Shown here in pieces: positions 1 through 64,000 of a DNA stretch of 64,000 bases. The stretch's first letter is position 1, and the number at the start of each line of letters is the position of its first letter. The DNA is taken from the NCBI RefSeq assembly GCF_000429645.1, contig NZ_AUCG01000004.1, forward strand, positions 1 through 64,000, in the 5' to 3' direction. Origin of the DNA: Niveispirillum irakense DSM 11586. Its GTDB lineage: Bacteria; Pseudomonadota; Alphaproteobacteria; Azospirillales; Azospirillaceae. Under the pieces are notes generated by a model, which was not told the origin of the DNA, did no database searches, and saw nothing but the letters and a program-made list of their open reading frames with translations. Position numbers and translations under genes: made by a program.

Positions 1-269
1 AGGATTTCATTCGCCTGGCGCAACTCCCGGATCTCCCGTTCCTGCGCCTTCAGTTTCTCCAGCACATCCAGCGGAACGCCGGCACGGCTGCCGCTTTCCA
101 CCTCCGCTTTCTTGACCCACTCATTCAGCGTATGCGCCGAACAGCCGATCTTGGACGCCACGGACGACACCGCTGCCCATCGCGACGGATGATCCTTCTC
201 GTGATCCACCACCAGCCGAACAGCCCGCTCGCGCACCTCAACTGAAAACTTGTTCGTTGTCTTGCTCAT
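1..269 (-). CDS. IS3-family transposase OrfA (partial, C-terminus beyond the window)
   Basis: The ATG at 269 (minus strand) opens a frame that stays open to the window edge, about 89 codons. It begins [20 protein letters not shown] and continues with a helix-turn-helix region ([16 protein letters not shown]) and a leucine-zipper-like tail ([11 protein letters not shown]). This is the usual OrfA layout of IS3 elements, which bind the terminal repeats and are fused to OrfB by frameshifting. OrfB is not in the window. The family is certain from the pattern; whether the element is complete cannot be judged. Confidence 0.85.
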
Positions 270-322
270 CGTAGCCCCATCCTCTCAGGAGTTGGAGCCG
301 CCGACAATCCCGGCGCGGTTCA
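1..322 (-). mobile_element. IS3-family element, right part only (runs off the left edge)
   Basis: On the minus strand the first bases of this element read TGAACCGCGCCGGGATTG, ending at base 322. That matches the terminal repeat style of the IS407/IS51 branch of IS3. The orfA gene starts about 50 bases inside. Immediately to the right (323 on) the sequence becomes the interior of an IS66 transposase gene, so this element inserted into, and cut, the IS66 copy. The rest of the element lies outside the window. Confidence 0.75.
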
Positions 323-1786
323 GCCGGTGAACGGGCGATCGAGATTGAACGGCTGCGTTTGGCCCTGGCCAAGGCCCGGCGGGAGCTTTACGGCCAATCC
401 TCCGAGCGGGGCCGGCTGCTGGTGGAGCAGTTGGAACTGCAACTGGAGGAGTTGGAGGAGACCAGCACCGAGAACGAGGTGGCCGGCGAACTCGCCACAC
501 CCATTCCCGCCCTTGCCGTCACGCCGCGCAAGCCGGCCCGGCGGCCGCTGCCCGAGGCGCTGCCACGGGAGCGGATCGTGCATCCGGGGCCTTGTGTTTG
601 CGACCGCTGCGGCGGCAGCGCCTTGCGCAAGATCGGCGAGGATGTGCTGGAGAGCCTGGAGTGCGAACCCCGCCGCTGGAAGGTGGTGCAGCATGTCCGG
701 GAGAAGTTCGCCTGCCGGTCCTGCGAGGCGGTGAGCCAGACGCCGGCCCCCTCCCATCCGATCCGGCGTGGGCGGGCCGGCCCCAACCTGCTGGCCATGG
801 TGCTGGCCGGGAAATATGCCCAGCACCTGCCGCTGCACCGGCAGAGTGCCGCCTATGCCCGTGAAGGGATCGACCTGGACGTCTCCACCCTGGCCGACTG
901 GGTTGGAGCGGCGGCGGCAACCCTGGCCCCGCTGGTGGCGGCGATACAGTCCCATGTTCTGGATGCTGGCCGCCTCCATGGCGATGACACCCCGGTACCG
1001 GTCCTGGCCAAGGGGAAATCCGCCACCGGCCGGCTATGGGTGTATGTGCGGGATGATCGGCCGTTCGGCGGCAGCGATCCTCCCGCCGCCCTCTACCATT
1101 ATGCCCGCACCCGTGCCGGCGAACATCCGCAGCGCCACCTGGCCGGCTGGGCCGGAATATTCCAGGCCGACGCCTACAGCGGCTATGCCGGCCTCTACGA
1201 CCCTGCCCGCAAGCCCGGCCCCCTCCAGGAGGCCGGATGCTGGAGCCATGTCCGTCGCCGGTTCTTTGACCTGGCCAAGGACGGCAAGTCGCCCCTGGCA
1301 GCCGAGGCCGTGACGCGCATCGACGCGTTGTTCGCCATCGAACGTACCATCAACGGCCTCGCCATCGCGGAACGTGCCGAAACCCGCCGGGAGAAAAGCC
1401 GGCCCCTGATCGACGATCTGAAGCAATGGCTGCGCCACGCATGTGCCCGCCTGTCGCCCAAGTCGGATCCTGCCAAGGCCATGGACTATGCCTTGAAACG
1501 TTGGGGCGCCATGACCCGGTTCCTGGAGGATGGGCGCATCTGCATGTCGAACAATGCCGCCGAACGCGCCCTGCGCGGCATCGCCGTCGGACGCCGGAAT
1601 TGGACCTTCTGCGGCTCCGATGCCGGCGGCGACAGGGCCGCCGCCATCTACACCCTCATCGAGACCGCAAAGCTCAACGACGTCGACCCTCAAGCCTGGC
1701 TCGCCGACGTCCTCGCCCGCATCCACGACCATCCCGCAAAGGCCATCGCCGACCTCCTGCCCTGGAACTGGAAGGCAAATGCCTGA
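323..1786 (+). pseudogene. tnpC: IS66-family transposase TnpC, 5'-truncated
   Basis: The frame is open from the junction at 323 to the TGA at 1784-1786. It shows the IS66 TnpC landmarks in order: a coiled coil (RAIEIERLRLALAKARREL), a zinc-ribbon with CXXC pairs (CDRCGG, CRSC), the catalytic core (LHGDDTPVPVLAKGK, FQADAYSGY), and the C-terminal CMSNNAAERALRGIAVGRR segment ending in LLPWNWKANA. The true start is missing because the IS3 element replaces it. A TTG at 359 could restart translation (475 codons), but that product would lack the N-terminus. Residual IS66 sequence ends at about 1809 with GCTTAC, the terminal inverted repeat. The tnpA and tnpB genes are absent. Confidence 0.85.
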
Positions 1787-1809
1787 ATGGGCCTACGCCG
1801 GACGCTTAC

Positions 1810-2092
1810 CAAGAGCAAAAGCTTGCTGGGGTTTTTGCTGTCCGGAAAACCCACCCCAAAACATCGCCTAGCTACCATATACCCGGATTCATCACGGAAA
1901 TTTTTTTGCCGGAGAGATCGGTCGCATTTGGCCTCCGGCGCCGGGTTGGGGGTTCGATTTTTCGGCTCAGGGCTTCGCGCAGAACCGGGACGAAATCCAG
2001 CCTCGACATAATCGCGCCGAATGGCAGCCAAAGGGTGTAAATCTTGTTGCGAGCGGGCGTGCCTCATCATTCCCTTCGATCGGGCCCTTCGA
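1810..2092. other. Intergenic stretch between two IS remnants
   Basis: I see no gene here. Bases 1823-1844 match 41260-41281 at 21 of 22 positions (core GGGGTTTTTGCTGTCCG). The second copy lies about 100 bases outside the other IS66 remnant. The rest looks like unclassified IS-end debris. Confidence 0.5.
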
Positions 2093-3595
2093 TCAGGCGG
2101 TCAGTTTTCGCTCGCTGGAAGCAGAGGGAGTCAGGGTGAGGCCAGGGCGCGCCAGGCGGTGAAGAAGATGTGCTGGACAGGGCAGGCGTCGGGCATGGAA
2201 ATCCGGATCCGCCGTACCGAGGTGACCACCCGGGCACCGATTTTCAGCAGCTTCTGCCGGATGGTATGGGGGGCGGCCTTGGGCCAGGTCGGTGGCTTGC
2301 AACGCCATCAGCCGCAATTGCGTCATCAGCACATAGGCGAAGCCGGCCAGGATCAGCCGGGTCTGGTTGGTCTTGAAGGCATGGGCCGATGCCCGGTATC
2401 CGAAAAGATCGAGCTGGCAGTCCTTGATCCGGTTCTCCATATCGCCGCGCGGGCAGTACAGCGCCGTGTAGATCGTCTAGGCCAGCCGGTCGCGTGGCGG
2501 CTTGTCCCCTTGGCTTTCCGCCCTGTCGCGGGCTTGGGCCATGGAATCGATGACGGCAAGCGCGTTCCAGTCCAGGGAGGTGACCAGAAACCGGCAGCTT
2601 TGTTCCTTCTCAGACCGGTGCAGCACCTTGGCGATGACGTGGCGGGGCCGGGCCCAGTTGCCCGAGCGGGTCTGGTGATGGAAATTCCCGAAGAGTTCCG
2701 CCGTTTCGCCCGTGGCCAGGAATGCCATCGCCGCGCGTGAGCGGATCTTGCGGGCCTTATGCAGGAGATAGTCGTTGTGCGGCAGGCCGAAAATATAATC
2801 GACACCGTTGGCCTCGCACCAGTTCATCAGGTTCGCGCGCGCGAACCCGGAATCCCCGCGCACCAGGATGCTCACCTGGGGCCAGTGGCGGCGGATGTTG
2901 CCCACAACCCGCTTGATGGTTGCCTTGGCCCCTTCGGCACCGTCCACATTGCCGGGGCGCAGTTTGGAGAGCAGCAGATGCGGGCCACAGTAAATATAAA
3001 AGCGGCAAAAAGCAGCGATGCTCATAATAACCGTGGAAGAAGCTGCCCCGCTGATGCCCATGCGTTTCAATATCCATCGCGTCGATATCCAGGATGATCT
3101 GCTCCGGCGTTGTCGCATAACTACCGGTGAACAGCTCGACATATAGATCCTGCGGACGCGACGGCTGAACGGTGAATTTGTGATAACGCCGGTCGGCCTC
3201 CTCGAAACGCCGCTCCAGCCGACCCAGCGTCGAACTCCCGGCCAGCGCCGGCAGCGGCGCGCCACCCGGCACCTGGCCGCCGCTGTTACCTTCAACAGCG
3301 GATCGTTGCGCATCCGGTCGTGATCGTTGAGGTCCTCGTACCCCAGCGCCATGGCGATGACCCGCGGAGCCAGCAGATCGGGCAGCGGATGCGTCACCTG
3401 CTTACGGTTGCGCCGGTCCTCAAAGCAGGCCGCCATCCGCTCAAACAAATTCAGCCGACCGGCCGCCTCACGCAACAGCAGCCCGCCCGCATCCGAGGTG
3501 ATTTCTCCCCCGTCAAACGCCCCCATGACCACCCGCCGACCATGATCCGTAAACCGCATCCCGAAAAAAACCCTGTAAATTATTAACCGCTCCAA
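2093..3595 (-). pseudogene. IS1380-family transposase, broken by frameshifts and a stop
   Basis: Read on the minus strand, the N-terminal part (GEITSDAGGLLLREAAGRLN, ALGYEDLNDHDRMRNDPLLK) is typical of IS1380 DDE transposases. The middle of the protein moves into another frame (about 3270-3000: FEEADRRYHKFTVQPSRPQD, TPEQIILDIDAMDIETHGHQ) and then returns (VSILVRGDSGFARANLM). An in-frame TAG at 2477-2479 separates the final part (GDMENRIKDCQLDLFGYRAS). At least two frameshifts plus one nonsense codon make it inactive. It starts near the AT-rich end at 3560-3620, which probably contains the IS terminus. Confidence 0.85.
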
Positions 3596-3636
3596 AATAA
3601 TGGTAATTACTTGTTATCAAACATAAATCCGGAAAA

Positions 3637-3957
3637 ATGCCGACCGCCGGTGACAAATCCGGGATTACCCAGGCCGAGACCAAGGATTGCCGCTACGTCC
3701 TGGCTGACAAGGGATATGACAGCGACAAACTGCTGGCCAAAATCAGGGAAAAGGGCGCAAAGCCGGTCATTCCCGGCAGAAAGTCACGCAAGAAGCCCAT
3801 CCGCTTCGACAAGGTCCGGTACAAGTTCCGATGGATGGTCGAGGCCGTCTTCTGCCGCCTCAAGGATTTCCGCCGCGTCGCCACCCGATACGACAAGCGC
3901 GCCAGAAATTTCTTATCCACACTCGCCATTGCAACCATCGTGGCGTACTGGACCTGA
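3637..3957 (+). pseudogene. IS5-family transposase, C-terminal fragment
   Basis: About 106 codons match the C-terminal half of IS5-type DDE transposases: LADKGYDSDKLLAKIREKG (second catalytic Asp region), IPGRKSRKKPIRFDK, then MVEAVFCRLKDFRRVATRYD with the final Glu region (Y/R-E-R-K-like box), ending in LSTLAIATIVAYWT. The N-terminal half and the first catalytic Asp are missing. The frame is open to about 3611 but becomes unrelated upstream, so this is a 5'-deleted remnant next to the IS1380 debris. Confidence 0.8.
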
Positions 3958-4272
3958 TTAAGTCTGGACCCTAGGGCTGGCTTTGGCCTTGATCCTCGGT
4001 TTCATCCCGGCCGGTGCAGCCATGATTGCGGACATTATCGTTGCGTTGATTATGTTGGGGACTGGCCTGTTCGGCTTCTGCCTAGCCTAGCGGCAGCTGG
4101 GGCTGAAGTCCTGCCGCTCCGCATGACATCCGACCCGATTAGAGGGACAAGTCGATGAACTCACCCTACGGGTCAACTTTTGACGCCTATACAGACTCAA
4201 AATTCAATGCTGATTGACATGCCGACGCTTACTTTTCGCGGGAACGAACGGTCGTTGAAACGGGCCTATCAT
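3958..4272. other. Gene-free stretch with a membrane-protein relic
   Basis: A short hydrophobic frame around 3975-4090 reads LALILGFIPAGAAMIADIIV and then ALIMLGTGLFGFCLA before a stop. It looks like the end of a small membrane protein cut off upstream by the IS5 fragment. Nothing else is recognisable up to the convergent end of the receiver-like gene at 4273. Confidence 0.4.
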
Positions 4273-4743
4273 TTATGAACCGGTCCTTTCAGGTCGCATG
4301 ATGGGGAATGCGCTGACCATGCCAAGTGGGATCAGCGGCGCCGCCCCGCACCGGCAGAGAACCGTGTCGACCTTGCGCCGGACGGCCTCCAGCGTCAGCG
4401 GCTTTAGCAGCACTCCATGGATGTCGGGGGCAAGCGCCTTGACCACTTCTGCTTCCTCCGATGGGGCACAGGTGATCAGCAACCTGACGCCGGGAAAGGC
4501 CTGCTGGAATTCCCCAACCAAGCCCGCGCCACGTGTCGCGATGAAGGATGCACCCAGCAGCACCAAATCGGGACGCAACCAATCGATCCCCTTGGCATAA
4601 GCTTCTTCCGGTGTGGACAGTTCATGAGTCTCGATTTCGTCATGCAGCATGAACTGCAAGGCCGCTCGGGTGACCTCGTCCGCGTCCACGACAAAGACCC
4701 GTCGCTGATCCACGGCTTTGGTTGTTTCCACGCCAATTTGCAT
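4273..4743 (-). CDS. Receiver-domain protein lacking the phospho-acceptor Asp, divergent from nifH
   Basis: A single CheY-like receiver domain of 156 residues with no output domain. The acidic pocket (VFVVDADEV, D20 and D22) and the conserved Lys (LLKPLT, K114) are present. The beta-3 strand reads RPDLVLLGASF, so Gly64 stands where the phosphorylated Asp belongs. It is therefore best viewed as a pseudo-receiver that may signal through binding rather than phosphorylation. The start at 4743 is preferred because GGAGGA lies at a good distance upstream; the open frame extends to 4962. It faces nifH across a shared control region that holds two NifA-type sites, so co-regulation with nif is plausible. 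The short Pro/Ala-rich tail after residue 130 is unlike a DNA-binding domain. Confidence 0.75.
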   Translation of the reverse strand: MQIGVETTKAVDQRRVFVVDADEVTRAALQFMLHDEIETHELSTPEEAYAKGIDWLRPDLVLLGASFIATRGAGLVGEFQQAFPGVRLLITCAPSEEAEVVKALAPDIHGVLLKPLTLEAVRRKVDTVLCRCGAAPLIPLGMVSAFPIMRPERTGS

Positions 4744-4802
4744 TGCCTTGTCCTCCGACCCCGTTCCCGTCATGGGACATTGGTTGATATCGTTGACACT
4801 TA

Positions 4803-4818
4803 AGCAAATTCCGTTCCG
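4803..4818 (-). promoter_or_regulatory. Possible sigma-54 promoter for the receiver-like gene
   Basis: On the minus strand this reads CGGAACGGAATTTGCT, with GG and GC in the exact 10-base -24/-12 spacing. The -24 part deviates (GGAAC instead of GGCAC). It would start transcription about 50 bases before the ATG at 4743, with the NifA-type sites upstream of it. Tentative. Confidence 0.35.
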
Positions 4819-4872
4819 CGCGCGTGGGACACGGGAAACCTTGATTTGCCGTGACGGAGGTACGCGACGGCT

Positions 4873-4917
4873 TGTTCCGTTTGCGACAGGCTGACATTGG
4901 CTGTCGGGTTCGACACA
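4873..4917 (+). promoter_or_regulatory. Two NifA upstream activator sites (TGT-N10-ACA)
   Basis: TGTTCCGTTTGCGACA at 4873-4888 and TGTCGGGTTCGACACA at 4902-4917 both fit TGT-N10-ACA. They lie about 70-115 bases ahead of the nifH -24 element, the usual place for NifA binding. Being between two divergent genes, they could serve both. Confidence 0.8.
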
Positions 4918-4985
4918 TCTTTGTCGGATGGGGTTTATTCTTAATATAGTGAACAAAATCAATATTTTGAGAATTTTTGGCCAGT

Positions 4986-5001
4986 TGGCACGCCAGTTGC
5001 T
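4986..5001 (+). promoter_or_regulatory. Sigma-54 (-24/-12) promoter of nifHDK
   Basis: TGGCACGCCAGTTGCT is a full match to the TGGCACG-N4-TTGCT consensus. Transcription would begin near 5012, giving a leader of about 155 bases before the nifH ATG. Confidence 0.9.
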
Positions 5002-5143
5002 CCATTCCGCATCGGCTAGTGAGGGCTGAGTACACGCCTACGCGCTGTCGAGCGATGTGCTCCTTCCCGACATCCGCTGAGCCAACTTCTGCGAACGAGG
5101 ATCGTTCCGGCGGATGCCGGGGCGGCATTGGCAATCGGCTTAA

Positions 5144-6052
<909 letters not shown>

Positions 6053-6064
6053 TCGGCGGAACCC

Positions 6065-6093
6065 GGGTCCGGCTGGGCTATCCCGCCGGACCC
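6065..6093 (+). other. nifH-nifD intercistronic hairpin
   Basis: GGGTCCGGC and GCCGGACCC (9-bp perfect stem) surround an 11-base loop in the short nifH-nifD gap. There is no U-tract. Such structures commonly stabilise the nifH end of nif mRNA, helping to make NifH in excess of NifDK. The role here is inferred. Confidence 0.55.
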
Positions 6094-6123
6094 TCCCTTC
6101 CCGGGTAACATGAGGGCAGTCAC

Positions 6124-7629
6124 ATGAGCATGTCTGAAACGCAGAATGTTGCGGAGATCAAGGCCCGCAACAAGGAGCTGATCAACGAGGTCTTGCAGGT
6201 TTACCCGGAGAAGACCGCGAAGCGCCGCGCCAAACACCTGAATGTGCATGAGGCCGGCAAGTCCGATTGCGGGGTCAAATCGAACCTGAAATCCATTCCC
6301 GGCGTCATGACCATTCGTGGCTGCGCCTATGCCGGGTCCAAGGGGGTGGTCTGGGGGCCGATCAAGGACATGATCCATATCAGCCATGGCCCCGTCGGCT
6401 GTGGCCAATATTCCTGGGCGGCGCGGCGTAACTATTATATCGGCACGACGGGCATCGACACGTTTGTGACCATGCAGTTCACCTCCGACTTCCAGGAAAA
6501 GGATATCGTCTTCGGCGGCGACAAGAAGCTGGCCAAGATCATCGACGAAATCCAGGACCTGTTCCCGCTGAATAACGGCATCTCCATCCAGTCGGAATGC
6601 CCGATCGGCCTGATCGGCGACGATATCGAGGCGGTGTCGAAGGTGAAGTCCAAGGAATATGAGGGCAAGACCATCGTGCCCGTGCGCTGCGAGGGCTTCC
6701 GCGGCGTGTCGCAGTCGCTGGGCCACCATATCGCCAACGACGCCATCCGCGACTGGGTGTTCGACAAGGCCGAGGGCAAGGACGCACCGGCCGGGTTCGA
6801 GGCCACGCCCTATGACGTCGCCATCATCGGCGACTATAATATCGGCGGCGATGCCTGGTCGTCGCGTATCCTGCTGGAAGAAATGGGCCTGCGCGTCATC
6901 GCGCAATGGTCGGGCGACGGCACGCTGGCCGAGCTGGAGGCCACGCCCAAGGCCAAGCTGAACGTGCTGCACTGCTACCGGTCGATGAACTACATCTCCC
7001 GCCATATGGAGGAGAAGTACGGCATCCCCTGGTGCGAATATAATTTCTTCGGCCCCAGCAAGATCGCGGAATCGCTGCGCAAGATTGCCAGCTATTTCGA
7101 CGACAAGATCAAGGAAGGGGCCGAGCGCGTCATCGCCAAGTACCAGGCCCTGGTCGACGATGTCATCGCCAAGTATCGGCCGCGCCTGGAAGGCAAGACG
7201 GTGATGCTGTTCGTGGGCGGCCTGCGCCCCCGCCACGTCATCGGTGCCTATGAAGATCTGGGCATGGAGGTGGTCGGTACCGGCTATGAGTTCGGCCATA
7301 ACGATGATTATCAGCGCACAGCCCAGCATTATGTGAAAGACGGCACGCTGATCTATGACGACGTGACCGGATACGAGTTCGAGAAGTTCGTTGAGAAGGT
7401 CCAGCCCGATCTGGTCGGGTCCGGCATCAAGGAGAAGTACGTCTTCCAGAAGATGGGCGTGCCGTTCCGCCAGATGCATTCCTGGGATTATTCCGGCCCC
7501 TATCACGGCTATGACGGCTTCGCCATCTTCGCCCGGGACATGGACATGGCCATCAATGCCCCGGTCTGGAAGATGGCCGAGACGCCCTGGAAGGCCAAGC
7601 CGAAACCCCACCTGATGGCCGCCGAGTAA
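6124..7629 (+). CDS. nifD: Nitrogenase molybdenum-iron protein alpha chain
   Basis: 501 residues, close to other alphaproteobacterial NifD. P-cluster Cys ligands occur in [24 protein letters not shown] and [11 protein letters not shown]. The FeMo-co His ligand lies in [18 protein letters not shown], and the cofactor-binding Cys in YRSMNYISR's preceding VLHCYR context. With NifK it forms the alpha2-beta2 protein that reduces N2. It follows nifH by 71 bases. ATG 6124 is the first start; a second in-frame ATG sits three codons later, so the exact N-terminus may differ by two residues. Confidence 0.99.
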
Positions 7630-7641
7630 GCGGCCTCCGCC

Positions 7642-7676
7642 CCGTCCCGGCGCCTCTTTGCAGGGCGACGGGACGG
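7642..7676 (+). other. nifD-nifK intercistronic hairpin
   Basis: CCGTCCC and GGGACGG form a 7-bp stem with a G/C-rich interior in the 79-base gap between nifD and nifK. It is probably an mRNA-processing or stability element rather than a terminator, as no T-run follows. Confidence 0.4.
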
Positions 7677-7708
7677 TCCCGGATAATCCCTTGGAAGGGT
7701 TCAAGATC

Positions 7709-9268
7709 ATGACGCAGAGTGCAGAAAATGTGCTCGACCATTTCGAGCTGTTCCGTGGTCCGGAATATCAGAGCATGCTGGCCAACAAGCGCGAGCTGTT
7801 CGAGAACCGGCGCGATCCCGCCGAGGTGGAGCGGGTGCGGGAATGGGCCAAGACGGCCGAATATCAGGAAAAGAACTTCGCCCGCGAGGCGCTGACCATC
7901 AATCCGGCCAAGGCCTGCCAGCCGCTGGGTGCCGTGTTCGCCGCGGTGGGGTTCGAGGGCACGCTGCCCTTTGTCCATGGATCGCAGGGCTGCGTTGCCT
8001 ATTACCGCAGCCATTTCTCCCGTCATTTCAAGGAACCGACCTCCTGCGTTTCCTCTTCCATGACGGAGGATGCGGCGGTGTTCGGCGGCCTGAACAACAT
8101 GATCGACGGGCTGGCCAATACCTATTCCATGTACAAGCCCAAGATGATCGCCGTTTCCACCACCTGCATGGCAGAAGTGATCGGCGACGACCTGAACGCC
8201 TTTATCAAGACGGCCAAGGAAAAGGGCTCCGTACCCGAGGCGTTCGACGTGCCGTTCGCCCATACACCGGCCTTTGTCGGCAGCCATGTCACGGGCTATG
8301 ACAATGCGTTGAAGGGCATTCTGGAACATTTCTGGGATGGCAAGGCCGGTACGGCACCCAAGGTGGAACGCCAGCCCAATGGCAAGATCAACTTCATCGG
8401 CGGCTTTGACGGCTACACTGTCGGCAATATCCGCGAGATCAAGCGCATCTTCGACCTGATGGGCGTGGAATACACCATCCTGGGCGATAATAGCGATGTC
8501 TGGGATACGCCGACGGATGGCGAGTTCCGCATGTATGACGGCGGCACGACGCTGGAGGATGCGGCCGCCGCCGTCCATGCCAAGGCAACCCTCTCCATGC
8601 AGGAATATTGCACCGAGAAGACGCTGCCCTTCATCGCCGGTCATGGCCATGAGACGGTTTCCTTCAATCACCCGGTCGGTGTGGCGGGCACCGACCGTTT
8701 CCTGATGGAAGTGGCCCGTCTGACCGGCACCGAAATCCCCGATGCGCTGGCGCGCGAGCGCGGCCGTCTGGTCGATGCTATCGCGGACAGCAGCTCCCAC
8801 ATCCATGGCAAGAAGTTCGCCCTGTATGGCGATCCCGACCTTTGCCTGGGGTTGGCCGCATTCCTGCTGGAACTGGGCGCGGAGCCGACGCATGTCCTGG
8901 CCACCAATGGCAGCAAGGGTTGGGCGGCGAAGATGCAGGAACTGTTCGACAGCTCGCCGTTTGGGAAGAACTGCAAGGCCTATCCGGGCCGCGACCTGTG
9001 GCACATGCGGTCGCTGCTGTTCACCGAGCCGGTGGATTACCTGATCGGCAATACCTACGGTAAATATCTGGAGCGTGACACGGGCACGCCGCTGATCCGC
9101 ATCGGCTTCCCGATCTTCGACCGGCACCACCACCACCGCTATCCCGTCTGGGGCTATCAGGGTGGCCTGAACGTGCTGGTGCGCATCCTGGACAAGATTT
9201 TCGACACGTTCGATGCCAACACCAACATCCCGTCGAAGAGCGATTACAGCTTCGACATCATCCGCTGA
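7709..9268 (+). CDS. nifK: Nitrogenase molybdenum-iron protein beta chain
   Basis: 519 residues from ATG 7709, preceded by GGAAGGG; an upstream TTG-initiated extension from 7658 has no family support. P-cluster ligands are in [30 protein letters not shown] and [13 protein letters not shown]. The C-terminus has the usual [19 protein letters not shown] segment. It pairs with NifD and carries half of each P-cluster. It is co-transcribed with nifHD. Confidence 0.99.
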
Positions 9269-9286
9269 TCCCGTCTCCCGCGCGTT

Positions 9287-9313
9287 GCGGCGTCCTCATT
9301 CAGGGGACGCCGC
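9287..9313 (+). other. nifK-nifE intercistronic hairpin
   Basis: GCGGCGTCC and GGACGCCGC make a 9-bp perfect stem with a 9-base loop between nifK and nifE. No T-run follows and no sigma-54 motif lies before nifE. It may attenuate or stabilise rather than end transcription. Confidence 0.45.
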
Positions 9314-9345
9314 TCACCATCCAAGCGACCGCCAGGAGAACCGGC

Positions 9346-10791
9346 ATGACCACCCTGTCCGCCACGATCCAGGAAGTGTTCAACGAACCGGCCTGCGGCA
9401 AGAACGCGGCCAAGTCGGAGAAGGAACGCAAGAAGGGCTGCACCAAGCAGCTTCAACCTGGCGGGGCGGCGGGGGGCTGTGCTTTTGACGGGGCCAAGAT
9501 CGCCCTGCAGCCCCTGACCGATGTTGCCCATCTTGTCCATGGGCCGATCGCGTGCGAGGGCAATTCCTGGGACAATCGCGGGGCCAAATCGTCGGGCCCC
9601 AGCCTGTGGCGCACGGGCTTTACCACCGACATCAACGAGACGGATATCGTCTTCGGCGGGGAAAAGCGGCTTTACAAGGCCATCCGCGAGATCATCGAGA
9701 AATACGACCCGCCGGCCGTCTTCGTCTATCAGACCTGTATCCCGGCCATGACCGGCGATGACATCAATGCCGTGGCCAAGGCCGCGTCAGCGAAGTTCGG
9801 CAAGCCCGTCATTCCCATCAACGCCCCCGGCTTTGTCGGCCCGAAGAACCTGGGCAACAAGCTGGCCGGCGAAGCCCTGCTGGACCATGTGATCGGCACG
9901 GTGGAGCCGGACTACACCACGCCCTACGACATCAACATCATCGGCGAATATAACCTGTCCGGCGAACTGTGGCAGGTGAAGCCGCTGTTGGATGCGCTGG
10001 GCATCCGCGTCCTGTCCTGTATCTCCGGCGACGGGCGCTACAGGGAGGTTGCGCAGTCGCATCGGGCCAAGGCGGCAATGATGGTCTGTTCCAAGGCCAT
10101 GATCAATGTCGCCCGCAAGATGGAGGAACGCTATGGCATCCCCTTCTTCGAGGGTTCTTTCTACGGTATCGGCGACACCAGCGACAGCCTGCGCGAGATC
10201 GCGCGGCTGCTGGTATCGCGCGGGGCGCCGGCCGAACTGCTGGACCGCACAGAGGCGCTGATCGCGCGGGAGGAGGCCAAGGCCTGGGCCAGCATTGCCC
10301 CCTTCAAGCCCCGGTTTGCCGGCAAGCGGGTGCTGCTGATCACCGGGGGCGTGAAATCCTGGTCGGTGGTGGCGGCCCTGCAGGAGGCGGGTCTGGAGAT
10401 TGCCGGCACCAGTGTCAAGAAATCCACCAAGGAAGACAAGGAACGCATCAAGGAACTGATGGGCGAAGACGCCCACATGATCGAGGACATGACCCCGCGC
10501 GAGATGTACCGCATGTTGAAGGACGCCAAGGCCGACATCATGCTGTCGGGCGGGCGGTCGCAGTTTGTGGCGCTGAAGGCGGCCATGCCCTGGCTGGACA
10601 TCAACCAGGAACGCCACCACGCCTATATGGGGTATGTCGGCATGGTCGATCTGCTGCGGGAGATCGCCAAGACCCTGTTCAACCCTGTCTGGGAACAGGT
10701 GCGCCGGCCCGCCCCCTGGGATGACCCGGCAGACAATTGGCAGGCCCGCGCCCTGGCGGAAGTTGTCGCCCCCCAATTGGCGGCGGAGTAG
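9346..10791 (+). CDS. nifE: FeMo-cofactor assembly scaffold, alpha subunit
   Basis: 481 residues, homologous to NifD. With NifN it forms the NifEN scaffold on which the NifB product is matured with Mo and homocitrate. Cluster-binding cysteines occur in KGCTKQLQPGGAAGGCAFDG, HGPIACEGNSWDNRG and YQTCIPAMTGDDINAV. The C-terminal LDINQERHHAYMGYVGM is typical of NifE. ATG 9346 follows CAGGAGAACCGGC. It ends six bases before nifN, consistent with one transcript from nifH through nifQ. Confidence 0.98.
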   Translation: MTTLSATIQEVFNEPACGKNAAKSEKERKKGCTKQLQPGGAAGGCAFDGAKIALQPLTDVAHLVHGPIACEGNSWDNRGAKSSGPSLWRTGFTTDINETDIVFGGEKRLYKAIREIIEKYDPPAVFVYQTCIPAMTGDDINAVAKAASAKFGKPVIPINAPGFVGPKNLGNKLAGEALLDHVIGTVEPDYTTPYDINIIGEYNLSGELWQVKPLLDALGIRVLSCISGDGRYREVAQSHRAKAAMMVCSKAMINVARKMEERYGIPFFEGSFYGIGDTSDSLREIARLLVSRGAPAELLDRTEALIAREEAKAWASIAPFKPRFAGKRVLLITGGVKSWSVVAALQEAGLEIAGTSVKKSTKEDKERIKELMGEDAHMIEDMTPREMYRMLKDAKADIMLSGGRSQFVALKAAMPWLDINQERHHAYMGYVGMVDLLREIAKTLFNPVWEQVRRPAPWDDPADNWQARALAEVVAPQLAAE

Positions 10792-10796
10792 GGGCC

Positions 10797-12191
10797 ATGG
10801 CCAAGGTTACCCATGTCAAAAAGGCCTGCACGGTCAACCCGCTGAAGATGAGCCAGCCCATCGGGGCGGCACTGGCCTTCATGGGCTTGCGCGGGGCCAT
10901 GCCGCTGCTGCATGGTTCGCAGGGCTGCACCTCTTTCGGACTGGTCCTGTTCGTCCGCCATTTCAAGGAGGCGATCCCGCTGCAGACCACGGCTATGAGC
11001 GAGGTGGCCACGGTGCTGGGCGGCTATGAGAATGTCGAGCAGGCCATTCTCAATATCCACAAGCGCACCAAGCCGGAAATCATCGGCATCTGTTCGACCG
11101 GCGTCACTGAGACCAAGGGTGATGATGTCGAAGGCTATATCCAGCTGTTCCGTGAGCGCCACCCGGAGCTGGCTAGCCTGCCGCTGGTCTATGTCTCCAC
11201 GCCCGATTTCAAGGATGCGTTCCAGGATGGCTGGACCAAGGCGGTGACGCGCATGGTGGAAGTGCTGGTGCGCGTGCCGGCACCCGGTGCCGTGCGTGAC
11301 CCGGGCCGCATCGCCGTGCTGCCGGGCTGTCACCTGACGCCGGGCGATCTGGAGGAATTGCGGACCATCATCGAGGATTTCGGCCTGCGGCCTAGCTTCC
11401 TGCCCGACCTGTCCAGATCGCTGGACGGCCATATTCCGGAGGATTTCACGCCCACCACCATTGGCGGCATCGGCGTGGATGAGGTGGCGACGCTGGGCGA
11501 GGCCGCCTGGGCCGTGGCCATCGGGGAGCAGATGCGCCCGGCGGCCGAGGCGCTGCGGACACGCGCAGGGGTGCCGTTCCGCCTGTTCCCGCGCCTGTGC
11601 GGGCTGGCAGCGATGGATGAATTCATCATGTTCCTGTCGGCGGCCAGCGGCCGGCCCGTGCCGGCCAAATACCGGCGTCAGCGCGGCCAGTTGGTCGACG
11701 CCATGCTGGACGGGCATTTCCACATCGGCGGGCGCAAGCTGGCCATTGCCGCCGAACCCGACCTGCTGGCCGATGTCGCCGGCATGCTGCGTGAGATGGG
11801 GGCCGAAATCACCGTGGCGGTGACCACCACCCATTCGCCTGTCCTGTCCGGGATCGATGCGGCGGAGGTGCTGATCGGCGATCTGGAGGATCTGGAGCGG
11901 CTGGCCGGCGAACGCGGCTGCGACCTGCTGGTTACCCATTCCCATGGCCGCCAGGCGGCGGCGCGGCTGGGCATTCCCTTTTTCCGTGTCGGCATTCCCA
12001 TGTTCGACCGGCTGGGGGCCGGGCACCTGTTGACGGTCGGCTATCGCGGGGTCCGCGACCTGATCTTCACCATCAGCAACCTCGTCATCGCTGATGCCGA
12101 GCAGAACCATCAGCCCACGCCCGAAAGCTGGCGGCTGACGGAAGAGGATGGCGCCGCCGATGGCGCCCAGCAGAAAGGGCAAGCCGCATGA
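10797..12191 (+). CDS. nifN: FeMo-cofactor assembly scaffold, beta subunit
   Basis: 464 residues, homologous to NifK, partner of NifE. The N-terminus MAKVTHVKKACTVNPLKMSQ and the block LLHGSQGCTSFGLVLFVRHF are diagnostic. The start is placed at ATG 10797; the open frame reaches into nifE but that part is out of register with the family. Its TGA overlaps the nifX ATG (ATGA at 12188-12191), implying translational coupling with nifX. Confidence 0.97.
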   Translation: MAKVTHVKKACTVNPLKMSQPIGAALAFMGLRGAMPLLHGSQGCTSFGLVLFVRHFKEAIPLQTTAMSEVATVLGGYENVEQAILNIHKRTKPEIIGICSTGVTETKGDDVEGYIQLFRERHPELASLPLVYVSTPDFKDAFQDGWTKAVTRMVEVLVRVPAPGAVRDPGRIAVLPGCHLTPGDLEELRTIIEDFGLRPSFLPDLSRSLDGHIPEDFTPTTIGGIGVDEVATLGEAAWAVAIGEQMRPAAEALRTRAGVPFRLFPRLCGLAAMDEFIMFLSAASGRPVPAKYRRQRGQLVDAMLDGHFHIGGRKLAIAAEPDLLADVAGMLREMGAEITVAVTTTHSPVLSGIDAAEVLIGDLEDLERLAGERGCDLLVTHSHGRQAAARLGIPFFRVGIPMFDRLGAGHLLTVGYRGVRDLIFTISNLVIADAEQNHQPTPESWRLTEEDGAADGAQQKGQAA

Positions 12192-12583
12192 AAATCGCCT
12201 TCGCCACGCAGGACCTGAAACGGGTTGATGCCCATTTCGGCTGGGCCCGCAACATTGCCATCTACGACCTGCAGCCCGAGGGTCACCGCTTCCTGGAGGC
12301 GGTGGAGTTCGCTGGCGACCTGCAGGAGGATGGCAACGAGGACAAGCTGGCGCCCAAGATCGAGGCGATCAAGGATTGCGCCATCCTCTATGTCGCCGCC
12401 ATCGGCGGGTCGGGAGCGGCGCGCGTCGTGGCCAACAATATCCACCCGATGAAGGTCAACCAGCCAGAGCCGATAGAGGATCTGCTGGAGAAGCTGCGCG
12501 ACGTGCTGAACGGCACGCCGCCGCCCTGGCTGCGCAAGGCCATGGGCAAGGGCACCGCCCGGACACTGGATTTTGAGGAGTGA
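12188..12583 (+). CDS. nifX: FeMo-cofactor biosynthesis protein NifX
   Basis: 131 residues of the NifX/NafY/NifB-C-terminal family ([20 protein letters not shown] at the start, then [20 protein letters not shown]). The family binds and hands over the NifB-co or VK-cluster intermediates to NifEN. It overlaps nifN by four bases and is followed by the usual DUF269 and DUF683 partners. Confidence 0.97.
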
Positions 12584-12590
12584 TGACGCC

Positions 12591-13061
12591 ATGACGGAAT
12601 TGATGGAACTGTCGCCCGACCAGGCGGCCGCGCAATCGCCCTTCATCCGGCAATTGGTGAAGATCTGGCGTGCCCAGGATGCGCACGGCACCTGGGACGG
12701 CAAATCCGACCTGGATTTGCTGGAACCCTACATCATCGACAAAGCCCAGCGCCGCCTGCTGCCAATCATGGGCGATCCCGACCCGGAGACGATCTGGCGG
12801 CTGGAACTGTTCTTCAACGCCATCGCCTTGTCGATCGAGCTGGGAACCGGTGTGATGGTCTCTCCCATGCTGAAGATGAGCCATGAAGGGTTCGGCCGCA
12901 TGGTGCTGATCGGCGGGCGGCTGGTCGTGGTGAACAAGCAGTTGCGCGACGTTCACCGCTTCGGCTTCGACAGCCTCGCCAAGCTGGCAGAGGAGGGGGC
13001 CAAATATGTGCAGCAGGGCGTGGAGATGATCGGGCGTTTCCCCGACGTCGCCCGCTACTGA
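12591..13061 (+). CDS. NifX-associated protein (DUF269)
   Basis: 156 residues beginning [20 protein letters not shown], with [20 protein letters not shown]-like and [19 protein letters not shown] blocks that typify the DUF269 family found directly after nifX in many diazotrophs. The biochemical function is not established; conservation and position imply a role in cofactor assembly. ATG 12591 is chosen; an alternative GTG-type start at 12573 would overlap nifX. The gene sits eight bases after the nifX stop. Confidence 0.93.
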
Positions 13062-13082
13062 CCCGGTGCCGGAGGATAAGAC

Positions 13083-13283
13083 ATGAGCGACATGGATGCC
13101 TTGAAGACCGAGATCAAGAAGCTGTCGGCCAAGGCCATGCAGGCCAAGATGGACCTGCATGACCTGTCGGAGGAACTGCCCGTCAACTGGACCTCCATCC
13201 TGGACGTGGCCCAGCGCACCCATAGCGCGTTTGCCGAACTGGAAGCCAAACGATCCCGCCTGAAAGCCTTGGAAAGCGCCTGA
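13083..13283 (+). CDS. Small NifX-associated protein (DUF683)
   Basis: 66 residues, mostly helical (LKTEIKKLSAKAMQAKMDLH, HDLSEELPVNW, then AFAELEAKRSRLKALE). This is the short DUF683/CCE_0567-type protein that regularly follows DUF269 in nif clusters and forms helical dimers. GCCGGAGGATAAG precedes the ATG. Function unknown; likely a helper in FeMo-co assembly by context. Confidence 0.92.
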   Translation: MSDMDALKTEIKKLSAKAMQAKMDLHDLSEELPVNWTSILDVAQRTHSAFAELEAKRSRLKALESA

Positions 13284-13309
13284 GCCGCAGCCCCTGAAAG
13301 GAACCACCG

Positions 13310-13603
13310 ATGTCTGCCCCCTTCACCCGCGATGGCCGGTCCTGGCAGCCGGACTTCCTGATCGCCATCGATCCCAAGCGCTGCATCGGCTGCGGGCGCT
13401 GCTTCAAGGTCTGCGGCCGGGGCGTCATGGAACTGAAGGGGCTGAATGAGGAAGGGGAACTGGTCGCGCTTGATGATGACGACGATGAGGAAATCGAGAA
13501 GAAAGTGATGGTAATGGCCGATGCCGGGGCCTGCATCGGCTGCCGGGCCTGTGCCCGCGTCTGCCCGGCCAATTGCCAGGTTCATTCACCCGTGGCGGCA
13601 TAA
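13310..13603 (+). CDS. fdxB: Nif-specific ferredoxin III, 2[4Fe-4S]
   Basis: 97 residues with two cluster motifs, [12 protein letters not shown] and [15 protein letters not shown], separated by an acidic insert ([11 protein letters not shown]), as in FdxB. It probably supplies low-potential electrons for cofactor assembly or nitrogenase. It lies between DUF683 and nifQ in the nifH operon with a good AAAGGAA ribosome site. Confidence 0.96.
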
Positions 13604-13613
13604 GGAGGGGGCG

Positions 13614-14234
13614 ATGCGTGCGGGCGAGGCCTATTCCTGGCTGATGGCGCGGACCTGCGATGGGGCCTGCGACGCGTTTGACCAGCATGTCGTTGCCTGC
13701 ATCCTGTCGCTGGCCTGGGATGAGGCCGTGATCGACGGCGCCAGCCTGCCGGAAGGGCTGGGGCTGGACGGTGACGCGGCTGCGGGTCTGATCGTGCGGC
13801 TGTTTCCCGATGCCTTTCCCGCCCTGGCGCCCCTGGTGCCGGGGCCGGCAGCGCTGGGCGATGATGAGAGAGCGGTGCGCGACCTGCTGTGGATGTATGC
13901 TGATGGCGGCACCGGGCTCCAGCGCTGCCTGTCGGCGATGATCGCGCGGCGCTGCACCCGGCCCAACCATCTCTGGCAGGATCTGGGCCTGCGCAACCGG
14001 GGGGAACTATCACAGCTGATGCGCAGGCATTTCGGCCTGCTGGCGATGCGCAACAGCCAGGACATGAAATGGAAGAAATACCTTTACCGCACCATCTGCC
14101 GGGCAGACGGGTTCAGCCTGTGCACGGCCCCCGTCTGCACCGAATGTGATGATTTCGACAGTTGCTTCGGCGCGGAGGAGGGGGAGGCGGTGCTGGCCCA
14201 TATCCGTTCCGACCGGCCGCGTGTCCCCGCTTGA
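13614..14234 (+). CDS. nifQ: Molybdenum-donor protein NifQ
   Basis: 206 residues. The C-terminal cysteine signature C-x4-C-x2-C-x5-C is present (CTAPVCTECDDFDSCFG), as required for the Mo-Fe-S cluster by which NifQ delivers molybdenum to NifEN/NifH. MRRHFGLLAMRNSQDMKWKK is also a NifQ hallmark. ATG 13614 follows AAGGAGGGGGCG. The open frame extends upstream into fdxB, but that part is a shadow. Confidence 0.96.
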   Translation: MRAGEAYSWLMARTCDGACDAFDQHVVACILSLAWDEAVIDGASLPEGLGLDGDAAAGLIVRLFPDAFPALAPLVPGPAALGDDERAVRDLLWMYADGGTGLQRCLSAMIARRCTRPNHLWQDLGLRNRGELSQLMRRHFGLLAMRNSQDMKWKKYLYRTICRADGFSLCTAPVCTECDDFDSCFGAEEGEAVLAHIRSDRPRVPA

Positions 14235-14264
14235 CCAACTATCATCCGCCAAGGAGGTCCCGCC

Positions 14265-14684
14265 ATGAATGTGCCCTCCGACATTGCCTATGCGCTGTGC
14301 CGGCTTGACGACATTCCCAGCCGCAAGGCGCGGGGCTTCCATCTGCTGCGGCTGGAGGAGGACGGGATGGCCCGGCCCTGGACCATCATCGTTGTCCGTT
14401 GGGGCCGGCAGGTGGTCGGCTATGTCAATCGCTGCCCCCATGACGGGGTACATCTGGACTGGGAACGCAACCAGTTCCTGGACCCCGACGGCACGCGCCT
14501 GATGTGCGGCAAGCATGGGGCCCTGTTCGATCTGGGCACCGGCGCCTGTGTCGATGGTCCCTGCCGCGGCCAGTCCTTGACGCCCGTTTCGCTGACGGTG
14601 CTGGACGGCGATATCTGTGTGACGGGCGTGACCCTGGCCGAAGAGGATGAGCCGGCGCTGATGTGCGAGGCGGAAGGGGTGTGA
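14265..14684 (+). CDS. Rieske-type [2Fe-2S] ferredoxin of the nif operon
   Basis: 139 residues with a Rieske cluster site: C57-x-H59 (NRCPHDG) and C81-x2-H84 (MCGKHGALFD). It is a soluble single-domain ferredoxin with no signal peptide. As the last gene of the nifH unit it may serve as an electron carrier or a redox sensor for nitrogenase. It has a strong AAGGAGG site 8-9 bases before the ATG. The stop codon falls inside the terminator hairpin. Confidence 0.88.
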   Translation: MNVPSDIAYALCRLDDIPSRKARGFHLLRLEEDGMARPWTIIVVRWGRQVVGYVNRCPHDGVHLDWERNQFLDPDGTRLMCGKHGALFDLGTGACVDGPCRGQSLTPVSLTVLDGDICVTGVTLAEEDEPALMCEAEGV

Positions 14685-14710
14685 GGGCACCCCTTCCGCC
14701 TCCCGTTTTC
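14669..14710 (+). terminator. Rho-independent terminator ending the nifH-to-Rieske unit
   Basis: GGCGGAAGGGGTG and CACCCCTTCCGCC form a perfect 13-bp stem with loop TGAGGG, followed by TCCCGTTTT. The loop contains the stop codon of the Rieske gene. The hairpin may also work for the convergent gene ending at 14712. Confidence 0.85.
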
Positions 14711-14711
14711 A

Positions 14712-15302
14712 TCAAACCGGCCGGTTGGCGTTGCGGTTCTTCACGGGTTCCATGCGCGCCACCCCGTCAGCGAAGCTGAGGAAGGGATATGTGGCATCAA
14801 AGCGGGCCGCCACGTCCAGAACCACGTCCAGCTTACCGCCCGTATCCAGCTTTTTGATGTCGTTCTTGTCGATGCCCATCAGGTCCATCATCTCCTTCCA
14901 GACGGTGGATTCATCGCAGGGCAGGATCAGATAGGTGATGTTGTCGATCACCACCCGGTAGCTGGCCAGCAGATCGATATTATTGCAGAAGATGAAATAC
15001 CGGCCGTCGGGCCGCAGCAGGCCGCCCAGCACCTCGGCCACCGTTTCCAGATAGGCGAAGGAATGGATATAGCCGGCCAGCACGGGCAGGGTGGTCTCAC
15101 CTTCCTGTGCTGCCGTCAGCACCTGTTCAATCGAGAAATCCGGCGGGCGCTTCTCGTCGGCGATCTGCGGCTGGAACTTCAGGGCGATATCGCCGCGGAA
15201 GCCGAAACGGCCGGGATGGCTGGTCGGGCCCTTCAGCACGGCGTTGAACAGGCGCCCTTCCTGATCCAGGCGGGCAAGGGCGGTCTTGTCGATGGTGGTC
15301 AT
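14712..15302 (-). CDS. Unknown 196-residue protein, probably nif-regulated
   Basis: I do not recognise the family. The protein starts MTTIDKTALARLDQEGRLFN and is a soluble alpha/beta protein without signal peptide or membrane segments. Visible blocks include GRYFIFCNNIDLLASYRVV, NITYLILPCDE and a Lys/Asp-rich GIDKNDIKKLDTGGKLDVV. ATG 15302 is chosen because AGGAG lies ten bases upstream; longer in-frame versions reach into the promoter region. It is divergent from iscA-nifS-nifV and has a sigma-54-like element and a NifA site in its own 5' region, so it is likely a member of the nif regulon. Confidence 0.7.
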   Translation of the reverse strand: MTTIDKTALARLDQEGRLFNAVLKGPTSHPGRFGFRGDIALKFQPQIADEKRPPDFSIEQVLTAAQEGETTLPVLAGYIHSFAYLETVAEVLGGLLRPDGRYFIFCNNIDLLASYRVVIDNITYLILPCDESTVWKEMMDLMGIDKNDIKKLDTGGKLDVVLDVAARFDATYPFLSFADGVARMEPVKNRNANRPV

Positions 15303-15365
15303 GGGCGCAACGCTCCTGTTTGACGGCAAGGGACAGCCCACGGGAAAGGGGCGTCGCCCCACCCT

Positions 15366-15381
15366 TGCAATCCCTCTGCCG
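15366..15381 (-). promoter_or_regulatory. Probable sigma-54 promoter of the unknown minus-strand gene
   Basis: The minus strand reads CGGCAGAGGGATTGCA with correct -24/-12 spacing (GG-N10-GC). The NifA site at 15460-15475 lies about 80 bases upstream. Slightly off consensus at the -24 part. Confidence 0.5.
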
Positions 15382-15459
15382 GTTTGGTCGGGGCAGGACA
15401 GGTGCTTCCAACACCTGGATTTATCTGTGATCGCGTGCCAGTTGCGTCGGTTCCCGCCC

Positions 15460-15475
15460 TGTCGGGTTTGCGACA
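15460..15475 (+). promoter_or_regulatory. NifA upstream activator site
   Basis: TGTCGGGTTTGCGACA, a full TGT-N10-ACA match 63 bases before the -24 element of the iscA-nifS unit. It also lies ahead of the divergent promoter at 15381. Confidence 0.85.
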
Positions 15476-15537
15476 GAAGCGCGACAAACACGACAGCGAT
15501 GAAGGAAAAGCCCAAGGCTTTTCAAGGAACTGTGTGG

Positions 15538-15553
15538 TGGCACGCACTTTGCT
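15538..15553 (+). promoter_or_regulatory. Sigma-54 promoter of the iscA-nfu-nifSV-cysE-nifW unit
   Basis: TGGCACGCACTTTGCT matches TGGCACG-N4-TTGCT exactly and lies 44 bases before the iscA-like ATG. Confidence 0.92.
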
Positions 15554-15596
15554 TTGCTGGGGGTGTCCCGCAAAATGGCATCAGAGGGTAATTCCC

Positions 15597-15917
15597 ATGA
15601 TCACCTTGACCCCCAGCGCCCTGAACGCCGTCCGCAGCGCCATTTCCGGTGCCGCCAATCCGGCCGGCGGGCTGCGCATCGCTGTCGATGCCGGCGGCTG
15701 CGCCGGCTACAAATACATGATGGGTCTGGCGGGCGAGGCGGCGCCCGAAGACAAGGTCATCGACCAGGATGGCGTGAAGGTCTTTGTCGATACCAACAGC
15801 CACGCGCTGCTGGACGGCACCACCATCGATTTCGTCGTGGCCCTGGAAGGGTCCGGTTTCACCTTCGACAACCCGAACGCCAAGTCCAGCTGTGGCTGCG
15901 GCAAGTCGTTCGGTTGA
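15597..15917 (+). CDS. Nif-linked IscA/HesB-type Fe-S carrier
   Basis: 106 residues with the three conserved cysteines of A-type carriers: Cys35 in DAGGCAGYKY and Cys99/Cys101 in SSCGCGKSFG. It takes part in transferring Fe-S clusters or iron to nitrogenase maturation proteins. It is the first gene of the unit that also encodes an Nfu-type protein and NifS. The ATG at 15597 is chosen over longer frames because the N-terminus MITLTPSALNAV fits the family. Confidence 0.95.
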   Translation: MITLTPSALNAVRSAISGAANPAGGLRIAVDAGGCAGYKYMMGLAGEAAPEDKVIDQDGVKVFVDTNSHALLDGTTIDFVVALEGSGFTFDNPNAKSSCGCGKSFG

Positions 15918-15949
15918 AGCCTGCCATCGCTTGCGACAGGAGCCTTCCC

Positions 15950-16252
15950 ATGCTCGTCCCCGACATTGCATTCGACAAAGCCCCGCCATCCGGCACAGAG
16001 ACGGAGGATCCCCGTTTGCAGGTGGTTCGTGCCGCCATTGAAGAGATACGCCCCGGCCTGCGCCGGGATGGCGGCGATTGCGAATTGCTGGGCATGGAGG
16101 GCGATACCGTCCGGGTCCGGCTGTCGGGGGCCTGCGTCATGTGCCGGCTGTCCACCGCCACGCTGGACGGTATCCAGGCGCGGGTCGTGGAGAGGCTGGG
16201 CGCCTTCGTGCGGCTGGTCCCGGTGATGGGGCGGACGACCGGAGCGCACTGA
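15950..16252 (+). CDS. NifU C-terminal-domain (Nfu-type) Fe-S scaffold
   Basis: 100 residues corresponding only to the C-terminal Nfu domain of NifU, with the cluster ligands Cys62 and Cys65 in SGACVMCRLSTATL. The IscU-like N-terminal and central ferredoxin domains of classical NifU are absent. A separate IscU-like protein is encoded in the suf operon at 40308, so NifU function appears split. It stands directly before nifS, the normal nifU place. Confidence 0.92.
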   Translation: MLVPDIAFDKAPPSGTETEDPRLQVVRAAIEEIRPGLRRDGGDCELLGMEGDTVRVRLSGACVMCRLSTATLDGIQARVVERLGAFVRLVPVMGRTTGAH

Positions 16253-16300
16253 CGCCGGCGACCGGTCCCGCCCTCCCTCCCTGGCTGAAAGGGTGGTCCC

Positions 16301-17482
16301 ATGCAGCATGTCTATCTGGACAATAACGCCACGACACGCACGGACCCGGAAGTGGTCAGCGCCATGCTGCCCTATTTCGACGTGCATTTCGGCAATGCCT
16401 CCTCCAGCCACCGGTTCGGATCGGCGGCGGCGGACGGGGTGCGGCAGGCGCGGCGGCAGGTGCAGGCCCTGCTGGGCGCGGCGCAGGAGCAGGAGATCAT
16501 CTTCACCTCCGGCGGGACGGAGGCCAACAACATGGCCCTGCTGTCGGCGCTGGAGACCCAGCCCGACCGGGACGAGATCGTCGTCACCGCCGTGGAACAT
16601 CCGGCCATCCTGTCGCTGGCGACCCATCTGGCCAAGACGCGGGGTGTGACCTTGCGGGTGGTGGAGGTGGACAGTCAGGGCCGGCTGGACCTTGATCAGT
16701 TCGACGACTATGTCGGATCGCGCACGGCCCTGGTGTCGGTCATGTGGGCCAATAACGAGACGGGAACCCTGTTTCCCATCGCCCGCCTGACCGAGCGTGC
16801 CCATGCCTTCGGTGCCCTGTTCCACACCGATGCGGTGCAGGCGGCCGGCAGGGTGCCGATCAACATGGCCTCGGTGCCGGTGGACATGCTGTCGCTTTCC
16901 TCCCACAAGCTGCATGGGCCCAAGGGTGTTGGCGCCCTCTATGTCCGCAAGGGCGTCGCCCTGCGCCCGCTGCTGCGCGGTGGACGGCAGGAACGCGGGC
17001 GCCGGGCGGGGACGGAGAATGTGCCCGGCATCGTCGGGTTCGGCGCCGCCGCGGCCCTGGCATCCCGGTATCTGGAGGTGGAACAGGGCTGGGTCGGCGC
17101 GCTGCGCGACCAGTTGGAGCAGGGGTTGATGCAGCGCATCGGCCAGGCCCACGTGCTGGGCGATATCCACCACCGGCTGCCCAATACCAGTTCCATGGCT
17201 TTCGACTATGTGGACGGTGACGCGCTGCTGCTGCTGCTGGACCGGGTTGGCATCGCCGTTTCCTCCGGCGCGGCCTGCGCGTCGGGAGCCATGGAGCCAT
17301 CGCATGTGCTGCGCGCCATGCGTGTTCCGGCCAACGCGGCGCGCGGCGCCATCCGTTTCTCACTGTCGCGTGACACAACGACCCCGGATATCCACCGGGT
17401 GCTGGAGGAATTGCCCCCAATTGTCGCCCGTCTGCGCGCGAACTCGCCCCTGTGGCGGGACCATGCGCCCGTCCCCGCATAA
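16301..17482 (+). CDS. nifS: Cysteine desulfurase NifS
   Basis: 393 residues. The PLP lysine lies in LSLSSHKLHGPKGVGALYV and the persulfide-bearing cysteine in SSGAACASGAMEPSHVLRAM. The N-terminus MQHVYLDNNATTRTDPEVVS is typical of NifS/IscS group I desulfurases. It provides sulfur for the nif Fe-S clusters and works with the Nfu-type and IscA-type proteins upstream. The cysE product downstream would support cysteine supply. Confidence 0.98.
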   Translation: MQHVYLDNNATTRTDPEVVSAMLPYFDVHFGNASSSHRFGSAAADGVRQARRQVQALLGAAQEQEIIFTSGGTEANNMALLSALETQPDRDEIVVTAVEHPAILSLATHLAKTRGVTLRVVEVDSQGRLDLDQFDDYVGSRTALVSVMWANNETGTLFPIARLTERAHAFGALFHTDAVQAAGRVPINMASVPVDMLSLSSHKLHGPKGVGALYVRKGVALRPLLRGGRQERGRRAGTENVPGIVGFGAAAALASRYLEVEQGWVGALRDQLEQGLMQRIGQAHVLGDIHHRLPNTSSMAFDYVDGDALLLLLDRVGIAVSSGAACASGAMEPSHVLRAMRVPANAARGAIRFSLSRDTTTPDIHRVLEELPPIVARLRANSPLWRDHAPVPA

Positions 17483-17495
17483 GGAGAGGCACAAG

Positions 17496-18623
<1,128 letters not shown>

Positions 18624-18640
18624 CCCGGGGGGAGGGCAAC

Positions 18641-19402
18641 ATGGCTGGAAAGGCTCACCTGCCCGGCCTGTTGGCCCTGGTCGGCGAGGATATCGGGTGC
18701 GTGAAGGCGCGCGACCCCGCCGCCCGGCACCTTTTTGAGATCGTTCTGACCTATCCGGGTCTGCACGCCATCATGCATCATCGGGTGGCCCATCGGCTTT
18801 GGCATCGGGGCTTGCGCTTTCCGGCGCGGTTTCTGTCCTGGTTCGCGCGGCTGGTGACCAATGTCGATATCCATCCCGGTGCGTGTATCGGGCGGCGCTT
18901 CTTCATCGATCATGGCGCCGGCGTCGTGATCGGGGAAACGGCGGAGATCGGTGACGATGTCACGCTCTATCACGGGGTGACGCTGGGCGGGACAAGCTGG
19001 TCGCCGGGCAAGCGGCACCCCACCATCGGGGACGGTGTCCTGATCGGTGCCGGGGCGAAGGTTCTGGGGCCGATCCAGGTCGGCGCCGGGTCGCGTATCG
19101 GTGCCAATTCGGTGGTGGTGGAAGATGTGCCGCCCGACATGACGGTCGTGGGCATTCCCGGCCGCATCGTGCGTGATCCCCGCTGCCGCAAGGCCGTGGC
19201 CGGCCGCATCGATCTGGAACACCACCTGATCCCCGACCCGGTGGGCGAAGCACTGGTTCTGATGCTGGACCGCATCACCTTTCTGGAGGCGCGACTGGCC
19301 CATATGCAGGGCCGGTCCCTGTCTTCCCGCGAAACTGTCGGGGCCACCGGAACCGATTTTCGCGTCCAACACAAGCAGGGGACCGGCCATGGGCATCCTT
19401 GA
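18641..19402 (+). CDS. cysE: Serine O-acetyltransferase in the nif operon
   Basis: 253 residues, hexapeptide-repeat left-handed beta-helix ([20 protein letters not shown], then [20 protein letters not shown]). It makes O-acetylserine for cysteine synthesis, so it raises the cysteine pool consumed by NifS. Nif-linked cysE genes are well known. It overlaps nifW by 14 bases. Confidence 0.95.
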
Positions 19403-19739
19403 TGAGTTATCCCGCCTTTCCTCGGCGGAGGATTTCTTTCTGCATCTCAACGTGCCTTACGATCCCGCCGTGGTGCGGGTTGCCCGGCTGCACATCATGC
19501 GGCGCATGGGCCAATATCTGCGCGGTTCCGATGTCGATGGCGACCTGACCGGAGCAGACGAGGCCGGCCTGCGGGACCTGTGTCGGGCGCATCTGGAACA
19601 GGCCTATCAGGATTTCGTCGCCTCCAGCCCCATTGCCGAACGGCTGTTCAAGGTGCATCGCGACGCCGTGGCGCCCAAGGCCCCGGAGCCGAAACCCTTC
19701 GTACCCCTGGCGGCGTTGGGCGCGTTGAAGGTGCCCTGA
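19389..19739 (+). CDS. nifW: Nitrogenase-stabilising protein NifW
   Basis: 116 residues starting [20 protein letters not shown], with the NifW block [20 protein letters not shown] and a Pro-rich tail. NifW associates with the MoFe protein and is linked to protection or maturation under oxygen. It is the last gene of this unit and overlaps the end of cysE. Confidence 0.95.
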
Positions 19740-19751
19740 CGCATCATCGGT

Positions 19752-19779
19752 GCAGACCCGACAGGTCTGTCGGGTCTGC
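19752..19779 (+). terminator. Perfect inverted repeat after nifW (terminator or control hairpin)
   Basis: GCAGACCCGACAG-GT-CTGTCGGGTCTGC is a perfect 13-bp repeat with a 2-base centre, 12 bases after the nifW stop. It lacks a T-run. Its right arm overlaps the NifA site at 19768-19783, so it may act in DNA binding as much as in termination. Confidence 0.5.
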
Positions 19780-19783
19780 GACA
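19768..19783 (+). promoter_or_regulatory. NifA upstream activator site of fixABCX
   Basis: TGTCGGGTCTGCGACA fits TGT-N10-ACA and differs by one base from the site ahead of iscA. It lies 67 bases upstream of the -24 element. Confidence 0.85.
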
Positions 19784-19849
19784 AAGACCGTCAGGCCAGC
19801 GAAAGTGGCGATGGGCGTGAAATCAATCAGTTAGGTGCAATCAGCCGGT

Positions 19850-19865
19850 TGGCGCGCCCCTTGCA
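19850..19865 (+). promoter_or_regulatory. Sigma-54 promoter of fixABCX
   Basis: TGGCGCGCCCCTTGCA has correct -24/-12 spacing with one mismatch in the -24 box (GGCGC for GGCAC). It lies 46 bases before the fixA ATG. Confidence 0.8.
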
Positions 19866-19910
19866 ATCAGGGGTACAGGATCACAGCGGCGAGGGACGGG
19901 AGATTTGAAC

Positions 19911-20765
19911 ATGCACATCGTCGTCTGCCTGAAACAGGTTCCCGACAGCGCCCAGATCCGGGTTCACCCGGTGACCAACACGATTATGCGCCAGGGCGTG
20001 CCCACCATCATCAATCCCTATGACCTGTTCGCGCTGGAAGAGGCATTGCGCCTGCGCGACCGGTTGGGGGGAGAGGTGACGGTGCTGACCATGGGGCCGC
20101 TCATGGCCGAGGACTCGTTGCGCAAGGCGCTGACCTTTGGTGCCGACCGTGCCGTCTTGCTGACCGACCGGTCCTTCGCCGGGTCCGACACGCTGGCCAC
20201 CTCCTATGCCCTGTCCATGGCCCTGACCAAGATCGGCCAGGAATTCGGGGGCCCCCCGATCGTCTTCACCGGCAAACAGACCATTGATGGTGACACGGCC
20301 CAGGTCGGCCCCGGCATCGCCAAGCGCCTGGGCCTGAACCAACTGACCTATGTCGCCCGCATCTGCGATCTGGACCCCCAGGCGGGAACGATCAGCGTGG
20401 AACGCCGGGCCGAAGGCGGGGTGCAGGTGCTGGAAACACGGATGCCCGTCCTGATCACCATGCTGGAAGGCACCAATGAGATGCGCCGCGGCTCCTTGGA
20501 CGATGCCTATCGCGCGGCGCGCTCGCAGATCGTGAAATGGAGTGCGGCCGATGCCGGCATCACCGAACTGGCCAAATGCGGCCTGAAGGGCTCGCCCACC
20601 ATCGTCAAGAAGGTGTTCGCCCCCCAGGCGCGGGCCGAGAAGGTGCAGCATATCGCCAGCAGCGACCTGTCCACCGATGCGCTTGCGGCCAATGTCATGG
20701 CCGCGATCTTCCAGAAGCAGCCGGCGCTTGAGGGTGACCTGCTGCGCTTTGCCGCCGGGCAGTGA
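19911..20765 (+). CDS. fixA: Electron-transfer flavoprotein beta subunit FixA
   Basis: 284 residues ([20 protein letters not shown] at the N-terminus, [20 protein letters not shown] in the ETF core). With FixB, FixC and FixX it forms the flavin-bifurcating complex that uses NADH to reduce quinone and a low-potential ferredoxin or flavodoxin for nitrogenase. ATG 19911 is chosen; a TTG two codons earlier is possible. First gene of its unit. Confidence 0.97.
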
Positions 20766-20791
20766 TCCTACGGCCAGAGAGGAACCAGACC

Positions 20792-21895
20792 ATGAGCGAC
20801 GCACCGAAGACCGATACCCCGAAGACCGCCGCCGGCCGGGCCGGCACCAAGCGTGAACTGCCTGAGCATTTCAAGGCCTACCGCCATGTCTGGGTGGTGA
20901 TCGAGTGTGAGCACGGTATCGTCCACCCGGTGTCGCTGGAACTGCTGGGCGAGGGGCGCAAGCTGGCCGACAAGCGCGGCGTGGAACTGGCCGGCGTCGT
21001 GCTGGCGGGGGACCCTTTGACCGCAGCACAGGTCTCAGCGGCGGCCTTCGAACATGGCGCCGATCTGGCCTATGTCATCACCGACCCGATCCTGGCCCAC
21101 TACCGCAACGAATCCTATACGCGGGCCATGACCGATCTGGTCAATAGCTATAAGCCGGAAATCCTGCTGCTGGGCGCCACCAATCTGGGGCGCGATCTGG
21201 CGGGGTCGGTGGCCACGACGCTGCTGACCGGCCTGACGGCGGATTGCACCGAACTGGCCATCGATGATGAAGGGTCGCTGGCGGCCACGCGGCCCACCTT
21301 CGGCGGTTCGCTTCTCTGCACCATCATGACGCTGAATTACCGGCCGCAGATGGCGACGGTGCGGCCGCGCGTGATGTCCTTGCCGGAGCGCCAGCCTGGT
21401 CGCTGGGGCCGCATTGTTGAACATCCCCTGAACCTGACCGAAGCGGACATCATCACCAAGGTTCTGCGCTTTGTGGCCGACCGGGAGAGCGACAAGGCGC
21501 AACTGGCCTATGCCGACATCGTCGTGGCCGGCGGGCTGGGCCTGCGCTCGGCGGAGAATTTCCAACTGGTGCGGTCGCTGGCCGAAGTGCTGGGGGCCGA
21601 ATATGGCGGGTCTCGCCCCCTGGTGCAGAAGGGCTGGATCGGTGCCGACCGGCAGATCGGCCAGACAGGAAAGACCATCCGGCCCAAGCTTTATATCGCC
21701 GCCGGTATCTCCGGCGCCATCCAGCACCGGGTGGGGGTGGAAGGGGCGGATACCATCGTCGCCATCAATACCGACCCCAAGGCCCCCATTTTCGAATTCG
21801 CCCATCTGGGCGTGGTGGCGGATGCCATAGAGCTGCTGCCGGCCCTGACCCGGGCCTTCAGGGCGCATCTGTCGGTCAACCGCCTTGCCGGCTGA
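20792..21895 (+). CDS. fixB: Electron-transfer flavoprotein alpha subunit FixB
   Basis: 367 residues. The C-terminal FAD-binding region shows [40 protein letters not shown] and [19 protein letters not shown], typical of FixB/EtfA. A 30-residue polar N-terminal extension (Lys/Thr/Pro-rich) precedes the domain. ATG 20792 follows GAGAGGAACC. It is 26 bases after fixA. Confidence 0.97.
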
Positions 21896-21907
21896 AGGAG
21901 GCTTTCC

Positions 21908-23212
21908 ATGATCGAGGAACGGTTTGATGCCATCGTCGTCGGCGCCGGCCCGTCGGGCAATGCCGCCGCCTATACGATGGCCAAAGAGGGGCTGAGGGTT
22001 CTGCAACTGGAACGGGGGGAATATCCCGGTTCCAAGAATGTGCAGGGTGCCATCCTCTATGCCGACGCGCTGGAGAAGATCATCCCGGATTTCCGGGAGG
22101 ATGCGCCCCTGGAACGTCATGTGATCGAACAGCGGCTGTGGACCATGGATAATGGTTCCCATGTCGGCATGCACTACCGTTCCGACGATTTCAACGAGGA
22201 ACGCCCCAACCGCTACACGATCATCCGCGCCCAGTTCGATCGCTGGTTCAGCGGCAAGGTACGGGAGGCGGGGGCCGTGCTGCTGTGCGAGACGACGGTG
22301 ACCGAACTGCTGCGCGACACAGCGGGTCGCGTTATCGGCGTGCGCACCGACCGTGGCGGCGGCACGGCCTTCGCCGATATCGTGATCCTGGGCGAGGGGG
22401 TGAATGGTCTGGTGGGCCAGCGCGCCGGCCTGCGCCCGGAACTGAAGCCCGACACCGTGGCGCTGGCCGTGAAGGAAATGCACTTCCTGCCAAGGGAAAC
22501 CATCGAGGCGCGCTTCAACCTGAAGGGCAATGAAGGCGTGGTGATCGAGGCCATGGGCACGATCACCGACGGGATGACCGGAACGGGCTTCATCTACACC
22601 AACCAGGAATCCATCTCCATCGGCATTGGCTGCATCGTGTCCGACTTCACCGAGAGCAGCTGCACCCCCTACGGGCTGCTGGAGGCGTTCAAGCGCCATC
22701 CGTCCGTGCAGCCGCTGCTGGAAGGATCGGAGTGCAAGGAATATGTCGCCCACCTGATCCCGGAGGGGGGCTACAACGCCATGCCGCAGCTTTATGGCGA
22801 CGGCTGGATCGTGGTGGGCGACGCCGGCCAGTTCGTGAATGCCGTCCATCGCGAAGGCTCCAACCTGGCCATGACCACCGGACGCGTTGCGGCGGAAACG
22901 GTGGTTTGGCTGAAGCGCCGGCGCGAGGAACTGAGCAAGGCCAATCTGGCCGAGTATCAGCGGCGCCTGGAAGAGACCTTTGTGATGAAGGACATGAAGA
23001 AGTATCGGAAAATCCCGAGCCTTCTGCATCACAACAGGCAGTTCTTCAACCTTTATCCGAAGCTGCTGAGCGGTGCCGCGCAGACCTGGTTCCGGGTCGA
23101 TGGCATCGACAAGCGCACCAAGGAAAAGCAGATTTTCCAGTCGTTCCGCGCCGGCCGGAAGCTCACCGGCCTGATCGGCGACGCCTTCAAACTGGCGAGG
23201 TCATGGCGATGA
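21908..23212 (+). CDS. fixC: Flavoprotein-quinone oxidoreductase FixC
   Basis: 434 residues of the ETF-QO family. The N-terminal dinucleotide fold is [20 protein letters not shown] and the second FAD contact is [19 protein letters not shown]. It passes electrons between the FixAB flavins and quinone or FixX. It follows fixB by 12 bases, with AAGGAGGC before the ATG, and overlaps fixX by 10 bases. Confidence 0.97.
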
Positions 23213-23523
23213 TGAACATGGTGGAAGGGGGCGGCAGCGCCCCGGTCAAGGTCGAGGAACGGCTGTTCCAGAACCGCTATATGGTGGATGCGGGCCGCCC
23301 CCATATCCGCATCCGTCCGCACGAGACGCCGTCAAAGGCGCTGCTGGCCATGACCCGACTCTGTCCGGCCGGCTGCTACAGCGTCAATGACCGTGGGCAG
23401 GTGGAGGCCGTGGTGGACGGTTGTGTGGAATGCGGTACCTGTCGCGTCGTCACGGCCCAGACCGGGGAGTTGGAATGGAACTATCCCCGTGGCGGCTTCG
23501 GCGTGCTGTTCAAGTTCGGTTGA
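23203..23523 (+). CDS. fixX: Ferredoxin-like protein FixX
   Basis: 106 residues from ATG 23203. ATG 23209 (overlapping the fixC stop as ATGATGA) is a likely alternative with better ribosome-site spacing. Cysteines in [11 protein letters not shown] and [12 protein letters not shown] bind one Fe-S cluster. It is the ferredoxin subunit of FixABCX. No clear terminator is seen after it. Confidence 0.95.
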
Positions 23524-23852
23524 CCGTATATGCGGGGGGTGCTGCTGTGGCAACGTCGCCCATGATCATGCCGCGCACGCGAAGGTGCGTCGCTTGTCAC
23601 CACCGTCGACGCAAGCAGCCTCATGGCACCGAGGGGCCGCGTTCAGGTTCAGAAATCGTTCGGATTCATGTATTTGCACGGCAATAATTTGCCTGGTGAA
23701 TATTGTATTTAATTTGCGTCACTCTGGTGAATCCGCTTGCGAGTTTCTTTTGCACCTGCGAACCTGTCTGCTGGTTGCATCGTTTGATGAGCATCACCGC
23801 CCTCGCTATGCATCCTTATCGGTAGGCCTCGAGACACGAAAGGGTTCGTGCG
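23524..23852. promoter_or_regulatory. fixX-nifA intergenic region with a hairpin at the nifA ribosome site
   Basis: 329 bases without a gene. I find no sigma-54 or TGT-N10-ACA match, so nifA expression here may come from another kind of promoter or from fixABCX read-through. At 23835-23850, CACGAA-AGGG-TTCGTG can fold into a 6-bp hairpin that puts the likely Shine-Dalgarno bases AGGG in the loop, two bases before the nifA ATG. AT-richer patches at 23660-23760 could hold a promoter, but no box is convincing. Confidence 0.45.
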
Positions 23853-25616
23853 ATGCCTATGGTCACTTCCGTTTCGCAGAATGATGCCACGTCCCCGCCG
23901 TCAGCCCCTGGCATGGAGCGGCAACGTACCAACGGTTATTCATCCCGTGCCGATATCGCGCTGCACGGGGTGTATGAGATTTCCAAGATCCTGGCGGTTC
24001 CCAACCGACTGGAAACGACCCTGTCCAATGTGCTGGCATTGCTGTCCAGTTTCCTGGAGATGCATCACGGCATCATCGCTCTGTTAAGCGAGGACGGGAC
24101 GCCACAGATGGTAGTGGGGCTCGGCTGGACAGAGAAGAACGCCAAGCAATATTTTGACCGGTTGCCGGAACGGGCGATCGGACAGATCGTCACGACCAAG
24201 ATGCCGGTGGTGGTGGGCAATGTAGCGGACCATCCGCTGTTCGACGACTGGTCGGCGCCTGAATGGGGGGAAACGTCGCGTGTTTCCTTTATCGGCGTGC
24301 CCATAAAGGACCGTGAACGGGTTATCGGCACCCTGACCCTGGACCGCACCTGGGATGCGCAGGCGACCTTCCGGCTGGACGAGGATGTGCGGTTCCTGGT
24401 GATGATCGCCAATCTGGTGGGCCAGACGGTACGGCTGCATGACCTGATCGCCCGCGACCGCGAGCGGTTGATGACCGCGCAGCGGATGCTGGAAAAGGAA
24501 TTGTCGCAAACCGTGCGTCCGGAGCGCGATCCGGGACCAGCCGGCATCGTCGGTGACAGCCAAGCCATCCGGGCCGTGATCGACAAGATCAAGATTGTCG
24601 CCCGCAGCAACTCCACCGTGCTGCTGCGCGGGGAATCCGGCACCGGCAAGGAGCTTTTCGCGCGGGCGACCCATGACCTCTCGTCCCGTCGTTCGGGACC
24701 TTTCATAAAGCTCAACTGTGCGGCCCTGCCGGAAAGCATGCTGGAATCAGAATTGTTCGGGCATGAGAAGGGCGCCTTCACCGGCGCCTTGGCGCAACGC
24801 AAGGGGCGGTTTGAACTGGCCCATGGCGGCACCCTGTTCCTGGACGAGATCGGGGAGATCTCTGCGTCATTCCAGGCCAAGCTGCTGCGGGTGCTGCAAG
24901 AGGGGGAGTTCGAGCGGGTGGGCGGGACGCGGACCCTGAAGGTCGATGTGCGGCTGGTCTGCGCCACCAACCGCAACCTGGAGGAAGCGGTCGCCCGCGG
25001 GGGGTTCAGGGCCGATCTTTATTACCGGATCAATGTCGTTTCGATCTTCCTGCCGGCCCTGCGCGATCGGCGTCAGGACATCATGCCACTCGCCGGGGAG
25101 TTCCTGCGCCGGTTCAATGACGAGCATGGTACCGCCAAGACGCTCAGTGGGTCAGCGCGTGCCGTGCTGGAAAGCTGCTTCTTCCCCGGCAATGTCCGTG
25201 AGTTGGAGAATTGCGTGCGGCGGACGGCGACCCTGTCGCGGGCGTCGGGCATCAATGCCGACGATTTCGCCTGCCGTCATGATGAATGCCTGTCCGCGAC
25301 CCTGTGGCAGGGGGCGATCGGCCCCGGGAACGCCCTGAAGATCATTTCACGTCCGACGGTTCCTGTTGCGCTGCCACCGCAGCCCGCGCCCATTGATGAA
25401 GGGCCGGACGACGCCACCGGCTTGCCAGGCGCCTGTCCGCAAGCTGCCACCTGTTCGGCAGCGCAGGGCGAGCGGATGTCGGAACGGGAGCGCATTCTGC
25501 AGGCGATGGAAATGGCCGGCTGGGTGCAAGCGAAGGCGGCCCGGCTGCTGAACCTGACCCCGCGTCAGGTCGGTTATGCCCTGACCAAGCATAATATCCA
25601 GGTCAAGAAATTCTGA
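23853..25616 (+). CDS. nifA: Nif-specific transcriptional activator NifA (oxygen-sensitive type)
   Basis: 587 residues: N-terminal GAF domain (about 45-200), sigma-54-activating AAA+ domain with Walker A GESGTGKE (about 260) and GAFTGA (about 308), linker, and a C-terminal Fis-type helix-turn-helix (QAKAARLLNLTPRQVGYAL). From about residue 442 the cysteines form C-x11-C-x19-C-x4-C (ESCFFPGNVRELENCVRR, then ACRHDEC). This is the signature that makes alphaproteobacterial NifA oxygen- and iron-sensitive. An extra pair, CPQAATC, lies in the linker. It should activate the sigma-54 promoters listed here through the TGT-N10-ACA sites. Confidence 0.98.
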   Translation: MPMVTSVSQNDATSPPSAPGMERQRTNGYSSRADIALHGVYEISKILAVPNRLETTLSNVLALLSSFLEMHHGIIALLSEDGTPQMVVGLGWTEKNAKQYFDRLPERAIGQIVTTKMPVVVGNVADHPLFDDWSAPEWGETSRVSFIGVPIKDRERVIGTLTLDRTWDAQATFRLDEDVRFLVMIANLVGQTVRLHDLIARDRERLMTAQRMLEKELSQTVRPERDPGPAGIVGDSQAIRAVIDKIKIVARSNSTVLLRGESGTGKELFARATHDLSSRRSGPFIKLNCAALPESMLESELFGHEKGAFTGALAQRKGRFELAHGGTLFLDEIGEISASFQAKLLRVLQEGEFERVGGTRTLKVDVRLVCATNRNLEEAVARGGFRADLYYRINVVSIFLPALRDRRQDIMPLAGEFLRRFNDEHGTAKTLSGSARAVLESCFFPGNVRELENCVRRTATLSRASGINADDFACRHDECLSATLWQGAIGPGNALKIISRPTVPVALPPQPAPIDEGPDDATGLPGACPQAATCSAAQGERMSERERILQAMEMAGWVQAKAARLLNLTPRQVGYALTKHNIQVKKF

Positions 25617-25657
25617 CGACGGTCCAGGACCCATGCGTCCCGGCAGGGGAGGTCACA

Positions 25658-25867
25658 ATGAAATTGAGCGCGCGCAACGTCATCGCCGGCAGGGTTGTCG
25701 CCGTCACCAAGGGTATGACCATGGCCAATGTGAAGATTGAGATCGGCAACGGGGGCCTGATCACATCCTCCATCACCAACGAGGCGGTGGCGGAACTGGA
25801 CATCAAGGTCGGTGACGATGTCTCCGCGATCGTCAAATCCTCCGACGTGATCATCGGCAAGGATTGA
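25658..25867 (+). CDS. Molybdenum-binding Mop-type protein (molbindin)
   Basis: 69 residues, one Mop domain (MKLSARNVIAGRVVAVTKGM, then NVKIEIGNGGLITSSITNEA). Molbindins store or buffer molybdate as hexamers. The gene follows nifA by 41 bases with GGGGAGG before the ATG and is probably co-transcribed, linking NifA expression with molybdenum handling. The DUF2478 gene that faces it is another family often found beside molybdenum genes. Confidence 0.95.
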   Translation: MKLSARNVIAGRVVAVTKGMTMANVKIEIGNGGLITSSITNEAVAELDIKVGDDVSAIVKSSDVIIGKD

Positions 25868-25871
25868 TGAC

Positions 25872-25914
25872 GAACCGCATTGGCCAAGACCATAAGTCCT
25901 GATCAATGCGGTTC
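25872..25914. terminator. Stem-loop between convergent mop and DUF2478 genes
   Basis: GAACCGCATT and AATGCGGTTC form a 10-bp stem with a 23-base loop directly after the mop stop. There is no strong T-run, so it is only a candidate bidirectional terminator. Confidence 0.45.
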
Positions 25915-25974
25915 ACATGTCCTGGGCGCCGCTGTCCGGCGGCTTGGCCTATGCGCGCATTCGCGCGCGGCCGC

Positions 25975-26538
25975 TCAACGCCGTGTACGCATCCGCGTGG
26001 CGCGGCGGCTGGTTTCTTCCCACCAGTTTGCGATCACATCCCGCTCGCAGAGCAGTGTGGTGCCATACCCGCCGGTGAAGTCGCACTATGCATTGTAGAA
26101 GCGCCAGGGCACGCCGGTGAGCACCGGCAGTCCAGCTTCCACCGCCATGGCCAATTCGCCGCGCAGACCCCGCCCTTCGGCTTCGGTCTTGCCGAATTTG
26201 TTGATGACGACCAGTTCCACCTGTTGTGCGACAGCATTTCGGACAGCCAGGGACGCGTCGGCCAAGCCGCCCGTGTCAAGACGACAGGACACAGCCCCCG
26301 GCCCCAGATTCTGGCAGATGGGAATGATCCGGCCCGTGCCCAGATCCATGACCTCCATCAGCTTGACGGGTCCGCAGATGCCCTTGCGGTTATTCTGTAC
26401 GATGCCCCCGACACGTCGCCCCTGATCCAGCAGCTCCATGGCGAAGGAGGCCAGCAGGCTGTCAAGGTCATCCTCCGGTCGGTAGATGATTGCTGCGAGA
26501 TTCATCAGGTTGTCGGTGTAGGTGAAACCATCCGGCAT
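25975..26538 (-). pseudogene. DUF2478 protein interrupted by an in-frame TAG
   Basis: From ATG 26538 (GGGAGAAGG just upstream) the frame reads MPDGFTYTDNLMNLAAIIYR, then GRRVGGIVQNNR, CRLDTGGLADASLAVRNAV and VVINKFGKTEAEGRGLRGEL. These are blocks of the DUF2478 family, which is often near molybdate genes. After 150 residues (PWRFYNA) a TAG stands at 26086-26088. The same frame then continues for 36 codons (CDFTGGYGTTLLCERDVI and so on) to TGA at 25975-25977, a plausible natural C-terminus. A Trp codon (TGG) at the TAG would repair it. It may be a recent nonsense mutation, a sequencing error, or read-through; a 150-residue product could still form. Confidence 0.75.
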
Positions 26539-26705
26539 ATCCTTCTCCCGTCGCTGAAGGGGGGGGACCGGCACAGGCGCCGGCGCCGGCTGGTCGATGC
26601 AGCGATCATGCCAGCCGGGCTTTTCAGCCCCTGTGCCGATAGAGCGGATCGCGGAAAAGCGGAATCGCTTTGGAGCGTGAAGCCGCTCGCTGAACAAGAA
26701 CTTAG

Positions 26706-26739
26706 AGCCGGGTGCGTTTCCGTTTAAACGCACCCGGCT
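26706..26739. repeat. Strong inverted repeat upstream of the DUF2478 gene
   Basis: AGCCGGGTGCGTTT and AAACGCACCCGGCT (14-bp perfect arms) flank the loop CCGTTT. It lies between the divergent DUF2478 and nifT units, so it is not an obvious terminator. It may be an intergenic repeat unit or an insulator-like hairpin. Confidence 0.6.
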
Positions 26740-26756
26740 ATAGCGGCCATCATCAA

Positions 26757-26772
26757 GGTCGGGGATGCGACA
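26757..26772 (+). promoter_or_regulatory. Near-consensus NifA site ahead of nifT
   Basis: GGTCGGGGATGCGACA differs from the TGT-N10-ACA sites elsewhere mainly in its first base and sits 85 bases before the nifT -24 box. Probably functional but weaker. Confidence 0.5.
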
Positions 26773-26856
26773 GGCTTGTCAGCTTCCCGACGCGCATGGT
26801 CGGCACCGACGGTGCCATTAAGGCTGAAAATGACCGTTTCCTGTGGGGTGCCGCCC

Positions 26857-26872
26857 TGGCACGGCCTTTGCT
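26857..26872 (+). promoter_or_regulatory. Sigma-54 promoter of nifT and the SIR2-like gene
   Basis: TGGCACGGCCTTTGCT is an exact TGGCACG-N4-TTGCT match, 44 bases before the nifT ATG. Confidence 0.92.
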
Positions 26873-26915
26873 CTTCCCCTGCCGGTCCAGGACCATCAGC
26901 GGAAGGACCGCCCCT

Positions 26916-27131
26916 ATGAAAGTCATGATCCGCCGTTCGCCGGAAACCGGCCTGTCCATCTATGTCCCCAAGAAGGACCTGGAGGAACCGGTGGTAGAGA
27001 CGGAGCACGAAACCTTATGGGGCGGCTGGATCCGCATCGCCAATGGTTGGGTGCTGGACCTGCCGGAAATGGCTGCCGACACGCGGCTGCCCGTGACGGT
27101 CAACGCCCGCAAGCGGGGGGAGGAGGACTGA
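26916..27131 (+). CDS. nifT: NifT/FixU-type small protein
   Basis: 71 residues (MKVMIRRSPETGLSIYVPKK, then WGGWIRIANGWVLDLPEM). NifT is a short conserved protein usually near nifK or nifB; its function is not well defined and mutants often fix nitrogen normally. ATG 26916 follows GGAAGGACCGC. The next gene starts one base after its stop. Confidence 0.95.
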   Translation: MKVMIRRSPETGLSIYVPKKDLEEPVVETEHETLWGGWIRIANGWVLDLPEMAADTRLPVTVNARKRGEED

Positions 27132-27132
27132 C

Positions 27133-28017
27133 ATGGCCGTGCTGGAAATGTCTGCGGAGCGGCTGGTAAGCCGAACGGCGGAGGCAGAGGCGCTGGTCAG
27201 CGATCTGGCCCGGCAATTGGTTGAAGGCGCGCTGGTGCCCTATCTGGGGCCGGGTCTGCTGGAGACGGGCACGACGCCCGTTCCGGGGACACCGGAGGAA
27301 CTGGCCACGTTCTTCGCGACCAAGGTGGCGCTGCCCCGTCGCGCCAAGGGTAATGCCTGGGCCTCTGCCCAGCATATCGAAAGCACCCGCCACCGGGCGA
27401 CGCTTTCCGCCTTGATGGCGGAGGCGTTCTCGCAGCCGGTGGCACCGACGGACCTGCATCTTCATCTAGCCACCCTTCAAGTTCCCCTGATTGTTGACAG
27501 TTGGTACGATGGCGCGATGCGTGCCGCCTTGTCGGCTCGGCGTCCTGCCGGCGATTGGGGGGAGGTGCAAGGCATTACCCGGGCTGGCATCGGTGAAGAT
27601 CGCTGGTACCGGTTCTATGATGCCAATGGCGCGGAGGTGGGGCGCGATCAGGCCACCGCGTGGGGGACCTTGCTCTACAAGCCCCATGGCGCTGTGACGC
27701 CGGCCCGCAATTTCCTGATCTCGGATGCCGATTATGTCGAAGTGCTGACAGAGATCGACATTCAGACACCCATCCCCGACGCCGTGAAGGAACGGCGGCG
27801 CTCGCGCGGCTTCCTCTATATCGGCTGCCGCTTCCACGACCAGCTTTTGCGCACCTATGCGCGTCAGGTTTCCAAACGGTCTGGCGAGCGGCATTTCGCC
27901 TTGGTGGACCCGGACATCCTGACCCGCAACGAGGTCCGGTTTCTCGGCGAGCAAGGCATAACCCCCATCGCCCTGCCCCTGCGGCGCGCTATCGACATCC
28001 TCTGCGGCACGACATGA
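27133..28017 (+). CDS. SIR2-like protein of the nifT-nifB region
   Basis: 294 residues resembling SIR2-like (NAD-binding, PF13289-type) domains. A P/G-rich N-terminal loop (GALVPYLGPGLLETGTTPVP) could be the nucleotide site, followed by a central LIVDSWYDGAMRAAL, LYKPHGAVTPARNFLISDAD and a C-terminal GFLYIGCRFHDQLLRTYARQ. The zinc-binding cysteines and typical catalytic block of true sirtuin deacylases are not evident. It is translationally linked to nifT and under a nif promoter. A role in nitrogenase regulation or in NAD sensing can only be inferred. Confidence 0.7.
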   Translation: MAVLEMSAERLVSRTAEAEALVSDLARQLVEGALVPYLGPGLLETGTTPVPGTPEELATFFATKVALPRRAKGNAWASAQHIESTRHRATLSALMAEAFSQPVAPTDLHLHLATLQVPLIVDSWYDGAMRAALSARRPAGDWGEVQGITRAGIGEDRWYRFYDANGAEVGRDQATAWGTLLYKPHGAVTPARNFLISDADYVEVLTEIDIQTPIPDAVKERRRSRGFLYIGCRFHDQLLRTYARQVSKRSGERHFALVDPDILTRNEVRFLGEQGITPIALPLRRAIDILCGTT

Positions 28018-28019
28018 CC

Positions 28020-28035
28020 TGTCGCAAAGACCACA
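28020..28035 (+). promoter_or_regulatory. NifA upstream activator site of nifB
   Basis: TGTCGCAAAGACCACA fits TGT-N10-ACA and is the reverse complement type of the other sites (TGTGGTCTTTGCGACA). It lies 77 bases ahead of the nifB -24 box. Confidence 0.8.
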
Positions 28036-28111
28036 GAGACTGTCGTCAATCCCACGATGAAAAATTCAGGCAACACATTGTAATCACATAATAATTTTTT
28101 TGCAGTGCCGA

Positions 28112-28127
28112 TGGCCCGCCCTTTGCT
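28112..28127 (+). promoter_or_regulatory. Sigma-54 promoter of the nifB unit
   Basis: TGGCCCGCCCTTTGCT has correct spacing with one change in the -24 box. It follows an AT-rich patch (28070-28100) and lies 90 bases before the nifB ATG. Confidence 0.85.
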
Positions 28128-28216
28128 GAGAGACCATCCGGCGTCCTTCGCGGACAACGCGCTTCCCCCCAATCGGCTGGCAGATGCTGCCAGCGGCCCA
28201 ACGCCAAGGAGCGGAC

Positions 28217-29776
28217 ATGCATGGATCGAAACAACAGGGTGGCGGTGTCAGCCATCTGGTGAATATCGACGCCGTGATGCAGCAGGTGGCCGAACATAAG
28301 GGCTGCGGCACGACAGGCGGCAGCGGCAAGGCCAGTTGCGGATCGTCAGCCGGTCAGAACGACCTGCCGCCGGAAATCTGGGAGAAGGTGAAGAACCATC
28401 CCTGCTACAGCGAGGAGGCGCATCACCATTATGCCCGCATGCATGTTGCCGTGGCGCCCGCCTGCAACATCCAGTGCAATTACTGCAATCGCAAATATGA
28501 TTGCGCCAATGAATCCCGCCCCGGTGTGGTCAGCGAGCGGCTGCGCCCGGAACAGGCGGCCAGGAAGGTGCTGGCCGTCGCTTCCACCATTCCGCAGATG
28601 ACGGTGCTGGGCATCGCCGGCCCCGGCGACCCGTTGGCCAATCCGGCTAAGACCTTCAAGACGTTCGAGCTGATCGCGCAGACGGCACCCGACATCAAGC
28701 TGTGCCTGTCGACCAACGGGCTGGCGCTGCCCGATTATATCGACGAGATCGCCCGCTACAATATCGACCATGTCACCATCACCATCAACATGGTGGACCC
28801 GGAGATCGGGGCGAAGATCTATCCCTGGGTCTTCTGGCAGCATAAGCGCTACACGGGCGTGGAGGCCGCGCAATTGCTGACGGAACGGCAGTTGCGCGGG
28901 CTGGAGATGCTGACCGAGCGCGGCATCCTGTGCAAGGTCAACTCCGTGATGATCCCCGGCGTCAATGACCAGCATCTGGTCGAGGTGAACCGGGCCGTGA
29001 AGTCGCGCGGGGCCTTCCTGCACAATATCATGCCCCTGATTTCCGCGCCCGAACATGGCACGGTCTTCGGCCTGACAGGACAGCGCGGGCCGACGGCACA
29101 GGAACTGAAGGCCCTGCAGGATGCCTGCGAAGGCGAGATGAACATGATGCGCCATTGCCGGCAGTGCCGGGCCGACGCCGTCGGCCTGCTGGGCGAGGAT
29201 CGCAGTGCCGAGTTCACCACCGAGAAGATCATGGAGATGGAGGTCAACTACGACCTGGAGGGCCGCAAGGCCTATCAGGCCCTGGTTGAGGAGGAACGGA
29301 TGGCCAAGGTGGCGGCCAAGGCCGAGGAACTGGCCGGGCTGGAGGGGGCTGACGCCGATATCTCCCTGCTGGTCGCCGTTGCCACCAAGGGGTCCGGCCT
29401 GATCAACGAGCATTTCGGCCATGCCAAGGAATTCCAGGTCTACGAACTGTCGGCCAAGGGGGCGAAGTTCGTCGGTCACCGCCGTGTCGATCTCTATTGC
29501 CAGGGCGGCTATGGCGACGAGGACAGTCTGGCCACGGTGATCCGCGCCATCAATGACTGCCACGCGGTCTTCGTGGCCAAGATCGGCGGTTGCCCCAAGG
29601 CCGACCTGACGGCGGCCGGGATCGAGCCGGTGGACCAGTACGCGCATGAGTTCATCGAGAAATCGGCGATCGCCTGGTTCAAGGACTATCTGGCGAAGGT
29701 GGCCTCGGGTGCCGTCACCCACACCCCGCGCGGCGATGCCGCCATCCGCCAGGGCGCCCTGATCGTCGCGGCCTGA
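28217..29776 (+). CDS. nifB: FeMo-cofactor precursor synthase NifB (radical SAM)
   Basis: 519 residues. The radical-SAM motif C-x3-C-x2-C is in [15 protein letters not shown] (about residue 83 on), and further cluster cysteines occur in [16 protein letters not shown]-terminal NifX-like domain begins near residue 390 ([20 protein letters not shown]). NifB makes NifB-co, the 8Fe-9S-C core. ATG 28217 follows CCAAGGAGCGGAC; an upstream start at 28184 is unlikely. It heads a long unit of accessory genes. Confidence 0.98.
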
Positions 29777-29823
29777 CATTCCAGCCACCGGGCTTCACCC
29801 GGTTTCAACGGGAGTAATCGACC

Positions 29824-30048
29824 ATGGCCTTCAAAATCGTCGCCTCGCAATGCACGAGCTGCTCCGCCTGCGAGGCGGAATGTCCCAATGTCGCGATCTC
29901 GGAAAAGGGTGGCACCTTTGTCATCAATCCGAAGAAATGCACCGAATGCATCGGCTATTTCGACGTGCCGCAATGCGTGGCCGTCTGCCCCGTCGACAAT
30001 ACCTGCGTCATCGATAATGCCTATCCGCGCTATCAGGCGGCGGGCTGA
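29824..30048 (+). CDS. fdxN: 2[4Fe-4S] ferredoxin FdxN
   Basis: 74 residues with [12 protein letters not shown] and [18 protein letters not shown]. The long second motif is typical of FdxN-type ferredoxins following nifB. It donates electrons in nitrogen fixation and probably to NifB chemistry. ATG 29824 follows AACGGGAG. Confidence 0.97.
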
Positions 30049-30062
30049 AGGGGGGGACCGCG

Positions 30063-30398
30063 ATGAACTTCACCCTGACCCCGGCGGCCAGCCGTTTCAT
30101 CCGCCTGATGCTGCGCAGCGATGGCGGTCCCAGCAGCGGCTTCCGCCTGCTGCTGAGCCCCGGCGGCTGTTCCGGCCTGTCGGCCGATATCAGCGTCAAG
30201 GCCGAGCCGGAACCGGGCGATGCCATTGTCGAACGCGATGGTGTCCGCCTGTTCCTGCCGGCGCAGAGCCGGCTGCTGCTGGACGGTGTCACCATCGACT
30301 TTGCGGACAATGCCGCGCAGACCGGACTGGTCTTCCGTGAAGCGCGCACCGTTTCCTGCGGCACCGTGGCGCCGGTCGAGCTGGTTCAATTGCAATAG
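30063..30398 (+). CDS. HesB/IscA-like protein with incomplete cysteine set
   Basis: 111 residues of the A-type carrier fold (SPGGCSGLSADI, Cys36). The usual C-terminal CGC is reduced to SCGT (Cys99, then Thr101), so only two of three ligand cysteines remain. It may bind a cluster differently or act as a regulator or chaperone. It lies 14 bases after fdxN and is the second A-type protein in the window (the canonical one is at 15597). Confidence 0.85.
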   Translation: MNFTLTPAASRFIRLMLRSDGGPSSGFRLLLSPGGCSGLSADISVKAEPEPGDAIVERDGVRLFLPAQSRLLLDGVTIDFADNAAQTGLVFREARTVSCGTVAPVELVQLQ

Positions 30399-30414
30399 CG
30401 ACGGGGAAGGGACG

Positions 30415-30945
30415 ATGTCGAGCCGCCAGGCAGCCTCCGTGATGGCCGAAGCGCCAGACTTGGCCGACGCCTTGCTGGGCGGCGGCCTGCATTCTGCGGC
30501 CTACCACCATCTTTGCGCGGCAGGTGCTTCGTACCACCAGGATGCGATCGCGGAGCGACATCTATCCCTGGCGCAGGCGGCGGCTCCGGGGCACGCGGCG
30601 GTGTTGATCGCCTATTACCGCTATTATTTCTACAAGGGGCGCTTGCCGGAGGCGCTGCAGATCGCCCGGCTCTGCCTGACCAAGGCCGCCGCGGATAATG
30701 GTCTGCCGCCGGACTGGCGGCAGGTTGCCGCTGGCGACGCCGCGTTCGGCCATTATGACGCGCTGCTGCCGCGTTTCTTCCTCTTCGTGCTGAAGGGCTA
30801 TGCCTATCTCCAGATGCGGCTGGGCAATCTGGAGGAGGGGGAAGCGGCGGTGCGCAAGCTGCTGGAACTGGACCCCGCCGACAAGATCGGGGCCAGAGTC
30901 CTGCTGGGCGTCATCCAGCGCCGGGGGGAGGTCGACGATGACTGA
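30415..30945 (+). CDS. TPR-like helical protein of the nifB unit
   Basis: 176 residues, nearly all helical, with at least one clear tetratricopeptide-like pair near the C-terminus (KGYAYLQMRLGNLEEGEAAV, then KLLELDPADKIGARVLLGVI). It probably mediates protein contacts during nitrogenase maturation. The start at ATG 30415 is preceded by GGGGAAGGG. It overlaps the next gene (LRV protein) by eight bases, and such a TPR-LRV pairing suggests that they work together. Confidence 0.75.
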   Translation: MSSRQAASVMAEAPDLADALLGGGLHSAAYHHLCAAGASYHQDAIAERHLSLAQAAAPGHAAVLIAYYRYYFYKGRLPEALQIARLCLTKAAADNGLPPDWRQVAAGDAAFGHYDALLPRFFLFVLKGYAYLQMRLGNLEEGEAAVRKLLELDPADKIGARVLLGVIQRRGEVDDD

Positions 30946-31714
30946 GGTCGACGAGGCCATCGACTGGCAGGGTCGCCCTGTCTCCTGTGCCGGCTGCGAT
31001 CACGAGAAGCTTCAGGCCGAAGGGGGATGCCGCCTGCTTCATGCCTGTGTCCGCGATCGCTATGCCCGTCGCATCGACCGTTTCTTCGCCTGGAACCAGG
31101 GATTGGCATCGGCCTATCTCAAGCATCCGCATTTCGAGGTGCGGGCCATCGCCGCCAAGTTCGCCGACATCTTTTTGCTGCCGCCGCTGCTGGACGACCC
31201 GGACGAGACCGTGCGCTGGAACGCCGTGCGGCGATTGCCGAAACGCTATGCCCTGCGCCTGCGCCGGGACCCGCATCGGGAGGTCCGTATCCGCGTCGCC
31301 ACCCTGCTGGAGGAGGCGGACCTGATCCCCATGATCCATGACCCCGACTATTATGTCCGCCTGGTGCTGGCGCGGCGGGTGGGGCCGGGCCTGCTGGCCC
31401 GTCTGGTGGCTGATCCGGAACCGGAAGTCCGCCGGGCCGTGGCGCGGCGGGCACCGGTGGAATGGTTGGTCGGCATGGCCCGCGACGGCGACGCTGACGT
31501 CCGTTATGAGGCTGCCATACGGCTTCGGGAAGATCTGCTGGCAGTCCTGAAATATGACCCGGACTGGCGTATCCGGTTTGAAGTGGCCAGCCGCCTGCCA
31601 TTGCCCGGTGTCGCCGACATGGCGCGGGACGAGGATATTCTGGTGCGGGAGATGGTGGCGGCCCGCCTGTCGACCCCGGCGCGGCCATCCCTGCTTCTGG
31701 AGACGAGCCCATGA
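30938..31714 (+). CDS. LRV protein: [4Fe-4S] domain plus leucine-rich variant repeats
   Basis: 258 residues. The N-terminal cluster site is C17-x2-C20-x10-C31-x5-C37 (VSCAGCDHEKLQ, GGCRLLHAC). It is followed by about eight repeats of roughly 24 residues (LLDDPDETVRWNAVRRLP, RRDPHREVRIRVATLL, IHDPDYYVRLVLARRV and so on). This is the LRV family first described from Azotobacter vinelandii near nif genes. The molecular role is unknown; the Fe-S domain suggests redox sensing or cluster handling. It overlaps nifZ by four bases. Confidence 0.92.
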   Translation: MTEVDEAIDWQGRPVSCAGCDHEKLQAEGGCRLLHACVRDRYARRIDRFFAWNQGLASAYLKHPHFEVRAIAAKFADIFLLPPLLDDPDETVRWNAVRRLPKRYALRLRRDPHREVRIRVATLLEEADLIPMIHDPDYYVRLVLARRVGPGLLARLVADPEPEVRRAVARRAPVEWLVGMARDGDADVRYEAAIRLREDLLAVLKYDPDWRIRFEVASRLPLPGVADMARDEDILVREMVAARLSTPARPSLLLETSP

Positions 31715-32049
31715 GCAAAATTGTCCGCGACAGCGAGGTGGTGGAGATCGTTGACCCGCCCTTCTTCACCTATGGGGACAAGGTCCGGTCCCGCCGCACC
31801 ATCCGCAATGACGGCACCTATGCCGGCAAGGAGATCGGCGACATCCTGGCCCGCAAGGGGGAGGAAGGGTACGTGGTCAGCATTGGCACCTTTCTTCAGC
31901 AATTCTACATCTATGGCGTGGAATTCCTGGGCAGCGGCAACCGTGTCGGCATGAAACGCAAGGAGCTGGAAGCGGCTCAGGCGGCGGCCGACGATGACGA
32001 TCTGCCCCTGCCCACGGGATTGCCGCTGCCGGGAGGACGGGCAGCATGA
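31711..32049 (+). CDS. nifZ: NifZ (P-cluster maturation), first copy
   Basis: 112 residues with the NifZ SH3-like domain (PPFFTYGDKVRSRRTIRNDG, GTFLQQFYIYGVEFLGSG). NifZ helps the second P-cluster of the MoFe protein to mature. It overlaps both the LRV gene and the following short NifZ-like gene by ATGA, indicating coupled translation. Confidence 0.94.
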   Translation: MSKIVRDSEVVEIVDPPFFTYGDKVRSRRTIRNDGTYAGKEIGDILARKGEEGYVVSIGTFLQQFYIYGVEFLGSGNRVGMKRKELEAAQAAADDDDLPLPTGLPLPGGRAA

Positions 32050-32285
32050 TCGAACCAAGACAGCCGAAATTCCAGTGGGGCCAGCGCGTGCGCACGCTGG
32101 CGGACCTGATCAATGACGGGTCCTTCCCCGATGCCGCCCCCGACCTGCTGCTGGCCCCTGCCGGCGCCATCGGGGAGATCGTGCAGGTCGGAATGCATGT
32201 AGAGGCGAACCTGCCCGTCTATCTCGTCGAATTCCCCGACCGGCGCGTCATCGGCTGCCGGGAGGAAGAGATCGCAGCGCTTTGA
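32046..32285 (+). CDS. Second, short NifZ-domain protein
   Basis: 79 residues (IEPRQPKFQWGQRVRTLADL, GEIVQVGMHVEANLPVYLVE), again a NifZ-type domain but shorter. Tandem NifZ proteins suggest a heterodimer or different specificity. It overlaps the first copy by four bases. Confidence 0.85.
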   Translation: MIEPRQPKFQWGQRVRTLADLINDGSFPDAAPDLLLAPAGAIGEIVQVGMHVEANLPVYLVEFPDRRVIGCREEEIAAL

Positions 32286-32307
32286 CAAGGCAGGGAGGCC
32301 GGCGGCA

Positions 32308-32667
32308 ATGGGTGAGCGGGCTGTACAGGTCAATGTGGCGGTGCCGGTACAGGCCCCGCATCCCAACGAACTGGACCGGCGGCGCATCGAAAAGGCGCTG
32401 AGGGGCCGCCAGCGTTACCTCTATGTCGAGCCGACCGTGGTGCCGGTGGCCGGTGGCTATCGCGTGGAAAGCCCCTGCTGCTCGCGCAATGTCGATCCGG
32501 CCGGTGGTGTCGTTGATGTGGCACTGATCCAGTTCGGCGAAGGTGACTGGCGCTTGTACCGCAAGGATCATGCGGGCGGCACCTGGTCCTTCCACGGCAA
32601 TTATCCCCGCTTGGGTGACCTGCTGGACCTGCTGAATGTCGATGTCGACCGGCTGTTCTGGCAATGA
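32308..32667 (+). CDS. Conserved small protein, nif-linked (DUF3024-like)
   Basis: 119 residues. Visible features are an Arg-rich N-terminal helix (NELDRRRIEKALRGRQRYL), a beta-rich centre (PVAGGYRVESPCCSRNV with adjacent Cys-Cys), and YRKDHAGGTWSFHGNYPRLG. The layout resembles short DUF3024 proteins; I am not sure of the family. ATG 32308 has GGAGGCCGGCGGCA upstream. Its place in the nifZ string suggests a nitrogenase accessory role. Confidence 0.65.
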   Translation: MGERAVQVNVAVPVQAPHPNELDRRRIEKALRGRQRYLYVEPTVVPVAGGYRVESPCCSRNVDPAGGVVDVALIQFGEGDWRLYRKDHAGGTWSFHGNYPRLGDLLDLLNVDVDRLFWQ

Positions 32668-32682
32668 AGGAGGGAGCGGACC

Positions 32683-32949
32683 ATGGCTGTGACCAGCAGT
32701 GAACTGGACATGATCGAAGGGATGCTGAGCATGTCCGCGGGCGCTGATCCGTTTCCCGCCCTGCGGCGGTGTCTGCCGCATCTGGTCTGGACACGTTGCG
32801 ACGCGGCCGATGTGCTGGAGGAACCGTTCCGGTCCATCGGTCCCTTCGACTTGCATCTGCTGGATGGCAGCGATCATTGCGTGCGCCTGACGCCGGAACC
32901 GGACAGGGCCAGCGGCGTGTTGCTGGCCCGGCGGGGAGGGGTGTCATGA
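32683..32949 (+). CDS. Small acidic nif-linked protein (DUF6129-like)
   Basis: 88 residues (MIEGMLSMSAGADPFPALRR, then GPFDLHLLDGSDHCVRLTPE). It resembles short proteins of nif clusters placed with nifZ, often labelled DUF6129; that assignment is from memory of the pattern. No metal motif or membrane segment. It overlaps the DegT-like gene by four bases. Confidence 0.65.
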   Translation: MAVTSSELDMIEGMLSMSAGADPFPALRRCLPHLVWTRCDAADVLEEPFRSIGPFDLHLLDGSDHCVRLTPEPDRASGVLLARRGGVS

Positions 32950-34130
32950 CGGAATCCCCCCTGTCCCTGGTCCCCTCGGCGATGGAAGAGGAACTGATCC
33001 CCCTCAGCGATCCGGATATCACGCCCGTTGAAATGGCGGCGGTGGGGCGCGTGCTGCGCTCAGCCCACCTGGCGTCGGGAGAGGTGACGGAGGCGTTCGA
33101 AGATGCGTTTGCCCGCTATCTGGGCCGTAAATATGCAGTGGCCGTGGCCAGCGGCACACTGGGCCTGCTGATGGCGCTGCGGGCCCACGGGATCGGTCCG
33201 GGGGACGAGGTGATTGCCTCTCCCTACGGCTTCCGCGAAACACAGCACGCCATCCTGCTGTCCGGCGCGCGGCCGGTCTTCGCCGATATCGATTATTGGG
33301 CCGGCACGCTGGTGCCGGAGAAGGCGGCAGCGCGTATCACGCCGGCCACCCGCGCCATCGTCGCCGCCAACAGCAACGGCCACCCCGCCGCCTGGGCCGG
33401 GCTGCGTGCCCTGGCCGACGCCCATGGCCTGATCCTGATTGAGGATTCCAGCGAGGCCATCGGTTCCCGCTATCAGGGAAAGCTGGTGGGCAGCTTCGGC
33501 GATACGGCATTGTTCGATTTCTCCCAGCCGCTGGCGTTGAGCTGCGGGGAGGGCGGCATGGTGGTCACGGATGATGTCGACATCGCCATGGCCCTGCGCC
33601 GGCAATGCCGGCGCCGGCCGGACGAGCGCACATCCGTCGTGGTGGGGGCAACCGCCCCCTATCAGGCGCCGCTGAGTGATCTGGCCGCCGCCTTGGGTTG
33701 GGCGCAGTTGAGCCGGCTGGAGGAGATTCTGGAAAAGCGCCGGCAGGTCCAGCATCTCTATTTCCGGCATATCCAGTCGTTCGAGGGCATCAAGGACCCC
33801 TATATCGGGCCGGACGTCACAGAGGTTCACTGGTTCCTCTATCTCGTGCATCTGGGCACCCGCTTTTCAAGATCCAGCCGCGACGCCATCGTCGAGGATC
33901 TGCGGCAGGCCGATGTGGAGGCCGCCGCCTATTGCCAGCCTTTGCACCTGCAGCGCCGCTATTTCGAGCTTGGATATCGGCGCGGCGATTATTTCGTCAC
34001 CGAAAAGGTGGCGGACAGGGCCGTGGCACTGCCGTTTCACAGTCACCTTACCGAAGACCAGATCGCCTTCATCGTCACCACTATGAAGGATGCCTCCATC
34101 AATGTCGGGGCTGGGGCGGCGATCTACTGA
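32946..34130 (+). CDS. DegT/DnrJ/EryC1-fold protein lacking the PLP lysine
   Basis: 394 residues of the sugar-aminotransferase fold: AVASGTLGLLMALRAHGIGP, DEVIASPYGF, LILIEDSSEAIGS (D167), and C-terminal TEVHWFLYLVHLG. The block that normally carries the Schiff-base Lys reads ALFDFSQPLALSCGEGGMVV, so Leu196 stands where Lys is expected. It is unlikely to be a normal aminotransferase and may bind PLP without catalysis, bind another ligand, or act structurally. It is coupled to the small gene before it and precedes a ferredoxin, all within the nifB unit. ATG 32946 is preferred over a longer frame beginning at 32769. Confidence 0.85.
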   Translation: MTESPLSLVPSAMEEELIPLSDPDITPVEMAAVGRVLRSAHLASGEVTEAFEDAFARYLGRKYAVAVASGTLGLLMALRAHGIGPGDEVIASPYGFRETQHAILLSGARPVFADIDYWAGTLVPEKAAARITPATRAIVAANSNGHPAAWAGLRALADAHGLILIEDSSEAIGSRYQGKLVGSFGDTALFDFSQPLALSCGEGGMVVTDDVDIAMALRRQCRRRPDERTSVVVGATAPYQAPLSDLAAALGWAQLSRLEEILEKRRQVQHLYFRHIQSFEGIKDPYIGPDVTEVHWFLYLVHLGTRFSRSSRDAIVEDLRQADVEAAAYCQPLHLQRRYFELGYRRGDYFVTEKVADRAVALPFHSHLTEDQIAFIVTTMKDASINVGAGAAIY

Positions 34131-34153
34131 TCCAGCATGAGAAGGAGTTTGCG

Positions 34154-34462
34154 ATGTCCCTCGTCACCATCATGCCCTCTGGCAAAACCATCGACGCCGC
34201 GGAGGGCATGACCCTGCTGGCGGCGATCCTGGCCGCCGATGAGAGCCTGACCCACAAGTGCAACGGCAATGCCACCTGTGGCACCTGTCACGTCTTCGTG
34301 CAGGAGGGGCGCAAGGGCCTGACGCGCATCGCGCGGGAGGAGAATGAGAAGCTGGACAGCATCGTCGGCATCGGATCGAAGTCGCGGCTGGCCTGTCAGG
34401 CCAAGGTACTGGGAACCGAGCCGATCAAGGTGGAACTGCTGGGCTTCGCGTCCGGTTTCTGA
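34154..34462 (+). CDS. [2Fe-2S] ferredoxin of the nif region
   Basis: 102 residues with the plant/adrenodoxin-like layout C36-x5-C42-x2-C45 (HKCNGNATCGTCHVF) and C81 (SRLACQAKV). It probably serves nif or Fe-S assembly electron transfer. It is similar in kind to the nif-linked 2Fe-2S ferredoxins found near nifB or nifZ. ATG 34154 follows GAAGGAG. Confidence 0.92.
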   Translation: MSLVTIMPSGKTIDAAEGMTLLAAILAADESLTHKCNGNATCGTCHVFVQEGRKGLTRIAREENEKLDSIVGIGSKSRLACQAKVLGTEPIKVELLGFASGF

Positions 34463-34489
34463 GCAACCCCTGAACAGGAGCACAAGGCG

Positions 34490-34699
34490 ATGGAACAGGA
34501 AAATCTGATGATCCATGTCCGTTTCGCGCCGGACGGCAGCGTGACGGAAATCGGCGAGCGTCCGCCGAACCTGTCGGCGCAGGCCTGGTTCAACCTGCTG
34601 AGCGACAAGGCGCTGGGCCGTTATCAGGTCTATGCCGGTGGGCGCGGCCTGTTCCGACTGCCGCGTGAACTGGTGCAGGAACTGAAGACGGCGGCCTGA
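34490..34699 (+). CDS. Unrecognised 69-residue protein ending the nifB unit
   Basis: A short soluble protein (MEQENLMIHVRFAPDGSVTE, then SAQAWFNLLSDKALGRYQVY). I do not recognise a family. An in-frame ATG at 34508 is an alternative start. It follows the ferredoxin by 27 bases with CAGGAGCACAAGGCG upstream, and a strong hairpin follows, so it is probably the last gene of the unit. Confidence 0.65.
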   Translation: MEQENLMIHVRFAPDGSVTEIGERPPNLSAQAWFNLLSDKALGRYQVYAGGRGLFRLPRELVQELKTAA

Positions 34700-34753
34700 C
34701 GAGAGGCCGCCCCGGTTCCCGAATAATCAATACGGTGACAAAATGACCGCAAG

Positions 34754-34780
34754 GGCCGGAGGGTGTTCACCCCTCCGGCC
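34754..34780. terminator. Hairpin between convergent nifB-unit end and globin gene
   Basis: GGCCGGAGGG and CCCTCCGGCC form a 10-bp stem with a 7-base loop. The stem overlaps the last codons of the globin gene. Probably a shared terminator, though the T-run is weak. Confidence 0.6.
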
Positions 34781-35171
34781 TGTTGCGCATCCAGTCCGCC
34801 AAGGGGGTCAGGGCCTGCATGATGGCGTCGCGCGCCGGGGTGCTGGATACCGTATCCTCCAGGGCCAGACGCATACAGTGCAGCCAGGAATCCCGCTCCG
34901 CGATACCGACCGGGAAGCCCATGTGCCGCGACTTCAGGCGCGGATGGCCGCGCTCGGCGGAATAATCGCCGGGTCCGCCCATCCATTGCGCCAGATAGAG
35001 GCGCAGGACCCGCTTGGTCTCCGTCAGGTCGGGCGCATGGATCGCCCGTAATTCCCGCGCCTCGGGAAGATTGTCCATTAAATCATAGAACCGGTCCACC
35101 AGCCGGGCGATGGTGGGGGCGCCACCGATCACTTCATAGATCACCGCTTGTTGGGTTGTTTGCGTCATCAT
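34767..35171 (-). CDS. Truncated hemoglobin (group II type)
   Basis: 134 residues: YEVIGGAPTIARLVDRFYDL (helices A-B), LRLYLAQWMGGPGDYSAERG (E-helix entry), HPRLKSRHMGFPVGIAERDS (with the proximal His expected in SRHMGFP), and LADWMRNRPEG. The group II layout matches oxygen- or NO-binding truncated globins. It stands divergent from the nif-controlled suf operon and has its own sigma-54-like element, so a function in oxygen or NO protection during nitrogen fixation is likely. ATG 35171 or 35168. Confidence 0.88.
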   Translation of the reverse strand: MMTQTTQQAVIYEVIGGAPTIARLVDRFYDLMDNLPEARELRAIHAPDLTETKRVLRLYLAQWMGGPGDYSAERGHPRLKSRHMGFPVGIAERDSWLHCMRLALEDTVSSTPARDAIMQALTPLADWMRNRPEG

Positions 35172-35213
35172 GGCTCGCTCGGGGTCTGCCCATCGGGTTG
35201 CGAATAGGCAGGT

Positions 35214-35229
35214 TGCATAAAACATGCCG
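35214..35229 (-). promoter_or_regulatory. Possible sigma-54 promoter of the globin gene
   Basis: The minus strand reads CGGCATGTTTTATGCA: correct GG-N10-GC spacing but ATGCA instead of TTGCA. The NifA site at 35284 lies 55 bases upstream. Confidence 0.45.
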
Positions 35230-35283
35230 CAGGGCGGATCAGGTAACCGCCGTTGCCGACAGGGTTTTCGTCTCAAATCCCCC

Positions 35284-35299
35284 TGTCGGGATTGCGACA
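35284..35299 (+). promoter_or_regulatory. NifA upstream activator site of the suf unit
   Basis: TGTCGGGATTGCGACA, full TGT-N10-ACA, 62 bases before the suf -24 box. An inverted copy of part of it (CCGACAGGG at 35257-35265) allows a hairpin with CCCTGTCGG. Confidence 0.85.
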
Positions 35300-35361
35300 A
35301 AGTCGGATTGCCGACGTGGCCTGAATATCGAAAAGCCGCACAAACCGGGCGGATCGGCCGC

Positions 35362-35377
35362 TGGCATGGGGGTTGCT
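35362..35377 (+). promoter_or_regulatory. Sigma-54 promoter of sufBCDSU-sufT
   Basis: TGGCATGGGGGTTGCT has exact spacing with one mismatch in the -24 box, 49 bases before the sufB ATG. It makes this SUF set nif-controlled. Confidence 0.85.
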
Positions 35378-35426
35378 GTAGGGATGGGGAGCCATTCGCA
35401 TTGCCACGACCGGGATATCGATCGCC

Positions 35427-36908
35427 ATGTCCGATGTCACCATCGCCGAACGCCCCGCCGCCGGACCCGAAGACATTCTGGACAGCATCGTCCAGGGGGA
35501 GGGCTACAAATACGGGTTCTTCACGGAGATCGAGGCGGAGGAAGCGCCGCCGGGCCTGAATGAGGATATCGTCCGGTTCATCTCGGCCAAGAAGGGGGAG
35601 CCCGGCTGGCTGCTGGACTGGCGGCTGAAGGCCTTCCGACGCTGGCAGACGATGGACCCACCGGACTGGGCCAAGCTGAACATCGCCCCCATCGACTATC
35701 AGGCGGCCAGTTATTATTCCGCGCCCAAGTCCCTGAAGGACGCACCCAAAAGCCTGGACGAGGTTGATCCCGAACTGCTGAAGACCTACGAGAAGCTGGG
35801 CATTCCCCTGGGTGAACGCGCAGCCCTGGCCGGTGTGGCGGTGGATGCCGTATTCGACAGCGTGTCGGTTGCCACCACCTACAAGGACAAGCTGGGGGAA
35901 CTGGGCATCATCTTCTGTTCCTTCGGGGAGGCGGTGCGCGAGCATCCGGACCTGGTGCGCCGCTATCTGGGGTCCGTCGTGCCGGTGGCCGATAATTTCT
36001 TTGCCGCATTGAATTCGGCCGTGTTCAGCGACGGTTCCTTCGTCTATGTGCCGCCCGGCGTGCGCTGCCCGATGGAACTGTCGACATATTTCCGGATCAA
36101 TGCGGCCAAGACCGGCCAGTTCGAACGCACATTGCTGATCGCCGACAAGGGCGCCTATGTCAGCTATCTGGAGGGCTGCACCGCCCCGCAGCGCGACGAG
36201 AACCAGCTTCATGCCGCCGTGGTGGAACTGGTCGCCATGGAGGATGCCGAAATCAAATATGCCACCGTCCAGAACTGGTATCCGGGCGATGCGGACGGCA
36301 AGGGCGGCATCTATAATTTCGTTACCAAGCGCGGCGCCTGCCGCGGCGACCGCGCCAAGATCTCCTGGGCGCAGGTGGAGACGGGGTCGGCCATCACCTG
36401 GAAATATCCCAGTTGTCTGCTGGAAGGCGACCATTCAGTCGGCGCCTTCTATTCGGTGGCCATCACCAACAACCGGCAGCAGGCCGATACCGGCACCAAG
36501 ATGATCCATATCGGGCGCAATACCAGCTCGACCGTGATCTCCAAGGGCATATCGGCGGGGCGCGGCCAGAACACCTATCGCGGGCAGATCAAGGTTCTGT
36601 CCGCCGCCGATGGGGCCCGCAACTATACCCAATGTGACAGCCTGCTGATCGGCAAGTCCTGCGGTGCCCATACCGTGCCCTATATCGACGTGCGCCATCC
36701 TGGTGCCAAGGTGGAGCATGAGGCGACCACCTCGAAGATCAGCGACGAGCAGATGTTCTACTGCCAGCAGCGCGGCCTGACGGCCGAGGATGCCCTGTCG
36801 CTGATCGTCAATGGCTTCTGCAAGGAAGTGCTGAACGAACTGCCGATGGAATTCGCGGTGGAGGCGCAGAAGCTGCTGGCCGTCAGCCTGGAAGGCAGCG
36901 TGGGCTGA
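35427..36908 (+). CDS. sufB: Fe-S assembly scaffold SufB
   Basis: 493 residues. SufB features: [20 protein letters not shown] near the N-terminus, [20 protein letters not shown] in the middle, and [20 protein letters not shown] near the C-terminus. With SufC and SufD it forms the SufBC2D scaffold on which Fe-S clusters are assembled. It is the first gene of a SUF operon that lacks SufE/SufA and is driven by a NifA/sigma-54 promoter. Confidence 0.98.
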
Positions 36909-36968
36909 TCGCCCACCCGCACACATGAACCCCCAGCTTCCCGCCTTTGAACGGAAAGGATTGTCCCT

Positions 36969-37727
36969 ATGACGAATATCCTGGAAATCCGCGGCCTGCG
37001 GGCCTGCATCACGGGCGGGCGGGAGGTGCTGAAGGGCATTGACCTGACCGTGGCGCCAGGGGAGGTGCATGCCATCATGGGCCCGAACGGTGCCGGCAAG
37101 AGCACGTTGTCCAGCGTGCTGGCCGGCAAGCCCGGCTATGAGGTGACGGCGGGATCGGTGTTTTACAAGGGCGTCGATCTGCTTTCCATGCCGCCGGACG
37201 CGCGGGCGCGGGAAGGATTGTTCCTGGCCTTCCAGTATCCGGTGGAAATCCCCGGCGTGAACAACATGTATTTCCTGCGCGCCGCCCTGAATGCCGGCCG
37301 CCGCCAGCGCGGACAGCCGGAACTGGATGCCCAGCAATTCCTGAAGGCCGTCAGGGAGAAGCTGAAGCTGCTGGATATCGGTGACGACCTGTTGCGCCGC
37401 GCCGTCAATGTCGGCTTCTCCGGTGGGGAGAAGAAGCGCAACGAGATTTTCCAGATGGCCATGCTGGAACCCAATCTGGCCCTGCTGGATGAAACCGACA
37501 GCGGTCTGGATATCGATGCGCTGCGCGTCGTGTCGGACGGGGTGAACCGGCTGCGCGATCCCGGCCGGGCCATCATCATGGTCACCCATTATCAGCGGCT
37601 GCTGGACTATGTGGTGCCCGACCATGTGCATGTGCTGGCCGATGGCCGCATCGTCGCCTCGGGCGACAGGCATTTCGCGGTGGAGCTGGAACAGACCGGC
37701 TATGCCCATCTCTGTGATGCCGCCTGA
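36969..37727 (+). CDS. sufC: SUF-system ATPase SufC
   Basis: 252 residues. Walker A GPNGAGKST, SufC-specific FLAFQYPVEIPGVNNMYFLR, signature FSGGEKKRNE and Walker B LALLDETDSGLDIDAL. It powers the SufBCD scaffold. AACGGAAAGG precedes the ATG; the stop overlaps an ATG used by some sufD start options. Confidence 0.98.
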   Translation: MTNILEIRGLRACITGGREVLKGIDLTVAPGEVHAIMGPNGAGKSTLSSVLAGKPGYEVTAGSVFYKGVDLLSMPPDARAREGLFLAFQYPVEIPGVNNMYFLRAALNAGRRQRGQPELDAQQFLKAVREKLKLLDIGDDLLRRAVNVGFSGGEKKRNEIFQMAMLEPNLALLDETDSGLDIDALRVVSDGVNRLRDPGRAIIMVTHYQRLLDYVVPDHVHVLADGRIVASGDRHFAVELEQTGYAHLCDAA

Positions 37728-37738
37728 TGGAGGGGACC

Positions 37739-39046
37739 ATGCTGATCACAGATGGCAGCGCACCCTTCCAGGAGGCCTTCCGGCATCGGTTGGCTGCAGC
37801 GGACCAGCCGGACTGGCTGCGCGCGCAGCGCCGTGCGGGGATGGAAGGCTTCACGGCGATGGGATTTCCCTCGCGTCGGCACGAGGCCTGGCGCTTCACC
37901 GACCTGGACCTGCTGACGTCGGAGCCGCGTCCGCCCAGCCTGACCGATGCCCCCAGCCTGCCGGCCGATAGTCTGGAGCCCTGGCGTCTGGCCGGTCCGT
38001 CGCATCGGCTGGTGCTGGTCAATGGCCGTTTCGACCCGGCCCTGTCCGCCATCGGCGGCCTGCCTGCCGGCGTCTGGCTGGCCCCGCTGGCGGAGACGGT
38101 GCAACGGCGTCCCGATGTGGCGGCCACGGCCTTTGGTGCCGATGTCAATGCCTTGTCAGCCCTGAACGCCGCCCTGTTCGCCGATGGCGCCGTCCTGGTG
38201 CTGGCACCGGGAACGGTGCTGGAGACGCCGGTGGAGATTATCCATTACAGCACCACGGGCGATGCCCAGGCCTCGGCCCATCCCCGGCTGCGGGTCATGC
38301 TGGGGGAGGGGGCAGGCGCTACGCTGGTGGAAACAGCCGCCGGCGATGGCAATGGCTGGACCAACGCCGTCATCGACGTGACACTGGACGCGGATGCGGA
38401 ACTGATCCATGTGCATGTGCAGAACGAAGGGACGGAAGCGGTCCATACCTGCCTGCTGACGGCGGAACTGGCGCGTCAGGCCCGCTATCGGGCCTTCACG
38501 CTGGTCACCGGTGCCTGCCTGTCCCACCGTGATATGCAGGTGGCGCTTGCCGGCCCCGGCGCCGCCTTCACCCTGCACGGCGCCTATCTGCTGGATGGTG
38601 GACAGGAAACAACCCTTGCCGTGCGGGCCGACCACAAGGCACCCGATTGCCGGACGGAAGAGGTGGTGAAAGGCGTGCTGCAAGGGGCCGCGCACGGTGT
38701 GTTCCTGGGAACGGTCGCGGTGCGGCCGGGGGCGGACGGCACCGATGCCCGCCAATTGAACCGCAACCTGTTGCTGAGCCCGTCCGCCCGCGTCGATACC
38801 AAGCCGGAGCTGGAAATTTTCGCCGACGACGTCAAATGCAGCCACGGCGCTACCGTGGGCAGCCTGGACGAAGCGGCTTTGTTCTATCTCCAGGCCCGCG
38901 GCATCGATCCGGTGACGGCCCGGTCCATGCTGGTGGCGGCCTTTGCCGCCGATGTGATTGATGCGGCCCGGCTGACGGACGGGGTGGATGCGCTGCTGCG
39001 CCGGCACCTTGACCGCTGGCTGGGCCGGGAAGGGGGGCTGTCATGA
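37739..39046 (+). CDS. sufD: Fe-S assembly protein SufD
   Basis: 435 residues. N-terminal GFPSRRHEAWRFTDLDLL and C-terminal DVKCSHGATVGSLDEAALFY are SufD hallmarks. It is the partner of SufB in the scaffold. ATG 37739 is preferred because GGAGGGGACC stands just upstream; ATG 37727 overlapping the sufC stop is possible. It overlaps sufS by four bases. Confidence 0.97.
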   Translation: MLITDGSAPFQEAFRHRLAAADQPDWLRAQRRAGMEGFTAMGFPSRRHEAWRFTDLDLLTSEPRPPSLTDAPSLPADSLEPWRLAGPSHRLVLVNGRFDPALSAIGGLPAGVWLAPLAETVQRRPDVAATAFGADVNALSALNAALFADGAVLVLAPGTVLETPVEIIHYSTTGDAQASAHPRLRVMLGEGAGATLVETAAGDGNGWTNAVIDVTLDADAELIHVHVQNEGTEAVHTCLLTAELARQARYRAFTLVTGACLSHRDMQVALAGPGAAFTLHGAYLLDGGQETTLAVRADHKAPDCRTEEVVKGVLQGAAHGVFLGTVAVRPGADGTDARQLNRNLLLSPSARVDTKPELEIFADDVKCSHGATVGSLDEAALFYLQARGIDPVTARSMLVAAFAADVIDAARLTDGVDALLRRHLDRWLGREGGLS

Positions 39047-40296
39047 ACCTGCTGCTGAAGGAACGCACCATGCCGGCGACGGCACCAGCGTTTGATCCGG
39101 AGGAACTGCGCCGGCAATTCCCCATCTTCGCGCGCAATCCGGGTCTGGTCTTCCTGGATACGGCCGCCAGTGCCCAGAAGCCGGCTGCCGTCATTGACGG
39201 TCTGGCCGACTTCTATCGCGGCGACTACGCCAACGTTCATCGCGGCGTCTATCGGTTGAGCGCACGATCCACCGAGCGGTACGAGGCGGCGCGGGAGACG
39301 GTGGCCCGGTTCCTCAACGCGACCGCGTCGGAGATTGTCTTCGTGCGGGGTGCGACGGAGGGGATCAATCTGGTCGCGCAGAGCTGGGGGCCGGCCTTCC
39401 TGCAACCGGGTGATCAAATATTGGTGTCGGAACTGGAGCACCATTCCAACATCGTGCCCTGGCAGATGCTGCGCCACCGCCTGGGGATCGAGCTGGTGGT
39501 GGCGCCCATTGATGGGACGGGCGGGCTGGACATGGCGGCCTTTGCCCGGCTGCTGGGGCCGCGCACCAAGCTGGTCGCCGTTACCCATGTCGCCAATGTC
39601 AGCGGCTGCGTCGTGCCGGTGGCCGAGATTGTCAGGCTGTCCCACGCGGCCGGTGCCAGGGTGCTGCTGGATGGATGCCAGGCGGTGCCGCGCCTGCCGG
39701 TGGATGTGCGGGCGCTGGGCTGCGACTTCTATGTCTTCTCGGGCCATAAATGCTATGGCCCGACGGGCATCGGGGCGCTTTACGCCCGCAACGGGTTACT
39801 GGATGCGATGCCGCCCTGGCAGGGCGGCGGGGACATGATCCGCACCGTCTGCTTCGAGGAGACGACCTATCAGGAAGGGCCGCAGCGGTTCGAAGCGGGC
39901 ACGCCCGACATTTCCGGTGCCATCGGTCTGGCCCTGGCCCTGGACTTCATGACGGGGCTGGGCGGTGACGCCATCCGCGCGCATGAGGCGGACTTGACCC
40001 GCTATGCGGAGGCGATGCTGGGCGATATTCCCGGCGTCAGTCTGGTGGGGGCGGGGCCTGAGCGGCTGGGGGCGGTATCGTTCCTGGTCGATGGCATCCA
40101 TCCCCACGATCTGGCCACCATCTTTGACCAGTATGACGTGGCTGTGCGCGCCGGGCATCATTGCGCCCAGCCGCTGATGGACCGGCTGGGTCTGCCGGCG
40201 ACGACGCGCGCCTCCTTCGGGGTTTACAGCACCAGGGCGGATATCGATGCGCTGGCGGCGGCGGTGCGTGCCGCCCAGAAGCTGTTCGGCTGTTAG
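39043..40296 (+). CDS. sufS: Cysteine desulfurase SufS
   Basis: 417 residues from ATG 39043; ATG 39070 (408 residues, GAAGGA upstream) is equally plausible. Group II desulfurase: FPIFARNPGLVFLDTAASAQ, PLP-Lys in VFSGHKCYGPTGIGALYA, active Cys in RAGHHCAQPLMDRLGL. It is the second desulfurase of the window and probably hands sulfur to the SufU/IscU-like protein next to it. Confidence 0.97.
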   Translation: MNLLLKERTMPATAPAFDPEELRRQFPIFARNPGLVFLDTAASAQKPAAVIDGLADFYRGDYANVHRGVYRLSARSTERYEAARETVARFLNATASEIVFVRGATEGINLVAQSWGPAFLQPGDQILVSELEHHSNIVPWQMLRHRLGIELVVAPIDGTGGLDMAAFARLLGPRTKLVAVTHVANVSGCVVPVAEIVRLSHAAGARVLLDGCQAVPRLPVDVRALGCDFYVFSGHKCYGPTGIGALYARNGLLDAMPPWQGGGDMIRTVCFEETTYQEGPQRFEAGTPDISGAIGLALALDFMTGLGGDAIRAHEADLTRYAEAMLGDIPGVSLVGAGPERLGAVSFLVDGIHPHDLATIFDQYDVAVRAGHHCAQPLMDRLGLPATTRASFGVYSTRADIDALAAAVRAAQKLFGC

Positions 40297-40307
40297 GGGG
40301 GGCGGTG

Positions 40308-40772
40308 ATGGATCTGCGCGATCTTTATCAGGACATCGTCCTGGATCACGGGCGGCATCCCCGGAACTTCCGCGTGCTGACCGATGCCAACCATCTGGCC
40401 CATGGCCATAATCCGCTGTGCGGCGACAAGGTCACCGTGTTCCTGCGGTTGGAGGATGACCGGATCGCCGATATCAGTTTCGATGGCAAGGGCTGTGCCA
40501 TCTCCACCGCCTCGGCCTCGCTGATGACGGAGATCCTTCTGGGGAAGACCCTGGCGGAGGCATCGACCCTGTTCGGCCATTTCCACGACACGGTGACCAA
40601 GGGTGATGGTGCCGATCTGCCGCCTGATCTTGTCGAGGATGGGGAACGTCTGCTGCCGCTGACCGGGGTTAAGTCCTATCCGGCGCGGGTCAAATGCGCG
40701 ACGCTGGCCTGGCACACGCTGGAGGCGGCGGTGAAGGGCGGTGGCATTGCCCAGCCGGTCAAGACGGAATAG
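40308..40772 (+). CDS. sufU: IscU/SufU-type scaffold or sulfur acceptor
   Basis: 154 residues. Conserved cysteines Cys38 (NPLCGDKV), Cys63 (GKGCAIS) and Cys130 (RVKCATLAW), with a SufU-type insertion region (THD/TKGDGADLPPD area) between the second and third. It accepts sulfur from SufS and may replace the missing IscU domain of NifU. GGGGGGGCGG precedes the ATG. Confidence 0.93.
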   Translation: MDLRDLYQDIVLDHGRHPRNFRVLTDANHLAHGHNPLCGDKVTVFLRLEDDRIADISFDGKGCAISTASASLMTEILLGKTLAEASTLFGHFHDTVTKGDGADLPPDLVEDGERLLPLTGVKSYPARVKCATLAWHTLEAAVKGGGIAQPVKTE

Positions 40773-40781
40773 GAGGAGACG

Positions 40782-41150
40782 ATGGATATCGCCGGCCCGC
40801 CGCACGACATCGACCAGGATATACCCGTCCAGCGCACCTTCGACACGGCGGCGCTGAAGGCCGATGTGATGGAAGCGATCTGCACCATTCGTGATCCGGA
40901 ATTGCCCGTCAATCTGGTTGATCTGGGCCTGATCTATGACGTGCAGGTGCGTGAGAATGGCATGATCCATATTGAGATGACCTTGACGACGCCCGCCTGT
41001 CCCGTCGCCTCCGCCCTGCCGGCGGAAGTACAGCACCTAGTCTCCCTGGTGCCGGGTGTAACCTTGGTGGTCGTCGATCTTGTCTGGGAGCCGCCCTGGT
41101 CCCAGGCACGCATGTCGGACAGTGCCCGGTTGGAACTGGGATTGGTTTAG
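40782..41150 (+). CDS. sufT: SufT-type (DUF59/MIP18) Fe-S maturation protein
   Basis: 122 residues of the MIP18/PaaD-like family: EAICTIRDPELPVNLVDLGL, HIEMTLTTPACPVASALPAE (conserved Cys), VDLVWEPPWSQARMS. SufT proteins assist in cluster delivery when the SUF system is used. It is the last gene of the suf unit, nine bases after sufU, with AGGAGG upstream. Confidence 0.95.
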   Translation: MDIAGPPHDIDQDIPVQRTFDTAALKADVMEAICTIRDPELPVNLVDLGLIYDVQVRENGMIHIEMTLTTPACPVASALPAEVQHLVSLVPGVTLVVVDLVWEPPWSQARMSDSARLELGLV

Positions 41151-41378
41151 GTGGCCGATCTTAGGGTGAGTTGCTCGTATATATATTTACGGTAAAGTTG
41201 TCGCGCCATCAGCCAAGCCGATTTTCCACATCCAATAAAGCCCCTGCAATATCAGAATTTTGCCGGGGTTTTTGCTGTCCGCGCCAAGCGCCGACCAAAA
41301 CCCCGCAGGTAACATATAGGTAACAACAGAGAGTGAAAATGGGCGTCGCTGGCCTGCTCTGCTTCCTGGAAATGTATT
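41151..41378. other. Region after sufT with a probable terminator and a repeat copy
   Basis: No gene. A hairpin-like arrangement at 41236-41273 (AAAGCCCC, then GCCGGGGTTTTT) followed by T's probably ends the suf transcript. Bases 41260-41281 repeat the sequence at 1823-1844 with one mismatch. Confidence 0.5.
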
Positions 41379-42231
41379 GTAAGCGTCAGCCATCGGTCAT
41401 CTTGCGGTAAGCCTGATTGATAGAATTCTGCGTGCCCGGATCAATTGGTGCAGGCGGATGGTGGGAATATGAAGAGAGGAGGGGATTTGCTTCGCTAAGC
41501 GCGGTGGCTATGAACCGATCCACCGCAGGCGTGACGGTTCCGATTGTCCGGCGTCAGCCCCTGTGGCCAGCGCGCTGTGCTGGGCCCATGGCTGTCGCAA
41601 GTTCTTTGAGCTGGCCGATATTGCCACCAACGGCGCGTCGTGGCGATAAAGCGCCCCACATATCACCCATCGCCCTGGAGGCCGTGAAGCGCATCGACGT
41701 GCTGTTCGACCTGGAGCGTGAGATCAACGGTCTATCGGCCGACGAACGCCTGGCAGTCCGGTAGGAGCAGGCCAAGCCGCTGGTCGATGAACTGGAAGCC
41801 TGGATGCGACAGCAGCGTGCCGCCCTGTCCCGGCATGCACCCGTGGCCAAGGCGACGGACTATATGTTGACCCGCTGGGAGGAGTTCACCACGTTTCTGC
41901 ATGACGGAAGGGCCTGCCTGACCAATAACGCGGCCGAACGCGCCTTGTGCGGCGTGGCCCTGGGGAGGAAGGCTTGGTTGTTCGCGGGCTCCGACCGCGG
42001 CGGCGAACGGGCCGCCATACTGTACGGCATGATCGTCACCGCCAAGATGAACGATATCGATCCCCAGGCCTGGCTCGCCGATGTGTTCGCCCGCATCAAC
42101 GACATCCCGCAGAAGCGCCTGCACGAACGGAGTGGAAGGCCAAGCGAAAGGCCGAACAGGCAACGGCCGCCTGGGCGCCAATGCACCTCCGCCAATTGCG
42201 AAACGACCTGCGGGGCTCACCGGATGGATAC
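41379..42231 (+). pseudogene. tnpC: IS66-family element remnant with broken tnpC
   Basis: The left end GTAAGCGTCAGCC at 41379 and right end GGATGGATAC at 42222-42231 look like IS66 termini. Inside, C-terminal TnpC pieces are visible: CWAHGCRKFFELADI (41578 on), then, in another frame, ISPIALEAVKRIDVLFDLER, an in-frame TAG at 41762, and CLTNNAAERALCGVALGRKA. A last frameshift precedes WKAKRKAEQATAAW. Two or more frameshifts plus one stop make it non-functional. The tnpA, tnpB and the N-terminal half of tnpC are deleted. Confidence 0.8.
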
Positions 42232-43305
42232 TGTCGACATGAATGCGCTCAGGGCTTTTTCCTTCTCCCAAAAGTTGAGATCACGCTCCGCTAACCATCG
42301 TTCGTCGTAATAGGTACAATCATATCGCTCGCCCCCGTCGCACAGGATCGTGACAATCGAGCCCTGCTCGCCAGCGGCGTGCATTTCCTCAATCAGTTGG
42401 GCGCAGGCGATTAGGCTCGTGCCGGTCGATCCGCCCACGCGGCGTCCCAACCTGGCAGAGAGTGCACGCATCGCACCAATGCTGTCGGCATCCTCCACCG
42501 CGATCATCCGGTCGATCACGGAGGGGATGAAACTCGGCTCGACGCGCGGGCGCCCTATCCCTTCGATCCGGCTGGCACAACCATCTGGCAGCGACGTCAA
42601 CGAAGGGTCGTCGAAATGGCGATGGAATATCGAATGGACCGGATCGGCAACGCAGAGCCGCGTCGCATGACGCTGATAGGCGATATAGCGCCCGATCGTC
42701 GCTGACGTGCCCCCCGTCCCGGCGCCACAGACGATCCAGGTTGGGATCGGATGCTCCTCCTCCGCCATCTGGGTAAAGATGCTCTCGGCGATGTTGTTGT
42801 TGCCGCGCCAGTCGGTCGCACGCTCGGCATAGGTGAACTGGTCAAGGTAATGACCGCCTGTTTCCACCGCGAGTCGGTGTGCCACGTCGTACACGGTTCG
42901 CGGGTCATCGACAGCATGGATCTCGCCGCCCTGAAAACGGATCGCATCGAGCTTGGGCGCGGCCGTGGTCGCAGGCACGACCGCGAGGAACCGAAGCCCC
43001 AGCATCCTGGCAAAATAGGCCTCGCTGACCGCCGTCGACCCTGATGAGGCCTCAATGATACAGGTGTCCGGCCCGATCCAGCTGTTGCACAGCGCATAAA
43101 GAAACAGCGACCGTGCCAACCGATGCTTCAGGCTGCCGGTCGGATGGCTGCTTTCGTCCTTCAAATAGAGCGTGATGCCGGGATAGCGCGGCAAATCCAG
43201 CCGGATGAGATGGGTGTCGGCCGAGCGGTTATAGTCTGCCTCGATCCGCCGGATCGCTTCTTTTCGCCACGTCCGGACGGCGGCGGTGTCATGGTCAGTG
43301 GGCAT
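42217..43305 (-). CDS. PLP enzyme of the cysteine synthase/desulfhydrase fold
   Basis: 362 residues. The PLP lysine is K60 in [14 protein letters not shown]; the phosphate loop is [33 protein letters not shown] is the substrate loop. The overall pattern resembles Cds1-type cysteine desulfhydrases and PLP-dependent cysteine-synthase relatives rather than CysK itself. In this operon it may act on cysteine released from peptides. The last residues (VSIR) and the stop come from the IS66 terminal sequence, so the natural C-terminus has been replaced. It overlaps the M3 peptidase gene by 11 bases. Confidence 0.85.
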
Positions 43306-45331
43306 TGGCGGTCAATCCATGGCGAATGAGCATTGCAGCGGGATCGGCATCGCGTCCGCGAAACGCGCGGAAGCTGTCGGCAGTCGGCCGGCTGGCGCCC
43401 CGGGCCAGCACTTCCTCACGGAACTTCATGGCCGTGAGGCGATCAATCAGTCCGGCTTCGGCAAAGCGCTGGAAGCCATCGGCGGCGAGCACCTCGGCCC
43501 AGAGATAGCTGTAATAGCCTGAGGCATAGCCGCCTGCGAAAATATGGGTGAAGGCGTGCGGGAAGCGGTGCCAGGGGGGCGGATGAACCACGGCGATCTC
43601 ATCGCGCACCGCTTCGACAACCGCCATGGGGTCGCTGCCCATCGTTCCCAGGTGGAGCAGAAGGTCGAACAGCGAGAATTCGACCTGCCGGACGATGGAC
43701 ATGCCCGACAGGAAATGCCGCGCCGCAACCAGCTTGTCGAACAGCACATCGGGCAGGGGCACGCCGGTGTTATGATGGCCCGACATGTCGCGCAGGACAG
43801 TTCGGTCCCACGCGAAATCCTCCATCAATTGGCTGGGCAGTTCGATCGCGTCCCACTCGAAACCGTTGGTCCCCGCGATGTTTGGGCGGTCAACCCGGGT
43901 GAACAGGTGATGCAGGCAATGCCCGGTCTCGTGCAGGAAAGTCACGACTTCCTTGTGGCTAAGGAGCGAGGGATGCTCCTCTGTCCTGGGCGCGAAATTG
44001 CAGACGAGATAGGCGACAGGCACCCGCTGGACATTGCCGTCGTTCAGTCGCGGCCGCGCCTGCGCCATCCAGGCGCCGCCGCGCTTGCCGGCGCGCGCAT
44101 GCAGGTCGACATAGACACCCGCGAAGACTGACCCCGCCTCGTCCACCACGTCATAATAGCAGGCGTCGGGGTGATAGACTGCGACATCTGCGCGCGCGAT
44201 CAGCCGGATGCCGAACAGCCGGTCGAGAAGCCGCTGCCACCCGGCGACAACGCGCTCGACCGGGAAATATGCGCGCACTTCCTGCTCGTCGATGGCATAG
44301 CGCGCCTGACGCAGTTGCTCGGCAATATAGGCCACATCCCAAGGCTGAATCTCCACCAGCCCCAGATGTGCGGCGGCATAATCGGCCAGTGTGGCCAATT
44401 CCTGTTCGGCGGCCGGTTTCGCCCGGGCAGCCAGATTGCGCAGAAACACCAGCACTTCGCCCGCATCGGGGGCCATCTTGGTGGCGAGCGACCATTCAAC
44501 CGGATCAAGGAAACCGAGCAGCCGTGCGGCCTCACGCCGCCGCTCCAGGATATCGGCGATCCGGCCTGAATTGTCGAACCGGCCCGCATGAGGGCCTTGA
44601 TCTGACGCGCGCGTGCCCGATGCGGTATAGACACGCTGGCGCAGACCCCGATCCTGGGCAAAGGTCAGGACCGCATTAACGCTGGGCATCTGGAGCGTGA
44701 CCAGCCAGCCGGACAGTCCCTTGGCCCTGGCGGCGTTGGCGAACATCGCCTTGTCCGCTTCTGAAAGGCCCGTGAGCAGGCGTTCTTCCTCGATCACCTC
44801 GGACCAGGCGTCGGTCGCATCGAGTACCGCATTGCCGAACGCGGTCGACAGTTGCGTCAACTCGACCGACAGCTTGGCGAAGCGCGCCCGGTCCTCGGTC
44901 TCCAGCGCGACCCCCGACAGCGTGAAGTCGCGGATCATATGCCCGACCGCCACGCGATCCGCTTGCGCCCGCCCGGCGAAATCCGGCGTGGCAGTCATGG
45001 CGACCAGCACCTCGTACAGGGCCCGGTTTTGCATGACCTGAAAATGGTTCTCGACCAGACGCTTCTGCCCGACGGCGAAGGCGGCCCGCAATTCAGCCGT
45101 GTCGGCCACTGCGTGGAGATGCGACACCACCGACCAGACGGCGACGATTGCGGTATCGGCGCGTTCCAGCGGCAACCACGCCGCTTCGAAGCTGGTGGGT
45201 CGGGTCGTCACGATGGTCGCGACCACCGCCTGATGATCGGCGATGGCCCTGTCGAGCGCGACAGCGACATGATCAGGCCGGATGTCGCCGAAGCGTGGCA
45301 GGGCCAGCGTATCCAGCAAGGGGTTGGTCAT
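43295..45331 (-). CDS. M3-family metallopeptidase (oligopeptidase A/Dcp type)
   Basis: 678 residues, the usual M3A length. The zinc motif is [13 protein letters not shown] (HExxH near residue 466), followed by the downstream Glu region ([16 protein letters not shown]). No signal peptide is seen, so it acts on short peptides in the cytoplasm. It stands between thioredoxin reductase and the PLP enzyme in a nine-gene operon that also encodes TldD/TldE, which suggests stepwise peptide degradation. Confidence 0.95.
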
Positions 45332-45343
45332 CCTGTTTCCCCT

Positions 45344-46339
45344 TCAGATCTGCAAATTGGCATCGGTGCCATCGGTCGCGATCATATGGGTGTTGTGCCC
45401 GGCCAGATAGCGTTCGGCCTCCAGTGCGGCCATACAGCCCATGCCCGCCGATGTGACAGCCTGGCGGAACAATTTGTCCTGGACATCTCCGGCCGCGAAC
45501 ACGCCCGGTACGCTGGTTGCGGTCGAGCCGGGGGCGACGAGGATATAGCCCTCCTCATCCATATGGAGTTGCCCCTTGAACAGCGCGGTGGCGGGGTCGT
45601 GCCCGATGGCAATGAACAGGCCATGGAGCGACAACTGCGATGTTGTGCCGTCACGGGTATTGCGCAGGACAATGCCGTTTACACTGCTCGTATCGCCCAG
45701 CACTTCAGCCACTTCGGCATTCCAGATCATCTCGATTTTGGGGTTGGCCCGGAGCCGCCTCTGATTGGTCCGATCGGCACGCAGGGTATCGCGGCGATGG
45801 ATCAAATAAACCTTCTCGGCGAAATTGGTGAGGTAGAGTGCCTCCTCGACCGCTGTGTTGCCACCGCCGACAACCGCGCAGACCCGCCCGCGATAGAAGA
45901 AGCCGTCGCACGTCGCGCAAGCTGATACACCGCGCCCACGATAGGCCGCCTCGCTTTCCAGGCCCAGCCAACGCGCCGACGCGCCGGTCGCCACCACAAT
46001 TGTGTCGGCGGTATAATGCGTACCACCGTCGCTAATCGCCAGGAACGGCGTGCGGGTCAGATCAACGTCGACGATCAGGTCACTGACAACCTCGACACCC
46101 GCCTTGCGGACCTGCTCGCCCATCCGTGCCATCAGTTCGGGGCCGAGCACGCTTTCATCGCCCGGCCAGTTCTCAACCTCGGTCGTGATGGTCAACTGGC
46201 CACCGGGCTGCGGCCCTTCGATCAGTATCGGGGACAGTGCGCCGCGGGCGGCATAGATACCGGCGGTATAGCCCGCCGGGCCGGAACCGATGATCAGAAC
46301 CTTGCTGTGCCGGCTGTCTGCGGCCTGTCCGTCCTGCAT
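45344..46339 (-). CDS. Thioredoxin reductase
   Basis: 331 residues: FAD site LIIGSGPAGYTAGIYAARG, redox CATC (SACATCDGFF, about residue 140), NADPH site VVGGGNTAVEEALYL and C-terminal FAAGDVQDKLFRQAV. It would keep the thioredoxin encoded two genes upstream reduced. The start is two bases after the stop of the unknown gene before it. A likely second, cassette-borne copy besides a chromosomal trxB. Confidence 0.96.
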   Translation of the reverse strand: MQDGQAADSRHSKVLIIGSGPAGYTAGIYAARGALSPILIEGPQPGGQLTITTEVENWPGDESVLGPELMARMGEQVRKAGVEVVSDLIVDVDLTRTPFLAISDGGTHYTADTIVVATGASARWLGLESEAAYRGRGVSACATCDGFFYRGRVCAVVGGGNTAVEEALYLTNFAEKVYLIHRRDTLRADRTNQRRLRANPKIEMIWNAEVAEVLGDTSSVNGIVLRNTRDGTTSQLSLHGLFIAIGHDPATALFKGQLHMDEEGYILVAPGSTATSVPGVFAAGDVQDKLFRQAVTSAGMGCMAALEAERYLAGHNTHMIATDGTDANLQI

Positions 46340-46340
46340 T

Positions 46341-47243
46341 TCAGACTTCCTTGTTCGCAGGCTTGGAAGCCGTTGCGATGATCGGCGCGTTTTCCATCAT
46401 CTCGATCGCCTGCCAGCCTATTGAGCGATACTGCGCCGACGATTCCTCCAGTCGCTGCAGACGCTGACGGAACCCACGGGCAAGCGCCGGATGGTCGCCA
46501 TCAAGGATTGCGAACACGCGCTCCAGGCCAGAGAGCTCCGCTTTGTAACCATCCTTTTCGGCCTGCTCACGAAGCTTGAAGACCCGACTTTCCTTTTCGT
46601 CGGTCCAGTCGATTTCGGCCAATGACCGTGTCAGGTCGAGTGTACCCCGCGCGGTCAGCGTATCGCGCAGGACGGTGCGCATCGTACCGGGCCAGGCCGC
46701 AGCTTCCACGACGCCGCCGGCCTGGCGATCAAGCGGCGCATCGCCAATCCTGTCCGTGGCTGCGACCGCCGCCATGCGCACGGATTTCCAAGCCTTCCGG
46801 TCGGGCATGTCGCCGTCCATGGCTTGCCGGTGCAGGGCCATGATAGTCTGGCGGCACTGCTCAAGTTCAAGGTGACGGCCGGTGATCGCGGCCAGCCCCG
46901 CATCATCGAGCAGAAACAGCACCAATTGTGAGACGATGCGTGAAAGGTCAACGCCGACTGGGGTCCGCGCCAGCCACGCTTCGGCGAAGGCGGCTGCTTC
47001 ATCCCGTTGGAGAAAGCCGTTGACCAATCCCGGTAAGGCTTCGGCCAAGGCGATGGGGTATCCCAGCCTCTCGGCATAAGCCGGCGTGTCGTCGGCCTCG
47101 ACGACAGCGCCGATGACATTGGCCTGTCCGTTTTCCCATGCGGGAAAATAGACGAAGCTGCCCGCCGCAACGTGATGCCGCAGCCGCGCCTGCGCCTGCG
47201 CCTTGATTGCCGGGTCGTCGTGAAATGCGATGTCCGCCATCAT
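46341..47243 (-). CDS. Unrecognised 300-residue protein of the peptide-processing operon
   Basis: I do not recognise the family. The N-terminus (MMADIAFHDDPAIKAQAQAR, then FVYFPAWENGQANVIGAVVE) is mixed alpha/beta; the rest is strongly helical (LVNGFLQRDEAAAFAEAWLA, LSRIVSQLVLFLLDDAGLAA) and charged at the C-terminus. There is a single Cys (ELEQC). No signal peptide or clear transmembrane segment. It is translationally coupled to thioredoxin (overlapping ATGATG/TGA) and one base ahead of thioredoxin reductase, so it probably works with the thiol system or is its substrate adaptor. Confidence 0.75.
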   Translation of the reverse strand: MMADIAFHDDPAIKAQAQARLRHHVAAGSFVYFPAWENGQANVIGAVVEADDTPAYAERLGYPIALAEALPGLVNGFLQRDEAAAFAEAWLARTPVGVDLSRIVSQLVLFLLDDAGLAAITGRHLELEQCRQTIMALHRQAMDGDMPDRKAWKSVRMAAVAATDRIGDAPLDRQAGGVVEAAAWPGTMRTVLRDTLTARGTLDLTRSLAEIDWTDEKESRVFKLREQAEKDGYKAELSGLERVFAILDGDHPALARGFRQRLQRLEESSAQYRSIGWQAIEMMENAPIIATASKPANKEV

Positions 47244-47563
47244 TCCGCCCCGATATGCGTATCGACAAATGCGTCGAGGCGGCTGCGCGACACGGTACCG
47301 AAGGTCCTGGCCGTTTCCACGCCGTTCTTCACCACCATCAGCAAGGGAATACCGCGTACCTCGAACCGCTCTGCCAGCTTCGGGTTGGCCTCGATATCGA
47401 CCTTCACGATCTCCATCTCCTCGGCATACTCCTTGGCCATCTCTTCGAGCGTGGGGGCCAGCGCCCGGCAAGGCGCGCACCAGGGGGCCCAGAAGTCGAC
47501 CAGCACGGGCTTGTCGTTTTTCATCACGATCTCATCGAAATCCTGTTCGGTCGCATTACGCAT
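47240..47563 (-). CDS. Thioredoxin
   Basis: 107 residues, active site W28-C-A-P-C32 (FWAPWCAPCRAL), with the cis-Pro in VRGIPLLMVV. CAPC differs from the standard CGPC, which can shift redox potential or partner choice. Cytoplasmic. It is encoded 30 bases after TldD and overlaps the following unknown gene. Confidence 0.95.
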   Translation of the reverse strand: MRNATEQDFDEIVMKNDKPVLVDFWAPWCAPCRALAPTLEEMAKEYAEEMEIVKVDIEANPKLAERFEVRGIPLLMVVKNGVETARTFGTVSRSRLDAFVDTHIGAE

Positions 47564-47593
47564 GATAAATCGTCCTTTGGGGAAAAGGTGGGT

Positions 47594-49054
47594 TCAGCCG
47601 GCCTGTCCACCGACCATCATCCGGTCGATACGCAGGGTCGGCTGGCCGACGCTGACATGAAGCGACTGACCCTGCTTGCCGCAGGTCGCCATGCCGGTGT
47701 CGAGCGCTTGGTCGTTGCCGATCATCGAGATATGGCGTAGCGCCTCGTGCCCGACGCCGATCAGGGTCGCGCCGCGAAGCGGGGCGACCAGCCGGCCCTT
47801 TTCGACCAGCCAAGCCGCAATGGTGGTGAAATTGAAACGGCCGGTAACAATGTCGACCTGGCCGCCATCGAACTCGGTGGCATAGATGCCGCGATCGATT
47901 GAAGCAATGATATCGGCCGGATCAGCGGTACCGTTCGCCAGGAAGGTGTTGGTCATGCGCGGCATAGGCAGATGCGCATAGGACTGGCGGCGGCCATTGC
48001 CGGTCGGGCGGGCATTCATCAGACCGGCGTTCAGCCGGTCCTGCATCAGCCCCATGAGCACCCCGTCCTCGACCAGCACCGTCCGGTCAGGTGCAGTGCC
48101 TTCATCGTCGATGCCCAGCGATCCCAGCCGCCCCGGAATGCCGCCATCATCGATCACGGTCACGCCGGGCGCGGCGATCCGTTCGCCGATCTTGCCGTCG
48201 AAGGCCGACAGATGTTTGCGGTGATGATCACCCTCCAGCCCATGGCCAACCGCTTCATGGAACAGCACGCCCGGATAACCCGGCCCCAGCACGATCGGCA
48301 TTTCACCGACCGGCGCGGGAATGGCATCGAGATTGTTCAGCGCCATGGTGACGGCGGTCGCCACCATCCCATCGACCGCGTCAATCGGAAAGCCATCCAG
48401 CCCGGCACGCCGTCCGAGCCCGGCCTGTCCGCGGGCGCGCTGGCCATTCCGTTCGGCGACCACCACAACCGACAGGATCGTCATCGGGCGGACATCGCCC
48501 ACCAGCAGTCCGCCGGCTTCGGCAACCAGAACCGTGGTATCGGTCGCACGGACATTGGCATTGACGCTGACGATATGCGGGTCATGCGCGCGCGCGCGTT
48601 CGTCGATCCGTTTCAGGATCGCGATCCAGGTGGTCGCATCCTCGACCGCGACCGGATCGATCACCGGATAGAGATGGTGGTCCGCCCCCCGGCGGTTCAA
48701 CGCGATACCGTGCGGATGGTTCGTCACCGCGCCCCGCCGCTCCAGCGTCCGAACGGCCTGCACCGTGTCGAGCAGCGCGCCCGCACGGATGTCGGCAGAA
48801 TGTGCAAAGCTCACCTGCCCGTGATGGGCCGTCCGGGCACCCACGCCCTGCCGCATCGAAAAGCCGCCCTGGGTGACGCGGCTGCCTTCAAGTTGCCAGC
48901 CGCGCATGCTGGTCGTCTCGAAGAAGAGTTCGGCGATGTCCGCCCCGCCAGCGGCCAGCACACCCAGCGCCCGACTGATGGTGGCATCGTCCAACCCCGC
49001 CGGGCCAAGCAGACGTGCTCGTGCGTGGTCGAGCGCCGTATCGCCGCCGTTCAT
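47594..49054 (-). CDS. TldD-type metalloprotease subunit
   Basis: 486 residues. The TldD zinc motif HEAVGHGLEGD lies near residue 265 and the C-terminal MATCGKQGQSLHVSVGQP block is present. TldD pairs with TldE (PmbA) to form a chambered protease that cleaves unfolded or linear peptides, such as the microcin B17 precursor. The gene overlaps its TldE partner by four bases. The TldD/TldE pair is normally chromosomal, so a cassette copy points to dedicated peptide substrates. Confidence 0.95.
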   Translation of the reverse strand: MNGGDTALDHARARLLGPAGLDDATISRALGVLAAGGADIAELFFETTSMRGWQLEGSRVTQGGFSMRQGVGARTAHHGQVSFAHSADIRAGALLDTVQAVRTLERRGAVTNHPHGIALNRRGADHHLYPVIDPVAVEDATTWIAILKRIDERARAHDPHIVSVNANVRATDTTVLVAEAGGLLVGDVRPMTILSVVVVAERNGQRARGQAGLGRRAGLDGFPIDAVDGMVATAVTMALNNLDAIPAPVGEMPIVLGPGYPGVLFHEAVGHGLEGDHHRKHLSAFDGKIGERIAAPGVTVIDDGGIPGRLGSLGIDDEGTAPDRTVLVEDGVLMGLMQDRLNAGLMNARPTGNGRRQSYAHLPMPRMTNTFLANGTADPADIIASIDRGIYATEFDGGQVDIVTGRFNFTTIAAWLVEKGRLVAPLRGATLIGVGHEALRHISMIGNDQALDTGMATCGKQGQSLHVSVGQPTLRIDRMMVGGQAG

Positions 49055-50400
49055 GCCCTGCCTCCTACCTGCATATCATCTATCAGGATCGAGCCGGTGC
49101 GGATCGCCCCCAGCCGCTCCGTGTCGCGGCCGACTGCGCGGATACTATTCAACATCGCGGGCAGGGTGCTTGCCAGGGTCACATCGGTGACCGCGTGGAC
49201 CACCTCTCCGCTCTCAACCCATAGGCCCTGTACCGCCCGCGTCCAGTTGCCGCTGGCAGGATCGGTCTTGCCGCCCTGGAGTTGGGTGACAATCAGGCCG
49301 GTACCCAGCATGCGGAGCATCGCGTCGCCGTCCCCGCTATCGGCTGTGCTGGTCAGGCGGAGATTGTAAAATCCGTCTGCGTTCCCGGTCGAGGCCAACC
49401 CCAGTTTGCGCCCCGAAAAGCTCGACAGGAACAACCCCTCAACCATCCCTTGGCGCAGGACCAGGCGCGACGATCCGGCGACGCCTTCGCTGTCAAAACC
49501 ACCACTCGCAAGCCCCAGCGGCTCGAACGGATCTTCCCAAAGGTCCAGATGGAGCGCGGCCACGCGGCGTCCAACCGGATCCGGGAGAAAGCTCATCCGG
49601 CGATATTGCGCCGCGCCGGTCAGGGCGCCTGCCAGTTCGCCGACCAGGGTCGCCGCGGTACGCGGTTCGAAAAGAACGGGGCATCGCCGGCTGCCCACCC
49701 CCTTCGCGCCCAACGAACGGTGCACGCGCCCGGCGGCGATCATCGCCATCTGTTCGGCGGGAAGCAGCGCATTGACCCGGCGTTCCTGAGATTGGCAAAA
49801 ATCGGACGTGCTGCCGCCCTCGTCCCGCGCAAGCATCACCGTCCAGCGCGTGTCGTTAGACCGCATCACGCTGCGGCAGAAGCCGTCGCTGGTTGCCAGC
49901 GCCCACAGCCCTTCGGTTGCCACCGCCACCGACTCACCCGCGCGCAACCGGCTGTCCGAGGCGGCGATGCCGTTTGCCACGTGATCCAGCGTGGCAGCAG
50001 CCTCCAGCAATGTTTCCGGGCTGCGCAGGCTTTCGGCGTAAATCGGCGGCATGGGACCCGCAAAAGCCAAGCTTTCCATCGGGGGCATGTCGGCATCGGG
50101 ATCGGGCTGGACGTGGCTGGCGATCAGCATCGCCTCTTCGACCAAGCGCTCGACCGCCGCGCGGTCCAGCCTGGCGGTCGAGGCTGATCCGCGCCGCTGA
50201 TCGTGAAAGACGGTCAGGCTCAGACCCTGCGATCCGCTGCGCTCGGCCGTCTCGATCTCACCATTGCGCATGGCGATCTTGGCGACGCCTTCGTGATGAA
50301 CCGAGGCACGGGCACGCGCGCCGCGCTTGCCCGCCAGTTCGACCGCCAACTGTGCCGCATCGCGCAGCTCCGCTTCGGTCTGGGTCAGCAACATGGTCAT
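49051..50400 (-). CDS. TldE/PmbA-type subunit
   Basis: 449 residues of the same fold as TldD but without the HExxxH zinc site, as expected for the non-catalytic partner (RNGEIETAERSGSQGLSLTV at the N-terminus; FYNLRLTSTADSGDGDAMLR; LPAMLNSIRAVGRDTERLGA). It would complete the TldD/E heterodimer. It overlaps the ABC transporter gene at its start and tldD at its end (ATGA type), implying tight coupling. Confidence 0.94.
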   Translation of the reverse strand: MTMLLTQTEAELRDAAQLAVELAGKRGARARASVHHEGVAKIAMRNGEIETAERSGSQGLSLTVFHDQRRGSASTARLDRAAVERLVEEAMLIASHVQPDPDADMPPMESLAFAGPMPPIYAESLRSPETLLEAAATLDHVANGIAASDSRLRAGESVAVATEGLWALATSDGFCRSVMRSNDTRWTVMLARDEGGSTSDFCQSQERRVNALLPAEQMAMIAAGRVHRSLGAKGVGSRRCPVLFEPRTAATLVGELAGALTGAAQYRRMSFLPDPVGRRVAALHLDLWEDPFEPLGLASGGFDSEGVAGSSRLVLRQGMVEGLFLSSFSGRKLGLASTGNADGFYNLRLTSTADSGDGDAMLRMLGTGLIVTQLQGGKTDPASGNWTRAVQGLWVESGEVVHAVTDVTLASTLPAMLNSIRAVGRDTERLGAIRTGSILIDDMQVGGRA

Positions 50401-52208
50401 GGCTTCACCTCGATCCGGGCCGGGTTTGCATGGCCGTGATCCAGTTGCAGGCGGTGGGTGTGATAGGCTGCCAGCTTTTCATTGTGCACGACGCTGACGA
50501 TGGTCGCGTCCGGCAGCGCCTCCAGCACCGATTGATAGAAATGCGAGGCGTTGTCCGCATCGAGCGCGCTGGTCGCCTCATCCAGCACCAGCAAGGTCGG
50601 ACGCTGGAGCAGGATGCGCGCCAGCGCGACCCGCTGCTGCTCGCCGGGCGACAGCTCATCCTGCCACATGCGCAACTCATGCATGGCATCGACATGCTTT
50701 TCGAGCCGGACCTTCTCCAGCAGCGTCGCGATGGTCGCGTCGTCATGATCCTCCGCCCGGTCGGGAAAGCAGATCGCTCCCTTCAGCGTGCCGAGCGGCA
50801 GATACAGGCGCTGCGGTACCAGCATGGCGGTGCCCCGCCGCGTCATCGCCACCTGTCCCGCGCCATCCGGCCATAACCCGGCGATCGCCCGTAGCAGCGT
50901 CGTCTTGCCTGTGCCAGACGGCCCCTGGATCACCCAGCGTTCGCCGTCGCGGATCGTCCAGTTGGCAACCTGCAGCAATGGCTCACCGTTGGGACGGCGC
51001 AGGTGCAGACCCACGGCATTGATCGCCACCCCATCCGGCGTTCCACCGGCGATGAAGCCGATCCCGCGCGGCCGCTCGTAATTGATCGCATCCTCCAATG
51101 CCTTCAGACGATTGATATTGGCGATCTGCGCGGCTATCGAAGGATAGGCGGCAACGATGTATGACAGGCTCGATGAGAATTGCGTAAAGGCATCGCGCGC
51201 GCTTTGCACCTGGCCGAAAGTGATCGCGCCAGCGAAATATTTGGGAACGGTCAGGAACAGCGGTACGACGGTCATGACCCGCTGATAGATATTCTGCCCC
51301 GCACTCAAACCGGCATTTGCCAGCATCAGCGGATACCAGTTCCGGCGGATATTATCGAACGCGATCCGCAGTCCCTCCCGCTCGGTTGCCTGCGCGCCGG
51401 AAAAGGCGATCTGCTCGCCATTGCGCCGGATGTGCAACAAGGCACTGCGGTAATCGGCCTCATAATGCTGCTCGCGCATCTTGCGCCGGATGAACGGCTT
51501 CCCGATCCAGGTGATGAACACGGTGCCAAAAATGACGTAAGCGATCGAGAACCAGACCAGATCACCGCCCGGTAGCGGTATCTCGTAACCGAACAGCGGA
51601 ATTGAAATTGGCGACGAGGTTTGCAGAAGGATGGAGGCGAACACGACCGCGCGAACCGTGCTGAAGATGACGCCGATCAGGATAGCGAACGGGGACGTGC
51701 CATAATGCAGACCGATCGATGTGAACGACCTGATATCCTCGGCAATACGCTGATCGGGATTGTCGATCATGCGCAGCCGTTCGATTTCGTAGAAGCGATC
51801 CCGCGCGAACCAACGACCGAGATACCAGTCGTTCAGCCATCTGCGCCACCGGATCGACAGCGTCCAGTTGACGATGTTGTGGGCGAACATGGTCCCCACT
51901 TCCAGCGCTGCAATCATCAGGAACATCACGACCAGCGGCAGGAACTTGGCGCCCTGCCGCTGCTCAATCGCGTCGTAGAACTGACGCTGCCATTGGTTGG
52001 ACCAGAAGAACGCATAGGTCGTGCCAATCTCAATCGCGCAGTAGCAGACGACCAGAAACCAAGCCCATTTCCAGTCGTCTGAAACGAAATAGCGCGTGCT
52101 CAACCGCCAGGCATGCGCCCAACGCTCGCGGGTGGACTGGGTGGACTGGAGACCCGCTTCTTGGCGGGTCTCCTCGACATTGGTTGGGGGCGGTATCATT
52201 GGTTGCAA
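50397..52208 (-). CDS. SbmA/BacA-like peptide ABC transporter (fused permease-ATPase)
   Basis: 603 residues. The N-terminal two-thirds are an SbmA/BacA-type membrane domain (WLNDWYLGRWFARDRFYEIE, IADDIRSFTS-like IAEDIRSFTSIGL, HIRRNGEQIAFSGAQATERE). The C-terminus is an ATPase with Walker A GPSGTGKTT (near residue 427), signature LSPGEQQRVALARI and Walker B LLVLDEATSALD. This BclA/YddA-like arrangement is known for import of peptides across the inner membrane. Next to a TonB receptor and two peptidases it suggests uptake of a peptide. Confidence 0.92.
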   Translation of the reverse strand: MQPMIPPPTNVEETRQEAGLQSTQSTRERWAHAWRLSTRYFVSDDWKWAWFLVVCYCAIEIGTTYAFFWSNQWQRQFYDAIEQRQGAKFLPLVVMFLMIAALEVGTMFAHNIVNWTLSIRWRRWLNDWYLGRWFARDRFYEIERLRMIDNPDQRIAEDIRSFTSIGLHYGTSPFAILIGVIFSTVRAVVFASILLQTSSPISIPLFGYEIPLPGGDLVWFSIAYVIFGTVFITWIGKPFIRRKMREQHYEADYRSALLHIRRNGEQIAFSGAQATEREGLRIAFDNIRRNWYPLMLANAGLSAGQNIYQRVMTVVPLFLTVPKYFAGAITFGQVQSARDAFTQFSSSLSYIVAAYPSIAAQIANINRLKALEDAINYERPRGIGFIAGGTPDGVAINAVGLHLRRPNGEPLLQVANWTIRDGERWVIQGPSGTGKTTLLRAIAGLWPDGAGQVAMTRRGTAMLVPQRLYLPLGTLKGAICFPDRAEDHDDATIATLLEKVRLEKHVDAMHELRMWQDELSPGEQQRVALARILLQRPTLLVLDEATSALDADNASHFYQSVLEALPDATIVSVVHNEKLAAYHTHRLQLDHGHANPARIEVKP

Positions 52209-52216
52209 CTACCCAA

Positions 52217-54556
52217 TCAGAACAGGCGTTTGGAGATGCTCAGACGCACGTTCCGCGGTTCACCGACCGGCACATAGGTGAAGGTCGACGCCGACCCGTA
52301 ATTCCGCCGGTCGAAGATGTTGCGGATCCCGACATTGATGTCGAAGTCGCTGACACTCAGGAAGGCGTTGGCATCGACCTGTCGGGACGACGGCACGACA
52401 TATTGGCCCAGATTGTTGGCAAAGGAACTCGATCGCCCGTACAGGCCCGCCGATACGCCCCCGCTGACGTCTTCCGACAGCTCCGTACGATAGGTGGAAT
52501 AGATGCTGTAGGTGTCGCGGGGCTGCTGCGCGATGACGGTCTGAGAGGCGTTGGTCGTCAGCAGCTTATATTTGGTGCGCGTGAGCGATGCCAGGACCGT
52601 CCATCCCGGCAGCAACTCACCCGCAATGTTCAAGTCGATGCCACGCCCGCGCTGGCCCGGACCCGGAAAGAGGTTCGTGGGATCGGTGGGATCACGCACG
52701 ATGATATTGTCCTGCTGAAGTTCGAAATAGGACGCGTTGATTGTTGCATACTTGTTGAAGAGGTCGATCTTGACGCCTGCTTCCTTGTTGGTGGTGATGA
52801 TGTTCGGCAGGATGCTGCCGTCCTTTGACACGGCGAAGCTGGCCTGCTCACCACGGGCGTAGTTTGCAAAGATCGAGATGTCTTTCGTCGCATCAAAGAT
52901 GATGCCGCCACTGGGCGACAGGCCGTCCTTGCGCCGCACCACGACCGGCCCCGGCCCGGCGAAGAACGTCTGTGATTGGCTTTCGAACCAGTTCTTGCGA
53001 GCGCCACCCAGAACCTTGATCTTCCAGAATTCGATCAGGGCTTGGCCATAGACCCCTTCCTGCTTGCCCCCGTTTTGGACTAGTACATCGCCAAATGGCG
53101 AAAACGGGACGACCGGGACGGTGGTATTGGCGCCCAGCGTGAGATTGGAAACCCGGGTATAGACCAGGCCGCTGCGCTGCGCGCTATCGCCGTCGCTATA
53201 ATTGTACCCCGCATTAAAATTGGCTTCCAACACGTCGCCGATAGTCCTCTTGACCCGGACGAAGCCGTCAACCGAATTGGCCGTGCCTTTCTGCCGCGAA
53301 CCCTGGATATCGGCGACCAGATCGCCCGCGCGGCTATAGCCAACATTGGCGGCCCGGGTCGTCAGCAGGGTTTCGTCTCGCATCCCGCGTGCCACGAACT
53401 CGATGCCCGGCACGATCTGTTGCGTCGCATCGAAGTAGAAGCGGTGGGTCGAGATCCGGATACCCTGCTTGGACGAATAGATCGGCACCGAGGGATCGCG
53501 GTCGATGAGCTGACGCGTCTTGTTGTCGAACAGCGTATAGGCACCGATCCCGACAGTCGCCTCATTGAGGCTGGCGCCGATCACGATGTCGGTCAGGCGA
53601 TCCTTGTATCGCAGCGACGGTGCGATCAGCCAGTTCTCGTCGCCGGTATAGCCACCGTAATTGTGGTCCATGGTCTGCCCGCTGGCGATCAAGCGCCCTG
53701 ACAGCGTATCGTCTTCGGTGATCGCGCTGTTGGCGTCAACCACACCCCGCGCCAACCCGAAAGAGCCCGTGTCGAAGCTGACGGCAAGCCGTTCCTCGGC
53801 GCTGGGCTTCTTCGTTACTACATTGATATTGCCGCCCATATTGCCGAACCCGGCAAGCAGAGCATCGGGGCCCTTGAGGACTTCGACCCGCTCGATATTG
53901 GCGACCGGCTGATCGGCACCGGCAGGGACCCCATATTGCGATGCGGTGGTCAAGCCGTTGACCAACCCACCCGCGGAAAAGCCGCGTATCGTATAGGTGG
54001 CGCCGCTGTTGGGGGTGTTGAGCTGGGCCGACACGCCACCCGCGTTGCGCAGGATGTCCGTAATGTTAAGCGCCTGCTGTTCCTCAATCGTCTTCGCTGT
54101 AATGACCTGCGTATTGCGCGGTTGGTTGCGCAGGCCCAGGCCGTTGCGGTCGGAGGTGCTTGCCTGGCGCACCAGCACACTGGTTTCCGCTTCGTCGCGC
54201 CGCGCTGTCACGATGATTTCGCTAAGGATGACCAAGCCCGCCTTGGCGTCTCGAACGACGACGAGACTTGTGCCGCGGGTTGCGGCTTCAATCGCTTCAT
54301 ATGCCGACCGGGCGCCGCGAACGGATTGCGAATTGAGTGCCTTGACCGCGTCGGGGTCGAAATTGACCGTAACGCCAGACTGCCTGCCGATGGCATCCAG
54401 CGCACGGTCCATCGGCATCTCGGGAACGTTGATCTCGTCCGTCTGCGCGATCTGGGCCGTGGCGGTGGGGGCCACCCCCATTCCGAGGGCTGCGATGACA
54501 CTCAGGCTGGAAAACCCGAGCAGACGACACCCCTTCTTACCAGTCAGAAACAGCAT
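52217..54556 (-). CDS. TonB-dependent outer-membrane receptor with STN domain
   Basis: 779 residues. A signal peptide (LLGFSSLSVIAALGMGVAPT, cleavage near ATAQ) is followed by an STN domain (about 40-100: MPMDRALDAIGRQSGVTVNF), a TonB-box-like EIIVTARR, the plug (NTQVITAKTIEEQQALNITD; NIERVEVLKGPDALL) and a beta-barrel ending in the expected C-terminal Phe (SISKRLF). The siderophore-receptor type is clear, but the operon encodes peptide-handling genes rather than iron genes, so the ligand may be a peptide or peptidic metallophore. No FecI/FecR partner is seen despite the STN domain. First gene of the nine-gene operon. Confidence 0.95.
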   Translation of the reverse strand: MLFLTGKKGCRLLGFSSLSVIAALGMGVAPTATAQIAQTDEINVPEMPMDRALDAIGRQSGVTVNFDPDAVKALNSQSVRGARSAYEAIEAATRGTSLVVVRDAKAGLVILSEIIVTARRDEAETSVLVRQASTSDRNGLGLRNQPRNTQVITAKTIEEQQALNITDILRNAGGVSAQLNTPNSGATYTIRGFSAGGLVNGLTTASQYGVPAGADQPVANIERVEVLKGPDALLAGFGNMGGNINVVTKKPSAEERLAVSFDTGSFGLARGVVDANSAITEDDTLSGRLIASGQTMDHNYGGYTGDENWLIAPSLRYKDRLTDIVIGASLNEATVGIGAYTLFDNKTRQLIDRDPSVPIYSSKQGIRISTHRFYFDATQQIVPGIEFVARGMRDETLLTTRAANVGYSRAGDLVADIQGSRQKGTANSVDGFVRVKRTIGDVLEANFNAGYNYSDGDSAQRSGLVYTRVSNLTLGANTTVPVVPFSPFGDVLVQNGGKQEGVYGQALIEFWKIKVLGGARKNWFESQSQTFFAGPGPVVVRRKDGLSPSGGIIFDATKDISIFANYARGEQASFAVSKDGSILPNIITTNKEAGVKIDLFNKYATINASYFELQQDNIIVRDPTDPTNLFPGPGQRGRGIDLNIAGELLPGWTVLASLTRTKYKLLTTNASQTVIAQQPRDTYSIYSTYRTELSEDVSGGVSAGLYGRSSSFANNLGQYVVPSSRQVDANAFLSVSDFDINVGIRNIFDRRNYGSASTFTYVPVGEPRNVRLSISKRLF

Positions 54557-54827
54557 GTACTCCCCTCTCCCAGGACGCGCGTCATCCCGCGCAGCATCGC
54601 CGCGCCCGGACCGAACGAAATCCCTGTAGCCAAACGGTTAGCGCCTCACGGCGGATAATGCGGTGGCGATCCTCAACCGGTGCAACCGCAGCCGTACCCC
54701 TGCTGATAGTAGTCCCGTGTCTTGGCGCAATAACGTGCCCGCCGGACTTTCCTATCGAGGGAGAGGCTATGCTTCACTCATGTGACAGGCAAATTAGAAG
54801 TGTTCATGCCCCCATGAGCGGCATCGA
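54557..54827. promoter_or_regulatory. Control region between LysR gene and TonB receptor
   Basis: 271 bases with no gene, holding the start signals of the nine-gene operon. No sigma-54 or TGT-N10-ACA site is seen, so the operon is not obviously part of the nif regulon. I cannot name a LysR box with confidence. Confidence 0.4.
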
Positions 54828-55814
54828 TCATGACCGTTGTCCGGGGGCTGACCGGGTATATTCCTTAATCTGCTTGACGAACCAGGCCAGCATCGGATCG
54901 CGGCGTTTATGCGCCGCGCATTGCGCGACGATGGAGGTAGCGGGCCTGACAAAGGGTGCCCCGACTACTTTTACCGGCAGGATCGATGCATAATATTGAA
55001 AGAGCCACACGCTTCCGGTGGCAACCAGATCGCTGCCGATGATGATCGCCGGCAAGGCCGCCTGCGAGGTGGTACGCATCACGATTTGACGGGCTCTCAG
55101 CAATTCCGATGCCCGCGGATCGCTGGCAAACACCGATAGCCGTTCGTCACGCGCGATCACGTGTCGCGCAGCTCGGTACGTATCCTCATCAATCTCGTAC
55201 TGGTCGCCAAGCCTGGAATGTCCCGTCCATATCATGCAGGAAACAGAATCCTTGATGATCGGCACTTGCTCCAGTTCGGGAAGCGCGGCATCCATCGGCA
55301 GGACGAGCAGGTCGGCCCCCTGATCAAGCACGCGGCGCGGATCGCTTGCGTCGAGCGGGATGACGCTTACGGTCAGTTTCGGTGCTGCGTCGACCAGCAA
55401 CCGCTGCACAGTGCCGAGCAGAATTTGCTCGATGGCATCCGGTGCCGCCACTGTGATGGTCCCCGAGGAGGTCAGCGGGTCGAAGACCAGAGAAAAATTG
55501 AAGGTTCCGTTGACCTCGCGCATGACACGGCGGGCCTCGTCGCGAAGTGCGAGGCCCAGCGGCGTCAGTTGCGTTTCACCATTCAAATAGGTGATGAGAT
55601 CGTCGGCAAAATGCTCCCGCAATCGTCGCAGTGCGTGGCTCATCGCCGATTGGCTCAGCCGCACGCGCCGTCCGGCTTCGGTCAAAGTCGGCGCATGAAG
55701 GATAGCGTCAAGCGGGTAGAGCAGGTTCAGGTTAAGGCGGTGGATGGGGGCGTGAATATCGGTTCTTTCCGCTCTCGATGGCCCGAATTTTACCATTCTG
55801 CCTCTCTCATTCAC
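54828..55814 (-). CDS. LysR-family regulator of the peptide-uptake operon
   Basis: 328 residues from ATG 55814 (ATG 55796 also possible). N-terminal winged helix: LNLNLLYPLDAILHAPTLTE, AGRRVRLSQSAMSHALRRLR, then a substrate-binding domain (TITVAAPDAIEQILLGTVQR). NodD-like residues are visible in the helix-turn-helix. It is transcribed in the same direction as the operon and placed directly upstream; the inducer is unknown but is probably the imported compound or a breakdown product. Confidence 0.93.
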   Translation of the reverse strand: MNERGRMVKFGPSRAERTDIHAPIHRLNLNLLYPLDAILHAPTLTEAGRRVRLSQSAMSHALRRLREHFADDLITYLNGETQLTPLGLALRDEARRVMREVNGTFNFSLVFDPLTSSGTITVAAPDAIEQILLGTVQRLLVDAAPKLTVSVIPLDASDPRRVLDQGADLLVLPMDAALPELEQVPIIKDSVSCMIWTGHSRLGDQYEIDEDTYRAARHVIARDERLSVFASDPRASELLRARQIVMRTTSQAALPAIIIGSDLVATGSVWLFQYYASILPVKVVGAPFVRPATSIVAQCAAHKRRDPMLAWFVKQIKEYTRSAPGQRS

Positions 55815-56066
55815 GGCGCCTTATATTCGTTATTCCATCACATTGCATGTGCTGTCCGGATCACGTCCCTGGCGGTGATGTGGGAACAGCGGGGTCATCG
55901 CGCTCTCCGGCGTATCTGGCCGGGATTGTCACGCAGCCACATCCGGCAGTATGACGATGGGATCATCGCTGAGCGGGTTGATTGTTTCCAGTGTCATGTA
56001 GCGGGCGCGCTGCATGGTCCCATTTGATGGGTTCGTTTATGAGCGTCTGGCGGTCTTGGATTGCCT
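55815..56066. other. Upstream region of LysR, right edge of the cassette
   Basis: 252 bases without a convincing gene. A short minus-strand frame near 55930-56000 reads MTLETINPLSDDPIVILPDV but has no visible ribosome site and no known relative. Confidence 0.35.
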
Positions 56067-56126
56067 GTATCCATCCGGTGAGCACCGCAGGTGGTTCCGC
56101 GATTGGAGGGGGGTGCATTGGCGCCC
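56067..56126 (-). mobile_element. IS66-type right-end remnant, inverted relative to the one at 42231
   Basis: Read on the minus strand, these 60 bases align with 42173-42231 at roughly 50 of 59 positions with one gap. Both end in CTCACCGGATGGATAC. Beyond 56126 no TnpC sequence is recognisable. With the 42231 end it frames the foreign cassette as an inverted pair. Confidence 0.7.
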
Positions 56127-56497
56127 AGGCAGAAAGCGCCGCGCAGCCTGGGCATGTATCGGAGCTCCCCCGCCGCCGCGGACGAGCCGCGGGATCGGAG
56201 AAGGCGGAAAGGGTCGAGGCGGAGCTTGCACAGGCGGCGCCATCCAGGGACGGCGGGCTGCGACGGCAGCGCGGCGCCGTTTGGGACCCTGCGGACATCA
56301 GGGACTACGAGGAGGAAACGTGACAGCGGACGCGGATACCGCGAGGCTCGAGCTTAACCGCGGCGGTCGATTGAAGCTCCCTTGGAAGAGCGAGAGTTCG
56401 AACGGCTCACCAGGGACCTGTTCGCCCGGCTGCTGGACAACGTGAGCGCGACTTGAACGGTCGTGCAGGTCACCGTAACGAGCCAGCACGCTGTCAT
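56127..56497. other. IS debris without an intact gene
   Basis: 371 bases of high-G+C sequence. Several frames are open but none matches a known family. A short plus-strand piece near 56380 (REFERLTRDLFARLLDNV) vaguely resembles part of an Hsp70 but is too short to call. Confidence 0.35.
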
Positions 56498-56720
56498 CGA
56501 ACTGCTCGCAGAAGATGCGCCGCCCGCACAGGACAGCATCGCACCGAAATCGACGCGCCACGATTGTCAACTCTACTTGCCGACCGCCAAGAGGCAGATC
56601 AGCGGGGCGCCGCATATATCTGCTTTGAACCCTCCGGCTTGGCCGCCCGCAGCCTGGACAAGTTGCTGAGGGATAGCGTGATCGAAGCCAAACTTGGACG
56701 CGATCCCCGGCAACCTTCAT
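56498..56720 (-). pseudogene. ISL3-family transposase, N-terminal fragment
   Basis: About 74 codons show the ISL3 zinc-finger start: PSATCPGCGRPSRRVQSRYM, RRPADLPLGGRQVELTIVAR, RRFRCDAVLCGRRIFCEQF. After that the similarity stops (the frame runs on to 56298 without family features), so most of the gene is deleted. Confidence 0.75.
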
Positions 56721-57180
56721 TTCGTCTGCTACAAACCCGGGCGGCGTGAGGCCGGTGCGCTGAAATCGATGTTGCGTTGCTGATCCTCCGGTGAATCAGC
56801 AAAAGCGTGGCCCGCAACAGCAGCAAATATGAGTCAGAGCCATTTCTCGATGGAAATCCCGGGTCAGTTCCGCGTGGAAATCAACGGCCAGGAGACCAGC
56901 ACTACGCCCCGTTCCGCCATGATGGCTGCAGCCAGCCGGTCGAGGTGCTTCTCGGAAATGCCGTTCAGCAGGGCGGCGAGCGGCGCCGTCTGCATCTGCG
57001 TAGGCTGCCCTTCGCCCCCCTTGTCGTTCAGCGAGGCGAAGGTGGTATCCGGATTGAAAGCTTGCGGATGCCGAACGGCCTTGGGCTCTCCGCGCTCCTC
57101 CTGCCAACGCGCGTAATTGCAAAAATCTGATGATAATCCCGAAGGTGCCTCGGATCGACCATGGCTTTGACCTATCAATG
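56721..57180. other. Unclassified stretch left of the AT-rich promoter region
   Basis: The best frame is on the minus strand (57178-56864, starting MIGQSHGRSEAPSGLSSDFC and containing PTQMQTAPLAALLNGISEKH). It has no recognised family, and no ribosome site is evident. It may be a gene fragment left by the surrounding insertions. Confidence 0.3.
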
Positions 57181-57230
57181 GAGAATGATTCTATTTTCAC
57201 ATAATAACTTGACATTAAATAGATTTTCTC

Positions 57231-57350
57231 ATGTCAACTTCTATTTATTTCCCAATCAAAAATATTGGATTTGACAACCATTTGGATGTTTATATAGCAA
57301 TTAATGAAATTGAACAAAAAGATAAAATGTTCACCTTGGGTTGGGTCTGA
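57231..57350 (+). CDS. Possible 39-residue small ORF in the AT-rich leader
   Basis: ATG 57231 to TGA 57350 reads MSTSIYFPIKNIGFDNHLDV and YIAINEIEQKDKMFTLGWV. It is a plausible protein sequence in strongly AT-rich DNA, unlike the surroundings. No ribosome site is visible and the promoter-like boxes at 57271-57298 lie inside it, so it may be chance. If real it could be a leader peptide or a relic of the donor genome. Confidence 0.25.
   Translation: MSTSIYFPIKNIGFDNHLDVYIAINEIEQKDKMFTLGWV
57271..57298 (+). promoter_or_regulatory. Candidate sigma-70 promoter of the JmjC-export operon
   Basis: TTGACA at 57271-57276 and TATAGC at 57293-57298 are separated by 16 bases in the AT-rich block 57180-57396. 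It lies about 100 bases upstream of the first gene. No -24/-12 element is present. Confidence 0.45.
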
Positions 57351-57396
57351 AAAATGATGAATTAAAGATATTAATGCGCGGCAGTGCGAGGAAAGA

Positions 57397-58578
57397 ATGT
57401 TCAATTTCGATACAAGTCGGGCTGAGTTCCGTTCATTGTACTTTGAAAAAAAGCCGTGGCTGAAACGTAAGTGTTTCGATCCATCTCCATTCGGTTGGTC
57501 TACGATCGACCAGGCGTTGGATTTTCAAGATCCAACCCGCGAATTGCTGAAGGTCCTTCACAAAGGGCGTGTCGAGCCGTCGCATTACGTCGAGGAATAC
57601 ATGGATGTCGGGCTCAGGCGCAGGCGTGTCCGCAAGGATCGCCTGTACCAGATGCTGGCATCGGGGGCCACGGTGGTGCTTAACCGCATCGAACTGGTAT
57701 CGACGCAGGTGCGCGACGTTTGCCTTGAAATCGGCCGGCTCGTCGGTGCGCAAACGACATCCAACGCATACGCGTGCCTTGGTGGCGAGCCTGCAACCAA
57801 CGTCCATTGGGATACGCACGATGTCTTCGTCGTCCAGATCGGAGGGCTGAAGCGTTGGCGCATTTATGAACCCACGCATCTCCTGCCGGTCAGCAACCAG
57901 GTGAGCAACGATCGGAAGGATGAGCTTCCGGCAGAGCCGGTGATGGACGAGATACTCGAGGCTGGTGACACCCTTTACGTTCCGCGGGGGTGGTGGCACC
58001 GCGTCGAGCCGGTGGAGGGGAGCGATACGCTGCATCTGACCGTGGCGATCCACGCACCGCTCATGCTCGACTATCTCGTGTGGGCATGCGCGTCGGTCCT
58101 GCCCGACCTGCTTGAGGTTCGGCACTCTCTCGTCGGGGAGGCGCATGACAGCCAGCGTGTCGCAGACGCGGTTGCGGCCGTCGGCGAGTTGCTGACGAGG
58201 CCGGAAACCGTCCAAGCGTTTCGCGAACGCTCCCAGCAGCGCGACCGCGTGGTGTCTCCCTTCAACATCGCGACATTGCTCGACCAGGCTAAGGATCCGC
58301 TTCCGATGTCTGCCAAGCTGATACTGAACTCCCGTCACGTTGATAGGGACCAGGCCCAGTTCGATATCAATGGAACCGCCATACCATTGCGCGGGGCGCA
58401 CAGGGCTGTCGCGGCCGCCCTATCCGCCGGCGTAAGCGTCAATATGGCGCAATTGCAGCGGCAGTTGCCCGAGTTTCCGGTAGAGACCCTGGGTGCGATC
58501 GTAAAGGACTTGGCGCGGGCGGACATCATTCAGATCACGTTTCCTGAGGAAACACGCAAGTCGTCGCGGACTGCCTGA
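57397..58578 (+). CDS. JmjC/cupin-type 2-oxoglutarate oxygenase (RoxA/YcfD-like)
   Basis: 393 residues. The Fe(II) facial triad is H137-x-D139 (NVHWDTHDVFVVQIGG) and H201 (DTLYVPRGWWHRVEP), as in ribosomal-oxygenase-type JmjC proteins that hydroxylate His or Arg side chains. N-terminal YFEKKPWLKRKCF is also typical. A C-terminal winged-helix-like part (LSAGVSVNMAQLQRQLPEFP) follows. Being the first gene of an operon for exporting a leader-bearing protein, it could hydroxylate that protein or a partner. ATG 57397 follows GCGAGGAAAG. It ends two bases before the adaptor gene. Confidence 0.85.
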   Translation: MFNFDTSRAEFRSLYFEKKPWLKRKCFDPSPFGWSTIDQALDFQDPTRELLKVLHKGRVEPSHYVEEYMDVGLRRRRVRKDRLYQMLASGATVVLNRIELVSTQVRDVCLEIGRLVGAQTTSNAYACLGGEPATNVHWDTHDVFVVQIGGLKRWRIYEPTHLLPVSNQVSNDRKDELPAEPVMDEILEAGDTLYVPRGWWHRVEPVEGSDTLHLTVAIHAPLMLDYLVWACASVLPDLLEVRHSLVGEAHDSQRVADAVAAVGELLTRPETVQAFRERSQQRDRVVSPFNIATLLDQAKDPLPMSAKLILNSRHVDRDQAQFDINGTAIPLRGAHRAVAAALSAGVSVNMAQLQRQLPEFPVETLGAIVKDLARADIIQITFPEETRKSSRTA

Positions 58579-58580
58579 CC

Positions 58581-59840
58581 ATGGCCGGTTCCCAGGCAGG
58601 CGTGCTGTTCCGCGAGCAGGTGGCCGAGGCGAGGCGGCAACGCCTCTACGGAGAGGTCGTGCTGACGGACAGCCGCATCAGCTCCAAGTTCGTTGCCGTA
58701 ATCGCCGTCGTAAGCGTAGGCCTCATCATCTGGGCGATGACCGCCACGTATCCCAGGACGGAAACGGTGCCGGGGGTCGTCGTAACGACCAAGCCCTCCG
58801 CGAAGGTCCTGGCACCTCGGGCAGGCGTCGCGGAGCGTGTCCATGTGCGGGAAAACGAGAGGGTTCACCAAGGGCAGCCGCTTGTCTTCATTGGGGTGGA
58901 GATACGGGATGAGGGCCATCGCGGTGCGGCCAATGACACGTTAACTGCGCTGGACAGCCAGAAAGACAGCGTCGGCGTCCAGATCGCAGCCGCGCGGAGC
59001 GTCATGGCCGCGGAACGGGACAAGCTTGGCCGGACCCTCGAAGCGGTCGCCATGGAGCAGCGATCCATCCGAGTCCAGATGAAGATCCAGGCGTCCATCG
59101 TAAAGTCGAAGACCGAGGAACTGGAGCGTATCCGCCCGACGGTCGAGAAGGGATACCTGAGCAGGTTGGAACTGGACCGCCGCGAACAGTCGCTCCTTAT
59201 CGAGCAGCAGCGGCTTGAGCAGTTCAACCAACAGCTGGTCCAGCTCGGCGTCCGGCGCCAAGACCTAGAGGCCCAACTTGAGCGGCTGCCTGCGGACGAA
59301 CGCCGGCAGTTGGCGGAGCTTGAGGGGCAGCTCAGTTCCATCTCCCAGCAGAAGTCGCGAACGAAAGTCGAGGTGGGCTATACCGTGGTGGCGCCGATCG
59401 AGGGTCGCGTTACCGCCCTCCAGGCTTCGCCTGGCAAAGGCATAGAGCCCGGCGTTCCGCTCATGGTGATACTGCCGGAAGACTCCGATTTCCATGTCAA
59501 CCTCTACGCTCCGTCCAGGGCGGTAGGTTTCATCAAGGTCGGGCAACCGGTACGCGTTTCCTATGACGCGTTCCCGTACAAGCAATTCGGAACGTTCAGT
59601 GGCGAGATTGAGTCCATTTCGGGCATCGCGTACGCGCCGGGCGAATTGGACACGCCGATCAAGGTCGGCGAACCGGTGTACGCAATCAAGGTGCGCCTCG
59701 CCAACGAGACCGCCACCGCTTTCGGGCGGTCCCTTCCGCTTCAATCGGGGATGACCCTGACGGGCAACATAATTCTTGAGCGCAGGTCGTTCCTCGACTG
59801 GCTGCTGCAGCCGCTCAACGCGGTCAGGAAACGCACATGA
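58581..59840 (+). CDS. HlyD-family membrane-fusion adaptor
   Basis: 419 residues: one transmembrane helix near residue 40-55 (FVAVIAVVSVGLIIWAM), a long coiled coil (residues 110-265, e.g. QSLLIEQQRLEQFNQQLVQL), and lipoyl/beta-barrel parts (VVAPIEGRVTALQASPGKGI, VRVSYDAFPYKQFGTFSGEI). This is the CvaA/HlyD adaptor that links an inner-membrane exporter to TolC. It is placed between the oxygenase and the peptidase-containing ABC transporter and overlaps the latter by four bases. Confidence 0.93.
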   Translation: MAGSQAGVLFREQVAEARRQRLYGEVVLTDSRISSKFVAVIAVVSVGLIIWAMTATYPRTETVPGVVVTTKPSAKVLAPRAGVAERVHVRENERVHQGQPLVFIGVEIRDEGHRGAANDTLTALDSQKDSVGVQIAAARSVMAAERDKLGRTLEAVAMEQRSIRVQMKIQASIVKSKTEELERIRPTVEKGYLSRLELDRREQSLLIEQQRLEQFNQQLVQLGVRRQDLEAQLERLPADERRQLAELEGQLSSISQQKSRTKVEVGYTVVAPIEGRVTALQASPGKGIEPGVPLMVILPEDSDFHVNLYAPSRAVGFIKVGQPVRVSYDAFPYKQFGTFSGEIESISGIAYAPGELDTPIKVGEPVYAIKVRLANETATAFGRSLPLQSGMTLTGNIILERRSFLDWLLQPLNAVRKRT

Positions 59841-62035
59841 CAAGCATGACCGACCTGTTCACGCCGGAGAAGTTCGTCCGCCAGGCCGAGGCGGGAGAGT
59901 GCGGCTTGGCCTGCCTCGCTATGATCTCGCGCCACTACGGTGACAAGGACGGGCTGTCGGCGTTGCGACGGCGCTATCCTCTCTCCGCGCGCGGAAGTTC
60001 GCTGAAGGACGTGATCGCCATCGCCGATCAGATGGGTTTCCACACCAGGGCGTTGAAGAGCGACATCCCGTCGCTGTCTAAACTGGGGCTGCCGGCGGTC
60101 CTGCATTGGGATCTCAACCATTACGTCGTGCTGGACAGGATACAGGTCCGGGCGAAAGGCACGACCTACTATATCCTGGACCCAGCCAGGGGTATGCGGA
60201 GCATTGCAGAAAGGGAAATCGCCGAGCATTTCACCGGCATCGTGTTGGAGTTGACGCCGAGCGCCGCTTTCACGCCCAACACCAGTCGCGCCCGGCTGCG
60301 GTTTGGCCAGCTATGGTCGAAGATACGCGGTCTCGGGCCGGCCTTGGGACGTATCCTCGTCCTGTCGGCAATCATGCAGGCAGTGGCGCTCGCGATACCA
60401 TTCTACATGCAGATAGCGATCGACACCGCCCTGCCAGGCTCCGATTTCGACCTGCTGAACATCATCGCGCTCGGCTTCGCCGGACTGCTGCTCTTGAACG
60501 CCGCCGCCCTGTGGGTTCGAAGCCGGCTCGTCCTCAGCCTCAGCAACAGCCTCGGCTTCCAGACGGCGGTCAACCTTTTCCGGCACACCCTGTTCCTGCC
60601 TACCGCCTGGTTCGAGAAGCGCCACCTGGGGGACATTTCATCCCGCTTCTCCTCCCTGCAGCCGATAACCGACCTCCTAAGCAAAGGCCTGGTGAGTTCC
60701 GCTGTGGACGGGATCCTGGCGATTTCGACCCTCTGTCTCATGGTGGTCTACTCGCCGCTTCTCGCCTCGCTGACCGTCGCCATCATCCTGGTCTATGCGG
60801 CGGTTAAGGCGGTGTTCTTCAAGTCAATGAAGTTCGCCAACGCCAACGTGCTGACCGCGCAGGCGCTGGAAACATCGGCGTTCATCGAGAATATGCGGGG
60901 CATCGCGGCGATCAAGACGTTCTGCCAGGAGGGCAACCGGCAGCGCCATTGGCAGAACCGGAAGGCGGAATTCGTCAATGGCAATCTCCGCCTCGGCCGG
61001 CTGACGGCAGGTTTTGAGACGACCAACGGCTTCGTCGTCGGAATCGAGAACATCGTCTTCATCTACATCGCGATCGGCATGGTGCTCAGCGGCGACATCT
61101 CGCTGGGCATGGTCTTCGCCTTCCAGGCCTACAAGCAGCACTTCATCGGTGCGACGACCCGCCTGGTCGACCAGGTCATGAGCTACCGGCTGCTCGACGT
61201 TCACCTCGAGCGCATATCCGACATCGCCCTGGAACCGGGGGAGCCCACGGAGAAGATGGCCGCGGCCGCGCCGTTGGGAACGATAGAGCTCCAGAACGTC
61301 AGCTTCTCCTACGGGTTCGGCCAGCCCTTCATCCTGAAGGGTGTATCGATGCGGATCGATCCTGGAAGGACCACCGTCCTTGTCGGCCCCTCCGGCGCCG
61401 GCAAGACAACCCTCTTCAAGATCCTCTGCGGTCTGCTCCAGCCGACTTCCGGCAGGATGCTCGTCGACGGCATTCCCCTGCAGGAATACGGAGTGCGGCG
61501 CTATCGCAGCCGGCTGGGCGTCGTAAGCCAGGATGACATCCTTTTCAGCGGCTCCCTGGCGGAGAACATCGCCTTCTTCGATCCGGACTACGACATCGAA
61601 CGTGTTGTCGGGTGTTGCCGGCAGGCGTCTATCCATGACGACATACTGAAGATGCCGATGAAGTACGAGACGTCGGTCGGGGACATGGGATCGAACCTTT
61701 CCGGTGGCCAGAAGCAACGCATCCTCCTGGCACGTGCACTGTACCAGAGGCCCGACATGCTGATGCTCGACGAAGGCACGGCGCACCTGGATGTCCGCAC
61801 CGAGGCGCGGGTCGTCGATGCGATCAAGCAGCTCGGTGGAACCCGCCTGCTTGTCGCCCATAGGCCGCAGACGATCGAGACGGCCGACATCGTCTACCAA
61901 ATCGTCGACGGCCATGCGCGTCGACTGGAGTTCGTACCCGATGCCGGGCAGGCGAAGGCGGCAGAACCTTCCATGCGCCTGTCCAAGCATGCGGTCCCGG
62001 ACAGTCCGGGGCCGGAGTTGACGTCCACAAACTAG
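59837..62035 (+). CDS. Peptidase-containing ABC exporter (C39 domain)
   Basis: 732 residues. The N-terminal C39 peptidase has an intact active site: Q16 and C22 (VRQAEAGECGLACLAM), H95 (HWDLNHYVVLD) and D115 (YYILDPARG). Transmembrane helices span about residues 165-440. The ATPase has Walker A GPSGAGKTT, signature NLSGGQKQR and Walker B MLMLDEGTAHLD. It should cut double-glycine leaders and export the cargo through TolC. The cargo encoded next (62060) has such a leader, so exporter and substrate match. Confidence 0.96.
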   Translation: MTSMTDLFTPEKFVRQAEAGECGLACLAMISRHYGDKDGLSALRRRYPLSARGSSLKDVIAIADQMGFHTRALKSDIPSLSKLGLPAVLHWDLNHYVVLDRIQVRAKGTTYYILDPARGMRSIAEREIAEHFTGIVLELTPSAAFTPNTSRARLRFGQLWSKIRGLGPALGRILVLSAIMQAVALAIPFYMQIAIDTALPGSDFDLLNIIALGFAGLLLLNAAALWVRSRLVLSLSNSLGFQTAVNLFRHTLFLPTAWFEKRHLGDISSRFSSLQPITDLLSKGLVSSAVDGILAISTLCLMVVYSPLLASLTVAIILVYAAVKAVFFKSMKFANANVLTAQALETSAFIENMRGIAAIKTFCQEGNRQRHWQNRKAEFVNGNLRLGRLTAGFETTNGFVVGIENIVFIYIAIGMVLSGDISLGMVFAFQAYKQHFIGATTRLVDQVMSYRLLDVHLERISDIALEPGEPTEKMAAAAPLGTIELQNVSFSYGFGQPFILKGVSMRIDPGRTTVLVGPSGAGKTTLFKILCGLLQPTSGRMLVDGIPLQEYGVRRYRSRLGVVSQDDILFSGSLAENIAFFDPDYDIERVVGCCRQASIHDDILKMPMKYETSVGDMGSNLSGGQKQRILLARALYQRPDMLMLDEGTAHLDVRTEARVVDAIKQLGGTRLLVAHRPQTIETADIVYQIVDGHARRLEFVPDAGQAKAAEPSMRLSKHAVPDSPGPELTSTN

Positions 62036-62059
62036 AGCGAAAACTTAAGGAGAGATGAA

Positions 62060-62674
62060 ATGAGGCATTTCAGTGGTGAGTTCGAGGGTATCCGCTTGCT
62101 CATGGGCGACGAACTCGAGCAGATCGCGGGCGGCGAGGGCGAGGATACCGATGACCTGATACCGTTCGACGAATGCCAGGATCGGCGATCCGATGGGCTT
62201 GCACAGGCCCTGGGAAACCGGATAGCCAACGCGCCGGATACAGCAAACATCGAATACGGTGCAGTTATATTTCGGAATGCCGACGGCACATTGGGCCAAA
62301 CGAGAATGCTGATAGGAAATTCATCAGGCGTTCCCGATTTCAACTCCTCCCCCCAGAGCCTTGGGTTCAGTAGTTGGACACAGGTCGTTGGTATTCTCCA
62401 TAGCCACCCTACTGTACATAGTAGCGGTGCTCAAATCACACCTGATTGGAATCACGATAAGCCTAGTGGAAATGATTGGCAATACATGGATTGGATTGCA
62501 TCTCAGTCAGGAGTTGATACTAACAATCTTAGGCAGTACATTTATCATGCCGGACAAATGAATGAATATTATTATAATGACAACAATCAAACTCAATGGT
62601 CTCCCGACAATCGATGGAAGTTTTCGGTGAAGTCGGACAGCTATCAACCCAATGCAACGTGCCCTGAAAACTGA
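62060..62674 (+). CDS. Double-glycine-leader protein with a JAMM metalloprotease domain
   Basis: 204 residues. The leader ends LLMGDELEQIAGG (Gly24-Gly25), just what a C39 exporter cuts, leaving about 179 residues. The mature part carries a full JAMM set: Glu65 (NIEYGAVIF), H114-S-H116-P (GILHSHPT) and Ser136-x2-Asp139 (KPSGNDW). The surrounding pattern is like DUF4329/JAB toxin domains. Cys39 and Cys201 could form a disulfide after export. It is probably a secreted zinc-dependent effector or bacteriocin. AAGGAGAG precedes ATG 62060. The 3' third (from about 62400) is markedly AT-richer than the rest of the operon. Confidence 0.85.
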   Translation: MRHFSGEFEGIRLLMGDELEQIAGGEGEDTDDLIPFDECQDRRSDGLAQALGNRIANAPDTANIEYGAVIFRNADGTLGQTRMLIGNSSGVPDFNSSPQSLGFSSWTQVVGILHSHPTVHSSGAQITPDWNHDKPSGNDWQYMDWIASQSGVDTNNLRQYIYHAGQMNEYYYNDNNQTQWSPDNRWKFSVKSDSYQPNATCPEN

Positions 62675-62682
62675 GGTGACCT

Positions 62683-63093
62683 ATGTTGGCTTACATGACT
62701 GCGCTTGTGCTTGCCAGCGCCGCTGCAACGCCGATTGATGGTAAGGGAGATGAACAGGGGCCTCCCCCTTTCGTAGAACTCGCACTTCCTCGGAGTGTCA
62801 CACGGACTGTGTCCGCACTATGCGAAGATCGGCAAATTATTGTTCAGCTCGAGGAGAGCCTGGATTCTGTAAGAGTAATATCTTACAGCGGGGCCTCCGG
62901 AATAGCCAGTGTCGATGAATTGAAAAAATGGACAAAGCAGATGGAGGCACTCAGCAATGTATACGGAGTTTTCATCACATGTCATGGCAAAATTGACAAT
63001 GTAATGATTACTGGAACCGGCCAATCTGGTGCTCCGGGCCAATCGCGTGTCGTCGCTATTTGGAATGAGGGGAAAATGCGGTTTACGCCGTAG
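62683..63093 (+). CDS. Small exported protein, candidate immunity factor
   Basis: 136 residues with an N-terminal signal peptide (MLAYMTALVLASAAATPIDG) and two cysteines (Cys47, Cys100) that could pair in the periplasm. I do not recognise a family. It begins eight bases after the JAMM protein with GAGGTG upstream, so the two are made together. A small periplasmic protein next to a secreted peptidase is typical of immunity proteins or inhibitors; that role is inferred from position alone. Confidence 0.7.
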   Translation: MLAYMTALVLASAAATPIDGKGDEQGPPPFVELALPRSVTRTVSALCEDRQIIVQLEESLDSVRVISYSGASGIASVDELKKWTKQMEALSNVYGVFITCHGKIDNVMITGTGQSGAPGQSRVVAIWNEGKMRFTP

Positions 63094-63099
63094 GAAGAA

Positions 63100-63137
63100 A
63101 GTAGCTTGGCCACGGTTTGTTCTGTGGTCAAGCTACT
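63100..63137 (+). terminator. Terminator hairpin of the export operon
   Basis: AGTAGCTTGGCCAC and GTGGTCAAGCTACT form a long stem (one mismatch) with a 10-base loop, seven bases after the last stop. The following bases are only moderately T-rich. Confidence 0.75.
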
Positions 63138-63769
63138 AACTATTCGAGCTTCTTTCATTTGGGAATATTCTGTAAGAAAAAGGCATTTTAAATCCAAAGC
63201 AATCAAAGCCATGCCCCAAGGAGCCAGGAGGCGCTGTTCTTCGGTTCGTTGCTCGATCGGGGTGCATGTACCGCCCGGGAGGTCCTGTCCATGACGCCGG
63301 AAGGCCAATTCCGGCTCCGATATGAAATGCGGGCCCTGTCTATGGGATCCCGCTACGGCTATTCGTTTGGAGAAACGGTTCTGAACAGACCAAGCGACCT
63401 GGCCTTCAATCTCATACGGACGCCTGACGTCTTGACCGCGGCTTTCCATAGGGGTGGGGAAGGAGGGTATTGGGTTGTGCGTGAAGTGCGCTCCAGCCGT
63501 CTCCCCGCCCCGTAACCATCACCAAGTGGTCGATACCCTTCGGGTCCATCGCTGTCCGCTCCTCTCACCCGACAATCTATGCCTAGTCGAGGGCCGGGAC
63601 AAGGTACCGCCAACCGGTCCCGGCGGTGCTGTCGCTGGCGGGATAAAACTCTCCAGAAGTGGCGAATGAAAAGTCCCCAGTTTTGGCAGAGGGCAAGGCC
63701 CCGGGGGCGTGCCCCCTGGACCTTGCGGCCATCTCTACGCCATCCTGTCTCCCGCTGTCTGCGGGGAGG
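63138..63769. other. IS-end region with an unclassified reading frame
   Basis: 632 bases. A plus-strand frame at 63249-63515 (FRLRYEMRALSMGSRYGYSF, then SDLAFNLIRTPDVLTAAFH) is open for 88 codons but has no recognised family and looks like a fragment. From about 63580 the sequence looks like the left end of the IS21-type element that follows (repeats of CGGGA and GGGCAAGGCCCCGGGGG). Confidence 0.4.
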
Positions 63770-63961
63770 ATGCCGGTGATTAAGCTTGGCGACCTTGTCA
63801 TGATCCTGGACCTTGCCCGCCAAGGGCTATCCGTTTCCGCCATCGCCCGACGTACCGGTTTCGACCGCAAGACCGTGCGCCGGCATATAGAGCGTGGGCT
63901 GGAGCCACCCGCCTACACACCCCGCCCGCCGAGGCCGAACAACGCTATCATGACACCGTAA
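63770..63961 (+). pseudogene. istA: IS21-family IstA, N-terminal fragment
   Basis: 63 codons from ATG 63770 with the IstA helix-turn-helix: MPVIKLGDLVMILDLARQGL, SVSAIARRTGFDRKTVRRHI. After RGLEPPAYTPRPPRP the sequence changes abruptly (NNAIMTP, stop), so another insertion or deletion has cut the gene. GGGGAGG precedes the start. Confidence 0.8.
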
Positions 63962-64000
63962 GGGCTCAGCAAATAGCGGCGTAACTCACGAAACTTCGCC
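63962..64000. mobile_element. Start of another insertion at the right edge
   Basis: The sequence after the broken istA (GGCTCAGCAAATAGCGGCG) is unrelated to IS21 and probably begins a further IS element, but too little is visible to assign it. Confidence 0.3.

Follow-up and report, generated by a model that had tools for sequence, protein, structure and literature searches.

A double-glycine-leadered JAMM protein encoded with its own type I exporter and a putative periplasmic immunity protein in Niveispirillum irakense: a predicted small enzymatic bacteriocin

Class II microcins such as MccV are small non-enzymatic peptides, and small peptides are the known cargo of the Gram-negative type I systems that cleave leaders. 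Among the characterised type I systems of alphaproteobacteria the nearest is Cdz of Caulobacter crescentus, which is contact-dependent, exports two glycine-zipper toxins of 84-86 aa and includes a small transmembrane immunity protein (PMC5380434). Colicin M is a small enzymatic bacteriocin that works in the periplasm and is countered by a periplasm-facing immunity protein; it has a lipid II hydrolase domain and a TonB box, is plasmid-encoded and has no known dedicated exporter (PMC8469651). JAB domains of the Tox-JAB-2/DUF4329 type (PF14220) serve as the toxin domains of various polymorphic toxins, among them those of the Rhs and T6SS kinds (PMC3482391; PMC10469887), and a nuclease function has been proposed for Tox-JAB-1, Tox-JAB-2 and RadC (PMC3482391). 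We found no known substrate of the JAB toxins, and our survey of the open-access literature found no description of a small leadered JAMM toxin exported by a type I system.

We analyzed a window of 64,000 nucleotides from N. irakense DSM 11586 (contig NZ_AUCG01000004.1, positions 1 to 64,000), which holds a five-gene operon whose fourth gene encodes a small JAMM protein. The system combines known pieces, the JAB domain of large polymorphic toxins and a type I exporter of the bacteriocin kind. With Tox-JAB-2/DUF4329 toxins it shares the JAB fold, the E, HxH and D residues and a partner gene that comes after the toxin gene; however, their domains are C-terminal in large proteins, whereas the window domain is free and has a double-glycine leader and a type I exporter, its protein scores under the Pfam cut-off, and its partner is exported and differs from the listed Imm-NTF2 family 2. 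The likeness to Cdz lies in an alphaproteobacterial ABC protein and periplasmic adaptor for toxin export and in the clustering of an immunity gene with them, but the window encodes one predicted enzyme of 179 aa with a soluble exported partner and no glycine-zipper pair. Class II microcins also have a double-glycine leader, a C39 exporter, an HlyD adaptor and an adjacent immunity gene, yet the mature window protein has at least about twice their size and a predicted metallohydrolase fold. Unlike colicin M, it has an unrelated catalytic domain (the ColM domain has no Pfam match in it) and lacks a TonB box. The product of the operon is, in our view, likely to be a small enzymatic bacteriocin that is exported, attacks target cells in their periplasm and has the partner as its immunity protein.

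The five genes are co-directional and separated by tiny gaps, and encode in order a JmjC oxygenase, an HlyD adaptor, a C39-ABC exporter, the JAMM protein and its partner. The first gene (57397..58578, + strand) encodes a JmjC/cupin-type 2-oxoglutarate oxygenase of 393 aa (Pfam JmjC_2, E=6.3e-27; Cupin_8, E=2.2e-9) and ends 2 nt before the gene of an HlyD-type periplasmic adaptor of 419 aa (58581..59840, +; Pfam HlyD_3, E=3.9e-17). The adaptor also matches TIGR01843 type_I_hlyD at E=6.7e-42, yet under the cut-off of that model. The third gene (59837..62035, +), which overlaps the second by 4 nt, encodes a peptidase-containing ABC exporter of 732 aa with C39 peptidase, membrane and ATPase domains (Pfam Peptidase_C39, E=4.1e-30; ABC_membrane, 1.1e-33; ABC_tran, 5.5e-33). 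Its catalytic cysteine is present (C22 in AGECGLACLAM), as are the NHYVVLD and LDPA motifs. The JAMM gene starts 24 nt 3' of the exporter gene, and the operon showed no further leadered cargo, which leaves the JAMM protein as the single one. The double-glycine leader, the C39-peptidase exporter and the HlyD adaptor are thus all found within one operon, which agrees with the suggestion of an earlier note on this DNA that the leadered JAMM protein has its own exporter. The operon is flanked by a fragment of an ISL3-family transposase upstream (56298..56720, - strand; Pfam Zn_ribbon_ISL3, E=4.4e-12) and by a transposase-like helix-turn-helix fragment downstream (63659..63961, +; Pfam HTH_29, E=1.5e-8, HTH_38 and HTH_23).

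Exporters of the same family of bacteria that are 40-46% identical to the window exporter adjoin bacteriocin-like peptides with double-glycine leaders, and for this reason we place the window exporter among bacteriocin exporters. The peptides beside these related exporters (loci L032, L035, L036, L043 and others) are hydrophobic and glycine-rich, number one or two per locus and look Cdz-like. The JmjC oxygenase is a candidate modifier of the exported product. Some of its relatives in the same family of bacteria (about 28% identity) are located in RiPP-like clusters with asparagine synthase and PqqD, suggesting peptide hydroxylation; none was found in any other toxin or exporter locus. Two of the relatives (L106, 881-2056; L103, 893-2056) lie near genes for asparagine synthase, PqqD and HPr-kinase-like proteins, in RiPP (lasso-like) clusters.

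The JAMM gene occupies positions 62060-62674 of the + strand and encodes 204 aa, as the earlier note had it. The ATG at 62060 is supported as the start by a ribosome-binding site, AAGGAG, located 7 nt 5' of it (62047-62052, +). The leader of 25 aa, MRHFSGEFEGIRLLMGDELEQIAGG, is encoded by 62060..62134 (+), with G25 as its last residue. The usual pattern LSxxELxxIxGG is matched by L at -12, E at -8, L at -7, I at -4 and GG at -2/-1; the exception is -11, where M replaces S. The leader recognized by the first reading is thus canonical in pattern, and it is also rare, since the stringent pattern is matched by 7/743 mechanically called genes from the window and the fetched loci, a set in which locus L002 is a partial duplicate of the window. 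This rarity makes a chance leader directly 3' of a C39 exporter unlikely.

The mature protein comprises 179 aa plus the stop (62135..62674, +). The previously assigned residues E65 (62252-62254), H114 (62399-62401) and H116 (62405-62407), which form H114-S-H116-P, and D139 (62474-62476) of S136-x2-D139 are all correctly placed on the + strand, and these four are invariant in 14/14 aligned sequences, secreted DUF4329 proteins included. S136 (62465-62467, +) is not strictly conserved, being N in Peiella and H in L072; hence, of the proposed catalytic set, E, HxH and D are kept in homologues but the serine only partly. The protein contains exactly two cysteines, C39 and C201. Neither a TonB-box-like motif nor a receptor-binding region is evident in it, and a TonB box, which we had considered, was dropped because the motif is absent.

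Structure prediction and fold comparison, which had been proposed as a check, recovered a JAB/JAMM fold. The AlphaFold2 model, built from five sequences, has a mean pLDDT of 74.7, with block means of about 86-93 for residues 41-120 and 79-91 for residues 131-170, and a disordered leader. Its best PDB match in Foldseek is RadC (probability 1.00, E=1.1e-3), followed by CSN5, Rpn11 and AMSH and, further down, the bacterial BubCD complex and Cap3. The JAMM protein is thus predicted by AlphaFold2 and Foldseek to belong to the JAB/JAMM fold class. Its best viral matches include phage JAB and RadC-like proteins. The Pfam DUF4329 model matches at E=1.2e-4 and 22.4 bits, below the gathering cut-off of 28.6, and a profile-profile comparison with secreted DUF4329 proteins gave E=5e-4 with a probability of only 31%. 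As judged by these scores, the JAMM protein is a remote relative of DUF4329/Tox-JAB-2 and not a formal member. A sequence search of the PDB returned only chance matches, none of them to a relevant solved structure, and NCBIfam, PHROGs and PADLOC gave no significant match for either the JAMM protein or its partner.

The fifth gene (62683..63093, +) starts 8 nt after the JAMM stop codon and encodes a putative periplasmic immunity protein of 136 aa with a signal-peptide-like N-terminus, which lacks a basic residue at its start, and two conserved cysteines, C47 and C100. Its AlphaFold2 model (mean pLDDT 81.7) is mostly beta with one helix and has no significant PDB match. Relatives among the alpha- and gammaproteobacteria repeat this layout in no fewer than eight other loci, each with a JAMM gene followed by a small partner that has an export signal (signal peptide or lipobox) and two cysteines. 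BLASTP linked the window partner to those beside the JAMM genes of L065 (E=3e-13), L055 (1e-11) and L071 (2e-5); the link by sequence is significant in these three loci and weak elsewhere, and in L066 and L074 the similarity is too weak for significance while the position and the two-cysteine pattern are kept. When a profile of four partners was run against all open reading frames of the fetched loci, the top three unseen matches, two genes in L068 and one in L056, all adjoin JAMM genes, although their E-values (0.015-0.027) are weak.

Two or more partner-like genes stand in tandem in L071, L072, L068 and L056, an arrangement that by analogy resembles poly-immunity loci. The layout as a whole is that expected of a toxin with a rapidly diverging periplasmic immunity protein, a predicted role. 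This co-occurring exported partner is the strongest evidence for the toxin reading; neither it nor the JmjC gene figured in the earlier note. Another arrangement was observed in L069 of Caulobacteraceae genome G937, where two close JAMM genes (8677-9462 and 10056-10538) are each followed by a partner-like gene.

Relatives of the JAMM protein were found in none of the other 81 genomes searched within the family of N. irakense, and single-sequence searches with the protein itself (P0001) gave no direct relatives in genome contigs, plasmids or viral contigs. Most of the relatives belong to group f63, which we take to be Caulobacteraceae, partly from its genera: Peiella sedimenti (43% identity), a Brevundimonas MAG (37%) and further genomes of the same genus group, another MAG of the family (33%) and G1017 of another genus (31%). 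Beyond this group, relatives are present in the gammaproteobacterium Arenimonas composti (30%) and, at locus L056, in G819 of a different alphaproteobacterial family. The L066 search of family f13 gave mainly glycine-rich chance matches, G819 excepted. The cysteine pair is conserved in 9/9 intact family members, with one cysteine 69-83 residues before HxH and the other no more than 5 residues from the C-terminus, which fits a disulfide formed outside the cytoplasm.

A double-glycine leader is present on three JAMM genes, those of the window, L066 and L056. In L066 (G1017), the leader MRELTLAEFDLIAGG, the JAMM domain and the partner are accompanied by nearby divergent HlyD/C39 genes, the exporter being 41% identical. 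As read from its genes, L066 is an independent and complete repeat of the leader-JAMM-partner-exporter architecture in another family. In L056 the leader is MRELTSAEIAMVSGG, the gene is broken by an in-frame TGA, and no exporter gene adjoins it; a C39-like gene elsewhere in the G819 genome has DSSLACF where ECGLACLAM is expected and seems to be without the catalytic cysteine. The leadered L056 gene (7846-8580) keeps two partner-like genes, as in a locus that would have lost its toxin and kept its immunity. A correlation of leader with exporter (3/3, P=0.03) was dropped because the G819 C39-like protein apparently lacks the catalytic cysteine and the toxin gene of this genome contains the TGA.

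The leader had been expected to recur in homologues, and it does so in L066 and, in stop-broken form, in L056, but it is missing in most relatives and is not a family trait. The Arenimonas protein has a Sec signal, and the other Caulobacteraceae proteins have neither leader nor Sec signal. A C39 gene is absent in 6/9 relative genomes and in 6/7 of the leaderless ones. With most relatives leaderless and C39 genes missing from six of the nine genomes, the putative toxin module is not tied to C39 export. The putative toxin and its partner form a single module, with the leader as one among several predicted trafficking modules. TonB-box-like motifs (DGITVTGNP, DEIVVTANPR, ILVTGQRRQ, DDIEVVGG, GDIVVIG, GVTIIA) were observed in the N-terminal parts of JAMM proteins of L071 (8665-9501), L068 (8327-9235), L070 (8662-9351), L073 (8677-9492), L056 (7846-8118) and L066 (8888-9553), as if these relatives might enter cells in the manner of TonB-dependent bacteriocins; the enrichment is only a lead, the pattern having been written after the sequences were seen.

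Base composition changes within the JAMM gene. GC3 is 0.83 in the exporter gene and 0.72 in JAMM codons 1-60, and falls to 0.43 in codons 61-204 and 0.48 in the partner gene (Fisher P=2e-4 for the drop inside the JAMM gene), suggesting that a foreign cassette of putative toxin and immunity genes was joined behind a native leader. It can thus be speculated that these toxins are modular, with the double-glycine leader as an exchangeable trafficking module and a periplasm-acting JAMM domain with its exported immunity protein recombined behind the leader of a bacteriocin exporter, a view that we hold tentatively and at somewhat less than even confidence. If it is true, relatives with TonB-box-like N-termini would enter cells like colicins.

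The way in which the system might work can be outlined as follows. The C39 domain of the neighbouring exporter would recognize the leader of the precursor and cleave it behind G25. The mature protein would leave the cell by way of HlyD and a TolC-type channel whose gene lies elsewhere; once it is outside, its residues C39 and C201 are probably joined by a disulfide. The JmjC enzyme is a possible hydroxylase of the toxin. The 179-residue protein would then enter the periplasm of sensitive relatives, where a zinc centre formed by H114, H116 and D139, with E65 as general acid/base, would hydrolyse its target, the likeliest being an amide bond of some envelope component, while the exported partner (62683-63093) would protect the producer. 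Together, the exported partner and the cysteine pair point to an extracytoplasmic hydrolase in this JAMM branch.

Some of the evidence can be read in other ways. RadC is the closest solved fold, and Tox-JAB-2 overlaps DUF4329 (PMC3482391), the best Pfam match of the JAMM protein, so that the protein could be a polymorphic-toxin JAB domain that reaches the cytoplasm of the target and acts there as a nuclease. However, the signal peptide or lipobox of the partners implies protection outside the cytoplasm, and the conservation of the two cysteines fits a compartment that is oxidising. Immunity proteins against nucleases are normally cytoplasmic. We regard this reading as unlikely, and the export of the partner disfavours the nuclease proposal for this JAMM branch. 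The deubiquitinase AMSH and the related Rpn11 and CSN5 among the fold matches would suit an effector against eukaryotes (amoebae, fungi or plant roots), a secreted deubiquitinase-like JAMM protease with the partner as a chaperone or accessory factor, but tandem divergent partners look like immunity proteins rather than chaperones, they are exported and not cytoplasmic, and bacteriocin-like peptides accompany the relatives of the exporter; we give this explanation very little weight.

It is also conceivable, though quite improbable, that the protein is no toxin but a protease with a processing or house-keeping role towards a peptide of the JmjC/exporter operon. The JmjC relatives in RiPP-like clusters fit such a role, and an exported protease could mature another product; yet the leader is on the JAMM protein itself, a second leadered cargo was not seen in the operon, and some relatives have a partner but neither an exporter nor a JmjC gene close by. 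A decaying or fortuitous fusion, in which an IS-borne islet holds leader and toxin pieces that no longer function, would accommodate the IS fragments on both sides of the operon, the composition break, the lack of an orthologue in the family and the stop in L056. This seems very unlikely to us, as no damage is seen in the reading frame, ribosome sites, catalytic residues or partner gene and L066, from another family, has the same fused architecture in intact form. The preferred reading is that of an enzymatic bacteriocin with a periplasmic target, a probable weapon of its producer against competing bacteria. The bacteriocin-type effector put forward earlier is likely, given the leader, its own C39/HlyD exporter and the co-occurring exported partner. 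The sequence favours neither the contact-independent action suggested in the earlier note nor the contact dependence of Cdz.

If this is true, a folded metalloenzyme as cargo would widen the scope of the leader-cleaving exporters and of the term microcin. The JAB toxins would gain a small and tractable member with a natural exporter and a predicted periplasmic immunity protein, with which their target and mechanism become directly testable. Finally, the same genome (G000) carries two further C39 genes on contig C14 (L118, 5000-24000). This locus is of the nitrile-hydratase-leader (NHLP) type and also encodes a precursor-like peptide that contains LLDLASGG.
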